Of a stretch of DNA of 64,000 nucleotides, positions 1 to 64,000 are shown piece by piece (position 1 is the stretch's first letter; the number at the start of each line of letters is the position of its first letter). The position numbers and the translations under genes were made by a program. Source of the DNA: Sphaerotilus montanus (GTDB lineage Bacteria; Pseudomonadota; Gammaproteobacteria; Burkholderiales; Burkholderiaceae_C); contig NZ_JACCFH010000001.1 in the NCBI RefSeq assembly GCF_013410775.1, positions 1,116,001 to 1,180,000 on the forward strand. The letters are read 5' to 3'. A model generated the notes under the pieces. That model worked only from the letters and a program-made list of their open reading frames with translations. It was not told where the DNA came from and searched no databases.

Positions 1-1884
1 GTCGGCGACCTGCTCGACGGTGATCTCGGCCTCGACGTCGCGCACCAGCGTGCGGAAGGTCTCGGACTGGTGGGCGCGGCGCAGCGTGTCGAGCAGCTCG
101 CCCTCGTCGGCCTCGCCGGAGCGGATCCAGGCCTGGTGGCGCTCCTCCAGATCGCGGGCATAGGCGACGGCGTCGAAGCGCTCGTGCATCAGCCGGGCGT
201 CCGCCAGTTCGTCGATCACGCCCGGGTGCTGCATCAGGTAGCGCATCGGCCAGCGGGCCAGCCCGAGCAGATGCAGCAGCCGGCCGAGCACCTCGCCGCG
301 TTCGGCCAGCAGGGCCAGGTAGCTGTCGCGGCGCAGCAGCGGCTCCAGCCAGTCCACGAAGCGCAGCAGCGCGGTCTCGCCGATCTCGGGTTCGTCCTGG
401 GTCAGCCGGCGCGCGCGCATCAGCAGCCGCACCAGCCGCGCCCGTCCCTCGTCGCGCAGCAAGGCCACCCGCGGCGAGGCCACCAGCAGCCGCAGCCGCT
501 CGGCCAGCGGGGCGGACAGGCCCTCGATCTGCGGCAACTGCTCCAGCGTGGGCGGCGTGCCGTTGCAGCGGCTGCAGGTGCCCGGACCGCTGCGCGCCGG
601 CGCGCTGCGGCCGTCGTGCAGCAAGGCGTCGAACTCGGTGGCCACCAGCTCGCGGTGGGTGCACAGCGCGTCGAGCAGTTCGCAGGCATCGACCGTGCAC
701 GCCATGCGCATCGAGCCGGCGATCCAGCGCAGGTCGGCGTCCGCCGTGGGCAGCAGGTGGGTCTGCTGGTCATCGAGGTACTGGATGCGGTGCTCGACCC
801 GGCGCAGGAAGGTGTAGGCCGCCGCCAGCTTCTCCGCCGTCTCCTGCGGGATCAGGCCGACACCGGCCAGACGCTGCAGCGCCTTGAGCGTCGGGCGGGT
901 GCGGATCTCGGGGAACTGCCCGCCACGCACCACCTGCAGCAGCTGCACGGTGAACTCGATCTCGCGGATGCCACCGCGCGAGAGCTTCACGTCGTTGGCA
1001 CGCTCCGGGCGGCCGGCGGCGCGGCGGTTGGCCTCGTCGCGCACCTTCTGGTGCAGCTGGCGCAGGCCCTCGAACACGCCGTAGTCGAGATAACGCCGGT
1101 ACACGAAGGGCGTCACCACATCGCGCAGCGCCTTGGCCCGCCCGGACGTGACGGAGGCCCGTGGTGCCACGACCCGGCTCTTCAGCCAGGCGAAGCGCTC
1201 CCATTCGCGGCCCTGCACCAGGAAATACTCCTCCAGCATCGCCAGGCTCACGACCGGCGGGCCGGAATTGCCGTTGGGCCGCAGCGCCAGGTCCATGCGG
1301 AAGACGAAGCCGTCCTCGGTCACGTCGCCGATCAGGGCGCGCAGCGTGCGCGCCACCAGCGAGAAGTACTCGTGCGCGGAGATGGTGCGGCCACCGCTGG
1401 CGTTGCCGGCGGTCTGGCCGTCTTCCTCGTAGACGTAGACGAGATCGATATCGGAGGACACGTTCAGCTCGCGCGAGCCGAGCTTGCCCATGCCGATGAT
1501 CCAGAAGTCGATCGGCTGGCCCTCGGCGGTGTACGGGGCACCGTGCAGCGCATCCTGCTCGGCGCGGGCGGCGGCCAGCGCGGCTTCGAGCGTTACCTCG
1601 GCCAGCTCGGTCATCGCGCGGGTGACCACCTCGACATCGGCCTGCTGCTCGACATCAAGCACCACCAGCCGCTCCATCACCAGCTGCCGCGTCAGGCGCA
1701 GCGCCGAGGCCAGGCTGCGTCCACGGGCCAGCCAGGCGTCCAGCGTGGCCTGCATGGACGCCCGGTCGGGCGGGCCATCGGCCAGCAGCGCCAGATCGGC
1801 CCCTCGGACCCTGCGCACCCGCTGCACGTAGCGGCTGTGGTCGGCGGTGGCGGTCGTCACTGCGGTCTCGGACGGGGTCTGCAT
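1..1884 (-). CDS. glnE: GlnE, bifunctional glutamine synthetase adenylyltransferase/adenylyl-removing enzyme (partial)
   Basis: GlnE adds and removes AMP on the regulatory tyrosine of glutamine synthetase in response to PII and glutamine. The minus frame is open for 628 codons from the ATG at 1884 to the window edge, so the C-terminal part lies outside. About 150 residues in is the signature GMGKLGSRELNVSSDIDLVY of the first nucleotidyltransferase domain, followed by RMDLALRPNG and SRGGIREIEFTVQLLQVVRGG. These mark the adenylyl-removing half and the start of the linker; the second nucleotidyltransferase motif is expected beyond the window. The family is usually 900-1000 residues, which fits the truncation. 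Its substrate GlnA is encoded at 40824-42239 and keeps the target tyrosine motif. The gene is divergent from yhdP with a 67-bp gap. Confidence 0.96.
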   Translation of the reverse strand, partial: MQTPSETAVTTATADHSRYVQRVRRVRGADLALLADGPPDRASMQATLDAWLARGRSLASALRLTRQLVMERLVVLDVEQQADVEVVTRAMTELAEVTLEAALAAARAEQDALHGAPYTAEGQPIDFWIIGMGKLGSRELNVSSDIDLVYVYEEDGQTAGNASGGRTISAHEYFSLVARTLRALIGDVTEDGFVFRMDLALRPNGNSGPPVVSLAMLEEYFLVQGREWERFAWLKSRVVAPRASVTSGRAKALRDVVTPFVYRRYLDYGVFEGLRQLHQKVRDEANRRAAGRPERANDVKLSRGGIREIEFTVQLLQVVRGGQFPEIRTRPTLKALQRLAGVGLIPQETAEKLAAAYTFLRRVEHRIQYLDDQQTHLLPTADADLRWIAGSMRMACTVDACELLDALCTHRELVATEFDALLHDGRSAPARSGPGTCSRCNGTPPTLEQLPQIEGLSAPLAERLRLLVASPRVALLRDEGRARLVRLLMRARRLTQDEPEIGETALLRFVDWLEPLLRRDSYLALLAERGEVLGRLLHLLGLARWPMRYLMQHPGVIDELADARLMHERFDAVAYARDLEERHQAWIRSGEADEGELLDTLRRAHQSETFRTLVRDVEAEITVEQVAD

Positions 1885-1951
1885 GGCATGCTTTCGGGTC
1901 TGTGCTAGCTTCGCTGTGTTCAATTCACCGGCGCCTGGTTCGGCTGCATTC

Positions 1952-4900
1952 ATGCCTGTGGTTCCCTGGTCATCCGATCTGCTGCACTGGAGCCGGCGCG
2001 CCGGCGGCATGGTGCTGCGCGTCGCATTCTGGAGCATTGCTGCCGTTGCCGCGCTGACGTTGACCGCGTGGCTGATCCTGCAGTGGGGGATTTTGCCCCG
2101 ACTGGACACCTGGCGCCCCGGGCTGGAAACCTGGGCCAGCCGCTCGCTGGGCATGGACGTCCGCCTGGGGGCGCTGCAGGTCACCGGGGACGCGTGGGCG
2201 CCGGTGGTGACGCTGAGCGACCTGCGCATGGTGGATCCGCACGGGCATGAAGCCCTGCGGCTGGCCCGGGTCGAGGCGGTCATCACCCCAGGCTCCCTGC
2301 TGCCGCGCTCCCTCACGCGCTGGTGGCCGCACGTGCAGCGGCTGGAACTGGACGCCCTGCATCTGGCGCTGCGCCGGGACCGGCGCGGGCAGATCTTCCT
2401 GGCCGGACTGCCGCTGGAGCGCACCGACGCCCGCAACGAGGATGGCCGCGTGGCCGACTGGCTGTTCAGCCAGGCCGAGATCCGGCTGCGCGGCGCCAGC
2501 CTGTCGTGGCACGACGAACAGCGGGGCGCCGACCCGCTGGTGCTCACCGGCGTCGATCTGGACCTGCGCAACCCGGTCGGCCGGCACGTCCTGCGCCTGA
2601 GTGCCACGCCGCCCGAGGGATGGGGCAGCCGCTTCTTCGCCAGTGCCGAAATGGCGCGACCGCTGCGCTCGCTGCTGTCGATGACCGGGTTGCAGCACCC
2701 GGGGGACTGGCGGCAATGGGCCGGTGTCGTGCAGGCCGACTGGCCGCTGGTGGATGTCAGCCAGTTGCGCCGGCATGTCGACCTGCCCTTCGACCTGATG
2801 GAGGGCCGCGGCCGGCTCGCCACCCGCATCGACGTGGCGCAGGGCCGCCTGACCGGGGCCACCGCGGACCTGCAGCTGCAAGCGGTCACGCTGCGCCTGG
2901 CCAGGGGACTGCCGCCCGTGGCGCTGCGGCGCATCGCCGGCCAGCTGGAAGTGCGCCACGGCGACCAGGGCAGCGTGGTCCGGGCACGCCAGCTGTCCTT
3001 CCAGTCGCAGCCACCGGCCGATGCCACCGCCAGCACCGCCACCCCCGACCCGAGCCTCTGGCCCGCCACCGATCTGGAGCTGCGGCTCGACGGGCCCGCC
3101 GGCGCCTGGACGGGCGGCGCCTTCAAGGCCTCGCTGGTCGATCTGGGGCTGCTGGCGCAATCGGCCGCCCATGTGCCGCTGGCCGGACCGATGCGGCGCC
3201 TGCTGGACGCCACCCGCCCGCGCGGCCAGCTGCGACAGTTCGCCTACGAATGGGCCGGCGATCCGGAGCGGCCCACCCGCTGGCGTGCCCGCGGCGCCGC
3301 TGACGCCCTGAGTCTCGCGGCCGAGCCGGCCACCACCGCCCTCACGTCGACCGCCACGCCCGGGCGCCCGGGCATGCACGGCGGACACGTGCGTTTCGAC
3401 GTCACGGACCTCGGCGGCCAGGCCGATCTGCGCATCGCCCAGGGGGATCTGGAGTTTCCGGGGGTGTTCGAGCAGCCCCGCGTGGCCCTCGATCGGCTGC
3501 AGGCCGACGTGCGCTGGACGCTGCAGCGCCCGGCTGCCGCCCCCGCTGGCACCCGCCCGGCCATCGAGGTCCACGTCCGGCGCGCAGTCTTCGACACCGC
3601 CGATGGCGCGGGCGAGTTCTCCGGGCGCTGGCACACCGGCCCGACCGCCGGCCCGGTCTTCGGTCCTGCGGGCTGGCTGCCCGGCCGCATCGATCTGGAG
3701 GCCCGGGTCCACCAGATCCACGCCGACCGCATCCACCGCTACCTGCCGCTGGGCATCGCCGGGTCGGTCCGCGACTACCTGCGCGCGGCACTCGTGGCCG
3801 GATCGGCACGCGAGGTGCATGCCCGCGTGCGCGGCCCGGTGCTCGACTTTCCCTACACCCGGCCCGGACAGGGCGAGTTCGCCATCGCCGGTCGTTTCGA
3901 GCAGGTCACCTTCGACGCGGTGCCCGACAGCACCTGGCCCCGCTACACCGACGGCGCCGGCCACCTCGTCGTCCAGGGCCACCAGCTGCGGCTGCTGCAG
4001 ACCCGTGCCCGGCTCGGCCAGACCGGCAGCGGCCAATTCGCGCTGGAGGACATCGAAGGCGGCATCGACCAGCTGGCCCACGACCCCGTGCTGCGCCTGA
4101 CCGGCCTGGGCCACGGCACCACGGCCGATGCGCTGCAGTACCTGCGCGACAGTCCGCTCGACGGCTGGCTGGACCACGCGTTCCTGCCCGCCCGCGGCGA
4201 CGGCCAGACCCGGCTCGCGCTGCAGATCGCCGTGCCCCTGCAACAGGCCAGGGACACGACGGTGGCCGGCCGGGTCGATCTGAGCGAGACGCGACTGCAG
4301 ATGCGTCCGGACGTGCCGGCGCTGGAGGCCGTGCAGGCACGCCTCGAATTCACCGAGCGCCAGTTCCACCTGACGCAGGGCAGTGCGCAGGTCGCGGGCG
4401 GTCGGTTCGCCTTCGACGGCCACCTCGACGAGGCCGGTGTGCTGCGATTCGCCGGCCAGGGCCACGCCACAGCCCAGGGTCTGCGCGACCTGGGTGCGAT
4501 CGACCCGGTCGTCCGGCTCGCACACCAGTTCGACGGCCAGGCGGACTACCGCCTGCAACTGGCCCTGACCCCAGGCGGCCCGACCGTCCAGGTGGACAGC
4601 GATCTGGTCGGACTGGCCAGCCGTCTGCCGGCACCGCTGAACAAGCCCGCCGCACAGCCCGTCGTGCTGCGGGTCCGTCTCCAGCCCCAGGCACAAGCCG
4701 CCAGTCCGGCCACCGCGACGCTGCTGGAGATCGACGCCCGCACGGCGGCCGCGCCGCTGCTGTCCACCCGACTGCTGCACGATGGCGACCCTGTGAACGG
4801 CGGGCTGCGCGGGCAGATCCGGATCGGCAGCGCCGAGCAGGGGCCCTCGCCTGACAAGGGCATCGACATCGGCATCGCGCTGCCACGGCTGTCGCTGGAC

Positions 4901-6160
4901 GACTGGCAGACCTGGCTGCAACGGGCACGGCAGGCCGGCCATCTGCCCTCGGTGGACCACCCGGGCGCGCCGGACGAGGCCCACGGACTGCCGCTGCACC
5001 AGATCCGGCTGCAGGTGGCCGACCTCGCCACCCACGGCCACCGCCTGACCGGCGTCGACGCCACGCTGCAGCCGTCCGGCACGCCCGTCCGCACCTGGAC
5101 CGGCACGATCGAGGCCGACCAGCTGGCGGGCCGGATCACGCTGCGCACCGCGACACCGCAGACCCCTGCCACCCTGCAGGCGCGACTCGGCCGGCTGGCC
5201 CTGCCGTGGCCGACGGCACCGCTCGCCGAGTCCATCGCCCGTCCCGAACCTGGCGCGGAACCCCTGCCAGGGCTGGATGTGGTCGTCGAGGACCTGGTGT
5301 TCGGCGGCAGGCACCTCGGCCGGCTCGAATTGCAGGGCGGTCCGAACCCGGACACCCGGCTGCCCACCGTGGTCAACGGCGAATGGCGCCTGAACCAGCT
5401 CGCTCTGACCCGGCCCGAGGCCCGCCTGAGCGCCGTGGGCGTGTGGGATCCGGCGGACCGGGAGGGGGCGACCGGAACGGGCACCAGCCGCCTCACCTTC
5501 CGGCTGGACGTGGACGACGGCGGCCGCTGGCTCGACCAGCTCGGCTGGACAGGCCTGCTGGAGGGCGGCCGCGGCTACCTCGGCGGCCAGCTGCGCTGGC
5601 CCGGCCCGCCAACGGCACTGACGCTGGCACAGCTGGGTGGCACGGTGCGCCTCGACGTCGACAACGGCCAGTTCCTGCAGGCCGAGCCGGGCGCCGGTCG
5701 GCTGTTCGGCGCGCTGAATCTGCAGTCGCTGCCACGGCGCCTGTCGCTCGATTTCCGGGACCTGTACCAGAAGGGGTTCAGCTTCGACCGCATCGATGGC
5801 GACGTGCAGATCCGCCTCGGCGCGGCGGACACGCACAACCTGCGCGTGCGCGGCGTGCAGGCCATGGTGCTGGCCGAAGGCAGCGCCAGCCTGACGAGTG
5901 CGACCCAGGATCTGCGGGTCTGGATCGTGCCGGACCTGAACGCTGGTGCCGCGTCCCTGGCCTACGCGGTGATCAACCCCGCCGTGGGGCTCGGCACGCT
6001 GGTGACGCAGTGGCTGCTGCAGCGCCCGCTGACCGAGGCGGCCACGCGCGAGTACCGCGTCACCGGCCCCTGGGGGGCCCCACAGATCACGCCGGTCGAC
6101 CGCTCCCCCCTGCCCACGTCCATGCCATTGCCCTTGACCCGAAAGGACCGCTCCCCATGA
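1952..6160 (+). CDS. yhdP: YhdP/AsmA-like family envelope protein
   Basis: A large protein of about 1402 residues with one N-terminal membrane helix (roughly residues 20-45) followed by a long beta-rich periplasmic region. In E. coli, YhdP, TamB and YdbH act redundantly in moving phospholipids to the outer membrane; that role is carried over here by family only. The C-terminal stretch, with DLYQKGFSFDRIDGDVQI and VIVPDLN-like AsmA C-terminal signatures, supports the assignment. The frame is open from 1847, but that would overlap glnE, so the ATG at 1952 is chosen; 2009 is also possible just before the helix. The stop TGA overlaps the ATG of the amidase gene, implying translational coupling. 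Confidence 0.88.
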   Translation: MPVVPWSSDLLHWSRRAGGMVLRVAFWSIAAVAALTLTAWLILQWGILPRLDTWRPGLETWASRSLGMDVRLGALQVTGDAWAPVVTLSDLRMVDPHGHEALRLARVEAVITPGSLLPRSLTRWWPHVQRLELDALHLALRRDRRGQIFLAGLPLERTDARNEDGRVADWLFSQAEIRLRGASLSWHDEQRGADPLVLTGVDLDLRNPVGRHVLRLSATPPEGWGSRFFASAEMARPLRSLLSMTGLQHPGDWRQWAGVVQADWPLVDVSQLRRHVDLPFDLMEGRGRLATRIDVAQGRLTGATADLQLQAVTLRLARGLPPVALRRIAGQLEVRHGDQGSVVRARQLSFQSQPPADATASTATPDPSLWPATDLELRLDGPAGAWTGGAFKASLVDLGLLAQSAAHVPLAGPMRRLLDATRPRGQLRQFAYEWAGDPERPTRWRARGAADALSLAAEPATTALTSTATPGRPGMHGGHVRFDVTDLGGQADLRIAQGDLEFPGVFEQPRVALDRLQADVRWTLQRPAAAPAGTRPAIEVHVRRAVFDTADGAGEFSGRWHTGPTAGPVFGPAGWLPGRIDLEARVHQIHADRIHRYLPLGIAGSVRDYLRAALVAGSAREVHARVRGPVLDFPYTRPGQGEFAIAGRFEQVTFDAVPDSTWPRYTDGAGHLVVQGHQLRLLQTRARLGQTGSGQFALEDIEGGIDQLAHDPVLRLTGLGHGTTADALQYLRDSPLDGWLDHAFLPARGDGQTRLALQIAVPLQQARDTTVAGRVDLSETRLQMRPDVPALEAVQARLEFTERQFHLTQGSAQVAGGRFAFDGHLDEAGVLRFAGQGHATAQGLRDLGAIDPVVRLAHQFDGQADYRLQLALTPGGPTVQVDSDLVGLASRLPAPLNKPAAQPVVLRVRLQPQAQAASPATATLLEIDARTAAAPLLSTRLLHDGDPVNGGLRGQIRIGSAEQGPSPDKGIDIGIALPRLSLDDWQTWLQRARQAGHLPSVDHPGAPDEAHGLPLHQIRLQVADLATHGHRLTGVDATLQPSGTPVRTWTGTIEADQLAGRITLRTATPQTPATLQARLGRLALPWPTAPLAESIARPEPGAEPLPGLDVVVEDLVFGGRHLGRLELQGGPNPDTRLPTVVNGEWRLNQLALTRPEARLSAVGVWDPADREGATGTGTSRLTFRLDVDDGGRWLDQLGWTGLLEGGRGYLGGQLRWPGPPTALTLAQLGGTVRLDVDNGQFLQAEPGAGRLFGALNLQSLPRRLSLDFRDLYQKGFSFDRIDGDVQIRLGAADTHNLRVRGVQAMVLAEGSASLTSATQDLRVWIVPDLNAGAASLAYAVINPAVGLGTLVTQWLLQRPLTEAATREYRVTGPWGAPQITPVDRSPLPTSMPLPLTRKDRSP

Positions 6161-6975
6161 AGATCGCCGCTCTCCAGATGGTATCGACGCCCCGGGTCGA
6201 GGACAACCTCGCCCGCGCCGCGGAACTGGTCGCCCAGGCGGCCGCGCAGGGGGCGGAGCTGGTCGTGCTGCCCGAATACTTCTGCCTGATGGGCCGGCAG
6301 GACCGTGACAAGCTCGCGGTGGCGGAGTCGGCGGGCCACGGGCCGATCCAGGCGCTGCTGTCCGGTCTGGCGCGCCAGCACCGGCTGTGGCTGGTCGGCG
6401 GCACGCTGCCGATGGCGCTGGAGGGGGACCCCGAGCACGCCTCGAACACCTCGCTCGTCTTCGGGCCGGACGGCACGCTCGCCGCCCGCTACGACAAGAT
6501 CCACCTGTTCCGCTACGACGACGGCGAGCGCCGCTACGACGAGGCGGCCACGCTGCGCCCCGGCGAACAGCCGGTGGCCTTCGACGCCACCGCCCGGGAC
6601 GGCACGGTGCACCGGGTGGGACTGTCGGTCTGCTACGACCTGCGGTTTCCGGAGCTGTACCGGCGCCTGATGCAGCCGCCCTGCAGCGTGCTGGTGGTGC
6701 CGGCTGCGTTCACATGGCCGACCGGACAGGCGCACTGGGAGCTGCTGCTGCGCGCCCGGGCGGTGGAAAACCAGTGTTACGTCATTGCCAGCGCCCAGGG
6801 CGGCCGGCACGAGAACGGCCGGCGCACCTGGGGCCACTCGATGGTGATCGACCCCTGGGGCACCGTGCTGGCGGTGCAGGACGAAGGCGACGGGGTCGTG
6901 TGCGCGGAGCTGGACAGGGCCCAGCTGGCGCGCGTGCGGACCCAGTTGCCGGCGCTGCAGCACCGCCGGCTCTGA
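6157..6975 (+). CDS. Carbon-nitrogen hydrolase, Nit1/deaminated glutathione amidase type
   Basis: A 272-residue nitrilase-superfamily amidase. The catalytic triad is visible as Glu40 (LPEYF), Lys114 (YDKIHLF) and Cys159 (SVCYDLRFPE). The motifs RYDKIHLFRYDD and CYDLRFPELYR are typical of the Nit/YbeM branch, which hydrolyses deaminated glutathione as a metabolite-repair enzyme; that substrate is inferred from the family. The ATG overlaps the yhdP stop as ATGA, and a purine-rich GAAAGGA lies at 6141-6147, so the start is well supported. The gene converges with the ATP-grasp gene that ends at 6998, leaving 22 bp between them. Confidence 0.92.
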   Translation: MKIAALQMVSTPRVEDNLARAAELVAQAAAQGAELVVLPEYFCLMGRQDRDKLAVAESAGHGPIQALLSGLARQHRLWLVGGTLPMALEGDPEHASNTSLVFGPDGTLAARYDKIHLFRYDDGERRYDEAATLRPGEQPVAFDATARDGTVHRVGLSVCYDLRFPELYRRLMQPPCSVLVVPAAFTWPTGQAHWELLLRARAVENQCYVIASAQGGRHENGRRTWGHSMVIDPWGTVLAVQDEGDGVVCAELDRAQLARVRTQLPALQHRRL

Positions 6976-6997
6976 ACCGGCCCGCGCAGGCCACGCA

Positions 6998-8257
6998 TCA
7001 GGCCGCGTTCAGACCGAGCCGGCTGCGCACCCAGCGGCCGCTGCCCCGGCACTTGAGCGCCAGCCAGTCGACCGTCATCTGCACCGGCGGCCCCATGTCG
7101 CTCAGGTCGAACGCACGGTAGACCATGCCCGGGCGCAGCACCGTGCGCAGGTACTCGCCCCAGCCCAGGCGGCCTTCGCGGGACAGCACCCGGAACGCAC
7201 GGAAGTCGGCCTTGGCGCTCAGGTAGCGCAGGCCCACCCGCCACGCGGTCGGCGCCGCCTCCGGCCGGCCACAGACTTCGCTGTAGACCAGCCAGGGCAG
7301 GTTGAAGCCGGCCCGGGTCAGCAGCAGGCTGTTGGCACTCAGCCGCGGATTGACCTCCAGCAGCATGAACTGCCCGGTGCGGGCGTCGCGCTTGAAGTTC
7401 ATCACCACCATGCCGCGCAGCTTCAGCAGCGCGAGGATGTCGCTGGCCTCGGCCTCCAGGTCCGGCATCGAGACGGTCTCGACCAGGCAGCCCGTGCCGA
7501 CCTGAACCGGGAAGGTGCGCCACTTGCGGGTTGTCGCCACACGTTCGATCGGGCCGCTGCGGCTGATCCACGCGTGCACGCTGTAGTGCAGGTCGTCGCT
7601 GCCGGGCACGTAGTCCTGGAGCAGCACGTCCAGCCCGTGCGGCGCGATGCGGCAGCACACCCGCATCAGCTCTGCCGGCTCGTCGATCACCAGTGCCTTG
7701 GCCCGCGCGATCTCCGGGTCCATGCCCGGGCGCATCCAGGCTGTCGGCTGCGCCGGCTTGAGCACGACCGGATAGTCGATCACCCGGCTGAGCGCTTCAA
7801 CCTCTTCGAGCGTGCGCGGCGCATGCGTCACCGGCACTGGCAGGCGCAGCGCCTGGGCCAGTGCGGCGAAACGGCGCTTGTCCATCATGCGGTTCACCGT
7901 GTCGGGCGAGGCCGAGACCCACAAGGCCGTGCCGACCAGGTCCGCGTGCAGCGAGGCCAGGGCCCGCAGGTCGGTGTCGGCGGTCGGGAACACCGGCAGG
8001 GCCTGTCCGTGCCGCACCCGCAGTTCGCGCAGCACGCGCAGCAGGTGCTCCGGGCGGCGCGTGAAGTTGCGGGCGCAGATGTATTCGATGCAGTGGCGCG
8101 AGTAGCCCGACGGCGGAAACTCGTATTCGCCGATGACGATCACCGGCACCCCCTGCTCGCCCAGCGAGCGCACCATGTTCAGGTCGGCCCCCTGGGCCCC
8201 CAGGCAGGCGAGCACGACGGCTGGGCTTCGGGACGGGGTCTGGATATCAGAAGTCAT
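6998..8257 (-). CDS. ATP-grasp family carboxylate-amine ligase-like protein (copy 1)
   Basis: A 419-residue soluble protein with an N-terminal Rossmann-like segment (AVVLACLGAQGADLNMVRSL, residues 13-32) and an ATP-grasp fold. Lys167 in YPVVLKPAQPT is the expected nucleotide-binding lysine, and Glu301-Val-Asn303 in LLEVNPRL the metal-binding pair. It is a clear paralogue of the gene at 9721-11001, with the same residues at matching places throughout. ATP-grasp ligases couple ATP to joining a carboxylate to an amine or thiol; the substrate is unknown here. It is the last gene of a four-gene minus-strand set and has its own 160-bp upstream gap, which carries a motif shared with the head of the set. 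Confidence 0.85.
   Translation of the reverse strand: MTSDIQTPSRSPAVVLACLGAQGADLNMVRSLGEQGVPVIVIGEYEFPPSGYSRHCIEYICARNFTRRPEHLLRVLRELRVRHGQALPVFPTADTDLRALASLHADLVGTALWVSASPDTVNRMMDKRRFAALAQALRLPVPVTHAPRTLEEVEALSRVIDYPVVLKPAQPTAWMRPGMDPEIARAKALVIDEPAELMRVCCRIAPHGLDVLLQDYVPGSDDLHYSVHAWISRSGPIERVATTRKWRTFPVQVGTGCLVETVSMPDLEAEASDILALLKLRGMVVMNFKRDARTGQFMLLEVNPRLSANSLLLTRAGFNLPWLVYSEVCGRPEAAPTAWRVGLRYLSAKADFRAFRVLSREGRLGWGEYLRTVLRPGMVYRAFDLSDMGPPVQMTVDWLALKCRGSGRWVRSRLGLNAA
8135..8173 (-). repeat. 39-nt block identical to 10828-10866 (ATP-grasp copy 1)
   Basis: This stretch inside ATP-grasp copy 1 is base-for-base identical to 10828-10866 in copy 2, and both encode VRSLGEQGVPVIV. The flanking bases differ straight away. 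The two proteins are otherwise clearly diverged, so this is either a conserved hot spot kept by codon bias or a trace of gene conversion. Confidence 0.8.
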
Positions 8258-8308
8258 GGTGGGGAAAGATCCGCTCTGGAAGCGTTGACCGGAAATGCTG
8301 GGAACACG

Positions 8309-8320
8309 GCCACGTTTTTA
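8309..8320. promoter_or_regulatory. 12-bp motif shared with the promoter of the FemAB-like gene
   Basis: The plus strand reads GCCACGTTTTTA here, 52 bp upstream of ATP-grasp copy 1. Its exact reverse complement is at 12299-12310, upstream of the first gene of the cluster, and a variant is at 12333-12344. The shared motif suggests a common regulator for the gap before the last gene and the head of the cluster. This is inference from sequence identity alone. Confidence 0.4.
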
Positions 8321-8417
8321 CCGGATCAGGCCGCCTGGCGGAGGCCACGCACTCCCCGTCAACAGGGGGGCTGCGCACCGGCCCGCGCAATCCGCACGGT
8401 CATCTTGCGCAGGCCGC

Positions 8418-9704
8418 TCAGCGTCCGCCAAACATCATGCGGCGCGCCAGCAGCGACTTGAGCGGACCCACCTGCCCCAGCACCGCCAGCCCCGCCCCGC
8501 GCAGCGTGCTCAGCCCCGGCCACGGCCAGGTGAAGCTGCGGGCCAGGAAATCGGTGGCGGCGATCATTGCCCAGCGGTCCGGTGCCCGCTGCCATTCGAC
8601 CCGGCGCAGCGCCTGGTCGACATCGCCGTCGCGGGCCAGCCGGGTCACGAGTTCGTGCGCATCGCGCAGGCCCAGGTTCAGGCCCTGGCCGGCGACTGGA
8701 TGCAGGGTCTGCGCCGCGTTGCCGATGCGCACCGTGCGGCCCTGCACCAGCGTGCGCTCGGCGTTGAGGCCCAGCGCGAAACCCTTGAGCGGGCTGATCG
8801 ACACCAGCCGCCCCACCCGCTCCGGCAGCAGGTGGGTCAGCACGGCCAGGCGCTGCACCTCGCTCAGTTCGGCCACCGCGTCATCCGCGCGGTCGACACA
8901 CCAGACCAGCGCCGCACGGCGCCGCACGGTGCGTCCGTCGTCGGCCAGCGTCGTGCCGGGCAGCGGCAGCAGCGCGACCGGCCCCTCGGGCGTGAAGCGC
9001 TCGTGGGCGACACCCGCCTCGCCGCCCTCCAGCCCGATCGTGCCGACCCAGGCGGTCTGGCCATAGTCGCGGGCAACGGCCTTGCGGGCCTGCTCGGCGA
9101 ACACGCCGCCCTCCGCGATCACCGCCAGATGGTGCGACTCGACCAGGGCCCCGCCAGCCCCGGAGGCCGCGCCGACATCGATCTCCACTCCGCCGGGCAC
9201 CGTGCGCACGCCGCTCACCGCGCTGCCCCAGCGCACGGACAACCGACCCGGCTCGCGGGCACAGGCCGCCAGCCACGCCGCCCGCATCGGCGCGGCCAGT
9301 GCCCCATAGGGAATCACCGCGCCCAGTTGCGGCACGCCTTCGTCCTCCGCGCGCATCAGCAACTCGGGCGCAGGCGCCTTGCCGAGCAGGTCCAGCAGTC
9401 CCGGCTGCTGCTGCGACACGTGCACCGCCAGGATCGGCTCGGCGCGCTCGGCCATGTCCGCCCAGACGCCCAGCCGCTGCAACTCCAGCACGCTGCCCTG
9501 CGACAGCGCCAGCGTGCGCGGATCGCCGCTGACGTCGTGGTCGACGGACAGACGGTCGTAGACACACACCTGCGCGGACGGCAGGCGGCGTGCAGCCGAC
9601 AGCGCCAGCGCCAGACCGACCGGGCCGGCACCGACCACGGCCAGTTGCAGCACCGGGACATGGACATGGGCATGGGCATGGGCCCTCGAAAGGACAGCGG
9701 ACAT
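8418..9704 (-). CDS. UbiH/UbiF/COQ6-family FAD-dependent hydroxylase
   Basis: A 428-residue flavoprotein monooxygenase. The N-terminal FAD fingerprint is AVVGAGPVGLALALSAARR; SGDPRTLALSQGSVLELQRLG and RIGNAAQTLHPVAGQGLNLG (C-terminal third) are the UbiH/COQ6 family motifs. Members hydroxylate the ring of ubiquinone intermediates using O2 and NAD(P)H. The ATG at 9704 has an AGGAG six bases upstream; a longer frame to 9755 would run into the preceding gene. The first residues contain a His-Ala/His-Val run (AHAHAHVHV) from a short ATG-GGC microrepeat. It sits between two ATP-grasp paralogues, 16 bp after copy 2. It could serve ubiquinone synthesis or hydroxylate a product of this cluster; I cannot decide from sequence. 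Confidence 0.88.
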   Translation of the reverse strand: MSAVLSRAHAHAHVHVPVLQLAVVGAGPVGLALALSAARRLPSAQVCVYDRLSVDHDVSGDPRTLALSQGSVLELQRLGVWADMAERAEPILAVHVSQQQPGLLDLLGKAPAPELLMRAEDEGVPQLGAVIPYGALAAPMRAAWLAACAREPGRLSVRWGSAVSGVRTVPGGVEIDVGAASGAGGALVESHHLAVIAEGGVFAEQARKAVARDYGQTAWVGTIGLEGGEAGVAHERFTPEGPVALLPLPGTTLADDGRTVRRRAALVWCVDRADDAVAELSEVQRLAVLTHLLPERVGRLVSISPLKGFALGLNAERTLVQGRTVRIGNAAQTLHPVAGQGLNLGLRDAHELVTRLARDGDVDQALRRVEWQRAPDRWAMIAATDFLARSFTWPWPGLSTLRGAGLAVLGQVGPLKSLLARRMMFGGR

Positions 9705-9720
9705 CTCGGCTCCTGAGCGG

Positions 9721-11001
9721 TCAGGAGGGTGACCGCAGGCGCATTTTCTCCGCAATCCAGCGCAGGGTGAGCTGGCGGGCGGGGCCGGGATCCCGCAGGC
9801 TCAGCACCTGACAGACCATCGGGCGCTTCAGCAGCGAGCGCAGGTAGCCGCTCCAGGTCCAGAGCCCCTCGCGCACATAGCCGCGGACTGCGCGGAAATC
9901 GCTCTTGCCGCTGACGTACCAGAGCCCGGACTGCCGCGGCGGCGGCGCCTCCTGTGCCAGTCCGCAGACATCGCGGTAGGCCATCCACGGCAGGTTCACC
10001 CCGGAGCGGGTGGTCAGGATGCTCCACTGGCTCACCCGGGCGTTGATCTCCAGCAGCTTGAACTCGCCCGTGCGGCTGTGGCGCTTGAAATTGAGGTTGG
10101 CGATGCCGCGGTAGCCGATCCGCTGCAGCAGGTCCGCCACCATCGCCTCCAGCGCCGGCTCGTGCAGGCTCTCGACATAGCAGCCGCTGCCCACATGGGG
10201 CGGCTGGATGCGCCACTTGCGGCCACAGAACGTGGCGCGGGCCTCGCCGTGCTGGTCGATGAAGGCGTGCACGTCGTAGTGCTCGGCATCGTCACCCGGC
10301 ACGTATTCCTGCAGGATCAACGCCAGGCCCCAGGGCGCCACCGTGCGACAGATATCCATCAGCTCGCCGTGCGACTCCACCACGATGGCCTTGGCCAGGC
10401 TGATCGCGCGTGGCAGCGCCGGGTGCCTCCAGGACGTCGGCAGCGAGGGCTTGACGATGGCCGGGTAGGTCAGCATCCCGGCGCCCTGCTCGGCCTCTGC
10501 CAGCGAGTGTGGCGTGAAGGTGCGCGGCACCGGCAGCCCGGCGCGCGTGGCCAGTTCGCTGAAGGCTCCCTTGTCCATCAGCGTCAGCACCAGCGCAGGA
10601 TCGGCCATCGTGGAGCGCATGTACGGCCGGGTGGCGTCACCGAGCCGGCTCAGCGCCTCCAGATCCGGGTCGGCCGACGGAAACACCGGCAACGGCCCGC
10701 CATGGCGCCGCGACAACTCCGCGAGCGCCGCCAGCAGTTCCTGCGGATGTCCGCCGAAATCGGGCACCTGCACGAACTCGATGCAGTAACGCGAGTAGCG
10801 GGACGGCGGGTCGGCATATTCACCCAGGACGATCACCGGCACCCCCTGCTCGCCCAGCGAGCGCACAAGGTTCAGATCCCCTTCCGGGGCACCGGCGCAC
10901 GCGAGAACGACGGCGGGCTGGCAACCCACCGCCGGGGATATGTTGTTGTACATGCAGATAGAGGGACAGGGAACCGGGCCGATCTCCACCGGAAACCGCA
11001 T
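9721..11001 (-). CDS. ATP-grasp family carboxylate-amine ligase-like protein (copy 2)
   Basis: A 426-residue ATP-grasp protein paralogous to the gene at 6998-8257. Lys184 (YPAIVKPSLPTS) and Glu318-Ile-Asn320 (LLEINARV) are the nucleotide and metal ligands. The N-terminal segment PAVVLACAGAPEGDLNLVRS and the following GVPVIVLGEYADPPSRYSRY match copy 1 closely. The start at 11001 has GGAG about ten bases upstream; an ATG at 10953, closer to the start of homology with copy 1, is an alternative. It lies 24 bp after the FemAB-like gene and 16 bp before the flavin hydroxylase gene, so the three are probably one transcript. Substrate unknown. Confidence 0.85.
   Translation of the reverse strand: MRFPVEIGPVPCPSICMYNNISPAVGCQPAVVLACAGAPEGDLNLVRSLGEQGVPVIVLGEYADPPSRYSRYCIEFVQVPDFGGHPQELLAALAELSRRHGGPLPVFPSADPDLEALSRLGDATRPYMRSTMADPALVLTLMDKGAFSELATRAGLPVPRTFTPHSLAEAEQGAGMLTYPAIVKPSLPTSWRHPALPRAISLAKAIVVESHGELMDICRTVAPWGLALILQEYVPGDDAEHYDVHAFIDQHGEARATFCGRKWRIQPPHVGSGCYVESLHEPALEAMVADLLQRIGYRGIANLNFKRHSRTGEFKLLEINARVSQWSILTTRSGVNLPWMAYRDVCGLAQEAPPPRQSGLWYVSGKSDFRAVRGYVREGLWTWSGYLRSLLKRPMVCQVLSLRDPGPARQLTLRWIAEKMRLRSPS
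10828..10866 (-). repeat. 39-nt block identical to 8135-8173 (ATP-grasp copy 2)
   Basis: This is the partner of the block at 8135-8173, in the same reading frame and at the equivalent protein position, encoding VRSLGEQGVPVIV. It shows that the two ATP-grasp genes derive from one another or have exchanged sequence. Confidence 0.8.
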
Positions 11002-11025
11002 CCCGGACCGACTCCAGCAGAGGAA

Positions 11026-12180
11026 TCAGGCTTCGACTTGCTGGATTATTGCGTCAATTTCCGGCTTCGGCCGCCTGGCCTGCCGGGAATCTCGCAGGCG
11101 CCGGGTCGCCGTCAAGGCACAGGACGCCATGCGGCTGGACGGCATCAGCAGCAGCCCGAGCGACCGCCGGTCAGGCCAGAGCCGGTTGATGAACGAATCG
11201 GCCGAAGCGCCACTGTCGAAGGCCGCCAGATCCGGACAATGGGTGCGGACCTGCCGGATGAACTCGACCTCGTTGAGCATGCCGGGGCCGAGCTTGCGCA
11301 GCTCCGGATCCCAGCCCACCTTGAAGGCGAAGCCCATCGACCCGGAGACAAAATTGCAGGTGGACGCCACCGCACGGCCATCGACCCGCAGTTCGGTGAA
11401 CAGCGCCCGGCCGTCCCGGTCGAAGCGCGCCACCATGTCGCGGAAGAAGTCCTCGCCGGCCTTGGTCGAACGCATCGAGGTGCCGGACTCGCCTTTCCAG
11501 CCCAGATGCTCCAGGCGCAGGAAATCCTCGACCGATGCCTCGGGAATGTCCTTGCGCAGGCAATGCCAGCGGACCTCGCCCTGCTCGGCGAGCCGGCGCA
11601 TGCAGCGGTTGATCTCGTTGAGCTTCTTGCCGAGGGTCTCGCGCAGCAGGTCTTCGCCGCAACCGGCCACCGTCAGCATCGACCGCTCCTGCGGCCCCAG
11701 CAGTTGCGCCGGCAGGCGGTGCTGCTGCGCAACCTGCCGGACCGCTTCGGCCAGCTTGCCCGTGGTGTCCACCTTGGGCAGCTCCAGCCCCTTCCAGACA
11801 CAACCCGGCCGGGCCAGGAAGCCCCGGATCGCCTCGACCACCGGGCCGACCGCATCACCATCGACCAGCAGCCCCCCCAGATAGGTGTGCTCGGACTGGT
11901 AGGCCGACAAGTGCGGCCATGGAAACACCCGGCTCGCCAGACACCGCCGGAACACGCCGACCGCGGCCAGCTCCTTCAGCCCACCGGCCGCACGCTCGAC
12001 CCACATCAGGACGACCGAGGCGCCAGCGTCCAGATGCTGCAACGCCGGCAGCACGAAGTGCGGCGACATGAACGCATTCGGCTCTGCGGCACGAGACTCC
12101 AGCGCAGCCCATGCCTGCCGATCCTTTTCACTCAGCTCCGCCGGCTGGCGCAACCTGATTTCCCACTGTGGAACTGCCAC
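11026..12180 (-). CDS. FemAB/BcsL-like acyltransferase (GNAT fold)
   Basis: A predicted soluble protein of 384 residues resembling the CelD/BcsL-type acetyltransferases, which share the FemAB fold. The middle part (LGKKLNEINRCMRRL, DFLRLEHLGWKGESGTSM) and the C-terminal part (ALFTELRVDGRAVASTCNF, YLGG-type and AFDSGASADSFINRLW segments) fit that family. Relatives transfer acyl or aminoacyl groups in cell-envelope or polysaccharide pathways; the substrate here is unknown. The frame is open to 12267, but a GTG at 12180 preceded by GGGAGGGAA at ideal spacing is the likely start, and homology-like sequence begins there. It heads the minus-strand set with two ATP-grasp ligases and a hydroxylase, which suggests a shared modification pathway. 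Confidence 0.78.
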   Translation of the reverse strand: MAVPQWEIRLRQPAELSEKDRQAWAALESRAAEPNAFMSPHFVLPALQHLDAGASVVLMWVERAAGGLKELAAVGVFRRCLASRVFPWPHLSAYQSEHTYLGGLLVDGDAVGPVVEAIRGFLARPGCVWKGLELPKVDTTGKLAEAVRQVAQQHRLPAQLLGPQERSMLTVAGCGEDLLRETLGKKLNEINRCMRRLAEQGEVRWHCLRKDIPEASVEDFLRLEHLGWKGESGTSMRSTKAGEDFFRDMVARFDRDGRALFTELRVDGRAVASTCNFVSGSMGFAFKVGWDPELRKLGPGMLNEVEFIRQVRTHCPDLAAFDSGASADSFINRLWPDRRSLGLLLMPSSRMASCALTATRRLRDSRQARRPKPEIDAIIQQVEA

Positions 12181-12298
12181 GTACTTCCCTCCCCATTGCG
12201 CCGTTGATCCTTGAATCCGTCCCGGCGTCTGCAACCATGCACCCGGGACCCCCCCATGGCGCCTCATTCTCGACGCCGGGTTTTACAGCAATCCTGAC

Positions 12299-12344
12299 TA
12301 AAAACGTGGCAAACGACCACCCCCTCAGAAACAAAACGTGACAA
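12299..12344. promoter_or_regulatory. Two direct repeats (AAAACGTGRCAA) upstream of the FemAB-like gene
   Basis: AAAACGTGGCAA at 12301-12312 and AAAACGTGACAA at 12333-12344 are 32 bp apart, about three helical turns, in the AT-richer gap between priA and the FemAB-like gene. The first copy extended by two bases (12299-12310) recurs as its reverse complement at 8309-8320. These look like operator sites; their regulator is unknown. On the coding strand the repeats read TTGYCACGTTTT and could also double as -35 elements. Confidence 0.42.
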
Positions 12345-12373
12345 CAGAATGCGGGGGATGGCTATCAAATGTT

Positions 12374-14476
<2,103 letters not shown>

Positions 14477-14587
14477 GACAGGCAACGCAGGGATGTCCAC
14501 CGAACCTGTGGATAACGTTGGGGACAAGCTGGTCAGAGCACTGTCAAGTGCCTGTCACACAAGGCATTTTCCTGGATTGCCTCAAAA

Positions 14588-15655
<1,068 letters not shown>

Positions 15656-15726
15656 GGGGGTGATTGTAGGAGGCCGCACCACCCCGCCCCACGCGCAACT
15701 GCACGGTGTTTGAGGTAACCTTCCAC

Positions 15727-15752
15727 TGTGTCGATTCGTGACTTTCGACACA
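15727..15752. promoter_or_regulatory. 8-bp inverted repeat in the hemE-lemA divergent region
   Basis: TGTGTCGA at 15727-15734 and TCGACACA at 15745-15752 are perfect inverted arms with a 10-base spacer, 28 bp before the lemA ATG. It could be an operator for lemA or an RNA hairpin in its leader. No known consensus is recognised. Confidence 0.35.
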
Positions 15753-15779
15753 CCCTGATCATTCAATGGAGGATTCGAC

Positions 15780-16397
15780 ATGTTGGGACGACTGCGCTCG
15801 TGGTGCTGGATGGTGATGAGCGCGCTGGCGCTGGTGTCGCTGACCGGCTGCGGCTACAACGATTTCCAGAAGCTGGACGAGGATGTGAAGGGCAGTTGGT
15901 CCGAAGTGCTGAACCAGTACCAGCGCCGGGCCGATCTGGTGCCCAACCTCGTCGCCACCGTCAAGGGCGAAGCCAGCTTCGAGCAGGACACGCTGACCAA
16001 GGTCGTCGAGGCCCGCGCCAAGGCGACCAGCATCCAGGCCACGCCGGAGCTGATCAACAACCCCGAGGCGTTCAAGAAGTTCCAGGCCGCGCAGGGTGAA
16101 CTGAGCGGCGCGCTGAGCCGCCTGCTGGTCGTCACCGAGAACTACCCCAACCTGAAGGCCAACCAGGGCTTCCAGGACCTGCGCGTGCAGCTCGAAGGCA
16201 CCGAAAACCGCATCACCGTGGCGCGCAACCGCTACATCAAGACGGTGCAGGAATACAACGTGCTGGCCCGCAGCTTCCCGACCAACCTGACGGCGATGGT
16301 CTTCCACTACGAGGTCAAGCCGAATCTGGCCGTGGCCAACGAGGCGCAGATCAGCCAGCCGCCCGCCGTGAGCTTCGACAAGCCCGCGGCCAAGTAA
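15780..16397 (+). CDS. lemA: LemA family lipoprotein
   Basis: A 205-residue LemA protein. The N-terminus has a membrane segment ending in a lipobox (SLTGC), so it is predicted to be lipid-anchored; the rest is helical with the family motif [18 protein letters not shown] and [20 protein letters not shown]. LemA proteins are widespread and lack a settled molecular function. GGAGG sits 8 bases before the ATG. It is followed closely by two TPM-domain genes, a common arrangement that suggests an envelope-associated trio. Confidence 0.93.
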
Positions 16398-16418
16398 GCC
16401 GACGCCTTGTCACGCACC

Positions 16419-17333
16419 ATGACTGCCCTGATGCGAGGTCTGTTCGCGTTCGGACTGTGGCTGCTGATGGCCGTCGGCAGCCACGCCCAGGACATCCAGC
16501 CCGTGCCCGCGCTCACCGACCGGGTGATCGACCAGACCGGCACGCTCCAGCCGGCGCAGCACCAGGCCCTGGTCGCCCAGCTCGCCGCGCTGGAGCGGGA
16601 AGCCGGCTCGCAGGTGGTGGTCCTGCTCGTGCGCAGCACACAGCCCGAGGACATCGCCGCCTATGCCCAGCGCGTGGGCGACACCTGGAAGATTGGCCGC
16701 CGCACGGTGGGCGACGGGCTGCTGATCGTCGTGGCCACGCAGGACCGCAAGGTGCGCATCGAGGTGGCCAAGACACTCGAAGGGGCCATTCCGGACCTGA
16801 TGGCCAAGCGGGTCATCAACGAGCAGATCACGCCGGCCTTCCGCCAGGGCGACTACGCCAGCGGCCTGTCGTCGGCGGTGCGCGTGCTGGGGGGCCTGAT
16901 CAAGGGCGAAGGGCTGCCCGCACCATCGGCCTCCGACCAGGGGGGCGGTGCCCAGGACAGCCCGGACCCGATGATGTGGATCCTGCTGACCGTGGTCATG
17001 CTGCCGATGTTCGCGCGCGCGCTGGTCGGGATCTTCGGGCGCAAGCTCGGCCCGCTGCTGACCAGCGCCGGCGCGGGCGGCCTCACCTGGCTGATGACGG
17101 CCAGCCTGGCGGTGGCCGGTCTGGCGGCGGTCGTCGGGCTGGTCGTCGCGCTGGTGATGGGCGTGATGAGCTTCATCTCGCCGAGCGTCAGCCGCGGCCG
17201 GTCTCTGCCGATGCCCGGCGGTTGGGGCGGTGGTGGCGGCGGTGGCTGGGGCCGCGGTGGTGGCTCCGGCGGCGGGTTCTCGTCCGGTGGCGGGGGCGAT
17301 TTTGGCGGCGGCGGTGCGTCCGGTGGCTGGTGA
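16419..17333 (+). CDS. TPM domain protein, YgcG family, with Gly-rich tail
   Basis: A protein of about 304 residues with a signal peptide (cut near SHAQ), a TPM domain (LTDRVIDQTGTLQPAQ to the GDGLLIVVATQDRKVRIEV core), one or two membrane segments around residues 185-250, and a C-terminal tail made almost wholly of Gly, Ser and Trp. This is the usual YgcG build. TPM domains are found in a photosystem II repair protein in plants, while the bacterial role is poorly defined. The ATG at 16419 is preferred over a TTG at 16407. It lies between lemA and a second TPM gene, with short gaps. Confidence 0.88.
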   Translation: MTALMRGLFAFGLWLLMAVGSHAQDIQPVPALTDRVIDQTGTLQPAQHQALVAQLAALEREAGSQVVVLLVRSTQPEDIAAYAQRVGDTWKIGRRTVGDGLLIVVATQDRKVRIEVAKTLEGAIPDLMAKRVINEQITPAFRQGDYASGLSSAVRVLGGLIKGEGLPAPSASDQGGGAQDSPDPMMWILLTVVMLPMFARALVGIFGRKLGPLLTSAGAGGLTWLMTASLAVAGLAAVVGLVVALVMGVMSFISPSVSRGRSLPMPGGWGGGGGGGWGRGGGSGGGFSSGGGGDFGGGGASGGW

Positions 17334-17340
17334 GCGCTCC

Positions 17341-17898
17341 ATGAACAAGACACGACAGACCGCACACGACATGTCCACCGTCCGATTGCACCGCCCCTGG
17401 CGCCAGTGGCTCCGGCACCTCTGGTCCGACCGCTCGGACATCACCCACGTGCTCGACACCGAGGCCCTCGCCCGCCTCGAAGCACGCATCACCGCGAGCG
17501 AACTGCACCACAGCGGCGAGATCCGGCTGTGCGTCGAGGCCGCGCTGCCCTGGCGCTATCTGCGTGCAGGCGCGAGTCCGCGGGAGCGGGCGCTGTCGAT
17601 GTTCGGCAAGCTGCGCGTGTGGGACACAGAGCACAACAACGGCGTGCTCGTCTATCTGCTGCTGGCCGACCGCGCAGTGGAGATCGTCGCCGACCGCGGG
17701 CTGCACCGGCACATCGACCCAGACCAGTGGCAGGCGCTGATTGCCGCCATGGCGCCGCTGCTGCGCCAGGGCCAGCATGAAACCGCGCTGCAGCAGACCA
17801 TCGCGGCACTCGACGAGGCGCTGCGCCACTGGTTTCCGGTGCACGGCGGTGACCAGCGCAACCCCAACGAGCTGCCCAACCAGGTCGATCTGCGCTGA
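17341..17898 (+). CDS. TPM domain protein without signal peptide
   Basis: A 185-residue protein with a TPM-like core (GEIRLCVEAALPW, LRVWDTEHNNGVLVYLLLADRAVEIVADRG). It has no signal peptide, membrane helix or Gly-rich tail, unlike its neighbour, so it is probably cytoplasmic or peripheral. The ATG at 17341 is 8 bp after the previous stop; an in-frame ATG at 17371 is an alternative. The position as third gene after lemA matches lemA-TPM-TPM sets seen in related bacteria. Function unknown. Confidence 0.85.
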   Translation: MNKTRQTAHDMSTVRLHRPWRQWLRHLWSDRSDITHVLDTEALARLEARITASELHHSGEIRLCVEAALPWRYLRAGASPRERALSMFGKLRVWDTEHNNGVLVYLLLADRAVEIVADRGLHRHIDPDQWQALIAAMAPLLRQGQHETALQQTIAALDEALRHWFPVHGGDQRNPNELPNQVDLR

Positions 17899-17932
17899 AA
17901 CAGCACGGACGTGTCTGTCGGACACCAGACGG

Positions 17933-17971
17933 ACCAAGCCCGCCACAGGCGTGAACCTGGGCGGGCTTGGT
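17933..17971. terminator. Hairpin between the TPM gene and atpC
   Basis: A perfect 12-bp stem (17933-17944 with 17960-17971, ACCAAGCCCGCC against its complement) with a 15-base loop sits in the 98-bp convergent gap. Neither side is followed by a T-run, so it may act in both directions as an RNA end or as a Rho-aided stop. Confidence 0.5.
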
Positions 17972-17996
17972 GGTGCGCGTCAGGCAGCGGAGCTGC

Positions 17997-18413
17997 TTAC
18001 TTGCGGCGGAACTTCTGGATCGCGGCGATCTGGGCGGCCATGGCAGCGAACTCGCCCTGGGCACGGGCCAGGTCGATGTCGCTCTTGGCGTTCTTCATCG
18101 CTTCCTCGGCGAGGCGCTTGGCTTCGACAGCCTTGGCTTCGTCGAGATCGTGACCGCGGATCGCGGTGTCGGCCAGCACGGTCACACGGTCCGGCTGCAC
18201 TTCGAGAATGCCGCCAGCCACGAACACGAACTCTTCTTCACCGTTGTCGGCGCGCTCAATGCGCACCGCACCGGGGCGGATGCGGGTGATCAGCGGCGTG
18301 TGGCGGGGCAGGATGCCCAGCTCGCCGTTCTCACCCGGCAGCGCGACGAACTTCGCTTCACCCGAGAAGATCGATTGTTCTGCCGAAACGACGTCAACGT
18401 GGATCGTTGCCAT
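17997..18413 (-). CDS. atpC: ATP synthase F1 epsilon subunit
   Basis: The 138-residue epsilon subunit of the F1 sector, which sits on the central stalk and inhibits ATP hydrolysis. The beginning [20 protein letters not shown] and the [17 protein letters not shown] segment are diagnostic; the C-terminal helices contain the usual Ala/Glu/Lys-rich sequence. It is the last gene of the atp operon, 78 bp after atpD. Confidence 0.98.
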
Positions 18414-18491
18414 GTTCTTCCTTCTGAGGGGGTTGAAGAGGAGTCAGCAAACCAGGGGCGGAGCGCCTTGCGGTGCGCCGCCCACCGGGGT

Positions 18492-19955
<1,464 letters not shown>

Positions 19956-20837
19956 TCAACCCACCGCCGCCGCACCGCTGACAATCTCGGAGAGTTCCTT
20001 GGTGATCGCGGCCTGACGGGTCTTGTTGTAGACCAGCTTCAGGTCGTTGATCAGCGTGCCGGCGTTGTCGGTCGCAGCCTTCATCGCCACCATCCGCGCC
20101 GATTGCTCGGACGCCATGTTCTCGGCCACCGCCTGGAACACCAGCGCTTCGGCGTAGCGCACCATCAGGTCGTCGATGACCGACTGCGCGTCCGGCTCGT
20201 ACAGGTAGTCCCAGCCATGGGCCTGCTGCTCGCTCGCCGACTGTTCGAGCCGGTCTGCTGCCAGCGGCAGCAGTTGCTCGATCTGCGGTTCCTGCTTCAT
20301 CGTGTTGAGGAAGCGGGTGTAGCAGAGGTAGACAGCGTCCAGCTTGCCTTCGGCGTACTGGTCGAGCAGCACCTTGACGGGGCCGATCAGCTTGTCGAGG
20401 TGCGGGGTGTCACCCAGATGGGTGACGTGCGAGACCACCTTGATGCCCACGCGGTTCAGGAAGGTGAAGCCCTTGTTGCCGATCGCGACGGCCTGCACCT
20501 TGGTGCTGGTCCCCTCGAATTCACGCAACCGGGTCGTCACCGCCCGCAGCACGTTGGTGTTCATCCCGCCGCACAGACCCTTGTCGGTCGTGACGACGAT
20601 GACACCCACCGAACCCGTGCCACTGTTCTTGACCACGAACGGATGGTGGTACTCAGGGGTCGCCCGCGACAGGTTGGCCGTGATGTTGCGGATCTTGTCA
20701 GCGTACGGACGAGCCGCGCGCATGCGTTCTTGCGCCTTGCGCATCTTGGACGCGGCCACCATTTCCATGGCCTTCGTGATCTTCCTGGTGTTCTCCACCG
20801 ATTTGATCTTGCCGCGTATTTCCTTGCCTGCCGCCAT
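19956..20837 (-). CDS. atpG: ATP synthase F1 gamma subunit
   Basis: The 293-residue rotor shaft of F1. Both coiled-coil ends are recognisable: the N-terminal [20 protein letters not shown] and the C-terminal [20 protein letters not shown]. The middle contains [13 protein letters not shown]. Lies 15 bp after atpA. Confidence 0.99.
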
Positions 20838-20852
20838 GACGATGCTCCCGGC

Positions 20853-22391
20853 TTAGGCGAAGGACTTCTTGAACGCAGCGATCGCGCCTTGCAGCTCGGC
20901 TTCCGCGTCCTTGTCCATCGCCTTGTTGTCTTCGAGCTTCTTCAGCAGCGCACCGTGGCTGGTCTTCAGGTACTGGTGCATGCCGCTTTCGAACGCCAGA
21001 ATCTTCTTGACTTCGACGCTGTCCATGAAGCCCTTGTTGACCGCGTAGAGCGTGGCCGCCATCAGGCTGATGGGCTGGGGCGAATACTGGGCCTGCTTGA
21101 GCAGTTCGGTCACGCGGGCACCGCGGTCGAGCTGCTTGCGGGTCGATTCGTCCAGATCGGAAGCGAACTGCGCGAACGCAGCCAGTTCACGGTACTGCGC
21201 CAGGTCGGTACGGATACCGCCGGACAGGCCCTTGATCAGCTTCGTCTGTGCAGCACCACCCACGCGGGACACCGAGATACCCGCGTTGATGGCGGGACGG
21301 ATACCAGCGTTGAACAGGTTGGTTTCCAGGAAGATCTGACCGTCGGTGATCGAGATCACGTTGGTCGGAACGAACGCGGACACGTCACCAGCTTGCGTCT
21401 CGATGATCGGCAGGGCCGTCAGCGAACCGGTCTTGCCCTTGACGGCACCCTTGGTGAACGCTTCGACGTAGTCGGCATTAACGCGGGCTGCGCGCTCGAG
21501 CAGGCGGCTGTGGAGATAGAACACGTCGCCGGGGAACGCTTCGCGGCCCGGAGGACGGCGCAGCAGCAGCGAGACCTGGCGGTAGGCGACGGCCTGCTTG
21601 GACAGGTCGTCATACACGATCAGGGCGTCTTCGCCACGGTCGCGGAAGTACTCGCCCATCGTGCAGCCGGTGTAGGCCGACACGTACTGCATGGCAGCAG
21701 ATTCAGAGGCCGAGGCCGCCACGACGATGGTGTAGTCCATCGCACCAGCGGCTTCCAGCGAGCGCACCACGTTCTTGATCGACGAAGCCTTCTGGCCGAT
21801 CGCGACATAGATGCAGGCCATGTTCTGGCCCTTCTGGTTGATGATCGCGTCGATGGCCACGGCGGTCTTGCCGGTCTGGCGGTCACCGATGATCAGCTCG
21901 CGCTGACCACGGCCGACCGGCACCATCGAGTCGATCGACTTCAGACCGGTCTGCACCGGCTGGTCGACCGACTTCCGGGCGATCACGCCCGGAGCGACCT
22001 TCTCGATGACGTCCGTCATCTTGGCGTTGATCGGGCCCTTGCCGTCGATCGGCTGACCGAGCGCGTTGACCACGCGGCCAAGCAGTTCCGGGCCGACGGG
22101 CACTTCCAGGATGCGACCGGTGCACTTGACCGTGTCGCCCTCGGAGATGCCTTCGTACTCGCCCAGGATCACGGCGCCGACGGAGTCGCGCTCCAGGTTC
22201 AGGGCCAGACCGAAGACGTTGCCCGGGAACTCGAGCATTTCGCCCTGCATGGCATCGCTCAGGCCGTGGACTCGGACAATACCGTCCGTCACCGAAACCA
22301 CGGTACCCTGGTTGCGAATGTCTGCGGCGACGCCAAGGCCCTCGATACGGCTCTTGATCAGTTCGGAAATTTCTGCGGGATTCAGTTGCAT
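20853..22391 (-). CDS. atpA: ATP synthase F1 alpha subunit
   Basis: The 512-residue non-catalytic nucleotide-binding subunit of F1. The P-loop [20 protein letters not shown], the beta-sheet start [18 protein letters not shown] and the [20 protein letters not shown] motif are intact. Starts [13 protein letters not shown] at 22391. Upstream atpH ends 97 bp away. Confidence 0.99.
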
Positions 22392-22488
22392 TGCTTGCTC
22401 CCAGTCTGGTCAAGCGGCCTCTTTGCAGAGGGCAGACGTGACGCAGGGATGAATTCGATGCGTGTCGTCACGCGCCTGTACATAAGCC

Positions 22489-23022
22489 TCAAGCGCTCAG
22501 CGCCACCTTCATGCGTTCCAGTCGGGCCTTGACGGAAGTGTCGAGCACCTCGTCGCCCACCACCACGCGGATGCCACCGATCAGCTCCGGCTCCAGCTGG
22601 ACGCTGGCCGAGAGCTTGCGCCCGAAGCGTTTCTCCAGACTCGACACGACGTCCGCCAGCTGGGCCGGCTCGATCGGGTACGGGCTGTAGATCACGGCAT
22701 CGGCGACGCCAGAAGAGGCGTTGACCAGTGCGTGGAACTGCTCGGCAATCGCCGGCAATGCCACAAGGCGTCCGTTGGCGACCAGTGCGCGCAGGAAATT
22801 CTGCACGCCGGGTTCCAGCGGAAGCTGCGCAGCGGTGGATACCAGATCGACCACCTGCTCGTCCGACGCCTTGGGGCTGTCGGCGAACTGGCGCACTTGC
22901 TGGTTCTGAGCCACCTGGGACAGTGCCTCGATCTGCCGGCCCCAAGCTGCCACGTCACCCTTGCGGGCCACCTGGAAGAGCGCTTCGGCGTAGGGGCGTG
23001 CGATGGTAGTGAGTTCGGCCAT
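22489..23022 (-). CDS. atpH: ATP synthase F1 delta subunit
   Basis: The 177-residue delta subunit that ties F1 to the peripheral stalk. The N-terminal [14 protein letters not shown] and the C-terminal [25 protein letters not shown] are family hallmarks. Two bases separate it from the atpF stop, implying coupled translation. Confidence 0.98.
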
Positions 23023-23024
23023 GG

Positions 23025-23495
23025 TTACAGCTCCGTCTTCAGGCGGGTCAGCAGGTCGGCGTGGACGCCGGCGTTGACTTCGCGCTTGAGGATCTGCTCT
23101 GCACCCTTGACAGCCAGGACGGCGACCTGGTCGCGCAGGACTTCGCGGGCCTGGATGGCCTGCTGGTCTGCTTCAGCCTTGGCGGCGGCGACGATCTTGG
23201 CGCCTTCCTCCTCGGCACGACGCTTGGCTTCGTCGACGATGGCCTGTGCACGCTTTTCGGCGTCGGACAGCAGCTTGGCGGTCTCGTTGCGCGATTGAGC
23301 CAGCTGTTCCTCGACGCGCTTGTTAGCGCCTGCAAGTTCCAGCTTGGCCTTGTCGGCCGCAGCCAGACCGCTCGCGACCAGCTTGGCCCGATCGTCCAGC
23401 GCTTTCGTGATCGGTGGCCACACGAATTTCATCGTGAACCACCACAGGATCACGAAGACCACGATCTGCGCCAACAGTGTTGCGTTCAGATTCAC
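23025..23495 (-). CDS. atpF: ATP synthase Fo b subunit
   Basis: The 156-residue peripheral stalk subunit, with one N-terminal membrane helix ([21 protein letters not shown]) followed by a long charged coiled coil. Translation appears to begin at GTG (23495). It lies between atpE (50 bp upstream) and atpH. Confidence 0.98.
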
Positions 23496-23545
23496 GGCTT
23501 CGACCTTTCTCGTTTAGGGGAATGACGTACGACGAGAAAGACCGA

Positions 23546-24819
<1,274 letters not shown>

Positions 24820-24846
24820 CGTCTTCTCTCGAACGTGTGTCTTGTC

Positions 24847-25341
24847 TTAAGACCGAGTGGTTGTCACCCGACCCTGCCATAGCAGGGCCAGCCAATTCAT
24901 CTTCATGCACACGACCAGCGTGACCAGCATGGCTGGCCAGTTCAGGTCCGGCACGACTTTTGCCGCAGCAGCCAGCATGGCCACCGAGACACCTATCTTC
25001 AGGAACTCCCAGAACATGAAGTTGAATGCCGCAACATTCGCCTTCACCTCCGACAGCCGGCTCACCCGGGCCATGCCACGCGCCAGCAAGGCCGTCGGCA
25101 CCACCACGGTGGCTGCACCATACAGCGCAGACCAGACCGCCGCCCCCGTTCCGGTGAAACCGCCGCAGACGGCCGCCATCACCAGTCCAGCCGCTGCTTG
25201 CGCAGCCACTACCCGCCACGGAGACACCAGCGGGAGTCGATCTCGAAGGGCTTGCGCCTCTTCTCGCGTCAGGCTCTTGAATTCTGTTTCGTCAGCCTCA
25301 GATGCACCGTCATCCGGATCGGTGCACAGGCCGTTATGCAT
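24847..25341 (-). CDS. atpI: AtpI-like protein of the ATP synthase operon
   Basis: A protein of about 164 residues with a charged N-terminal third and four predicted membrane helices, at the head of the atp operon where atpI normally sits. AtpI helps assemble the c ring and may affect magnesium uptake; it is not part of the finished enzyme. An in-frame GTG at 25359 could add six residues. Neither start has a clear ribosome site. Confidence 0.88.
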   Translation of the reverse strand: MHNGLCTDPDDGASEADETEFKSLTREEAQALRDRLPLVSPWRVVAAQAAAGLVMAAVCGGFTGTGAAVWSALYGAATVVVPTALLARGMARVSRLSEVKANVAAFNFMFWEFLKIGVSVAMLAAAAKVVPDLNWPAMLVTLVVCMKMNWLALLWQGRVTTTRS

Positions 25342-25393
25342 GGGTGTGCGCTGATTCACGTTTGTTGACGAGCAGTTGCGGCAAAACCATCGA

Positions 25394-25399
25394 ATTATA
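25394..25399 (-). promoter_or_regulatory. -10 element for the atp operon
   Basis: On the minus strand this reads TATAAT, a perfect sigma-70 -10 hexamer, about 50 bp before atpI. The matching -35 position is poor (GCAAAG at 17-bp spacing). The rest of the 25342-25600 gap shows no gene; it holds a short GACGCA/TGCGTC hairpin near 25560-25577 just after the SMP-30 gene. Confidence 0.5.
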
Positions 25400-25600
25400 C
25401 GTGGAAACCCCCACTACTTTGCCGGTCACCGATCAAACGATGCATCGGCGCGTCAGCGCACCCAAAACGTGCGTCCAAAGCAACACTTGACCGTGCGTGC
25501 ACACCATCACGCTGCAGGCGGCTTCATGTCTGCTCGGCGGTGATTATGCTCAAGTTCATTGACGCAGCGCTTGCGTCGGCAGCGCACCGGCAAAGGGCAC

Positions 25601-26500
25601 TCAGCACCCTGACAAGTGCAGGGGCAGCCCCGGCACCTCCACCCGGAACGCCAGCACGCAGCCGGCCAGCGGCTGCTGCGCCAGTTCCTCCGGCGGGCGC
25701 TTGTCGCGGGCCGTGGTGACATAGAGCGTCTTCAGATCCGCGCCACCAAAACAGGGCATCGTCGGACAGCGCACCGGCAGCCGCACCTCGCGCAACACCT
25801 CGCCTTGCGGCGACAGGCGCACCAGCCGCTGCCCCTCGAACATCGCCACCCAGTAGCACCCCTCGGCATCCACGGCCGCACCATCCGGCCGACCCCCATA
25901 GGTCTCCAGCGGCTGCCCTGCCACACGCAGCGCAAAGGTCCTGAAGACGCGCCGCCCCGACAGCCGCCCGTCCGCAGGATCGAAGTCGAAGGCAAACACG
26001 GTGTGCGTCTTGGTGTCGGACCAGTACATCGTCCGGCCATCCAGGCTCCATGCGAGCCCGTTGGACACCGTGATGCCATCCGCGCGGCGGGCAAGCGCCC
26101 CCTGGTCCCAGCAGTACAGCGCCGCCAGCGGCGGATCGCGCGGCTCGTAGATGGTACCGACCCAGAACCGTCCCTGCGGGTCACACTTGCCGTCGTTGAA
26201 CCGCTCGGTCGTCGGGTCATAGGGCGGCCGGGCCAGCAGGCTGCGGACCCCGGACGCCGTATCGAAGCGCCACAGCCCGTCGCGCATCGCCAGCAGCAAT
26301 CCTCCGCCCAGGATGGGCGCGCAACTGGCCGGCTCAACGGGGAAATCCCACTGCCGGGTCTCGCCCGAGGCCGGATCCAGCCGGTGCAGGCGGCGCCCGG
26401 GGATGTCGCACCAGTAGAGCGCCTGCTCCTGCGGATGCCACATCGGCGATTCACCCAGCAGACAGGGTTCACTGACAGCGCGGATCAGGTCGGCATCCAT
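25601..26500 (-). CDS. SMP-30/gluconolactonase family hydrolase
   Basis: A 299-residue six-bladed propeller lactonase. The metal-site residues of the family are visible: Glu in LLGESPMWH near the start, Asn in RFNDGKCDPQGRFWVG, and the SNGLAWSLDGRTMYWSDT segment with the key Asn and Asp. Members hydrolyse sugar lactones such as gluconolactone or L-arabinonolactone; the substrate cannot be told here because no sugar operon surrounds it. The ATG at 26500 (MDADLIRAV) is the best start, since the open frame upstream of it is out of family. It stands alone between the atp operon and a GNAT gene. Confidence 0.92.
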   Translation of the reverse strand: MDADLIRAVSEPCLLGESPMWHPQEQALYWCDIPGRRLHRLDPASGETRQWDFPVEPASCAPILGGGLLLAMRDGLWRFDTASGVRSLLARPPYDPTTERFNDGKCDPQGRFWVGTIYEPRDPPLAALYCWDQGALARRADGITVSNGLAWSLDGRTMYWSDTKTHTVFAFDFDPADGRLSGRRVFRTFALRVAGQPLETYGGRPDGAAVDAEGCYWVAMFEGQRLVRLSPQGEVLREVRLPVRCPTMPCFGGADLKTLYVTTARDKRPPEELAQQPLAGCVLAFRVEVPGLPLHLSGC

Positions 26501-26598
26501 GGCGGCTCGCTTGAGAGGAAGGGGAAGTCGGAATCGGGCCGCGATGCTAACGCCGTACCACGCTGTAACCGCGCAGCCTGCGTCCACGCACGTTCTTC

Positions 26599-27108
26599 TC
26601 AATAGCGGCTGTGCGCACCGTCGAGATCGACGCAGAGATAGTGCGCACCGGGCAGCGGATTGAAGTAGAAGGGCGGCACCTCCACGAACCCCAGTGACCC
26701 GTACAGCTCGCGCGCAGCCTCCATGTCGTCGAGCGTGTCGAGCAGCATCGACGAATAGCGGGCCCGGCGGGCATCGTCGATGAGCGCCTGCGCCACCTGC
26801 CGCCCCAGGCCGAAACGTCGAAATGCCCGGCGCACGTAGAGCCGCTTCATCTCGCAGGCATTCGGATAATCCACATCGGTGATGCGGCGGTAGGCGCCGC
26901 AGCCGGCCACGGCATCGTCCACCAGCGCCAGCAGCAGGCACCCGTTGGGCCCGGCATATTCCCCCGGCAGATCCTGCAATTCCTGGTCAAAGTCCTGGAA
27001 CGACAGATCGACCTCCAGGCTGGCGGCGTATTCGCGGAAGATGGCGCGCGTGGCCTCGATCAGCGCCGGGGTGTCCGGCACGATCAGGCGAATCTCGGGG
27101 GCGTGCAT
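26599..27108 (-). CDS. GNAT family N-acetyltransferase
   Basis: A 169-residue acetyltransferase. The acetyl-CoA-binding motif is RAFRRFGLGRQVAQALIDDA (R/Q-x-x-G-x-G/A pattern) preceded by the CEMKRLYVRR strand, and the C-terminal LYGSLGFVEVPPFYFNPLPG is typical of a small-molecule acetyltransferase group often next to metabolic genes. Substrate unknown. It lies 9 bp after the cytochrome b561 gene and may be cotranscribed with it. Confidence 0.9.
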   Translation of the reverse strand: MHAPEIRLIVPDTPALIEATRAIFREYAASLEVDLSFQDFDQELQDLPGEYAGPNGCLLLALVDDAVAGCGAYRRITDVDYPNACEMKRLYVRRAFRRFGLGRQVAQALIDDARRARYSSMLLDTLDDMEAARELYGSLGFVEVPPFYFNPLPGAHYLCVDLDGAHSRY

Positions 27109-27117
27109 GGCCGCAGT

Positions 27118-27819
27118 CTAGCCGCCTTGCGCCTGCACCCACAACGCCAGTGCAACACCCAGTGACAAGGCGATCAGCGCCAGCCCCCAGCGGCCGGCAT
27201 GGTCGGCCGATGCGGGCACGTCGGGCGGCAGCGGCTTGTCGCCCACCAGCATCGGCGTGACCAGATCGCGCCGGTGCACCAGCCGGTAGACGGCGATCGC
27301 CGCCACGTGCAGCGCCACCAGGCCGAGCAACAGCCACTGCCCCCAGGATTTGTGCCAGGACGTCGCCGCCAGCGAGGTGGCCGACTCGACGAAGCGGACC
27401 AGCGGCCCGGTGCTGGCGATCTCGTCGTCGGCCACCAGCCCGGTCGCCACCTGCACCGCCAGCAAGCCCAGCAGCGCGAACACCGACAGCGCCCCAGTGG
27501 GGCTGTGGCCCACATCCAGATGCTCCTGCGGGAGCGCCCGCCCGCGCACGTAGCGCAGCAAGGTCGCCGGTGCGTAGACGAAGCTGGCAAAGCGCGACCA
27601 GCGCCCGCCGACCACGCCCCAGAGCAGGCGAAACACCAGCAGCGCCAGCACCGCCAGCCCGAGCCGGAAGTGCCACTCCATCGCATTGCCGCCTACCTTG
27701 GCACTGAGCACCGCCCCGACGACACACAGCGCCAGCGCCCAGTGGAACAGCCGCGTCGGCCAGTCCCAGACCCGCACCGGACGCAGCCCTCCGGTGACTT
27801 CGTTCCTGGTCGATCCCAT
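27118..27819 (-). CDS. Cytochrome b561 family membrane protein
   Basis: A 233-residue four-helix cytochrome b of the Ni/Fe-hydrogenase b-type/b561 group. RVWDWPTRLFHWALAL contains a likely heme-ligand His, and further His residues lie in MEWHFRLGL, SWHKSWGQW and GLVALHVAAIAVY. Such proteins pass electrons between quinones and periplasmic c-type cytochromes. The ATG at 27819 has GAGGTG upstream and is preferred over the one at 27837. It is divergent from a cytochrome c' gene 91 bp away, and this pairing is recurrent in Proteobacteria. Confidence 0.93.
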   Translation of the reverse strand: MGSTRNEVTGGLRPVRVWDWPTRLFHWALALCVVGAVLSAKVGGNAMEWHFRLGLAVLALLVFRLLWGVVGGRWSRFASFVYAPATLLRYVRGRALPQEHLDVGHSPTGALSVFALLGLLAVQVATGLVADDEIASTGPLVRFVESATSLAATSWHKSWGQWLLLGLVALHVAAIAVYRLVHRRDLVTPMLVGDKPLPPDVPASADHAGRWGLALIALSLGVALALWVQAQGG

Positions 27820-27910
27820 CGCTTCACCTCGCATCAAAACCGGTCATGGTCGCGAGGCTACACTGGTCCGGCGACCATGTGGCCGCGCCAGTCCACCCGG
27901 AGTTCTGCCA

Positions 27911-28363
27911 ATGAAACGTCTGTGCATCGCCCTGTGCGCCACCGCCGGCCTGTTCGCGGCCCTGCCCGCCAGCGCCCAGTTCCAGAAGCCCGAGGATGCG
28001 ATCAAGTACCGCAAGGCCGCCTTCACGGTGATGGCCAACCACTTCGGCCGCATCGGCGCGATGGTGAACAACAAGGCGCCCTTCGACGCCAAGGCGGCTG
28101 CCGAGAACGCCGAACTGCTGACGCACCTGTCCGTGCTGCCCGCGGCGGGCTTCATCGCCGGTACCGACAAGGGCGAGACCCGCGCCAAGCCCGAGATCTG
28201 GACGGAAGCCGACAAGTTCAAGGGCGGCATGAACAAGATGGGCGAAGAGCTGAACAAGCTCAACGCCGCAGCAAAGACCGGCGATCTGGCGCAGCTGAAG
28301 ACCGCCTTCGGCGCCGCCGCGCAGACCTGCAAGGCCTGCCACGACAACTACCGCAAGGAATGA
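27911..28363 (+). CDS. Cytochrome c' (class II cytochrome c)
   Basis: A 150-residue periplasmic protein with a clear signal peptide (cut after PASAQ) and a four-helix bundle. The covalent heme motif CKACH is near the C-terminus, as class II cytochromes require. Cytochromes c' bind NO and may protect against it. It is divergent from the b561 gene, which could be its electron partner. The upstream frame open from 27686 overlaps that gene and is rejected. Confidence 0.93.
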   Translation: MKRLCIALCATAGLFAALPASAQFQKPEDAIKYRKAAFTVMANHFGRIGAMVNNKAPFDAKAAAENAELLTHLSVLPAAGFIAGTDKGETRAKPEIWTEADKFKGGMNKMGEELNKLNAAAKTGDLAQLKTAFGAAAQTCKACHDNYRKE

Positions 28364-28385
28364 CCCCACGCGGAACGCCCGCGGT

Positions 28386-29252
28386 TCACAGCCGCAGCGT
28401 TCCGGCGATGCAGCGGGTCACGTCGCCGGCGATCCACACGCCAGCCCAGTCGCCCTCGGCGATGTGCTCGACATGCACCCGGCCATCGCGCCCCAGCGCC
28501 TGGCCCTGCCCGGCAACATAGCGCACCGGCAACTGTCCGGTGCCGATCAGCCACTGCGCCAGGCCCGCATTCAGGCTGCCGGTGACCGGGTCTTCCGGCA
28601 CGCCGAGGTCCGGCACGAAGGCCCGCACCTCCACATCGACCGCACCGCCCGCCGGCCACGCGCCGACCACGCCGACATTGAGCCCGCGCATCGCCGCGTA
28701 GTCCGGCACCAGCGCGCGCACGGCGGCCGCATCGTGCAGACGCACACCGAGCCAGCCGGGGCCGTTGTCGACCCACTCGACCTGCAGCACCGCGTCGGCG
28801 GACAACCGCAGCGCACGCAGCGCCTGCGCCACCACCTCGGGCTCGGCCGGACCACTGCGCCGCAGCGGTGGCGCGGCGAAGGCCAGGCGATTCGATCCAC
28901 CGTCGACCTGCCGCACGCGCACCAGCCCGACACCGCACTCCTGCACCACGACACCCGCCTGCCGCGGCACGCCGCCCGCATCCCGCCACGCCTGGCAACT
29001 GCCCAGCGTCGGATGGCCGGCGAAGGGCAACTCGCCACCCGGCGTGAAGATGCGCACCCGGTAATCCGCCTCCGGATCGGTCGGCGGCAGCAGGAAGGTG
29101 GTCTCGGACAGGTTGGTCCAGCGCGCGTACGCCGCCATCTGCGCATCGCTCAACCCGTCGGCATCGACGACGACCGCCAGCGGATTGCCCTTCAGCGGCT
29201 CCGCGGTGAAGACGTCGAGCACGACCGTGCGGCGGTCCCGTGGCACGCTCAC
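28386..29252 (-). CDS. PhzF family isomerase/epimerase
   Basis: A 288-residue PhzF-fold protein. The catalytic glutamate lies in TNLSETTFLLPP and the family signature is RIFTPGGELPFAGHPTLG. PhzF itself isomerises a phenazine precursor, but most homologues have unknown substrates, and no phenazine genes are present here. It starts with GTG at 29252 overlapping the aminotransferase stop, as the last gene of a coupled operon. Confidence 0.93.
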   Translation of the reverse strand: MSVPRDRRTVVLDVFTAEPLKGNPLAVVVDADGLSDAQMAAYARWTNLSETTFLLPPTDPEADYRVRIFTPGGELPFAGHPTLGSCQAWRDAGGVPRQAGVVVQECGVGLVRVRQVDGGSNRLAFAAPPLRRSGPAEPEVVAQALRALRLSADAVLQVEWVDNGPGWLGVRLHDAAAVRALVPDYAAMRGLNVGVVGAWPAGGAVDVEVRAFVPDLGVPEDPVTGSLNAGLAQWLIGTGQLPVRYVAGQGQALGRDGRVHVEHIAEGDWAGVWIAGDVTRCIAGTLRL

Positions 29253-30469
29253 GGCGTCGGCTCCGGCTGGTCCTCGGTCAGGTGGCGCTTCAGCACCATG
29301 CCGAAGATGGCCACGGCGGTGTGGATCTGGTCCGGCGTCAGCGTCACGAAGGACAGGCGCACCGTGCGCGGATCGGGCGCGTGGGCATAGAACGCCGCGC
29401 CGGGGACGAAGGCCACGCCCTCGTCGACCGCCTTCGGCAGCAGCGCCACGGCGTCACAGCCCTCGGGCAGCCGTACCCAGCAGAACATGCCGCCGCTCGG
29501 TGCCTGCCACACGCTGCCGGGCGGCAGATGCTGCGTCAGCGCCTCGCGCATCGCGTCGCGCTGGGCGCGGTAGCGGTCGCGGATGGTGGGGACGTGCTGG
29601 TCGAGGAAACCGTCGCGGATCACCTCGTACACGACGCGCTGGTTGAAGCCGGGCGTGTGCAGGTCGGCTGCCTGCTTGGCCTGCAGCAGCTTGGGGAAGA
29701 GTTCGCGCGGCGCCACCACATAGCCCAGGCGCAGGCCCGGTGCCAGCACCTTCGAGAACGAACCCAGGTAGATCACGCCCTCGGGCCAGCGCGAAGCCAG
29801 CGTCTTCGGCGGCGGCGTGTCGTACCAGAGATCGCCATAGGGGTTGTCCTCGACCAGCGGCACGCGGGCCTGCTTCGCCGCGGCGATCAGCGCCTCGCGC
29901 CGCGCCTCGGGCATGACGCGGCCGCTCGGGTTCTGGAAGTTGGGCAGCACATACATGAAGCGGGTGCCGGGCGCGTCGTGGGGCAGCGCGGCCACCGCCT
30001 CCGGCAACGGGCCGTCCGCGTCGCTGGGGATGCTGGCGAAGATCGGCTCCATCGGCGCGAAGGCCTGCAGGGCGCCGAGGTAGGTCGGCGCCTCGACCGC
30101 AACCGGCGCGCCGGCGTCGACCAGCACCTTGGCCACGAGATCCAGCCCCTGCTGCGAGCCGGTGGTGATGAGCACCTGGTCGGCGTCGACGGTCATGCCC
30201 TGTCCGCGCAGGTGCTTGGCCACCCACTCGCGCAGCGGCATGAAGCCTTCGCTGGCGGCGTACTGCAGCGCTTCGCGCGGCGTCTCGCGCAGCACCTTGT
30301 CGCAGGCGGCACGCATGGCCTCGACCGGGAAGGTGTCCGGCGACGGCAGGCCGCCGGCCATCGACAGGATGCCCGGCCGGTCAGTGACCTTGAGGATCTC
30401 GCGCAGGATGGACGGGTTCATCCGCGCCGCGCGGCGGGCGGGATTCCAGAGGGGGAGTTCGAAAGTCAT
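29249..30469 (-). CDS. PLP-dependent aminotransferase, class I/II (2-aminoadipate type)
   Basis: A 406-residue fold-type I aminotransferase. The PLP lysine is in YLGSFSKVLAPGLRLGYVVAP, the VEDNPYGDLWY Asp and the FVTLTPDQ tail region are typical, and PNFQNPSGRVM holds the substrate-side Asn. It is closest in pattern to MocR-related 2-aminoadipate/valine-pyruvate transaminases. Its start overlaps the stop of the EamA gene, and its stop overlaps the phzF start, so it acts with those transporters. Exact amino-acid specificity cannot be read off. Confidence 0.93.
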   Translation of the reverse strand: MTFELPLWNPARRAARMNPSILREILKVTDRPGILSMAGGLPSPDTFPVEAMRAACDKVLRETPREALQYAASEGFMPLREWVAKHLRGQGMTVDADQVLITTGSQQGLDLVAKVLVDAGAPVAVEAPTYLGALQAFAPMEPIFASIPSDADGPLPEAVAALPHDAPGTRFMYVLPNFQNPSGRVMPEARREALIAAAKQARVPLVEDNPYGDLWYDTPPPKTLASRWPEGVIYLGSFSKVLAPGLRLGYVVAPRELFPKLLQAKQAADLHTPGFNQRVVYEVIRDGFLDQHVPTIRDRYRAQRDAMREALTQHLPPGSVWQAPSGGMFCWVRLPEGCDAVALLPKAVDEGVAFVPGAAFYAHAPDPRTVRLSFVTLTPDQIHTAVAIFGMVLKRHLTEDQPEPTP

Positions 30470-31383
30470 GCGCGTGGTTCCTTGTGGACCGCCATTCTCT
30501 TACCGATGAACACCACCGCGACCACCGCGACGGCGAAGACCAGCGTCGATACCTGCAAAGGCTCCCCCAGCACCGGCACCGCCAGCAGCAGGGAAAGAAA
30601 GGGTTGCACCATCTGCACCTGGCTGACCCGCACCATGCCGCCCAGCGCCAGCCCGCGGAACCAGGCGAAGAAGCCCAGCCACATCGAGAACACCGTGACG
30701 TAGGCGAAGCCGCCCCAGGCCGCTGCAGAAATGTCGGCGGGCATGGCGGGCCGCACCCACCACGCCACCGGCAGCGTCAGCGGCAGGCTGATGACCAGCA
30801 CCCAGGAGATGACATGCTCGGCCCGCCAGCGCGCCGAGAGCTGCGCCCCGGCGACATAGCCGACCGCGGCACTCAGCATCGCGCCCAGCAGCAGACCATC
30901 CGCCGCGACCAGATGCCCGCCGCCCTGCACCGCCGCAAAGCCCAGCACCAGCGCACAGCCCAGCACCGCACACGCCCAGAACCCGTTCGACGGCCGCTGG
31001 CGCAGGTGCCACGCGGCCACCGCCGCCGTGAACAGCGGCAGCACGCCCGTGATCACCGCCGCGTGCATCGACGGCACCTGGCGCAGCGCCAGCGCGATGA
31101 ACAGCGGAAAGCCGAGCACCGTGCCCAGCGCGGCCACCGCCAGTGGCAGGGCGTCGCGGCGTGTCGGCAATGGGGCACGGGTCAGCCAGAGGTAGACCAC
31201 GCTCAGCAGCGCCGCCCCCGCCGCCCGCCCGGCGGTGACGAACAGCGGCGGCAACTGCGGCGCCTCGCCGGGGCCGACCGCCAGCCGCGTCATCGGCAGC
31301 GTCAGGGCGAAGATCACCACACCCATCAGCCCCAGCAACAGGCCCCGGTTCTCTGTCGACAGCGTCGATTGGTGCGTCGTCAT
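30466..31383 (-). CDS. EamA/DMT family transporter
   Basis: A 305-residue ten-helix drug/metabolite transporter with two EamA repeats (GVVIFALTLPMTRLAV start; FAYVTVFSMWLGFFAWFRGLALG in the second half). Relatives export amino acids or metabolites. The open frame goes to 31809, but MTTHQSTLSTENRG at 31383 overlaps the lysE stop by the usual ATGA. Its operon partners are another amino-acid exporter, an aminotransferase and PhzF. Confidence 0.92.
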   Translation of the reverse strand: MTTHQSTLSTENRGLLLGLMGVVIFALTLPMTRLAVGPGEAPQLPPLFVTAGRAAGAALLSVVYLWLTRAPLPTRRDALPLAVAALGTVLGFPLFIALALRQVPSMHAAVITGVLPLFTAAVAAWHLRQRPSNGFWACAVLGCALVLGFAAVQGGGHLVAADGLLLGAMLSAAVGYVAGAQLSARWRAEHVISWVLVISLPLTLPVAWWVRPAMPADISAAAWGGFAYVTVFSMWLGFFAWFRGLALGGMVRVSQVQMVQPFLSLLLAVPVLGEPLQVSTLVFAVAVVAVVFIGKRMAVHKEPRA

Positions 31384-31994
31384 GCTTGCCCCATCCACAC
31401 GGCCGTCAGCACCAGCACCGCCGCCATGCCCCGGTTGAACCACGCCAGCCGCGCCCCTTGCGCCAGCCAGCCCCGCAGCAGCGCGCCGACCAGCGCATAG
31501 GTGAAGTTGCTCGTGAAGGCAAAGGCCGCCATCGTCGGCAGCACCCACAGCAGCCGCTCGCCCACCGGCCCCGGCAGCACCCAGCCGGCCGTCACCGACA
31601 GCGCGAACATCCAGCCCTTGATGTTGACGAACTGCAACGCCACGCCCTGCCAGAAACCGACCTGCAGGCCTGCGGCATCGACCTGCCCCAGCTGCGTCGT
31701 GCGCGCCAGTTTCCACGCCAGCCACAGCAGGTAGCCGAGGCCGACCGCCTTGATGCCCAGCCGCAGCACCGGCTGCGCCGCGATCGCCGCCCCCAGCCCG
31801 ACGCTGCACAGCCCCAGCATCAGCGCCCAGCCCACCGGCACCGCCAGACAGAAGCGCAGCGCCCGCCGCAGCCCCAGGTTGGCGGCCAGCGCGGTCGACA
31901 GCGTCGTGTTGGGGCCGGGCGTGAACGACATGGCCGTGCCCAGCGCCAGCAAGGCGAGGTAATCGGCGGCGTTGATCGTGGGCAGGGAAAACAT
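31380..31994 (-). CDS. LysE/RhtB family amino-acid exporter
   Basis: A 204-residue membrane protein with the LysE/RhtB signature SFTPGPNTTLSTALAANLGLR near the N-terminus and six helices. These exporters relieve the cell of excess amino acids. It starts at 31994, the first gene of the operon, facing the mocR-type gene across a 111-bp region that carries an inverted repeat. Confidence 0.93.
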   Translation of the reverse strand: MFSLPTINAADYLALLALGTAMSFTPGPNTTLSTALAANLGLRRALRFCLAVPVGWALMLGLCSVGLGAAIAAQPVLRLGIKAVGLGYLLWLAWKLARTTQLGQVDAAGLQVGFWQGVALQFVNIKGWMFALSVTAGWVLPGPVGERLLWVLPTMAAFAFTSNFTYALVGALLRGWLAQGARLAWFNRGMAAVLVLTAVWMGQA

Positions 31995-32026
31995 GGCCGC
32001 CAGTCTAGGGCGCCACAGCAGCACAG

Positions 32027-32070
32027 CACCAGTACACTTCAGGCCGATACTGTTCACCACTGTACTGGTG
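32027..32070. promoter_or_regulatory. Inverted repeat, likely MocR operator
   Basis: CACCAGTACA at 32027-32036 and TGTACTGGTG at 32061-32070 are perfect 10-bp inverted arms with centres 34 bp apart. A third TACTG half-site is at 32048-32052, in direct orientation to the one at 32063-32067. The element sits midway between the divergent lysE and mocR-type starts, as expected for a MocR regulator controlling both. Confidence 0.65.
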
Positions 32071-32105
32071 GGGGCAGTGACACATGGACGGACACCCGCA
32101 ACCCC

Positions 32106-33533
32106 ATGCACACCCCCCAGCTCAGCCGCCACAGCGACCAGACCCTGGCCGAACAGCTCGCCGCCCATTTCGCCCAGCAGATCCGCCACCGCCTGCTCTC
32201 GCCCGGCGCGCGGCTGCCCTCGGTGCGCGACTGCGCGCAGCGGCATGCGGTCAGCCCGCACACCGTCGTCGCGGCCTACGACCAGTTGCTCGCGCAGGGG
32301 CTGGTGGAAGCCCGGCGGCAACGGGGGTTCTTCGTGCGCGAACTGCGGCGCGATCTGCCGGCCACGCGGGACACCACGCCGCCGACACCCCGCACCGTGC
32401 CCTTCGACGCCAGCGCGCTGATCCGCGGCATGCTCGGCCGCAACAGCCAGCGCCCGGGCCCGGGCCTGGGCACGCTGCCGCCGAGCTGGCTCGACCTGCC
32501 GATGCTGCACGCCGCGCTGCGCAAGGTGCTGAGCGAAGACCGTGGCCTCGACGACGCCGCCGCTTCGCTGCAATACGGTGAACCGGCGGGTGATCCGCGC
32601 CTGCGGGCCGCGCTGTCCGACCGCATCGCCGACTTCGGCGTGCGCGCCGCCCCGTCGCAGATCCTCACCGCCGTCGGCGCGACGCAGGCGCTGGACCTGG
32701 TGTCACGCACGCTGCTCACACCCGGGGACGCGGTGCTGGTGGACGAACCGGGCTGGTCGGTCGAATACGCCCGGCTGACCCACCTCGGCATGCGCCTGCT
32801 GCCGGTGCCCCGCGGCCCGGACGGCCCGGATCTGGCGGTGATGGACACGCTGGCGCGGGAACACCGCCCGCGGCTGTACGTGACCGTCTCGGTGCTGCAC
32901 AACCCGACCGGCGGGATGCTGAGCCTGTCCACGGCGCACCGCCTGCTGCAGCTCGCGCAGGACCACGACCTGCAGATCCTGGAGGACGACACCTACGCCC
33001 ACCTCGCCCCGGCCCACGCCCCGCGCCTGTCTGCACTCGACGGCCTGCGCCGCACCTTCTATGTCAGCGGCTTCTCGAAGATCCTGGCGCCGGGCTGGCG
33101 CGTCGGCTATGTCGCGGCGCCCGAATCGCAGGTGGAGCGGCTGATCGACGTGAAGCTGCTGTCGAGCCTGACCACGCCCGCGCTGCTGGAGCAGGCGGTG
33201 GCGGTCTGTCTGGAACAGGGGCAGCTGCGCCGCCACGCCGAGCGGGTCTGCGCCCGGCTGGATGCAGCGCGCAGCCGCAGCGTGCAGCTGGCGCTCGGGG
33301 CTGGCTGCAGTTTCGTCTGTCCGCCGCAGGGGCTGTTCGGCTGGGTCGAGACCGGCGTGGACACCGAGCAACTCGCCCAGCGCCTGCTCGACGCCGACTG
33401 GCTGATGGCACCCGGCAGCCTCTTCCATGCCCGCCGCCAGCCCAGCACGCGGATGCGGATCAACTTCGCGACGGCGCAGGATGCGGGGTTCTGGCGGGCA
33501 TTCAGCGCAGCGCGTGATGCGCTGCAGCCATGA
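32106..33533 (+). CDS. MocR/GntR family regulator with aminotransferase-like domain
   Basis: A 475-residue regulator. Residues 10-80 form a GntR winged helix (LPSVRDCAQRHAVSPHTVVAAY). The rest is a fold-type I aminotransferase domain with an intact PLP lysine (YVSGFSKILAPGWRVGY) and Asn in LHNPTGGML. MocR proteins sense PLP and amino-acid derivatives. The ATG at 32106 follows the inverted repeat above. It faces a lysE-eamA-aminotransferase-phzF operon that it probably controls. The 715-codon open frame extends upstream through antisense sequence and is not the gene. Confidence 0.93.
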   Translation: MHTPQLSRHSDQTLAEQLAAHFAQQIRHRLLSPGARLPSVRDCAQRHAVSPHTVVAAYDQLLAQGLVEARRQRGFFVRELRRDLPATRDTTPPTPRTVPFDASALIRGMLGRNSQRPGPGLGTLPPSWLDLPMLHAALRKVLSEDRGLDDAAASLQYGEPAGDPRLRAALSDRIADFGVRAAPSQILTAVGATQALDLVSRTLLTPGDAVLVDEPGWSVEYARLTHLGMRLLPVPRGPDGPDLAVMDTLAREHRPRLYVTVSVLHNPTGGMLSLSTAHRLLQLAQDHDLQILEDDTYAHLAPAHAPRLSALDGLRRTFYVSGFSKILAPGWRVGYVAAPESQVERLIDVKLLSSLTTPALLEQAVAVCLEQGQLRRHAERVCARLDAARSRSVQLALGAGCSFVCPPQGLFGWVETGVDTEQLAQRLLDADWLMAPGSLFHARRQPSTRMRINFATAQDAGFWRAFSAARDALQP

Positions 33534-33535
33534 AA

Positions 33536-34477
33536 TCAGGCGGTCTCGACCAGCGCCTTCTTCATCTTCTTCATCGCCGCGACCTCGATCTGGCGGATGC
33601 GCTCCGCGCTGACGCCGTACTCGGCAGCCAGATCGTGCAGCGTGAGACCACCGGACCCGTCGTCGTTGACCTTGAGCCAGCGCTCTTCCACGATGCGGCG
33701 GCTGCGGGCGTCGAGCGCATCCAGGGCACGCAGCAGACCGGGACCCGCCAGTTCATCGCGGTGGCGGGCCTCGATCGCCTGCGTCGGCTCGTGGCGGTCG
33801 TCGGCCAGATAGGCGATCGGGGCGTAGGCGTTGTCCTCATCGTCATCGCCGCTGGGATCGAGGGCCACATCGCCACCGGCGAAGCGGGTCTCCATCTCGA
33901 TGACCTCTTCGCGCTTGACGTTGAGTTGTGCGGCGACCTTGTCGATCTCGGCATCGGACAGGCTGGCGCGGTGCGTGTCGCCCTCGGCGGCCTCGCCCTT
34001 GAACTGGCGCTTCATCGAGCGCAGGTTGAAGAAGAGCTTGCGCTGGGCCTTGGTGGTGGCCACCTTGACCATGCGCCAGTTCTTGAGGATGTATTCGTGG
34101 ATCTCGGCCTTGATCCAGTGCAGCGCATAGCTGACCAGCCGCACCCCCTGCTCCGGGTCGAAGCGCTTGACGGCCTTCATCAGGCCGACATTGCCTTCCT
34201 GGATCAGATCGCCATGCGGCAGGCCATAGCCGAGGTACTGGCGGGCCACCGACACCACCAGCCGCAGATGCGACAGCACCAGCCGGCCGGCAGCGTCCAG
34301 ATCTTGCTTGTCACGCAGCTTGCGCGCCAGACCCGACTCTTCCTCGGCCGTCAGCATCGGCAACCGGTTGACGGCACTGATGTAGGCATCCAGATTGCCG
34401 AGCGAAGGCACCAGAGCCCACGGGTCGCGCAGGGAAAGTGCGGTGGAGGATGACGATTTCAGTTGCATGGTGGACAT
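33536..34477 (-). CDS. rpoH: RNA polymerase heat-shock sigma factor RpoH (sigma-32)
   Basis: A 313-residue group 3 sigma factor. Region 2 reads GYGLPHGDLIQEGNVGLMKA and the RpoH box QRKLFFNLRSMK, which is diagnostic for sigma-32, follows it. Region 4 ends with AERIRQIEVAAMKKMKKAL. It directs heat-shock gene transcription. The ATG at 34477 gives MSTMQLKSSSS; 34468 is the next in-frame ATG. It converges with the mocR-type gene, 2 bp apart, and a CIRCE-like site is upstream. Confidence 0.97.
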   Translation of the reverse strand: MSTMQLKSSSSTALSLRDPWALVPSLGNLDAYISAVNRLPMLTAEEESGLARKLRDKQDLDAAGRLVLSHLRLVVSVARQYLGYGLPHGDLIQEGNVGLMKAVKRFDPEQGVRLVSYALHWIKAEIHEYILKNWRMVKVATTKAQRKLFFNLRSMKRQFKGEAAEGDTHRASLSDAEIDKVAAQLNVKREEVIEMETRFAGGDVALDPSGDDDEDNAYAPIAYLADDRHEPTQAIEARHRDELAGPGLLRALDALDARSRRIVEERWLKVNDDGSGGLTLHDLAAEYGVSAERIRQIEVAAMKKMKKALVETA

Positions 34478-34511
34478 AGACTGTGCTTGCGTCCTGGAGT
34501 TCCCGTTGAGT

Positions 34512-34538
34512 CTAGCACTCGCACTCAGCGAGTGCCAA
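34512..34538. promoter_or_regulatory. CIRCE-like element between rpoH and the YhgE gene
   Basis: CTAGCACTC (34512-34520), nine bases, then GAGTGCCAA (34530-34538). The HrcA operator CIRCE is TTAGCACTC-N9-GAGTGCTAA, so 16 of 18 arm positions match and the spacer is exact. It lies 35 bp before the rpoH start and 36 bp before the YhgE/Pip start, so HrcA could repress one or both. Confidence 0.78.
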
Positions 34539-34573
34539 AGCAAGAAAAGCACACAAAGGCCAGACTGGTGAGC

Positions 34574-36628
34574 ATGATCAATCCAGAGAGAACCGAGCAG
34601 GACAAGACGATGGGCTGGTGGCGGGCGGCCTGCCTGCTTGCACGCGCAGACTGGACGCTGCTGGCGCAGGACGGCCGGTTCGCGGCGGCGGTGGCCGGGG
34701 CGCTGTTCATCCCGGCGCTGTACGCACTGATCTACCTGTCCAGCATGTGGGACCCGAGCACGCGCACGGGCGCCCTGCGCGCAGGCCTCGTCAACGAGGA
34801 CACGGGCGTGGTCTTCCGCGGCCAAGCGACACACATGGGCGAGGACGTCAGCCAGACCCTGCTGCGCCAGGGCCTGTTCCAGTGGCAACGCTTCGATGAC
34901 GCCGAGTCGGCCCGGCGCGCCGTGCGGCGGGGCGAGCTGAGTTTCGCGGTGCTGATCCCGCCCGATTTCAGCGCGCAGGCGGTGCCAGGCCGCGAAGCCG
35001 GCGCGGCCAAGCTGGTGATCTACACCTCCGAGGGCAACAGTTACAGCGGCGCCGGCTTCGCCAAGCGGTTTGCGCCGGAACTGGCGCACCGCGTCAACGA
35101 GGCCCTCAACGAACAACGCTGGGACCTGGTGCTGACCACGGCGCAGGGGTCGAAGCTGAACCTGGCGACCTTGCGTGACCGGGTCGCGCACCTCCATGAC
35201 GGCAGCCGGCTGCTGACCGACGGCACCCACCAGGCACGGCAGGGTGCGGCCGAGCTGGCCCTGGGACTGGGCAAGGCGGGCGAGGCCGCGCAGCAGGTGC
35301 AGCGTGGAGCCACCCAGCTGGCCGATGCCGGCACCCAGTTCGCCGGCGGCTGGCGACAGCTCTCCTCGGGACTGCGTGCACTGGACAGCCACCGCCCGAC
35401 GGACACGGACCTCGACCCGCTGAAGACCGGCGCGCAGCGTCTGGTACAGGGCCAGACCGAGCTGGGCAAAGGCCTGGACCAGCTCCACCAGGGCACCCGG
35501 CAGCTCCAGACCGGCACCCAGGCGCTGCAGCGCAGCGCACAGCCGATCCCGCTGATCGGCGACGGTCTGGCCGAGGGCGCACAGGCGATCGAGGACGGCA
35601 TCGAACTGCTCGGCCTGGGTCTGGTGCAGGCCCGCGACAGCAACCAGCGGCTGGTCAGCGGGACGCAGCAGCTGCAGACCGGTATCCAGAGCGTGACCGG
35701 CAGCTTCCTGCAGTTCGGTGGCGCCGTGCACCAGATCACCGCCGCCCTGCCGGACGACAGCCGCGTCGATGCCCTGCCCCACGGCGCACAGCAGCTCGGC
35801 AGCGGCGCGCTGGCACTGGGCGACGGACTGCGCAAGCTGCAGGGCGGCCACACCCAGCTCCATGCCGGACTCACCCGCCTGGACTCCGGCAGTGCCCAGT
35901 TGCGCGACGGGCTGGCCCTGCTGGCCAGCGCCCTGCCCGGCGACATGCCGCTGCCCGAAGGCAGCGCACGCGGGCTGGCCGACTCGGTCGAACCGGTGCT
36001 GGAAATCGTCGCCCCCGTGGGCAACGACGGCGCGGGCGTCGCACCGAACTTCGTGCCGATGTCGCTGTGGGTCGGAGCGGTGACGGCGGCACTGCTGTTC
36101 AACCTGCGCCGCCTGCCCGATACCGCGGCCGGGCTGCGCCGTTCAGCCCAGGTCGCAGGCAAGCTGGTCTGGCCGTCCGCGGTGGTGCTGGGCCAGTCCG
36201 CGGTGATGGCCGCGATGATGATGGGGGTGCTGAACATCCGGGTGCATGACCTCGGCCCCTTCGTCATCACGGTGGCCGCGGCGTCGCTGACCTTCCTGCT
36301 CATCCTGTTCGCGCTGGTCCGCTGGTTCGGCGAGCTGGGCAAGGTGCTGGGCATCATCCTGCTGATCGTGCAGCTGTCGTCCGCCGGTGCGACCCTGCCG
36401 ATCGAGCTGGCCACACCCTTCTTCCAGGCGCTGCACCCCTATCTGCCGTTCACCTGGGTCGTGCGGGCCTTCCGTGCCAGCATGTTCGGCGCCTATGACG
36501 GCCAATGGCTGGCCCACTGGGCGGTGGTGGCCGGCTGCGGTGGCGCAGCGCTGCTGGGGGCCACGCTGGCCGGGCGCTGGAAGATCATTCCGGCCGCTGA
36601 TTACCACCCCGGCATCGAGATCGATTGA
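34574..36628 (+). CDS. YhgE/Pip-family ABC-2 type membrane protein
   Basis: A 684-residue protein. An N-terminal membrane helix (residues about 34-54), a large extracytoplasmic region with repeated L-x-x-G-x-x-Q/L-type helical units and many Gln, Gly and Leu (residues 200-470), and five or six C-terminal membrane helices match the YhgE/Pip family. The repeated part resembles a long coiled-coil stalk. Relatives include phage receptors and parts of secretion or export systems; function here is open. The ATG at 34574 is chosen, with 34610 as an alternative. Lies alone, 15 bp before the Crp/Fnr gene, which is convergent. Confidence 0.85.
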   Translation: MINPERTEQDKTMGWWRAACLLARADWTLLAQDGRFAAAVAGALFIPALYALIYLSSMWDPSTRTGALRAGLVNEDTGVVFRGQATHMGEDVSQTLLRQGLFQWQRFDDAESARRAVRRGELSFAVLIPPDFSAQAVPGREAGAAKLVIYTSEGNSYSGAGFAKRFAPELAHRVNEALNEQRWDLVLTTAQGSKLNLATLRDRVAHLHDGSRLLTDGTHQARQGAAELALGLGKAGEAAQQVQRGATQLADAGTQFAGGWRQLSSGLRALDSHRPTDTDLDPLKTGAQRLVQGQTELGKGLDQLHQGTRQLQTGTQALQRSAQPIPLIGDGLAEGAQAIEDGIELLGLGLVQARDSNQRLVSGTQQLQTGIQSVTGSFLQFGGAVHQITAALPDDSRVDALPHGAQQLGSGALALGDGLRKLQGGHTQLHAGLTRLDSGSAQLRDGLALLASALPGDMPLPEGSARGLADSVEPVLEIVAPVGNDGAGVAPNFVPMSLWVGAVTAALLFNLRRLPDTAAGLRRSAQVAGKLVWPSAVVLGQSAVMAAMMMGVLNIRVHDLGPFVITVAAASLTFLLILFALVRWFGELGKVLGIILLIVQLSSAGATLPIELATPFFQALHPYLPFTWVVRAFRASMFGAYDGQWLAHWAVVAGCGGAALLGATLAGRWKIIPAADYHPGIEID

Positions 36629-36643
36629 CCGGACTGCCGCGGC

Positions 36644-37393
36644 TCAGGCCACGGTACCGGCCAGCGCGCGCAACTCGTCCACGTCGCGCACCTGCACCTG
36701 GTAGCCCCGCACCGACAGCACGCCGCGCAGCTCGAAGCTGCGCATCAGCCGCGACAGCGTCTCGGGTGACATGGCCAGCTGCTGGGCGATGTCGCGCTTG
36801 CGTTCCTGCAGACGCAGTTCGGCCTGGCCGCTGCGCTGCGGCAGGCGCTGCAGCAGCCACTGCGCCAGCCGGGCCGGCGCGTCGTTGTGCAGCAGGTTGC
36901 GCGAGGCCATCGTCATCTGCTGGACCTGCTGCGCCAGCGTCTCGCAGAACTGCTGGGCGAGCGTCGGATGGATCGACATCTGGTTGCGCACGGCGTCGAG
37001 TGGCAGATCGGCCACCACCACGTCCGACAGGGCCTGCGCTTCCATGGCATGGGGCTGGCCCAGCCAGGCGGCACTGACGTCCAGCCACGCCGGACCGGTC
37101 ACGCTGCGCTCGGTGCGCAGGCTGCCGTCCGCAGCACGGGAGCCCAGCACCACATCACCGGACAGCAGCAGCACCAGCGCGTGTGCTGGCGCGCTGCGGT
37201 CCAGCACCGCGTCGCCTGCGGCCACCGTGCGGCGGTGCGCCAGACGCATCAGCAGGTCCACATCGGCGGGCGCCAGAATCGAGGCGGACAGCACCCGCAG
37301 CCAAGGCGCCGGATCAGCTGCAGCCGGAGGCGCACCGGCAAGGCGACGTCGGGGCCGGGGCCAGGGCCCCGCGAGAGGGGGGTACATCTCCAT
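36644..37393 (-). CDS. Crp/Fnr family transcriptional regulator (no Fe-S cysteines)
   Basis: A 249-residue regulator with an N-terminal cyclic-nucleotide-like domain and a C-terminal winged helix. The recognition helix SPETLSRLMRSF keeps Glu, Ser and Arg in the positions FNR uses (E-x-x-S-R) to read TTGA half-sites. Only one cysteine is present, in QQFCETL, so the FNR iron-sulphur cluster cannot form, as in DNR/FixK-type proteins. ATG at 37393 is chosen; TTG at 37402 opens the frame. A TTGA-N6-TCAA site 81-94 bp upstream suggests autoregulation. Confidence 0.9.
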   Translation of the reverse strand: MEMYPPLAGPWPRPRRRLAGAPPAAADPAPWLRVLSASILAPADVDLLMRLAHRRTVAAGDAVLDRSAPAHALVLLLSGDVVLGSRAADGSLRTERSVTGPAWLDVSAAWLGQPHAMEAQALSDVVVADLPLDAVRNQMSIHPTLAQQFCETLAQQVQQMTMASRNLLHNDAPARLAQWLLQRLPQRSGQAELRLQERKRDIAQQLAMSPETLSRLMRSFELRGVLSVRGYQVQVRDVDELRALAGTVA

Positions 37394-37403
37394 GGGCGGC
37401 AAT

Positions 37404-37449
37404 CAGTGCAAGTCGAGATAAGCAGGGGGGAAAGAACCTGCTTGCACTG
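37404..37449. promoter_or_regulatory. Bulged inverted repeat upstream of the Crp/Fnr gene
   Basis: CAGTGCAAG (37404-37412) and CTTGCACTG (37441-37449) are perfect 9-bp arms. Between them CAGG and CCTG extend the pairing by four bases if a ten-base bulge (37413-37422) is looped out. It starts 11 bp before the Crp/Fnr ATG, so it could be an operator or a leader RNA hairpin hiding the ribosome site. Confidence 0.45.
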
Positions 37450-37473
37450 TCACCCAAGTCGCCCATTCGACTG

Positions 37474-37487
37474 TTGAGGCAAGTCAA
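37474..37487. promoter_or_regulatory. FNR-type box upstream of the Crp/Fnr gene
   Basis: TTGAGGCAAGTCAA fits TTGA-N6-TCAA, the core of the FNR/ANR box (TTGAT-N4-ATCAA); extended arms TGTTGA and TCAACA are also perfect. It is centred 88 bp upstream of the Crp/Fnr gene start. The regulator's recognition helix fits this half-site. It lies 11 bp beyond the ntrC stop. Confidence 0.6.
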
Positions 37488-37498
37488 CACCGGCAGGC

Positions 37499-39019
37499 TC
37501 AATCGAGCCCGAGTTCCTGGATCTTGCGGGTGATCGTGTTGCGCCCGATGCCCAGCTTGTGCGCGGCCTCGATGCGCCGCCCCTTGGTGATGGCCAGTGC
37601 GGTCTGGATCAGGCGGCCCTCGAAGAGCCGGGTCAGGTCATCCCAGACCTGCGGATGCCCCTGCTCCAGCAGCACGCGGGCTTCTCGCTCCAGATCGTCA
37701 AGCCAGGTGTCCACTGGCACCACCGGCACCTCGCGCACAGGCGCCCCGCCCATGGGCAGACCGACACCCGCAGGCACCGCGGCCGACAGCGGCTGCCCGG
37801 CGGACGCCGACGGCAACACGGCAGCGACGGGCAAGGGCGCCGGGCGCTGCCCTGCCATGGCCAGGACATGCTCCTGGATCTCCGGCGGCAGGTCCTTGGG
37901 ATCGATGGTCTGCGCCGGGGCCATCACGGTCAGCCAGTGGCAGAGGTTCTCCAGCTGCCGCACGTTACCGGGGAAGTCGAACAGCGCGATCTGCTGCAGC
38001 GCCAGGTCGGACAGGCGCTTGGACTCGACGCCCAGCTCCTTGGCACTGCGCTGCATGAAGTGCCGGGCCAGCGCCGGAATGTCCTCGCGCCGCTCGCGCA
38101 AGGCCGGCAGACGCAGGCGGATCACGTTGAGGCGGTGGAACAGGTCCTCGCGGAACGCGCCATCGCGCACCCGCGTCTCCAGGTTCTGGTGGGTCGCGGC
38201 GATGACCCGCACGTTCGACTTCAGCGGCTGGTGGCCACCGACGCGGTAGAACTGGCCGTCCGACAGCACCCGCAGCAGCCGGGTCTGCAAGTCGAAGGGC
38301 ATGTCGCCGATCTCGTCGAGGAAGAGCGTGCCGCCCTCGGCCTGCTCGAAGCGGCCGCGGCGGGTGGCCTGCGCGCCGGTGAAGGCGCCGCGTTCATGGC
38401 CGAAAAGTTCGCTCTCCAGCAGGTCCTTCGGGATCGCCGCGGTGTTGATCGCGACGAACGGCCCGCCGGCGCGCAGGCTGTGCTTGTGCAGCGCCCGGGC
38501 CACCAGCTCCTTGCCCGACCCGGATTCACCCGTGATCAGCACCGTGACGTTGCTCTGGCTGAGCCGGCCGATGGCGCGGAAGACGTCCTGCATCGCCGGC
38601 GCCTGGCCGAGCATCTCGGGCACGTCGGCGGTGGCCTCGTCGACACTTTCCTCGCGCAGGCTTTCATCCACCGCGCGGCGGATCAGCGCCACCGCCTTGG
38701 GCAGGGCGAAGGGCTTGGGCAGGTACTCGAAGGCGCCGCTCTGGAAGGCCGAGACGGCACTGTCCAGGTCCGAATAGGCCGTCATGATGATGACCGGCAG
38801 CCCCGGGTACCTGGCCTTGACCTTGGCGAGCAGGTCGATGCCGGTCCCGCCGGGCATGCGGATGTCGCTCACCAGGACCTGCGGGGCATCGTCTTCCAGC
38901 GCCGTCAGCACGTCACGGGCATTGGTGAAGCTGCGCACCGGCAGGTCCTCGCGGGCCAGTGCCTTCTCCAGCACGAAGCGGATGGATTGGTCGTCGTCAA
39001 CGATCCAGATGGGTTTCAT
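37499..39019 (-). CDS. ntrC: NtrC, nitrogen regulation response regulator
   Basis: A 506-residue sigma-54 activator. The receiver domain has the acid pocket IVDDDQS and the phosphorylated Asp52 (LVSDIRMPGG). The AAA+ domain has Walker A GESGSGKE and the sigma-54 contact loop GAFTGA, and the Fis-type helix at the end is IEAAHKLGIGRNTITRKI. It activates glnA and other nitrogen genes when phosphorylated by NtrB. It is 68 bp after ntrB in the same transcript. Confidence 0.98.
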   Translation of the reverse strand: MKPIWIVDDDQSIRFVLEKALAREDLPVRSFTNARDVLTALEDDAPQVLVSDIRMPGGTGIDLLAKVKARYPGLPVIIMTAYSDLDSAVSAFQSGAFEYLPKPFALPKAVALIRRAVDESLREESVDEATADVPEMLGQAPAMQDVFRAIGRLSQSNVTVLITGESGSGKELVARALHKHSLRAGGPFVAINTAAIPKDLLESELFGHERGAFTGAQATRRGRFEQAEGGTLFLDEIGDMPFDLQTRLLRVLSDGQFYRVGGHQPLKSNVRVIAATHQNLETRVRDGAFREDLFHRLNVIRLRLPALRERREDIPALARHFMQRSAKELGVESKRLSDLALQQIALFDFPGNVRQLENLCHWLTVMAPAQTIDPKDLPPEIQEHVLAMAGQRPAPLPVAAVLPSASAGQPLSAAVPAGVGLPMGGAPVREVPVVPVDTWLDDLEREARVLLEQGHPQVWDDLTRLFEGRLIQTALAITKGRRIEAAHKLGIGRNTITRKIQELGLD

Positions 39020-39087
39020 GCGATGCCTGTCAGCCTGTCAGCAGGTCGGTCGGTGCCTCGACCCTGCTGGCGCAAGCGCCACAAGGA

Positions 39088-40173
39088 TCAAGGCAGCGGA
39101 ATCTGTATCTTGAACAGCGTGCACCCGGGTTCGCTCTCGCATTCGATCAGGCCATGGTGCTGCTGGATGAAGTCCTGTGCCAGCGTCAGTCCGAGGCCTG
39201 AACCGCCATCCCGGCCGGACACCAGCGGGAAGAAGATGCGATCACGGATCTCGGGCGGCACGCCGGGTCCGTTGTCTTCAATATGCAATTCCAGTGCCAG
39301 CCGGTAGCGCTGGCGCTCGATCGTCACCTGGCGGGCCGCACGGGTGCGCAGCACGATGCGGGCATCGCCATCGTCCTGTCGCCGGGTGGCCAGTGCCTGC
39401 GCCGCGTTGTGGACGATGTTGAGCACCGCCTGGATCAGCTGCTCGCCGTCGCCGCGGAACTCGGGCAGCGAGGTGTCGTAATCGCGCTGCACCACGAGTC
39501 CCTTGGGGAATTCGGCCAGGATCAGCGCACGCACCCGCTCCAGCACCTCGTGGATGTTGACGTCCGAGACCATGTGCGGCCGCCGGTGCGGCGCCAGCAG
39601 CCGGTCCACCAGCGCCTGCAGGCGGTCGGCCTCGTGGATGATGACCTGGGTGTACTCGCGCAGCGCCTTGCTCTCCAGGTCCATCTCCAGCAGCTGTGCC
39701 GCACCCCGGATGCCACCCAGCGGATTCTTGATCTCGTGGGCGAGGTTGCGGATCAGCTCCTTGGTGATGCGGGCCTGGTCGAGCGTGCGGGTCTCGCGGT
39801 CCTGGCGGGTCTGCTGCTCGATCTCGACCAGTTCCAGCAGCACCTGCTCGCCGTGGTCGATCTGGGTGACGATGGCGTGCACCGGCAGTGGCTCGGTGGA
39901 CGCCGCGCCGGGGGGGCGGCGCAGCAGCGCCTCCAGCCGGGCCGTGGCAAATTCGTTGGCGACCACCGCATCGAACGTCACCTTCAGCGTGGCGGGATCG
40001 ACGAACCAGTCGAACACCCGGCCACGCTGCAGTGCCCGCCGCGGCAGGCCGAGCACGCTCTCGAAGGCCGCATTCACATAGACGCAGCGGCCGTCGCGGC
40101 GCAGCACGGCCACCATCGTGGCCAGGTGGTCGAACGCATCGAAGGCGTGGGCATGGGTACGCGTCAGATTCAT
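39088..40173 (-). CDS. ntrB: NtrB, nitrogen regulation sensor kinase
   Basis: A 361-residue cytosolic histidine kinase. A PAS domain (residues 12-110) is followed by the dimerisation helix with His146 in NLAHEIKNPLGGIRGAAQLL and a catalytic domain with IVHNAAQAL, IEDNGPGVP and GGSGLGLTLAQDF. With PII it phosphorylates or dephosphorylates NtrC. Its start overlaps the stop of the DUF4124-like gene as ATGA, so the two are coupled. Confidence 0.98.
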   Translation of the reverse strand: MNLTRTHAHAFDAFDHLATMVAVLRRDGRCVYVNAAFESVLGLPRRALQRGRVFDWFVDPATLKVTFDAVVANEFATARLEALLRRPPGAASTEPLPVHAIVTQIDHGEQVLLELVEIEQQTRQDRETRTLDQARITKELIRNLAHEIKNPLGGIRGAAQLLEMDLESKALREYTQVIIHEADRLQALVDRLLAPHRRPHMVSDVNIHEVLERVRALILAEFPKGLVVQRDYDTSLPEFRGDGEQLIQAVLNIVHNAAQALATRRQDDGDARIVLRTRAARQVTIERQRYRLALELHIEDNGPGVPPEIRDRIFFPLVSGRDGGSGLGLTLAQDFIQQHHGLIECESEPGCTLFKIQIPLP

Positions 40174-40736
40174 GGGGCGGGCAGCTTGGCAAGTTCGCGC
40201 TTGAGGGCGGCGATGTCGGCTTCCTTGCGGGCGATGGAGGCCTTCATCTCGGCCACACGCTCCTGGTAACGCGCGAAGTTGCGCTCGTCGCCGCGGCGCT
40301 CGGGCTCGCCCTGGTTGTAGTCCTTCTGCAGCGCGGCGAGGCGCTCCTCCTCCTTGCGCAGCTCGGCTTCGAGGATGCGCCGGGCGTCGCTGTCGCGGGC
40401 GCGCTGCTGGGCCGGATCGACCCGCATCTCGCCGCTGGCACGCGCTGCTGGCGCCGCACCGCTGGCCGGGCGAGCGGCTGCGCCCTCCCCGCCACCACCG
40501 CCGCCGCCACCACTGCTGGCGGGGCGCCGCACGGGCGACTGCACCACCGTCACCGGCGCACCATCCAGCGTCTTGCAGCCCAGTTCGGCCGCCTCCTTGG
40601 GGCTGTACTGGTCGGTGTAGAGGTTGCCGGGGCAGCGGTAGACCGGGCGCTCCTGGGCGCTGGCCGCAGTCGCACCAGCCACCAGGGCCATCGCCATCGT
40701 CGTGCGCAGGACGCGCGGAAGGAAGGTCGTGCTCAT
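40170..40736 (-). CDS. DUF4124-like secreted coiled-coil protein between glnA and ntrB
   Basis: A 188-residue protein of unknown function. A signal peptide (MALVAGATAASAQ) is followed by a short DUF4124-like module with two Cys (YRCPGNLYTDQYSP to GCKTLDG), a Gly-rich low-complexity stretch of about eight Gly, and a charged helix of some 90 residues predicted to coil (EAELRKEEERLAALQ, MKASIARKEADIAALKREL). It is likely periplasmic. It sits after the glnA terminator and overlaps ntrB by 4 bp, so it belongs to the ntrBC transcript. The ATG at 40736 is chosen; the frame extends to 40790 across part of the terminator. Confidence 0.85.
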   Translation of the reverse strand: MSTTFLPRVLRTTMAMALVAGATAASAQERPVYRCPGNLYTDQYSPKEAAELGCKTLDGAPVTVVQSPVRRPASSGGGGGGGGEGAAARPASGAAPAARASGEMRVDPAQQRARDSDARRILEAELRKEEERLAALQKDYNQGEPERRGDERNFARYQERVAEMKASIARKEADIAALKRELAKLPAP

Positions 40737-40756
40737 CGCGCCGCAGTATGGACCAT

Positions 40757-40783
40757 AAAAAAGGCGACCCGCAGGCCGCCTTT
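40757..40783 (-). terminator. Rho-independent terminator of glnA
   Basis: On the minus strand AAAGGCGGCC, loop TGCG, then GGTCGCCTTT followed by a run of T. The stem has 10 pairs with one G-U. It stops glnA transcription and separates it from the DUF4124-ntrBC unit. Confidence 0.85.
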
Positions 40784-40823
40784 CATGCACTCCGGCCTGA
40801 TCAGTGACCAGACCCCGGGCACA

Positions 40824-42239
40824 TCACAGGGTGTAGTACATGTCGAACTCGATCGGATGGGTCGTCATGCGCATGCGCTGGACTTCCTGCATCTTCAGAT
40901 CGATGTACGCATCGATGTACGAGTCGGTGAACACGCCACCCTTGGTCAGGAACGCACGGCCCTTGTCCAGATACTCCAGCGCCTGTTCCAGCGACGAGCA
41001 CACGGTCGGGATCAGCGCGTCTTCTTCCGGCGGCAGGTGGTACAGATCCTTCGTGGCGGCTTCGCCCGGGTGGATCTTGTTCTCGACGCCGTCCAGGCCG
41101 GCCATCAGCAGCGCGGCGAAGCCCAGGTACGGGTTCATCAGGGGATCCGGGAAACGCGCTTCGACGCGGCGGCCCTTCGGATTGGCGACGTACGGAATGC
41201 GGATCGAGGCCGAGCGGTTCTTGGCCGAGTAGGCCAGCTTCACCGGGGCTTCGTAGCCCGGGACCAGGCGCTTGTAGCTGTTGGTGCCGGGGTTGGTGAT
41301 CGCGTTCAGCGCACGGGCGTGCTTGATGATGCCGCCGATGTAGTACAGCGCGAAGTCGCTCAGGCCGGCGTAGCCGTCACCGGCGAACAGGTTGACGCCA
41401 TCCTTCCACACCGACTGGTGGACGTGCATGCCCGAACCGTTGTCGCCAACGATCGGCTTCGGCATGAACGTGGCGGTCTTGCCGTAGGCGCCCGCGACGT
41501 TGTGGATGATGTACTTCTGGAGCTGGACCCAGTCGGCGCGCTGGATCAGCGTGCTGAAACGGGTGCCGATTTCCATCTGGCCGGCGTTGGCCACTTCGTG
41601 GTGGTGCACTTCGACCGGGATGCCCATCGATTCGAGGATCAGGCACATCTCCGAGCGCATGTCCTGGCCCGAGTCGACCGGCGGCACGGGGAAGTAGCCA
41701 CCCTTGACGGTCGGACGGAAGCCCTTGTTGCCGTGCTCGTAGTCCTTGCCGGTGTTCCAGGCGGCTTCTTCCGACTCGATCGAGCAGAACGAACCCGACA
41801 TGTCGGCGCCCCAGCGCACGCTGTCGAACACGAAGAACTCGGGTTCCGGACCGAAGAAGGCGGTGTCGCCCAGGCCGGTCGACTTCATGTAGGCCTCGGC
41901 GCGCTTGGCCAGCGAGCGCGGGTCGCGCTCGTAGGCCTTGCCGTCGGCCGGATCGATGACGTCGCAGGTCAGGATCAGCGTGGTCTCTTCGAAGAACGGG
42001 TCGATGTTGGCCGTGTTGGCGTCGGGCATGAGCTGCATGTCCGAGGCTTCGATGCCCTTCCAACCCGCGATCGACGAGCCGTCGAATGCGTGACCCGACG
42101 TGAACTTGTCTTCATCGAAGTGGGAAACGGGCACCGAGACGTGCTGTTCCTTGCCACGGGTGTCGGTGAAACGGAAGTCGACGAACTTGACTTCGTTTTC
42201 CTTCACCATCTTCATCACGTCGGCGACGGTCTTGGCCAT
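40824..42239 (-). CDS. glnA: Glutamine synthetase type I
   Basis: The 471-residue dodecameric GSI that makes glutamine from glutamate, ammonia and ATP. The signatures [16 protein letters not shown] (N-terminal), the [19 protein letters not shown]-binding region and the [13 protein letters not shown] segment are all there. The tyrosine in [10 protein letters not shown] is the adenylylation site, and the enzyme that modifies it is encoded by glnE at the left end of this window. AGGAG stands six bases before the ATG. Nitrogen-responsive control by NtrC and sigma-54 is suggested by the sites upstream. Confidence 0.99.
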
Positions 42240-42325
42240 CAGAGGCTCCTAGCGAGATGGGAATTGCAATTGAATGAGGGGGTGTTTTCAGGTGCTCAGC
42301 CGGGCTGAGAACCGCTCGGGAATGT

Positions 42326-42341
42326 AGCAGAATCCATGCCC
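42326..42341 (-). promoter_or_regulatory. Sigma-54 promoter candidate for glnA
   Basis: On the minus strand GGGCAT, five bases, CTGCT. The GG and GC dinucleotides of the -24/-12 elements are at the exact 10-bp gap, and 8 of 11 consensus positions match TGGCAC-N5-TTGCT. This would start transcription about 75 bp before the glnA ATG. Confidence 0.5.
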
Positions 42342-42445
42342 ACTCCCTTTGACGGTGCGGCAGCTTTGCAAGCTGTTGCCGCATCGGATTCACCTGATGA
42401 AATTCGGCGCCACAGTGGCACCGCAGTGCAGCATATTTCTCGACA

Positions 42446-42462
42446 TGCACCAATGATGTGCA
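42446..42462. promoter_or_regulatory. NtrC-binding site candidate
   Basis: TGCACCAATGATGTGCA fits the NtrC dyad TGCAC-N7-GTGCA with perfect 5-bp arms. It is 105-136 bp from the sigma-54 element, at a normal activator distance, and starts right after the stop of the CinA-like gene. Confidence 0.68.
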
Positions 42463-43260
42463 TCAACGCACCATTTCAGGGCCCAGTGGAATGTCCGGGG
42501 ACTGCAAGCCCTGCAACAGGGCCGCATAGGCTTGCAGCAGCCCGGATCCGGGTCGCCCCTTGACCCCGAGTTCGATGTGCCGGCCATGCACCGGATGGTC
42601 GACGCTGGGCAGGCTGAACACCTTGATGCCATCGAACCGGGCCTCGATGTCGATCATCAGCGGCGTGAGGCTGGCCTCCATCGAGCCATAGACGATGACC
42701 GAGCGCTCTTCCTGTGCCCCTGCGCCATGCAGGTGGGCATAGCGGGTGTCGAGCAGCGCCTCGATCATCGGGTGTGCCATCACGGGAAAGCCGGGCACGA
42801 AATGCACGTCGCCGACCGAGAAGCCGGGGATCTTGTTGTACGGGTTCGGGATGATCTGCGCGCCGACCGGGAAGACGCCCATGTTCGTGCGGTGGATGGT
42901 GTCGGGGTGGTTCGGATCGTCGCTCCAGCCCTTCTCGATGGCCATCTGGCGCACGCGCTCCATGATGAGTTCGTAGGCTTCCGGGTGGAGCGCCAGCGGC
43001 ACGCCGAGTGCTGCGGCCGCGCACTGGCGCGTGTGGTCGTCCGGGGTCGCGCCGATGCCGCCGCAGGAGAACACCACGTCGCCACTGGCAAAGGCCGTGC
43101 GCAGCGTGTCGGTGATGCGGCGCGGGTCGTCGCCGACGTAGGTGCACCAGGCCAGCGCCAGCCCGCGGGCCGACAGCAGTTCGATGACCTTGGCGAGGTG
43201 CTTGTCCTGGCGTTTGCCCGAGAGGATCTCGTCGCCGATGATGATGAGGCCGAAGTTCAT
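42463..43260 (-). CDS. CinA-like molybdopterin-binding domain protein
   Basis: A 265-residue protein with the MoCF/CinA N-terminal domain: FGLIIIGDEILSGKRQDKH, DVVFSCGGIGATPDDHTRQ and a GVFPVGAQIIPNPYNKIPGF loop. Many such proteins act on damaged nicotinamide nucleotides or ADP-ribose; the C-terminal amidase domain of full CinA is missing. The start at 43260 is an ATG. Its upstream neighbour overlaps as ATGA, so it is likely coexpressed with the EI24-type gene. Its last base abuts the NtrC site of glnA. Confidence 0.9.
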   Translation of the reverse strand: MNFGLIIIGDEILSGKRQDKHLAKVIELLSARGLALAWCTYVGDDPRRITDTLRTAFASGDVVFSCGGIGATPDDHTRQCAAAALGVPLALHPEAYELIMERVRQMAIEKGWSDDPNHPDTIHRTNMGVFPVGAQIIPNPYNKIPGFSVGDVHFVPGFPVMAHPMIEALLDTRYAHLHGAGAQEERSVIVYGSMEASLTPLMIDIEARFDGIKVFSLPSVDHPVHGRHIELGVKGRPGSGLLQAYAALLQGLQSPDIPLGPEMVR

Positions 43261-44165
43261 GGGAGGGCGATGGGTGGGAAGGAATCGGGGCCGGAGCCGG
43301 TGGTCGGGCTGCCCGGCAAGGCAGGTGCGGCGGGTGCAGGCTGCACCACCGGCGGCAGCACCTCGACGGCCTGTTCACGGCGCAGCGCGTCCAGCGCGGC
43401 CAGGCTGTAATGCGTGAACCACAGCGCCGCCAGCACGAACACCAGCGTGTAGAGCCAGACGAACACCGGGATCAGCAGCGGCATCATCGGCAGCGCCAGC
43501 GCCCCCATCGCCCAGATCAGCGACGGCGCCGCGCCCAGGTAGCCCGAGACGACGCCGATCACCAGCAGCGGCGTGCGGTGGCGGCGCATGATGGCCAGGC
43601 GCTCCTCGTGGGTGGCATGGTCGGACAGCGCGTCGTAGACCATCACGCGGTAGGTCAGCCAGCCCCAGATGAGCGGCGGCACCAGCAGCGCCAGCGGCGG
43701 GATCACCCACAGCGGCAGGCTGACGACCATCACCACCAGCGCCAGCAGCGTCGAGCCCAGCGACCACCACAGCGCCTGCCACCAGCGCCCGCCGTGGCGG
43801 CGCTCCAGCGTCTCGAAGCGGCGGCGGGCCACCAGGGTGACCACGGTCGAGCCCATGAACGCCGACACCAGCAGCAGCGACGCCACGATCATCACCGGCA
43901 CCGCCAGCACCACCACGACCAGCGGCCCGATCACGCTGCGGAAGACACCGCCGGTGAACTGGTCGATCCAGGCGGTGACGGGCGCCAGCAGCGGCGTGTC
44001 GAGCATGAACTGCCGCACGCCCTCGACCGCAGGATCCCAGAAGAACCACGCCAGCCCGAACGCGAGTCCGCCGAGCAGCAGCACCGGCAGCAGCGACAGG
44101 AAGATCACGCGCGGCAGCAGGCAGTAGCCCAGCGCGCGCCAGAAGGCATCAAGGACTTTGGACAT
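43257..44165 (-). CDS. EI24 domain (CysZ-like) membrane protein
   Basis: A 302-residue protein with about six membrane helices, beginning MSKVLDAFWRALGYCLLPRVI, of the EI24/CysZ family. CysZ imports sulphate, but the present member has a long Pro-rich tail (residues 275-302), and the substrate is not known. ATG at 44165 is preferred over 44177 because of the family start and a GGTGG sequence just upstream. It is translationally coupled to the CinA-like gene. Confidence 0.88.
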   Translation of the reverse strand: MSKVLDAFWRALGYCLLPRVIFLSLLPVLLLGGLAFGLAWFFWDPAVEGVRQFMLDTPLLAPVTAWIDQFTGGVFRSVIGPLVVVVLAVPVMIVASLLLVSAFMGSTVVTLVARRRFETLERRHGGRWWQALWWSLGSTLLALVVMVVSLPLWVIPPLALLVPPLIWGWLTYRVMVYDALSDHATHEERLAIMRRHRTPLLVIGVVSGYLGAAPSLIWAMGALALPMMPLLIPVFVWLYTLVFVLAALWFTHYSLAALDALRREQAVEVLPPVVQPAPAAPALPGSPTTGSGPDSFPPIALP

Positions 44166-44222
44166 GCCCACCAGCATACCGACTCGGCGCCGGACCTGCT
44201 GAAGGCCTGCTTCCGCTGCCGC

Positions 44223-45218
44223 TCAGGCGCGCCCGAGCAGCCGCAGCACGCCCAGCCGCTGCTGCGCCCAGAAACCGCGCCCGTAGTCGCGCCCGCCCTC
44301 TTCGGGCAGCTGGTCGCGGATGCCGGTGGCGGTATCACCCGGCCGGCCCTCGAAGCGCGCGGTGCCGAACAGCATGTCCCACACGGGCAGCAGCACCGAG
44401 AAGTTGTGTCCGCCCAGCGTGCCCTTGCCGCGGGACTCGTGGCCCAGCCCCAGGCTGTGGTGGATGCGGTGGAAGTGCGGGCTGACCAGCAGCCGCTCGC
44501 CGAGCCAGCCGAACCGCAGACGCACGTTGGCGTGCGACAGGTTCTCGACGAGCTGCGACAGCGCCACCACGGCGACGAACTGCCCCGGTGCCACACCGAT
44601 CGCGTGGCCGATCTGCACGATGAGCACATCGACGATCAGCGAATCGAGCAGGTGGTTGCGGTTGTCGGTCCACATCGTCATCTGGCGCTGGCTGTGGTGC
44701 ACGGCGTGCAGCGCCCACCACCACCCGAACTGGTGCTGACCGCGGTGGATGAGGTAGTTGACCAGATCGAACACCACCAGGTAGGCCAGAAAGGACGCCA
44801 GCGCCGTGTCGGTCATCCCCGGCCACAGTGGTGCGATCAGCGTGTCGAGCTGCCAGCCCGTCACGCCCTGCACCGCCAGCCAGCCCCACAGCGTCTCCCA
44901 CAGCGGATCGACCGCGAAGAACAGCACCAGCCGGAACAGCCCGAGCTGGTGGACCAGTGTGTAGACCACGTCGGTGCGCACCGCCGCGCGGTCGGTGACG
45001 GCCTGGATCGGGCGCCAGCGCTGCAGCGACCCGAACACCCCCACGATGACGATCAACTGCAGCAGCCCGACCAGCAGCCAGCCGGTCGCGTTGTAGGCAT
45101 CCACCAGGATGGAGGCACCACCCAGCCCGAACACCACCGGCTGCACGAGGGTTTCGAACAGCCACTGCTGGGTCAGCCCGAAGGCCTCGACAAGCGTGTC
45201 GATCACGGTCACGTTCAT
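44223..45218 (-). CDS. Sterol desaturase/fatty acid hydroxylase family protein
   Basis: A 331-residue membrane protein with the di-iron histidine motifs of the family: HRGQH, HAVHHSQ and HFHRIHHS. Relatives hydroxylate or desaturate lipids using O2. The open frame begins further up at 45791, but the ATG at 45218 overlaps the deacetylase stop. It is the last gene of a three-gene unit with a polysaccharide deacetylase and a YVTN protein. Substrate not known. Confidence 0.92.
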   Translation of the reverse strand: MNVTVIDTLVEAFGLTQQWLFETLVQPVVFGLGGASILVDAYNATGWLLVGLLQLIVIVGVFGSLQRWRPIQAVTDRAAVRTDVVYTLVHQLGLFRLVLFFAVDPLWETLWGWLAVQGVTGWQLDTLIAPLWPGMTDTALASFLAYLVVFDLVNYLIHRGQHQFGWWWALHAVHHSQRQMTMWTDNRNHLLDSLIVDVLIVQIGHAIGVAPGQFVAVVALSQLVENLSHANVRLRFGWLGERLLVSPHFHRIHHSLGLGHESRGKGTLGGHNFSVLLPVWDMLFGTARFEGRPGDTATGIRDQLPEEGGRDYGRGFWAQQRLGVLRLLGRA

Positions 45219-46015
45219 GGTCCAGACCGTGTCGGCGTGGTGCGCAGGGCGTCCCGGTACGTCGGGTGCTCGGCGAGCGTCGCGAAACAGTGGCCGCGCT
45301 GCTGGAGACCGGTGAGCAACGGCTCCAGCACGGCGGGTGCCCACGGGTCCTGGCGCGACCAGATGCCCAGGTGCGCCAGCAGGATGTCGCCGGGGCGGAT
45401 GTCGCGCAGCGCCTTCTGCAGCAAGGTCGCGTTGGGGAACTTGTCGCTCGACAGCTCGTCGCCAAGAAACCCGGCCGGGCTCCACGGCACATGCGCCCAG
45501 CCGCACCGCGCCGCCGCCGCCAGCAGCGCGGGCGAGGTCTTGCCACCCGGCGCGCGGAACAGCGGCGCCATGCGCTGGCCGGTCATCTCGGTGAAGCGGG
45601 TGGCCGAGCGCTGCAGCTCGGCGCAGTAGGCCGCGGCGTCCATGCGCAGCGTGCGGTCGGCCTGCGGGCCGAAGGTCGGGCGCACGTCGAAGGCGCCATC
45701 GGCCCGGTCGGCACGCCAGTAGACGTGGTCGAAGGTGTGCGAGCCGAACAGGTGGCCCTCCGCCGCCCGCGCCTTCCACCAAGGCGCCCACTGCGCATCC
45801 AGGCTGCGGCCCTCGGTCTTCGTGCGCTCGCTGGCGAGGAAGAAGGTGGCCTGGACCTGCTGGCGCGCCAGCACCTCGGCCACCAGTGGCGCGACCCCCA
45901 TGTGGCCGGTGTCGAAGGTCAGGAACAGCGGCTTCTCGCAGGACGCCGACTGCGCGCTGCCGGCGACCAGCACCAAGGCGACCGCCGCCAGTCCTTGCGT
46001 GAACGAGCGCTTCAT
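45215..46015 (-). CDS. Polysaccharide deacetylase (NodB homology) with signal peptide
   Basis: A 266-residue exported carbohydrate esterase 4 protein. A signal peptide (cut near SAQSA) is followed by the NodB motifs FLTFDTGHMG (metal Asp), GSHTFDH (metal His pair), LFRAPGGKTS (arginine motif) and ILLAHLGIW. The first motif has Thr-Gly instead of the usual Asp-Gly, so one of the two aspartates is changed. The substrate may be a cell-wall or surface polysaccharide. It follows the YVTN gene by 7 bp and overlaps the desaturase gene by 4 bp. Confidence 0.92.
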   Translation of the reverse strand: MKRSFTQGLAAVALVLVAGSAQSASCEKPLFLTFDTGHMGVAPLVAEVLARQQVQATFFLASERTKTEGRSLDAQWAPWWKARAAEGHLFGSHTFDHVYWRADRADGAFDVRPTFGPQADRTLRMDAAAYCAELQRSATRFTEMTGQRMAPLFRAPGGKTSPALLAAAARCGWAHVPWSPAGFLGDELSSDKFPNATLLQKALRDIRPGDILLAHLGIWSRQDPWAPAVLEPLLTGLQQRGHCFATLAEHPTYRDALRTTPTRSGP

Positions 46016-46022
46016 CGAGTCC

Positions 46023-47165
46023 TCACAGCCGCCCGGCGTGCTCCAGCGTCCACACGCCGTGCGGCGACTTGCCGACGTTGATCTGGCGCACCACCTTCTT
46101 CTGCTCGGTGTCGATCACCGTCAGCTTGCCGGCCCAGCGCGAGGCCACAAAGATGAACTTGCGGTCGGGCGAGAGGTCCATGCAGTCCGGGCCGCTCGGC
46201 GCCGGGTAGTTGTCGACCACGGTGAGCGTCTGGGTGTCGATGCGGCTGATGGTGTTGGCCACGCGGTTGCTGACCAGCACATGCCGCTTGTCGCCCCAGG
46301 CGCGGAAGGCGTGGGCACCGGCGCCGGTCGGGATGCGCTTGACCAGCTTCGGCGGGTTGACGCTCACGTCATACGCCTCGACCACCGAGTCGCCGGTCAG
46401 CCCGACGAACAGCGTCTTGTCGTCGGCGCTCAGGAACACGTCGGCGGGCATCTTGCCGGAGGGCACCGTCCAGCGGGTGGTCTGGGTCGCCAGGTCAATC
46501 GACGTGATCTGGTCGTCGTCCTGGATGCTGCCGTAGACCACCGTGGACTTGGTGTCGATGATGACGTGGCTGGGCGTCTTGCCGGTGGCGGTGCGCTTGG
46601 CCAGGGCCAGCTCGAAACCGCCCGCCGCCGGGCGCGTGACGCGGTAGATGTCGATGTGGTTGAGCCGGTTGGCGGCCGTGACGAACCACTTCATGTCCGG
46701 CGAGAAGCGCAGCTGGTAGGGGTCGATGATGTCGGTCATCGTGCGCTGGATCTGGCCCGTGCGGGGATCGACCAGCGTGATGGTGTTGCCGACCGCGTTG
46801 GCCACCAGCAGCGACTTCTCGTCGGGCGAGAGGTAGAGGTGGTGCGGCTCCTTGCCGGTCGGCAGGCGGCGCAGTTCGGTCATCGTGACCGGATCGATCA
46901 CGCTGATGGTGGCGTCCAGCGAGTTCAGGACAAAGATCGGCGGGCGGCCCGGCGCGCCAGGCGAGGAAGCGGCGGACTCAGCAGAGGCGGCAGGTGCCGA
47001 AGCCGCGTCAACAGCCGAAGCGGCCAGACTGGACGCGGGCGACGACGCAGGCACGGGTGCGGATCCGGCCGTGGACGGCGCTGCGACTCCGGGCACACGG
47101 GCATCGCAGGCGGCCACCAGCAGTGCGGCGGCGGAGGAGAACACACAGGAGCGACGCGAGATCAT
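46023..47165 (-). CDS. YVTN-type beta-propeller lipoprotein
   Basis: A 380-residue lipoprotein. The signal ends with a lipobox (ALLVAAC), followed by a Ser/Ala/Pro-rich linker of about 55 residues and a seven-bladed YncE/YVTN propeller with repeated V-x-N-x-x-x-N-T-I-T/S-x-x-D (ANAVGNTITLVD, VSNRVANTISRID). These propellers bind or scaffold; no catalytic site is recognised. It starts a three-gene unit and begins at the ATG at 47165. The upstream open frame adds seven residues and is not used. Confidence 0.88.
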   Translation of the reverse strand: MISRRSCVFSSAAALLVAACDARVPGVAAPSTAGSAPVPASSPASSLAASAVDAASAPAASAESAASSPGAPGRPPIFVLNSLDATISVIDPVTMTELRRLPTGKEPHHLYLSPDEKSLLVANAVGNTITLVDPRTGQIQRTMTDIIDPYQLRFSPDMKWFVTAANRLNHIDIYRVTRPAAGGFELALAKRTATGKTPSHVIIDTKSTVVYGSIQDDDQITSIDLATQTTRWTVPSGKMPADVFLSADDKTLFVGLTGDSVVEAYDVSVNPPKLVKRIPTGAGAHAFRAWGDKRHVLVSNRVANTISRIDTQTLTVVDNYPAPSGPDCMDLSPDRKFIFVASRWAGKLTVIDTEQKKVVRQINVGKSPHGVWTLEHAGRL

Positions 47166-47279
47166 GCAGCGGGAGGTCCAGAACACGGTGCGGCAGTGTA
47201 CTGGTGGCTCCCGTCACGCCGCGTGCCCCCGCGCCCCCCTGCATGATCGCCATCACATCAGGGGGAAATCGGTCGCAGT

Positions 47280-48167
47280 TCAGGCCACGCCGTTGGCCTT
47301 GAACCACGCCAGGCAGCGCGCCCAGCCGTCCTGCGCCGCCGCTTGGCGGTAGCTCGGACGGTAGTCGGCGTGGAAGGCGTGGGGCGCGTCCGGGTAGACC
47401 ACGAACTCGGAACGCTTCGCGGCGGCACTGCCCGCGGCCAGCGCCACCTTCATCTTCTCGACCGTGTCCAGCGGGATGCCACCATCCTTCTCGCCGTACA
47501 GACCCAGCACCGCCCCCTTGAGGTCACCCGCCAGCTCCACCGGGTGCCGCGGCGTCAGCGCCGTCGCGTTGCCCACCAGCCGCCCGTACCACGCCACACC
47601 GGCCTTGATCGCCGGGTTGTGCGCCGCGTACAGCCACGTGATGCGGCCGCCCCAGCAGAAGCCGGTGATGCCCAGCCGCGCGGTGTCCCCGCCGTTGGCC
47701 GCTGCCCAGGCGACGGCGGCATCAAGGTCGCCCATGACCTGCGCGTCAGGCACCTTGCCGATGACCTCGCTCATGAGCTTGGCCATCTCGCCGTAGCTGC
47801 CCGCATCGCCCTGGCGCACGAACAGCTCGGGCGCGATCGCCAGGCAGCCCTGCCGGGCGAAGCGCTTGGCGACATCGGCGATGTGCTCGTGGACACCGAA
47901 GATCTCGCTGATCACCAGCACCACGGGCAGGTTCTTGCCCCCCGCCGGCGCCGCGCGGTAGGCCGGCATCTTGAAGCCGGCCACGTCGATCGTGACCTCG
48001 CCGACCACCAGTCCGTCGGATGGCGTGGTGATGACGTTCTGCGCCACGACCGGCAGCACCGCAGCGGCAAACCCGCTGCCGATGGCGGTCTGCACGAAGT
48101 TGCGCCGGGTGAAGTCCCGGGTGGGGGTGAGACTGTCGAACTCGGCGCGGTTCACGGGGTCGGTCAT
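47280..48167 (-). CDS. Dienelactone hydrolase family protein with Tat signal
   Basis: A 295-residue alpha/beta hydrolase. A twin-arginine signal (TRRNFVQTAIGSGFAAAVLP) is followed by the dienelactone hydrolase fold with the Cys nucleophile in GITGFCWGGRITW, Asp in LYGEKDGGIP and His in YPDAPHAFHADYR. It should act in the periplasm on lactones or esters. GGAG lies eight bases before the ATG at 48167. The frame extends to 48389 only through non-coding sequence. Divergent from ppx. Confidence 0.92.
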   Translation of the reverse strand: MTDPVNRAEFDSLTPTRDFTRRNFVQTAIGSGFAAAVLPVVAQNVITTPSDGLVVGEVTIDVAGFKMPAYRAAPAGGKNLPVVLVISEIFGVHEHIADVAKRFARQGCLAIAPELFVRQGDAGSYGEMAKLMSEVIGKVPDAQVMGDLDAAVAWAAANGGDTARLGITGFCWGGRITWLYAAHNPAIKAGVAWYGRLVGNATALTPRHPVELAGDLKGAVLGLYGEKDGGIPLDTVEKMKVALAAGSAAAKRSEFVVYPDAPHAFHADYRPSYRQAAAQDGWARCLAWFKANGVA

Positions 48168-48193
48168 GGGGAAACTCCGTTGCAGGGGGAAGG

Positions 48194-48210
48194 CGCATTC
48201 TAGGAATGCG
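48194..48210. promoter_or_regulatory. 17-bp palindrome in the divergent dienelactone hydrolase-ppx region
   Basis: CGCATTC, three bases (TAG), GAATGCG. The arms are perfect and the site is 27 bp before the hydrolase start, in the gap shared with ppx. It resembles an operator for a dimeric repressor; the regulator is unknown. Confidence 0.4.
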
Positions 48211-48267
48211 GGCGGTGGCGGGCGGTGCCCCGGACAAGCCCTCTGCCGGGACATGGACAATAGGGCC

Positions 48268-49812
48268 ATGCCATTCCAGAACGCCTCCACCGTGACCTCC
48301 ACTTCCACCGCCGGACCGTCCTGGCGCGGCGTGCTCGCGTCGATCGACATCGGCTCGAACAGCTTCCGCCTGGAGATCGGCCAGATCACCCGCGGCCGCT
48401 ACCGCCGCATCGATTACCTCAAGGACACCGTGCGCCTGGGTGCAGGCCTTGATGCCGACGGCCTGCTGAGCGAGGAAGCCGCGCTGCGCGGACTCGCCTG
48501 TCTGGCACGCTTTCGCACCCGGCTGGCCGGCATCCCGGCGAAGCAGTTGCGCGCCGTGGCGACCCAGACCCTGCGCGAGGCCACCAACCGCAACGCGTTC
48601 CTGGCCCGGGCCAGTGAAACGCTAGGGCATCCTGTCGAGGTGATCTCCGGCCGGGAAGAGGCCCGGCTAATCTACAAGGGCGTGGCGCGGCTGCAGCCTT
48701 CGGACCGGCAGCGCCTGGTCGTGGACATCGGCGGACGTTCGACCGAGATGATCATCGGCGTCGGCGCCACGCCGCTGCAGGCCGAGTCCTTCCGCATCGG
48801 CAGCGTCAGCCTGTCGATGCAGTATTTCGCCGATGGCTGCTTCACCGCCGAACGATTCCAGGCCGCCCAGATCGCCGCCGGCGCCGAACTGGAAGAGGCA
48901 CTGGCGCAGTTCTCCCACCAGCACTGGGTCGAGGCACTGGGCTCGTCGGGCACGGCCGGTGCGGTGTCCCAGTTGCTGGCCGCCAGCGGCATCACCGACG
49001 GCGCGATCACCCCCGAGGGCCTGCAATGGTGCATCCAGGAGTGCATCCGCGCCGGGCACCAGGACGCGCTGAAGCTGCCGGGCCTCAAGCCGGAACGCCG
49101 CGCGGTGCTCGGTGGCGGACTGGCCATCCTGAGCACGCTGGCGGCGCAGTTCGGCATCTCGGCACTGCAACCGGCACGCGGTGCGCTGCGCCAGGGCGTG
49201 ATCTTCGACCTCGAAGAGCGCCTGGCCGCCGACCGCGACCCGACCCACCACGACCTGCGCGACGACACCGTGGTCGATCTGCAGCAGCGTTTCCGCATCG
49301 ACGTGGCCCAGGCGCGGCGGGTGCAGGAGGTCGCTGGCCAGTTGCACCGGCAGGTGCAGCCCCGCGCCACGCTCGACCACCAGCGCGAACTCGGCTGGGC
49401 CGCCGCGCTGCACGAGATCGGCATGATGGTCTCGCACCACGACCACCACCGCCACAGCGCCTACCTGATCGGCCATGTGGACGCGCCCGGCTTCTCGCAG
49501 AACCAGCAGCGCCGGCTGGCCGATCTGGTGCTCGGCCACCGCGGCGGACTGCGCAAGATCGACGTGGCGCTGGCCGACCCCGTGCTGGCACAGCAGGTGC
49601 TGGCGCTGCGGCTGGCGGTGCTGCTCTGCCATGCCCGCAGCGCGCCCGAGCAACCGCTGCCGAGCCTGTCCACCGATGGTCGCCAGGTCCGCCTGGGCTT
49701 CACCGCGGACTGGGCCCGGGAACACCCCCGCACGCTGCACCTGCTGCAGGGCGAGGTGGAGGCGTGGGCCAAGGTCAGCGCCGTGCGCCTGCAGACCGTG
49801 CAAACCGGCTGA
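48268..49812 (+). CDS. ppx: Exopolyphosphatase
   Basis: Exopolyphosphatase or pppGpp phosphohydrolase of the GppA/Ppx family, which removes terminal phosphates from polyphosphate. The 514-residue protein has the actin-like phosphate loops (LASIDIGSNSFRLEIGQ, VDIGGRSTEMIIG) and the C-terminal HD-like helix domain with HEIGMMVSHHDHHRHSAYL. The ATG at 48268 is chosen; 48253 would add five residues. ppk follows 65 bp downstream on the same strand, so polyphosphate synthesis and breakdown are linked. Confidence 0.95.
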   Translation: MPFQNASTVTSTSTAGPSWRGVLASIDIGSNSFRLEIGQITRGRYRRIDYLKDTVRLGAGLDADGLLSEEAALRGLACLARFRTRLAGIPAKQLRAVATQTLREATNRNAFLARASETLGHPVEVISGREEARLIYKGVARLQPSDRQRLVVDIGGRSTEMIIGVGATPLQAESFRIGSVSLSMQYFADGCFTAERFQAAQIAAGAELEEALAQFSHQHWVEALGSSGTAGAVSQLLAASGITDGAITPEGLQWCIQECIRAGHQDALKLPGLKPERRAVLGGGLAILSTLAAQFGISALQPARGALRQGVIFDLEERLAADRDPTHHDLRDDTVVDLQQRFRIDVAQARRVQEVAGQLHRQVQPRATLDHQRELGWAAALHEIGMMVSHHDHHRHSAYLIGHVDAPGFSQNQQRRLADLVLGHRGGLRKIDVALADPVLAQQVLALRLAVLLCHARSAPEQPLPSLSTDGRQVRLGFTADWAREHPRTLHLLQGEVEAWAKVSAVRLQTVQTG

Positions 49813-49837
49813 AACTTCCGATGCGGCCACCCGCCCG

Positions 49838-49871
49838 CTGTCACGAACTGGTCACGCAGCGGGCCTAGGAT
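49838..49871 (+). promoter_or_regulatory. ppk: Pho-box-like element and -10 of ppk
   Basis: CTGTCAC (49838-49844), four bases, TGGTCAC (49849-49855): two 7-bp direct repeats with the 11-bp period of a PhoB box (CTGTCAT-N4-CTGTCAT). TAGGAT at 49866-49871 stands ten bases after it, where a PhoB-dependent -10 belongs. Transcription would begin about at the ppk ATG itself. Confidence 0.58.
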
Positions 49872-49877
49872 CGGGCC

Positions 49878-51938
49878 ATGCCCGAAGCCTCCTCGACCCC
49901 GTCCGATCCGGTCACCCTGCTCAGCCGCGAGCGCGCGATCCTGGAATTCAACCGGCGCGTGCTGGCCCAAGCCCGGCGTGCGGACGTGCCGCTGCTGGAG
50001 CGGCTGCGCTACATCTGCATCGTCTCGTCGAACATGGACGAGTTCTTCGAGGTGCGCTTCTCGGACGCACTGGACGCCGCCCGCCTGCCCGACAGCGGCA
50101 CGAGCCACAGCGATCTGGCCGTCGTCGCCGCCGACGCCCATGCGCTGATCGACGAGCAGTACCGCATCTTCAACGACGAGGTCATGCCCGCGCTGGCGGC
50201 CGAGCAGATCGTCATCGTCAACCACGCCGACCGCAACGCCGCCCAGCGGCAGTGGGTGTCCCAGTTCTTTCACCGGGAAGTGCAGCCGCTGCTGGTGCCG
50301 GTCGGGCTGGACCCGGCGCACCCCTTTCCGCAGGTCGCCAACAAGTCGCTGAACTTCATCGCGCAGCTCGGCGGCATCGACGCCTTCGGGCGCGAGAACA
50401 CCATCGCCATCGTCAAGGTGCCGCGGGTGCTGCCGCGCGTGATCCGTCTGCCGGACCGGCTGTCCGACGGCAAGCAGGTCTTCGTGCTGCTGACCAGCGT
50501 GATCCGGGCGCACCTGGGCGAGCTGTTCCCCGAACGCGAGGTCGAGGCCTTCTCGCAGTTCCGCGTGACGCGCGACTCGGACATGGACGTCGACGAGGAC
50601 GACGTCACCAACCTGCGCCAGGCCCTGCGCAGCGAGCTGACGACGCGCCACTATGGCCGCGCCGTGCGCATCGAGGTGGTCAACACCTGCCCGGCGCGCC
50701 TGTCGGACTTCCTGCTCACGCAGTTCGACCTGCCGGCGGCTGCGCTCTACCGCGTCAACGGCCCCGTGAACCTGGTGCGCATGAACACGCTCATCGACCG
50801 CGCCGACGCGCCGGCCCTGCGGTTCCCGCCCCACGAGCCCTCGTGGCCGACCGACCAGCTTCCGCTCGGCCGCCGTGTCATGGACTGCATGGCCGAGCGC
50901 GACATCCTGACCCACCAGCCCTTCGAGTCCTTCGACCCCGTGGTGCAGTTCCTGCGCGAGGCGGTCGAGGATCCGCAGGTGCTCGCCATCAAGCAGACCA
51001 TCTACCGCACCGGCAGCGAGTCGGTGCTCATGGACCTGCTGATCGAGGCGGCGCGGCGCGGCAAGGAAGTGCTGGCCGTGGTGGAGCTGAAGGCCCGCTT
51101 CGACGAAGAGGCCAACATCAACTGGGCGGACCGGCTCGAAGCCGTGGGCGTGCAGGTGGTGTACGGCATCGTCGGGCTGAAGACCCACGCCAAGCTGCTG
51201 CTGGTCACGCGCAAGGAAGGCCGCCGGCTGGTGCGCTACGGCCACCTGTCCACCGGCAACTACAACTCGAAGACCGCGCGGCTCTACACCGACGTCGGCT
51301 TCCTCACGACCGACCCCGAGATCACCGCCGACGCCGACGCCGTGTTCCTGCACCTGGCCAGCCTGAACACGCTGCGCCCGACGAAGCAGCTCCTGGTGGC
51401 GCCGTTCACGCTGCAGTCCACGATGGTGACGCTGATCGAGCGGGTCGCGGCCGCGGCCCGGGCGGGGCAGCCGGCGCGCATCGTCTGCAAGTTCAACGCG
51501 CTCACCGATGCCACGCTGATCCGCGCGCTGATCGCCGCCGGTCAGGCCGGCGCGGAGATCGACCTGATCGTGCGCGGCGCCTGCGCGCTGCCGCCGGGCC
51601 TGCCCGGCCAGACCGACCACATCCGGGTGCGCTCGGTGGTCGGGCGTTTCCTGGAGCACACGCGGGTGCTGTACTTCCGCTGGGGCGCACAGGAAACGGA
51701 CGAAGCCCTGTATTTCAGCAGCGCCGACTGGATGACGCGCAACATGCTGCGCCGCATCGAGATCGCCTGGCCGATCCGCGACGCCAGCCTGCGCCAGCGC
51801 GTGATCGACGAGTGCCTGGTCCCCTACCTGCGCGACGAACGCGATGCGTGGACGCTGGACAGCACGGGCCGCTACCAGCGTGTCGGCGAGACCGGGGTGA
51901 GCGCCCAGCAGGCGCTGGCGCAGCGCTACCAGCGCTGA
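49878..51938 (+). CDS. ppk: Polyphosphate kinase 1
   Basis: PPK1 polymerises phosphate from ATP into polyphosphate and sits at the membrane. The 686-residue protein has the N-terminal domain starting ERAILEFNRRVLAQARRADV, NMDEFFEVR, and two phospholipase-D-like catalytic parts with HAKLLLVTRKEG and the autophosphorylated His in YGHLSTGNYN. Near full length for the family (about 690). The ATG at 49878 is the obvious start. A Pho box precedes it. The 3' end forms two GC-rich hairpins. Confidence 0.98.
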   Translation: MPEASSTPSDPVTLLSRERAILEFNRRVLAQARRADVPLLERLRYICIVSSNMDEFFEVRFSDALDAARLPDSGTSHSDLAVVAADAHALIDEQYRIFNDEVMPALAAEQIVIVNHADRNAAQRQWVSQFFHREVQPLLVPVGLDPAHPFPQVANKSLNFIAQLGGIDAFGRENTIAIVKVPRVLPRVIRLPDRLSDGKQVFVLLTSVIRAHLGELFPEREVEAFSQFRVTRDSDMDVDEDDVTNLRQALRSELTTRHYGRAVRIEVVNTCPARLSDFLLTQFDLPAAALYRVNGPVNLVRMNTLIDRADAPALRFPPHEPSWPTDQLPLGRRVMDCMAERDILTHQPFESFDPVVQFLREAVEDPQVLAIKQTIYRTGSESVLMDLLIEAARRGKEVLAVVELKARFDEEANINWADRLEAVGVQVVYGIVGLKTHAKLLLVTRKEGRRLVRYGHLSTGNYNSKTARLYTDVGFLTTDPEITADADAVFLHLASLNTLRPTKQLLVAPFTLQSTMVTLIERVAAAARAGQPARIVCKFNALTDATLIRALIAAGQAGAEIDLIVRGACALPPGLPGQTDHIRVRSVVGRFLEHTRVLYFRWGAQETDEALYFSSADWMTRNMLRRIEIAWPIRDASLRQRVIDECLVPYLRDERDAWTLDSTGRYQRVGETGVSAQQALAQRYQR

Positions 51939-51957
51939 AAACCCGCGGGGGGCGGGT
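51921..51957 (+). terminator. Hairpins at the end of ppk
   Basis: CAGCGCT-ACC-AGCGCTG (51921-51937) is a perfect 7-bp hairpin that overlaps the last ppk codons, followed by ACCCGC-GGGGG-GCGGGT (51941-51957). Neither has a T-run after it, so terminator function is only possible. Confidence 0.3.
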
Positions 51958-51997
51958 GGACAAGGGTGACTAGAATCAGGGCCGCCAAGGAGCCCCG

Positions 51998-52240
51998 ATG
52001 GACACCCAGACCACTGCCGACAAGGAAATCGACACCCGCGGGCTCAACTGCCCGCTGCCCATCCTGAAAGCCAAGAAAGCCCTGGCCGATCTGACCAGCG
52101 GCCAGGTGCTCAGGGTGCTGGCGACCGACCCGGGGTCACTGCGCGATTTCCAGGCCTTCGCGCGCCAGACCGGCCATGCCCTGCTCGGGCAGGAGACCCT
52201 GCCCGGCAACGAGTTCGTGCACCTGCTGCGCCGGCGCTGA
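51998..52240 (+). CDS. tusA: TusA family sulfurtransferase
   Basis: An 80-residue TusA-fold protein with the sulphur-carrying Cys18 in RGLNCPLPILKAKKA. TusA relays persulphide sulphur to tRNA thiolation and molybdenum cofactor synthesis. The protein lacks other domains. Convergent with galU, with only 2 bp between stops. Confidence 0.93.
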   Translation: MDTQTTADKEIDTRGLNCPLPILKAKKALADLTSGQVLRVLATDPGSLRDFQAFARQTGHALLGQETLPGNEFVHLLRRR

Positions 52241-52242
52241 GA

Positions 52243-53109
52243 TCAGAACTCGAGTTCCTTGAGGTACTGGCGGAACGAGTCACGGAGTTCGGGATGCTTC
52301 AGGGCCAGCTCGACGTTGGCCTGCAGGAACCCTTCCTTGCTGCCACAGTCGTAGCGGCGGCCCTCGTAGCGGTAGGCAAACACCTTCTCGCGGCGCAGCA
52401 GCGCAGCGATGCCGTCGGTGAGCTGGATCTCGCCGCCCACACCGCGCGGCTGGGTGGCGATCTCGTGGAACACGCCCGGCGTCAGGATGTAGCGGCCGGC
52501 CACCCCCCAGCGCGACGGGGCATCTTCCGGCGACGGCTTCTCGACGATCTTGCTGACGTCCATCACGCGGTCGTTGACCAGCGTGCCGGCGACGATGCCG
52601 TAGCGCTTGGTGTGCTCTGCCGGCACTTCCTGCACGGCCAGGATCGAAGCACGCCACTCCTTGTACTGCTCGACCATCTGGGCCAGCACCGGCGGCTCGC
52701 CCATCATCAGGTCATCGGCCAGCAGCACGGCAAACGGCTCGTTGCCGATCAGCCGCTGTCCGCACAGCACCGCGTGGCCCAGGCCCAGCGCCTGCGCCTG
52801 GCGGACATAGATGCACTCCATGTCCTTGGGCTTGACGCTGCGCACGACGTTCAGCAGCTCGGTCTTGTTGGCGTTTTCCAGCGCCACTTCCAGCTCGAAG
52901 GTCATGTCGAAGTGGTCCTCGATCGGGCGCTTGTGGCGGCCGGTCACGAAGATCATTTCACGCACACCGGCGGCATAGGCTTCCTCGACCGCGTACTGGA
53001 TCAGCGGCTTGTCGACCACCGGCATCATTTCCTTGGGCTGCGCCTTGGTGGCGGGCAGGAAACGCGTGCCCAGACCGGCAACGGGAAAGATGGCTTTCTT
53101 GATTTGCAT
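52243..53109 (-). CDS. galU: UTP-glucose-1-phosphate uridylyltransferase
   Basis: A 288-residue GalU making UDP-glucose from UTP and glucose 1-phosphate for surface polysaccharides. The N-terminal nucleotide loop KKAIFPVAGLGTRFLPATKA, the KEMMPVVDKPLIQYAVEEA segment and the LLADDLMMGEP metal motif are conserved. The ATG at 53109 starts MQIKKAIFPVAG; the open frame above it runs through the repeat array and is not coding. It lies at a convergent junction with tusA. Confidence 0.96.
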   Translation of the reverse strand: MQIKKAIFPVAGLGTRFLPATKAQPKEMMPVVDKPLIQYAVEEAYAAGVREMIFVTGRHKRPIEDHFDMTFELEVALENANKTELLNVVRSVKPKDMECIYVRQAQALGLGHAVLCGQRLIGNEPFAVLLADDLMMGEPPVLAQMVEQYKEWRASILAVQEVPAEHTKRYGIVAGTLVNDRVMDVSKIVEKPSPEDAPSRWGVAGRYILTPGVFHEIATQPRGVGGEIQLTDGIAALLRREKVFAYRYEGRRYDCGSKEGFLQANVELALKHPELRDSFRQYLKELEF

Positions 53110-53128
53110 GTGCGGAAGTACCCTGTGA

Positions 53129-53183
53129 AATGCAGTTGGAATGGAGTTGAAATGAAACCGGAATGAAACTGGAATGCAGTTGA
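53129..53183 (-). repeat. Five tandem 11-bp repeats upstream of galU
   Basis: The plus strand reads five in-phase 11-mers: AATGCAGTTGG, AATGGAGTTGA, AATGAAACCGG, AATGAAACTGG, AATGCAGTTGA. AATG is kept in all five and positions 6-11 vary little. The array ends 20 bp before the galU ATG. The 11-bp period is close to one turn of DNA, as in direct repeats bound by OmpR/PhoB-type regulators, but it does not match a known box. The 5' flank holds TTGACG (minus strand, near 53225), a possible -35. Confidence 0.72.
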
Positions 53184-53335
53184 AGTAACGCGCCAAGTCC
53201 TCTCTAAAGAACACCTAAACTGCGTCAACTGCTTCAATTCTGGCATGAGAACGTGACATTCCGGCGCGTGATCAGGGGGGGCTAAGCCAGAGCTCCACTG
53301 ATTAACATCAGCCCTTGTTCATCTCTCACGAAATC

Positions 53336-54343
53336 ATGGACCTGCTCGTTGCCGAACCCCTGGAAGCCGAGGTGCTGCAATGGCTGCAGACGCGCCATGC
53401 ACTGCACTACGCCCCGCGGCTGCCCGAGGACCGCAAGCGCTTCGCCGAGGCGCTGGCACAGGCTCGCGCGGTGATCCTGCCAGCGCAGATTCCGGTCAAC
53501 GCCCGGGTGCTGGCGCGTGCGCCCTTGCTGCGCGCCATCGGCCGGGTCGTGGGCGGTCAGGACAACATCGATCTGGACGCCTGCAACGGCGCCGGTGTCA
53601 CCGTGCTGCGCAGTCCGGAAGCCAGCGCTCCGGCCGAAGCCGAGTTCATGCTCGGCGCGCTGCTGACCCTGCTGCGGCCGAATCCGCAGGCGCCACACCG
53701 GGTGGTCGGCCGGGAGCTGGCCCACTGCACCGTCGGTCTGGTCGGCATGGACGCCGGCGCCCGCCGCCTCGCCACCGTGCTGCAGGCGCTCGGCACGCAG
53801 GTGCGCGGCTACGACCCGGCCCTGCACGCCAACAGCGCGCACTGGAGCCGCTGGGGCGTGCAGCCGGTCAGCCTGCGCGAGCTGTTCGAGCAGTCGGACG
53901 CGGTGTGCGTGCAGCTGCCGCTCTACAGCCGCTATGTCGGGCTGCTCGGGGACCGCATCCTGCCGTGGTGCAAGCCGGGGCAGGTGCTGGTGAGCGTGGC
54001 ACCGATCGAGCTGTTCGACGAGGCGGTGCTGGCCGACATGCTCAACAGCGGCCGGCTGGCTGCGGCCTGGCTGGACAGCGTCGCCCCCGGACCGCTCGCC
54101 CCCGGACAGCCGCTGCACGGGGCCGCGGGCCTGCAGACCACCCCCCGGCTGGCGGCCTACACCCGCGAGGCCCGCCTGCGCAGTGCCTGGGGCGTGGCAC
54201 GGCAGCTGCACGACGTGCTGCGCCGCACACCGGCCACGGTGCGACCGGGTGCACGGCCGGGCGCAACCACCCCGCCGGTGCTGCGCGACTGGATCAGCCC
54301 AGGCGCGCCAGCTGCGTCTGCAGCTTCGCCAGCGTCTCGCTGA
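53336..54343 (+). CDS. D-isomer hydroxyacid dehydrogenase-like protein, catalytic residues replaced
   Basis: A 335-residue protein with the fold and order of the D-2-hydroxyacid dehydrogenase family ([20 protein letters not shown], then [20 protein letters not shown], and [15 protein letters not shown]). Every one of the three catalytic residues is changed. Arg of the ASRG motif aligns to Pro in VSVAPIEL, Glu of the EP motif to Gly in VAPGPL, and His of TPH to Arg in TTPRLAA. The cofactor loop lacks the standard GxGxxG. It may be a pseudoenzyme or a sensor. Start at ATG 53336; the 3' end overlaps the valS 3' end by 50 bp. Confidence 0.85.
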
Positions 54344-57155
54344 ACGAGGCGATCCGCGCCCGTTCCTGCTCGACCACCGCGGCCGGCGCGCGGGCCACGA
54401 AGCTCTCGTTGGAGAGCTTGGCCGTCGCCTTGGCGATCTCGCCGGTCAGGCGGGCGACTTCCTTGCCCAGGCGCTCGCGCTCGGCAGCCACGTCGATCTC
54501 GACCTTCAGCGCCAGCCGCGCCGCGCCCTGCACCGCCACCGGCGCCATCTCGGTTGCGGCGGCGAACACCGCCTCGTCGGTGATCACCTGCACCTCGCCC
54601 AGCTTGGCGAGTGCGCGGATCACGGGCGCGGCCGAACCGATGAAGTCCGCATCGCCGAAGGTCAGCAGCGGCACCCGCTCGGCCGGCGACAAGCCCATCT
54701 CGCTGCGCAGCGCGCGCACGACGCCGACCAGATCCTTCAGCCGCGCCACCCAGGCATCGGCCACCGGATCGACCTTGGCCAGCAGCGCCACCGGGTAGGC
54801 CACCGTCGCCACCGTCTCGGTGGAGTCCGCCGTCTTGCGTCCGGCCACCACCGCCACCGTGTTCCACAGCTCGGCCGTGATGAAGGGCGCCACCGGGTGC
54901 AGCAGGCGCAGCGTCGTCTCCAGCACGCGGATCAGCGTGCGGCGCGTGGCGCGGGCGGCGGCCTCGTCACCGGCATCCTTGGCGACCTGGAGCTGGACCT
55001 TGGCGATCTCCAGGTACCAGTCGCAGTACTCGTCCCAGACGAACTGGTAGATGGCGTTGGCGACGTTGTCGAGGCGGTAATCGGCGAAGCCGCGGGCCAC
55101 CGTGTCCTCGACGCGCTGCAGTTCCCCCGTGATCCAGCGGTCGGCCGGGCTGAAGCGCAGGTAGCCGCCCACGGCGCATTCTTCGGCCGTGTGGTCCTTC
55201 AGACCGCAGTCCTGGCCCTCGGTGTTCATCAGCACGAAGCGGGTCGCGTTCCACAGCTTGTTGCAGAAGTTGCGATAACCCTCGCAGCGCTTGGAGTCGA
55301 AATTGACGCTTCTGCCCAACGTCGCCATCGCCGCGAAGGTGAAACGCAGCGCATCGGCGCCATACGCGGGAATGCCGTCCGGGAATTCCTTCTCGGTGGC
55401 CTTGCGCACCTTGGGCGCGGTTTCCGGCTTGCGCAGGCCTTGGGTGCGCTTGTCGAGCAGCGGCGCCAGTTCGATGCCGTCGATCAGGTCCACCGGGTCG
55501 AGCACGTTGCCCTCGGACTTGGACATCTTCTTGCCTTGCGCATCGAGCACGAGGCCGTGGATGTAGACGTGCTTGAACGGCACCTGGCCGGTGAAGTGCT
55601 TGGTCATCATGATCATCCGGGCGACCCAGAAGAAGATGATGTCGTAGCCGGTCACCAGCACTGAACTCGGCAGGAAGAGATCCTGCTCGATGGTCTTCTC
55701 GGGCCAGCCGAGCGTCGAGAACGGCACCAGCGCCGACGAGTACCAGGTGTCGAGCACGTCCTCGTCGCGGGTCAGCGCGCCGGTGTAGCCGGCGGCCGTC
55801 GCCTTCTCGCGGGCTTCGTCCTCGCTGCGGGCGACGAAGAGCTGGCCGTCGGTGCCGTACCACGCCGGGATCTGGTGGCCCCACCAGAGCTGGCGCGAGA
55901 TGCACCAGTCCTGGATGTTCTTCATCCACTGGTTGTAGGTGTTGACCCACTGCTCGGGCACGAACTTCACGTCGCCCGAGTCCACCGCCTCGATGGCTTC
56001 CTCGGCGATGGACTTGCCGTTGGCGCCGGCCTTGGTCATCGCGACGAACCACTGGTCGGTCAGCATCGGCTCGATCACCTGCCCGGTGCGGGCGCAGCGC
56101 GGCACCATCAGCTTGTGCTTCTTCACCTCGACCAGCAGCCCCTCGGCCTCGAAGCGGGCCACGAGTTGCTTGCGGGCGACGAAGCGGTCCACGCCGACGT
56201 ACTCGGCGGGGATGTCGGTGGCTTCATGGGCGCTGACCTTGGCTTCCAGGTCGAAGATCGTCAGCATCGGCAGCTTGTGGCGCAGGCCGACCTGGTAGTC
56301 GTTCTGGTCGTGCGCGGGCGTGACCTTGACGACGCCGGTGCCGAAGGTCTTGTCCACGTAGTCATCGGCGATCACCGGCACGAGGCGGCCCGTGACCGGC
56401 AGGCGCACCTGCTTGCCGATCAGGTGGGTGTAGCGCTCGTCTTCCGGGTGGACCATCACGGCGGTGTCGCCGAGCATGGTTTCCGGCCGCGTCGTCGCGA
56501 CCACCAGCGACTCGTCCGAGCCATCGACGGGATAGCGGATGTGCCACAGCGAGCCGTCTTCCTCCTCGCTCTCGACTTCCAGATCGGACACCGCCGATTT
56601 CAGGATCGGATCCCAGCTCACCAGCCGCTTGCCGCGGTAGATCAGCCCTTCGTCGAACAGGCGCACGAAGGTCTCGGTCACGACCTTGGACAGTTTGTCG
56701 TCCATCGTGAAGTACTCGTGGCCCCACGACACCGAGTCACCCATGCGGCGCATCTGCTGCGTGATCGTGGCGCCGGACTGCTGCTTCCACTCCCAGACCT
56801 TGGCGACGAAGTTCTTGCGGCCCAGGTCATGGCGGCTGACGCCCTGCCCCTGCAGCTGGCGCTCCACGACGATCTGCGTGGCGATACCCGCGTGGTCGGT
56901 GCCGGGCACCCACAGCGTGTTGTCGCCCGACATGCGGTGGTAGCGCGTCAGCGAGTCCATGATGGTCTGGTTGAACGCGTGGCCCATGTGCAGCGTGCCG
57001 GTCACGTTCGGCGGCGGCAGCTGGACGCAGAAACTCGGCTTCGTCGGGTCCAGCGTCGGGGCGTAGACCCCGCTGGCCTCCCACTGCGGCGCCCACCGGG
57101 CTTCGATCGGAGCGGGCTCAAAGGACTTGGAGAGGGCGTTCAGGGCGTCGGTCAT
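54294..57155 (-). CDS. valS: Valyl-tRNA synthetase
   Basis: A 953-residue class I synthetase. [15 protein letters not shown] carries the HIGH-type motif (HMGH) near residue 60, KMSKSEGN the second catalytic motif in the middle, and the CP1 editing domain lies between. The C-terminal coiled coil ([19 protein letters not shown]) is present. The start is the ATG at 57155. The end overlaps the convergent hydroxyacid dehydrogenase-like gene by 50 bp. Confidence 0.98.
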
Positions 57156-57300
57156 GGCTGTTGTGGTGGTCTCGCGGACAAGGGCGTCATTCTATGAACT
57201 GTGGCTGCGCCGGCCCGATGCAAAATCCGGGCGGCCTCCGAATGAACAATCCCGACGTGCCAGCCACTGGCCGATCGACCACCCCGAAAAGGAACACTCC

Positions 57301-58158
57301 ATGACCACCCAGACCATCCAGACCGTCGGCATCATCGGCGCCGGCACCATGGGCAACGGCATCGCGCAGGTCTGCGCACAGTCCGGCATCAACGTCGTGA
57401 TGGTCGACATCAGCGACGCCGCGGTCAGCAAGGGCCTGGCCGCCATCGCCGGCAGCTTTGATCGCCTGATCAAGAAGGACAAGCTCACCGCCGAGCAGAA
57501 GGCCGCCGCCCTCGCCCGCATCACCACCTCGACCGACTACGCCGCGCTGAACGCCGCCCAGTTCGTCATCGAGGCTGCCACCGAGAACGAGGCGCTGAAG
57601 ATCAAGATCCTCGGCCAGCTCGACGCGCAGCTCGCCCCCGAGGTCATCGTCGCCACCAACACGAGTTCCATCTCGATCACCCAGCTCGCCGCGACCACGA
57701 AGCGCGCCGACCGCTTCATCGGCATGCACTTCTTCAACCCGGTGCCGATGATGGCGCTGGTCGAGATCATCCGCGGCCTGCAGACCTCGGATGCGACCCA
57801 CGACGCTGTCAAGGACCTGGCCGTGCGCCTGGGCAAATCGCCGATCACGGTCAAGAACGCGCCCGGCTTCGTCGTCAACCGCATCCTGGTGCCGATGATC
57901 AACGAGGCCTTCTTCGTGCTGTCGGAAGGGCTGGCGACGCCGGAAGACATCGACGCCGGCATGAAGCTCGGCTGCAACCAGCCCATCGGCCCGCTGGCGC
58001 TGGCGGACATGATCGGCCTGGACGTCTGTCTGGCGGTGATGGAGGTCTACCTGAACCAGTTCGGCGACTCGAAGTACCGCCCCTGCCCGCTGCTGAAGGA
58101 ATACGTGGCGGCCGGCTACCTCGGCCGCAAGAGCGGGCGTGGTGTCTACGCCTACTGA
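57301..58158 (+). CDS. 3-hydroxybutyryl-CoA dehydrogenase
   Basis: A 285-residue short 3-hydroxyacyl-CoA dehydrogenase, with the NAD-binding GIIGAGTMGNGIAQ (Gly13-Gly18), the catalytic His in GMHFFNPVPMMALVEII, and the C-terminal helix domain ending LGRKSGRGVYAY. It likely interconverts acetoacetyl-CoA and 3-hydroxybutyryl-CoA, feeding short-chain fatty acid or polyhydroxybutyrate metabolism. The ATG at 57301 follows GGAA; a longer open frame begins at 57127 but overlaps valS. Confidence 0.94.
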   Translation: MTTQTIQTVGIIGAGTMGNGIAQVCAQSGINVVMVDISDAAVSKGLAAIAGSFDRLIKKDKLTAEQKAAALARITTSTDYAALNAAQFVIEAATENEALKIKILGQLDAQLAPEVIVATNTSSISITQLAATTKRADRFIGMHFFNPVPMMALVEIIRGLQTSDATHDAVKDLAVRLGKSPITVKNAPGFVVNRILVPMINEAFFVLSEGLATPEDIDAGMKLGCNQPIGPLALADMIGLDVCLAVMEVYLNQFGDSKYRPCPLLKEYVAAGYLGRKSGRGVYAY

Positions 58159-59029
58159 TCCGGGCCTGGTGACGTCGTCTGCCGCCGTTGCCCTGCTGAA
58201 TCCGGTCGCCGACGCGGGCCGGGCGGCCGAACTGCGTCGCCCGGTCGCGGCCTGGCTGTCGCGCCACGCACCAGGCGTGTCGCTGCTGGTGCCGGACTCC
58301 ATTCTCGAAGCCCGGGCCATGCTCACCATCCTCGCGCCGCGCACGCGGGTGGTGCTGATCGGCGGGGATGGCACCGTGAGTGCCATGCTGCCGGCGCTGC
58401 TCAAGGGCGGGCTGAAGGTCGGCCTCGTGCCGGCTGGCCGGCACAACCTGCTGGCACGCACGCTCGGGCTGGACGAGCTGACCTGGTCGCAGGCGCTGGT
58501 GTTCGCGCTGCGCTCGCCGACCGGACCGGTGGATGTCGGGCTGCTGGACACCGGGGAGACGGTCACCCACTTCATCTCCCAGGTGCGGGTCGACCGGGCT
58601 GGCGGGCTCGGCCGCTGGGGAACGGCCGGGTGGTCGGTGTGGGCAGACGACCAGCGGTTGCCCACAGGCACGGCACGGCGGGTCCTGCTCTGCAACGCGC
58701 TGCCGCAATGGAGTACCCCCGAAGGCCTGCCGGTGCAGCTCAACGACGGACAGTTCGACGCCGTGGTCGTCGGTGGCGCAGGCCGCTGGCTGCGCTGGCT
58801 GCGGCCCTTGCGACCGCTCGGCCTGCCGTCGGCCGCGGCACCGATGCCCCACTGCCAGGGGCGCCTGCTCCGGGTCGAGAGCGACCGGTCGCTGTCGCTG
58901 CGTGTCGATGGAGATCTGCTGGCCGCGAGCCTGCGCGTGCAGATCGAACTGCTGCCGCGGGCCCTGGATCTGGCAGGCTCGCATGTGGCGATCCTGGATC
59001 CGCACCGGTTCGTGGACACGACCTGGTGA
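58139..59029 (+). CDS. Diacylglycerol kinase catalytic domain protein
   Basis: A 296-residue protein with the lipid-kinase fold. VVLIGGDGTVSAMLPALL is the GGDGT nucleotide motif. The companion motif usually written PxGTxNDFAR reads VPAGRHNLLARTLG, so the Thr is replaced. Such proteins phosphorylate diacylglycerol or related lipids; activity is uncertain here. It begins with GTG (58139, or 58142) and overlaps the end of the dehydrogenase gene by 20 bp, so the two are coupled. Confidence 0.82.
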   Translation: MVSTPTDPGLVTSSAAVALLNPVADAGRAAELRRPVAAWLSRHAPGVSLLVPDSILEARAMLTILAPRTRVVLIGGDGTVSAMLPALLKGGLKVGLVPAGRHNLLARTLGLDELTWSQALVFALRSPTGPVDVGLLDTGETVTHFISQVRVDRAGGLGRWGTAGWSVWADDQRLPTGTARRVLLCNALPQWSTPEGLPVQLNDGQFDAVVVGGAGRWLRWLRPLRPLGLPSAAAPMPHCQGRLLRVESDRSLSLRVDGDLLAASLRVQIELLPRALDLAGSHVAILDPHRFVDTTW

Positions 59030-59162
59030 CGCCGGACACCTCGCCGGGCGACAAAGGCGCGACACACCCTAAAACGAAAAATAATGAAAAAATGCACGGT
59101 CTGAAGGGACACTGTCAGCCTCGCAAGTACAAGCTTGCAGTCCGATTCAAGGAGGGGATGCC

Positions 59163-61805
59163 ATGACCAGAGTCCATTCGTACCGCACACAGCACCCAGC
59201 GCGGTGCAGACGGCTTGTCGCCCTGGCGGTGCTGCCCCTCGCTGCGGGATGGTCGACAGCACACGCTGCCCCCACCACCACCGTGCCCTACCTCAAGGTT
59301 GACCAGTTCGGCTATCTGGGCAACATGGGCAAGGTGGCCATCGTGGTCGATCCGCAGGCGGGTTACAACGCCGCCGAATCCTTCACCCCGGGCACAGGCG
59401 CCAACCAGTATCAAGTCCGACGCTGGGCCGACGACGTGCCGGTGCTCTCGGGCACGCTGACCCCCTGGAAGGCGGGCGCCACCCACGCCCAGTCCGGCGA
59501 CCGCGGCTGGCACTTCAACTTCTCGGCGCTGACCACGGCCGGCGCGTATTACGTCTACGACACGGTCAACAAGGTCGGCTCGGGCCGCTTCGAGATCGGC
59601 CCGAACGTCTACGACGCGGTGCTGAAGCAGGCCGTGCGGACCTACTACTACCAGCGGCTGAACACCCCGAAGGCCCTGCCCTACGCCGAGGCGAAATGGA
59701 CCGACACCGCCGCCTTCGAGGGCAAGAACCAGGACCGCTACGCCACCAGCCGCTGGGCCAAGGGCGATGCGGCGACGGCACGTGACCTCTCGGGTGGCTG
59801 GATGGACGCCGGGGACACCAACAAGTACACCACCTTCGCCCAGTCGGCCGTGCTGCAGCTGCTTGACGCCTACCGCCTGAACCCGCGGGTCTTCGGCGAC
59901 AACTTCGGCATCCCGGAGTCCGGCAACGGCCTGCCCGACGTGCTGGACGAGGTGAAGTGGGAGCTGGAGTTCCTCAAGCGCATGCAGAACGCCACCGGCA
60001 CCGGTGGCCTGTTCCTGAAGGTCGGCGTGGACGGTACCGCCCGGGACATCACGCCGCTCAGCCTGGATACCAGCCCGCGCTACTACCTGCCCGAATGCAC
60101 CTCGTCCACGCTGGCCGGCAGCGCAGTGTTCGCCGCCGCCAGCGTGGTCTACAAAGGGATCACCTCGCAAGCCACCTACGGCGCCGACCTGCTGGCCCGC
60201 GCCGAGGCCGCCTGGAACCGCGCCAAGACCACCACGGCGAACTTCACCACCTTCCAGACCCAGTGCGATGACCTGGACATCCGCGCGGGCGACGCGGACG
60301 TCGACGCCGGCAGACAGCTGGACAGCGCGCTGATCGCCGCCATCTCCTTGTACGAGGCCACCGGCAAGGCCGAGTACCGGAGCTTCGTCGAAGGCAACTA
60401 CACCCGCGCCGAGCCGTACCGCACGTCGGCCTGGTGGTGGAGCCCCTACTCCTCGACCAACCAGGTGGCCCTGCTGCGCTACGCCGGACTGGCGGGCGTG
60501 AGCGCCACCGTGGCCGCCGACCTCCGCAGCAAGAAGAGCACGCAGGACAGCACCCTGTCCCTGAACGACTTCAACGCCGGCACCGACCTCTACCGCGCCC
60601 ACATCAGCGACAACGAGTACCAGTGGGGCCACAACATGGTCCGGGCCAATGCCGCCAACAACAACCTCGACTTCATCGCCTTCAACCTCAACACGGCCAA
60701 TGCCGCGCAATACCGCCACGTCGCCGAACAGCACCTGCACTGGCTGCACGGCGCCAACCCGCTGGGGCTGGTGATGCTGTCGAACATGGGGGCCTACGGC
60801 GCCGAGTCCTCGGTCAGCGAGATCTACCACGCCTGGTTCAAAGATGGTTCGCTCTGGGACAGCGCCAGGACCTCGGTCAATGGCCCCGCGCCGGGTTACC
60901 TGCCCGGCGGCCCCAACCCGAACTACTCGGGCAGCGTCGCCGGCATCAGCAACCAGCCCCGCCAGAAGGCCTACAAGGACTGGAACAGCAGCTGGCCCGA
61001 AAATTCCTGGGAGATCTCCGAGCCGGGCATCTATTACCAGGCGGCCTATGTGCAGCTGCTGGCCCGCTTGATGGTCGCCTCCGCGCCCGACACCACCCCG
61101 CCGACCGCCCCGACCAAGCTGGCCGTCGTCAGCAGCAGCCTCGGCACCAGCGCCATCCTGGGCTGGAGCCCCTCGACCGACAACGTGGGCGTCACCGGCT
61201 ACGACCTGTACCGCGGCGGCACCACCCTGCTCGCCAGCAACCTGCGCGGCACCTCGACCACCTTGAGCAATCTCGCCTGCGCCACCAGCTACGCCCTGAC
61301 GCTGCGGGCCCGCGACGCGGCCGGCAACACCTCGGCGGCCAGCAACACCCTGGCCTTCACCACCGCGGCCTGCCCGACCGCCAGCACACTGGCCTATGGC
61401 GACGCGCTCGGTGCGGGCTGGGGCGACTGGTCCTGGGGGGCCGTGCGCGACTACGCCAACGCGACGCCGGTCAAGGTCGGCACCCGTTCGCTGAAGGTGG
61501 CCTACAGCGGCTGGGGCGGCCTGTCGCTGAGCCACACCACCGGCGTGCCGCTGTCGGCCACCTCGACCCTGCGCTTCTGGGCCTACAGCGCCGTCACGAC
61601 CCCCTTGCAGATCTACGTGCAGACCAGCGACAGCAGCACGGGCTTCACTCCGCGCTACGTCACGCTGCCCGCCGGCGTCTGGACCGATGTCGTGGTCACC
61701 CGGAGCCAGCTGGGCAATCCCGACCTGGCCAAGCGCGTGACGATCCAGCTCTACAGCGCGACAGCGACCACGGTCTACCTGGACGATGTACGGATCACCC
61801 GATAA
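59163..61805 (+). CDS. Secreted GH9 endoglucanase (cellulase)
   Basis: An 880-residue secreted enzyme. A signal peptide (cut near STAHA) is followed by an Ig-like N-terminal domain (residues about 40-145, CelD_N type), the GH9 catalytic domain with DLSGGWMDAGDTNKYTTFAQ holding the base Asp, and near its end SWEISEPGIYYQAAYVQLL with the acid Glu. A fibronectin III module (about 645-740) and a C-terminal beta domain ending VTIQLYSATATTVYLDDVRI follow. GH9 cuts internal beta-1,4-glucan links. AGGAGG is seven bases before the ATG. The 59030-59162 leader is AT-rich for this genome and holds a GCAAG/CTTGC hairpin. No other cellulase genes are near. Confidence 0.93.
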   Translation: MTRVHSYRTQHPARCRRLVALAVLPLAAGWSTAHAAPTTTVPYLKVDQFGYLGNMGKVAIVVDPQAGYNAAESFTPGTGANQYQVRRWADDVPVLSGTLTPWKAGATHAQSGDRGWHFNFSALTTAGAYYVYDTVNKVGSGRFEIGPNVYDAVLKQAVRTYYYQRLNTPKALPYAEAKWTDTAAFEGKNQDRYATSRWAKGDAATARDLSGGWMDAGDTNKYTTFAQSAVLQLLDAYRLNPRVFGDNFGIPESGNGLPDVLDEVKWELEFLKRMQNATGTGGLFLKVGVDGTARDITPLSLDTSPRYYLPECTSSTLAGSAVFAAASVVYKGITSQATYGADLLARAEAAWNRAKTTTANFTTFQTQCDDLDIRAGDADVDAGRQLDSALIAAISLYEATGKAEYRSFVEGNYTRAEPYRTSAWWWSPYSSTNQVALLRYAGLAGVSATVAADLRSKKSTQDSTLSLNDFNAGTDLYRAHISDNEYQWGHNMVRANAANNNLDFIAFNLNTANAAQYRHVAEQHLHWLHGANPLGLVMLSNMGAYGAESSVSEIYHAWFKDGSLWDSARTSVNGPAPGYLPGGPNPNYSGSVAGISNQPRQKAYKDWNSSWPENSWEISEPGIYYQAAYVQLLARLMVASAPDTTPPTAPTKLAVVSSSLGTSAILGWSPSTDNVGVTGYDLYRGGTTLLASNLRGTSTTLSNLACATSYALTLRARDAAGNTSAASNTLAFTTAACPTASTLAYGDALGAGWGDWSWGAVRDYANATPVKVGTRSLKVAYSGWGGLSLSHTTGVPLSATSTLRFWAYSAVTTPLQIYVQTSDSSTGFTPRYVTLPAGVWTDVVVTRSQLGNPDLAKRVTIQLYSATATTVYLDDVRITR

Positions 61806-61892
61806 ACCTTGACCCGCGACCACGGGCCCCCGGGCCGGGCCGTCGGGTTTAGCAGGGCTGGCGCAATCCGCCCCGGCCACTGAAAATTCGCC

Positions 61893-63302
61893 ATGGTCGA
61901 CAACACCCCGCTCCCCTTGCCCTCGCCCGACCGCCTGCGCGGACTGCTCGCCACCCTGGAATCCGGTCTGCTGGAACGCGCCACCGAGGTCCGCCTGGCC
62001 TTGCTGGCCGCACTGGCCGGCGAGCACGTCCTGCTGATCGGCCCGCCCGGCACCGCCAAGAGCGAGCTCGCCCGCCGCCTGCACCGCGTCTTCGAGGGTG
62101 CACCGTATTTCGAGCGCCTGCTGACCCGCTTTTCCACGCCCGAGGAGCTGTTCGGCCCGCTCTCGCTCAAGGCGCTGGAGGACGACCGCTACGAGCGCCT
62201 GACCGCCGGCTTCCTGCCCACCGCCGGCATCGCCTTCCTCGACGAGGTGTTCAAGGCGAACTCCGCGATCCTGAACGCGCTGCTGACGCTGCTCAACGAA
62301 CGCGAGTTCGACAACGGCGTCGGCCGCACCCGCACGCCGCTCGTCAGCGTCATCGCCGCCAGCAACGAGGTGCCGGCCGATGAAGCGCTGCAGGCCTTCC
62401 ACGACCGCTTCCTCGTGCGCCTGCCGATCGCGCCCGTCAGCGACGCCAGCTTCGAGGCCCTGCTGCGGCTCACCACCACCGACGACGACACCACGCCCAC
62501 CGACGCGCTGACCGCCGCCGAACGGGCCGACATCACCCGCGCCAGCGCCCGGGTGCGGCTGAGCGTCGAGGCGGTCGAGGCGCTGCGGGCGCTGCGCCGC
62601 TGGCTCGGGGAGCAGCAGATCACGCTGTCGGATCGCCGCTGGCGGCTGTGGGTCGGCCTGATGCGCACGGCGGCCGCCACCGAGGGCCGGGCACAGGTCG
62701 ATGCGCTCGACCTGTGGCTGGCGCCGTTCATGGCCAGCCCGACGCCGGAGATGGTGCCCAGGCTGACCCAGTGGTTTGACACCGAGGTCGCCGGTGCCGT
62801 GCCGCAGGATGCGCCGTGGCTGACCCGCGCCGTCGAAGCCTTCGAGCACCAGTGGGAAATCGAACGCAGCGCCGAGGCCGAAGACGACGATGGCACGGCG
62901 GGCAAGCTGGCGCTGGCCCGCGCCATCAGCGGCAGCCAGGACGACGGCGGCATGGCCCGGCTGATGACCGAGTCGCTCGAAGCGCACACGCGCCGCCGCT
63001 ACAGCCCGGTCCACATCGCCGCCCGGCTGGCGCAGCTCGACGAGATCACCGGCCCGGCCGCCGCGCACTGGACCCGGGTCCACCAGGACGCCACGGCCTT
63101 GGCCGACCGGCTGCACGACCGCGTGTGGATGCCGGCCCCGGTGCTGGAGCGCCTGCTCGGCGCCCACACCCACACGCTGGCCACGCTCGACGGTCTGCTG
63201 GCCCGGCTGGAGGCCACCCGCGCCGGCTTCGCTGCGCTGCCGGTCGAAACCCCCGCGACCGACGCACCCCCCGCGCCGGCACCGGAACCCGTGGCGCTCT
63301 AG
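61893..63302 (+). CDS. MoxR-family AAA+ ATPase, RavA-like
   Basis: A 469-residue AAA+ protein of the MoxR/RavA branch. Walker A is GPPGTAKSELARRLH, Walker B IAFLDEVFKANSAILNALL, and the sensor 1 region VIAASNEVPADEAL follows. The helical lid (residues 215-300) and a C-terminal region with no other known domain match RavA. RavA acts as a chaperone-like ATPase with ViaA on respiratory or metal enzymes. The next gene begins one base after its stop and looks like ViaA. Confidence 0.9.
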   Translation: MVDNTPLPLPSPDRLRGLLATLESGLLERATEVRLALLAALAGEHVLLIGPPGTAKSELARRLHRVFEGAPYFERLLTRFSTPEELFGPLSLKALEDDRYERLTAGFLPTAGIAFLDEVFKANSAILNALLTLLNEREFDNGVGRTRTPLVSVIAASNEVPADEALQAFHDRFLVRLPIAPVSDASFEALLRLTTTDDDTTPTDALTAAERADITRASARVRLSVEAVEALRALRRWLGEQQITLSDRRWRLWVGLMRTAAATEGRAQVDALDLWLAPFMASPTPEMVPRLTQWFDTEVAGAVPQDAPWLTRAVEAFEHQWEIERSAEAEDDDGTAGKLALARAISGSQDDGGMARLMTESLEAHTRRRYSPVHIAARLAQLDEITGPAAAHWTRVHQDATALADRLHDRVWMPAPVLERLLGAHTHTLATLDGLLARLEATRAGFAALPVETPATDAPPAPAPEPVAL

Positions 63303-63303
63303 C

Positions 63304-64000
63304 GTGACGCCGCAGCCATCGGCGGACCCGCCGTTCCACCACCTCGCCCCGCTGCCACGCACGCTGTGGCTGCCGGCACTGATCGCCAGCGTCGGCTCCG
63401 CGGAGGCCCGGCTGCTCGACACGCGCCGCTGGGAACAGGCGCTGCTGGCGGGCGACCTGCCGCCCGCCGACGCCGATTTTGGCGACGCGCAGGCGGCCGA
63501 GCCGCTGCGGGCGGTGGTCGGCGAACTCGGCCTGCCGGGCCTGAGTCGCAGCGCGCCAGCGCTGGCCGAACAGGTGCTGCGCACGCTGCTGTGGCACCTC
63601 GACCGCATCGCCGACCACCAGCCCCGCCTCGACCGCGCTGGCGCCATCGCGCAGGTGGTGGACGATTTCCGCGGCGCCTGGCAGATCGAGACGCAGGGCT
63701 GGGAGGAACACTTCGTGCTGCTGCAGGGCCTGGGCGACCTGAGCGCGCTGCGCTGGGACGACCTGCGCGGCCACCTGCATTCGCGCCCCTGGGCCGAAGC
63801 CCGCCGCGCCGCCGCCTGGCTGGAGAAACTGCCGCAGCTCGCCGAGCTGATCCGCCAGCTTGGCCGCGCCGAGCGCCACGACGCCAGCCCGCCCGCACCG
63901 GCCATCGCGCCGGAACCAGACCGCCGCCCGGTGCACGGCCTGCGCGCCGTCGAGACCCGGCTGCCGGACATGCCGGGCGAGCTGACCGGCATCCACCTCT
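63304..64000 (+). CDS. ViaA-like protein (partial, N-terminal part)
   Basis: An open frame of 232 codons that runs past the window end. It begins with GTG one base after the RavA-like stop. The segment SALRWDDLRGHLHSRPWAEA and QLAELIRQLGRAERHDA resembles the helical N-terminal half of E. coli ViaA, and PDMPGELTGI matches the ELATLGI-type linker. The VWA domain, which would confirm ViaA, lies beyond the window. No ATG is available near the start. It was missed by simple ORF calling because it has no stop here. Confidence 0.8.
   Translation, partial: MTPQPSADPPFHHLAPLPRTLWLPALIASVGSAEARLLDTRRWEQALLAGDLPPADADFGDAQAAEPLRAVVGELGLPGLSRSAPALAEQVLRTLLWHLDRIADHQPRLDRAGAIAQVVDDFRGAWQIETQGWEEHFVLLQGLGDLSALRWDDLRGHLHSRPWAEARRAAAWLEKLPQLAELIRQLGRAERHDASPPAPAIAPEPDRRPVHGLRAVETRLPDMPGELTGIHL

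Follow-up and report, generated by a model that had tools for sequence, protein, structure and literature searches.

Peptidoglycan precursors are the substrates of the aminoacyl transferases FemX and FemA. The transferase described here was 10-11% identical to them in the respective rows of a structural comparison (6snr, 1ne9, 1lrz) and differed in having Acetyltransf_6 as its only Pfam hit. For the capsule of Campylobacter jejuni, the accessible text of PMC11800379 describes that the ATP-grasp domain of Cj1438 amidates glucuronic acid of the surface polysaccharide. By this description, Cj1438 shares the ATP-grasp type with our ligases and differs in being TupA-like and fused to a glycosyltransferase (PMC11800379). 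A third group comprises ATP-grasps from polysaccharide/exosortase-type loci of Burkholderiales (L096 and L157-L169), which are found by the same ATP-grasp profile; their identity by BLAST was 24-29% in 13 of 14 cases, L165 being found by profile only.

A stretch of 64,000 nucleotides (the window) from a Sphaerotilus genome of 5.07 Mb was analyzed. It harbors four neighboring minus-strand genes (Table 1), and open reading frames, translations and profiles agree with the strand and order given for them in an initial annotation. The gaps of 24 bp between transferase and ligase 1 and of 16 bp between ligase 1 and the hydroxylase also hold, the latter provided that the hydroxylase starts at the internal ATG; another 160 bp separate the hydroxylase from ligase 2. 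The transferase start assigned initially (12180) falls inside the ORF listed here. dN/dS was 0.13-0.38 across eight comparisons of the four genes with two relatives, and the genes are therefore under purifying selection. A promoter scan returned no hit and a terminator scan two; neither result exceeded that of shuffled sequences. Our best explanation, which we hold tentatively, is that the transferase and both ATP-grasp ligases amidate or aminoacylate a surface polysaccharide, possibly the sheath, and that UbiH is a resident gene which they surround. The acceptor would be a cell-surface polysaccharide with an acid or amino sugar.

Table 1. Features of the locus (window positions) and exosortase genes of the same genome (G000; contig positions)
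Feature	Position	Strand	Basis
Tandem-GNAT transferase (Acetyltransf_6), FemX-like predicted fold	11026..12267	-	ORF, translation, profile, model
ATP-grasp ligase 1	9721..11001	-	ORF, profile, model
UbiH-type flavin hydroxylase	8418..9704	-	longest ORF to 9755; internal ATG start 9704
ATP-grasp ligase 2	6998..8257	-	ORF, profile
PriA, one flank of site	12374..14527	-	named by eye from translation
Nitrilase-family gene (CN_hydrolase), other flank, convergent	6154..6975	+	start inferred from match
Two exosortase genes	C1:397145 and C1:2233351		

The transferase matched Acetyltransf_6 (PF13480) with 76.4 bits at a cut-off of 22; no other Pfam model, including FemAB, was hit at E ≤ 0.01. Its predicted structure (mean pLDDT 72.8) shows two GNAT domains arranged as in FemX and fitted FemX, FemA and MprF folds better than CoA-type GNATs. 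Thus, the initial label "FemAB-like" is appropriate for the predicted fold, while by sequence Acetyltransf_6 is the name obtained. Rows 1-23 of the structural list were FemX, FemA, Sbb17/Sba18 and MprF/aminoacyl-PG synthase types, except 2hqy, the function of which is unknown. We take these matched types to use aminoacyl-tRNA, in part from the titles of the structures. In view of these rows it is unlikely that the protein is a CoA-dependent acyltransferase and that the set adds acyl instead of aminoacyl groups. Judged by its model, the transferase would function in the manner of a FemX; it was kept out of FemABX family membership because PF13480 was its sole Pfam hit. It would move an aminoacyl group, probably from aminoacyl-tRNA, onto an amine. 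The only NCBIfam name obtained, BspF, scored 109 bits (cut-off 775); it was rejected and read as shared GNAT ancestry. Midpoint-rooted phylogeny placed the window transferase with those of G011, G012, G009, G003 and two Rhodocyclales MAGs and with a second copy of G005, and separated this group from the other GNATs included (95/92); some branches were long.

Both ligases scored above the cut-off of 29.1 bits for ATPgrasp_Ter (PF15632), with 37.9 bits for ligase 1 and 30.5 bits for ligase 2; CPSase_L_D2 was also above its cut-off in both. The predicted fold is that of an ATP-grasp enzyme. The ATP-site residues K184, E318, N320 and R322 did not vary among the 23 and 22 sequences of two alignments. 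At the first metal-site position, both window ligases carry N, whereas relatives carry D or E; in carbamoyl phosphate synthetase it is Q. The N residue and the pLDDT of the transferase model were both noted against our best explanation. Neither P0002 nor P0001 matched a PDB sequence in phmmer searches at E 0.01 and 0.1. The two ligases share 46-48% identity. A recent duplication within one species was rejected, since the ligase 2 copies of six species formed one group (100/100) separate from the ligase 1 copies; the latter fell into two groups, the joining of which is not settled in this midpoint-rooted tree with long outgroup branches. As a putative activity, the ligases would join a carboxylate to an amine at the expense of ATP. 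Foldseek matches included the L-amino acid ligases RizA (4wd3) and 3vot as well as PylC, and among the FemX-like matches of the transferase are two antibiotic enzymes, Sbb17 and Sba18. Both lists are in favor of a soluble peptide-like small molecule, for which the ligases would join amino acids like L-amino acid ligases and the transferase would add another one. Inspection by eye of the genes called in window positions 1-16000 revealed neither a transporter nor a carrier protein nor a peptide synthetase, and we regard such a product as rather unlikely.

The hydroxylase matched FAD_binding_3, and its top-scoring NCBIfam models were PRK06996 and UbiH. These hits lie among the UbiH/UbiF/VisC/COQ6 ubiquinone hydroxylases, yet the gene scored 289.6 and 238.1 bits where the equivalog cut-offs are 450 and 392.2, respectively, and all five UbiH orthologues tested also stayed below them. 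The subfamily model TIGR01988 was passed by four of these five, the window gene reaching 220.0 of 224.65. UbiH was found in all 13 genomes of the genus, with one match each at E ≤ 1e-50; a second UbiH-family gene is present in the window genome, so that the hydroxylase need not be the sole one of its type. HemE, PriA, UbiH and the nitrilase gene are consecutive in six genomes (G002, G003, G008, G009, G011, G012), with no gene-sized gap among PriA, UbiH and nitrilase. In seven genomes, PriA and UbiH are separated by the transferase and ligase 1. Six of these seven have ligase 2 behind UbiH, and the contig of G007 ends at this point; the gene order was thus kept in six relatives of the window genome, G007 being counted as far as its contig reaches. 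The nitrilase gene lies close behind ligase 2 in G000, G004 and G005. The contig of G006 ends before this gene could be reached, and no nitrilase match was found in G010 within the 7.8 kb up to the contig start. In G001, probably Leptothrix sp. C29, about 2.6 kb with other ORFs lie between ligase 2 and nitrilase (L077, 11385-14033).

The seven genomes with the set at this site formed one clade (99/99) in a tree built on four genes from the same region as the set (UbiH, PriA, HemE and nitrilase). One insertion in this clade would be the simplest history, loss elsewhere being the alternative. The PriA-UbiH order as an ancient feature was rejected: outside the genus, none of six genomes had a PriA gene closer than about 1.5 kb to UbiH, and one of the six had a nitrilase match in that range. 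Most likely, UbiH is a resident of the PriA-nitrilase interval and a bystander to the set, because it occurs in all 13 genomes and in six of them without the other genes at the site. The proposal of the initial annotation, one pathway including all four genes, has on its side the short distance between ligase 1 and UbiH and an arrangement kept in seven of 13 genomes. It is nevertheless very improbable, given that UbiH is present with or without the set and that the five orthologues, taken from genomes of both groups, scored alike against UbiH models. Of the initial interpretation, the kept gene order and the co-occurrence of ligase and transferase are supported.

In a set of 60 genomes, ligase homologues with E ≤ 1e-100 were found in nine of 13 genus genomes and in none of the 47 others, five of which gave weak matches. 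Transferase homologues at the same threshold occurred in the same nine genomes; weaker ones were detected in G009 (7e-81) and G003 (2e-59), and none in G002 and G008 at E ≤ 1e-10. This co-occurrence is weak evidence because the genomes of a genus are related. A scan with the ligase alignment yielded 16 loci, namely eight of named Sphaerotilus, two of Leptothrix sp. C29 and six of other MAGs. A wider-family search for close relatives gave matches at E ≤ 1e-40 in 10 of 399 genomes; those below 1e-150 came from four genomes of the Sphaerotilus genus.

In two Rhodocyclales MAGs (L110, L111), about 0.8 kb separate a ligase (39-42%) from a convergent transferase (38-40%), and the fetched stretch contains no UbiH. 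This pair gives more independent support for the ligase-transferase link than co-occurrence within the genus, and it is a further argument against a pathway including UbiH. An unassigned ORF of about 227 aa lies between both genes; the one of the two that was searched had no Pfam match. The whole arrangement, including the MurJ or MurJ-like ORF, occupies about 8200-13200. Because ligases and transferase share the same nine of 13 genomes and the Rhodocyclales pair lacks an adjacent UbiH, the working set probably consists of the ATP-grasps and the transferase. The ATP-grasp ORF lies directly behind MurJ in L110 (55 bp; Pfam) and behind a MurJ-like ORF in L111 (51 bp; by eye). Together with the substrates of FemX and FemA, this position would suit a modification of peptidoglycan or its lipid-linked precursor by transferase and ligases. 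MurJ may, however, be a mere neighbor, like UbiH and PriA at the Sphaerotilus site, where PriA, HemE, UbiH and the nitrilase gene are the neighbors; we consider a peptidoglycan role improbable.

A third ligase copy was found beside RecQ in six of 13 genus genomes (L014, 10049-11374; L090-L094), these copies falling into two tree groups. G011 and G012 have two dispersed ligase copies each, and their transferase lies apart from the ligases, which we counted against our best explanation. ATP-grasp genes of this kind thus occur separately elsewhere, a finding which in part speaks against the initial annotation. A class-V aminotransferase-like protein (by eye) adjoins a dispersed ATP-grasp in G012 (L088, 6647-7771) and G011 (L089, 9730-10854).

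At E ≤ 1e-20, the ligase profile detected 15 of 399 Burkholderiales genomes, 14 besides that of the window. At least two polysaccharide markers were present at 12 of these 14 distant ATP-grasp loci; the two others were L163, where BLAST found no marker, and L168, which gave a single weak match. Since L157, L161 and L165 themselves supplied markers, the count excluding them is 9 of 11. In L165, an Acetyltransf_6 gene lies two genes from the ATP-grasp. Unlike these loci, the 17 close ligase loci in the genus (seven UbiH, six RecQ, four dispersed) were all free of polysaccharide markers within the stretches fetched, which counts against our best explanation. The same was observed for the fetched stretches of L110 and L111, for the loci of weaker transferase homologues (L154, L155, L156) and for the controls, i.e., the six UbiH loci of genomes without the set at this site, L018 and window positions 16001-64000. 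The role in a surface compound suggested initially is backed by the distant ligase relatives and not by the close loci. The 17 marker-free loci would also be expected for a small molecule, against which the preference of the distant relatives for polysaccharide loci can be set.

In G012 (Pfam) and G011 (BLAST), a transferase homologue was found beside a second GNAT, together with Wzy, a UDP-sugar dehydrogenase and an epimerase; its place in a polysaccharide locus of G012 argues against a function in peptidoglycan. Relatives of the second GNAT had a deacetylase match nearby in all six other loci inspected (L016, L206-L210). The Wzy of L153 was rejected as a sheath gene of the genus, as it occurred in only two of 13 genomes. 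Furthermore, a distant ATP-grasp (30%) of G007 neighbors a gene that shares 26% identity with an Acetyltransf_6 protein (L095, 367-2742). By eye, this pair adjoins an apparent two-partner secretion gene. Elsewhere in the genome, at least one exosortase gene was found in 13 of 13 genus genomes.

Sphaerotilus sheaths may contain glycine and cysteine, and to our knowledge no gene has been assigned to the non-sugar component of a sheath of this kind. The initial annotation had considered that the organism might be a sheath former; it belongs to the genus Sphaerotilus, named records of which are among the loci of the ligase scan. The ligases are absent in G009, putatively L. cholodnii and presumably strain SP-6, and present in putative S. 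natans (G010) and probable S. microaerophilus (G012). According to the available part of PMC11087309, glucuronic acid, galactosamine and glucose are the main constituents of the Sphaerotilus-type sheath, from which the Leptothrix type differs. A GalN-GlcA linkage in S. montanus polysaccharide is given in a review table (PMC11976392, accessible portion), and glucose and galactosamine in the sheath of S. montanus KMKE are stated in an excerpt of PMC6975536. Export genes wza/wzb/wzc and glycosyl transferases are mentioned in the available text of PMC13386937. The distribution of the ligases fits the sheath types, on very few typed species. In the accessible text of the open-licence literature, from which most subscription papers are absent, nothing ties these genes to a sheath; no paper was found that joins FemAB, ATP-grasp and polysaccharide, XrtA, FemAB and exopolysaccharide, or exosortase, ATP-grasp, exopolysaccharide and PEP-CTERM. 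We infer the link of the set to the sheath. It is possible but rather unlikely that the ligases and the FemX-like transferase equip the sheath polysaccharide of Sphaerotilus with arms of amino acids or peptides, the ATP-grasps amidating an acid sugar and the transferase aminoacylating an amino sugar from tRNA.

Apparently, the hydroxylase should drop out of the hypothesis. The set then offers three deletable candidate genes and is a modest candidate for decorating a surface polysaccharide.
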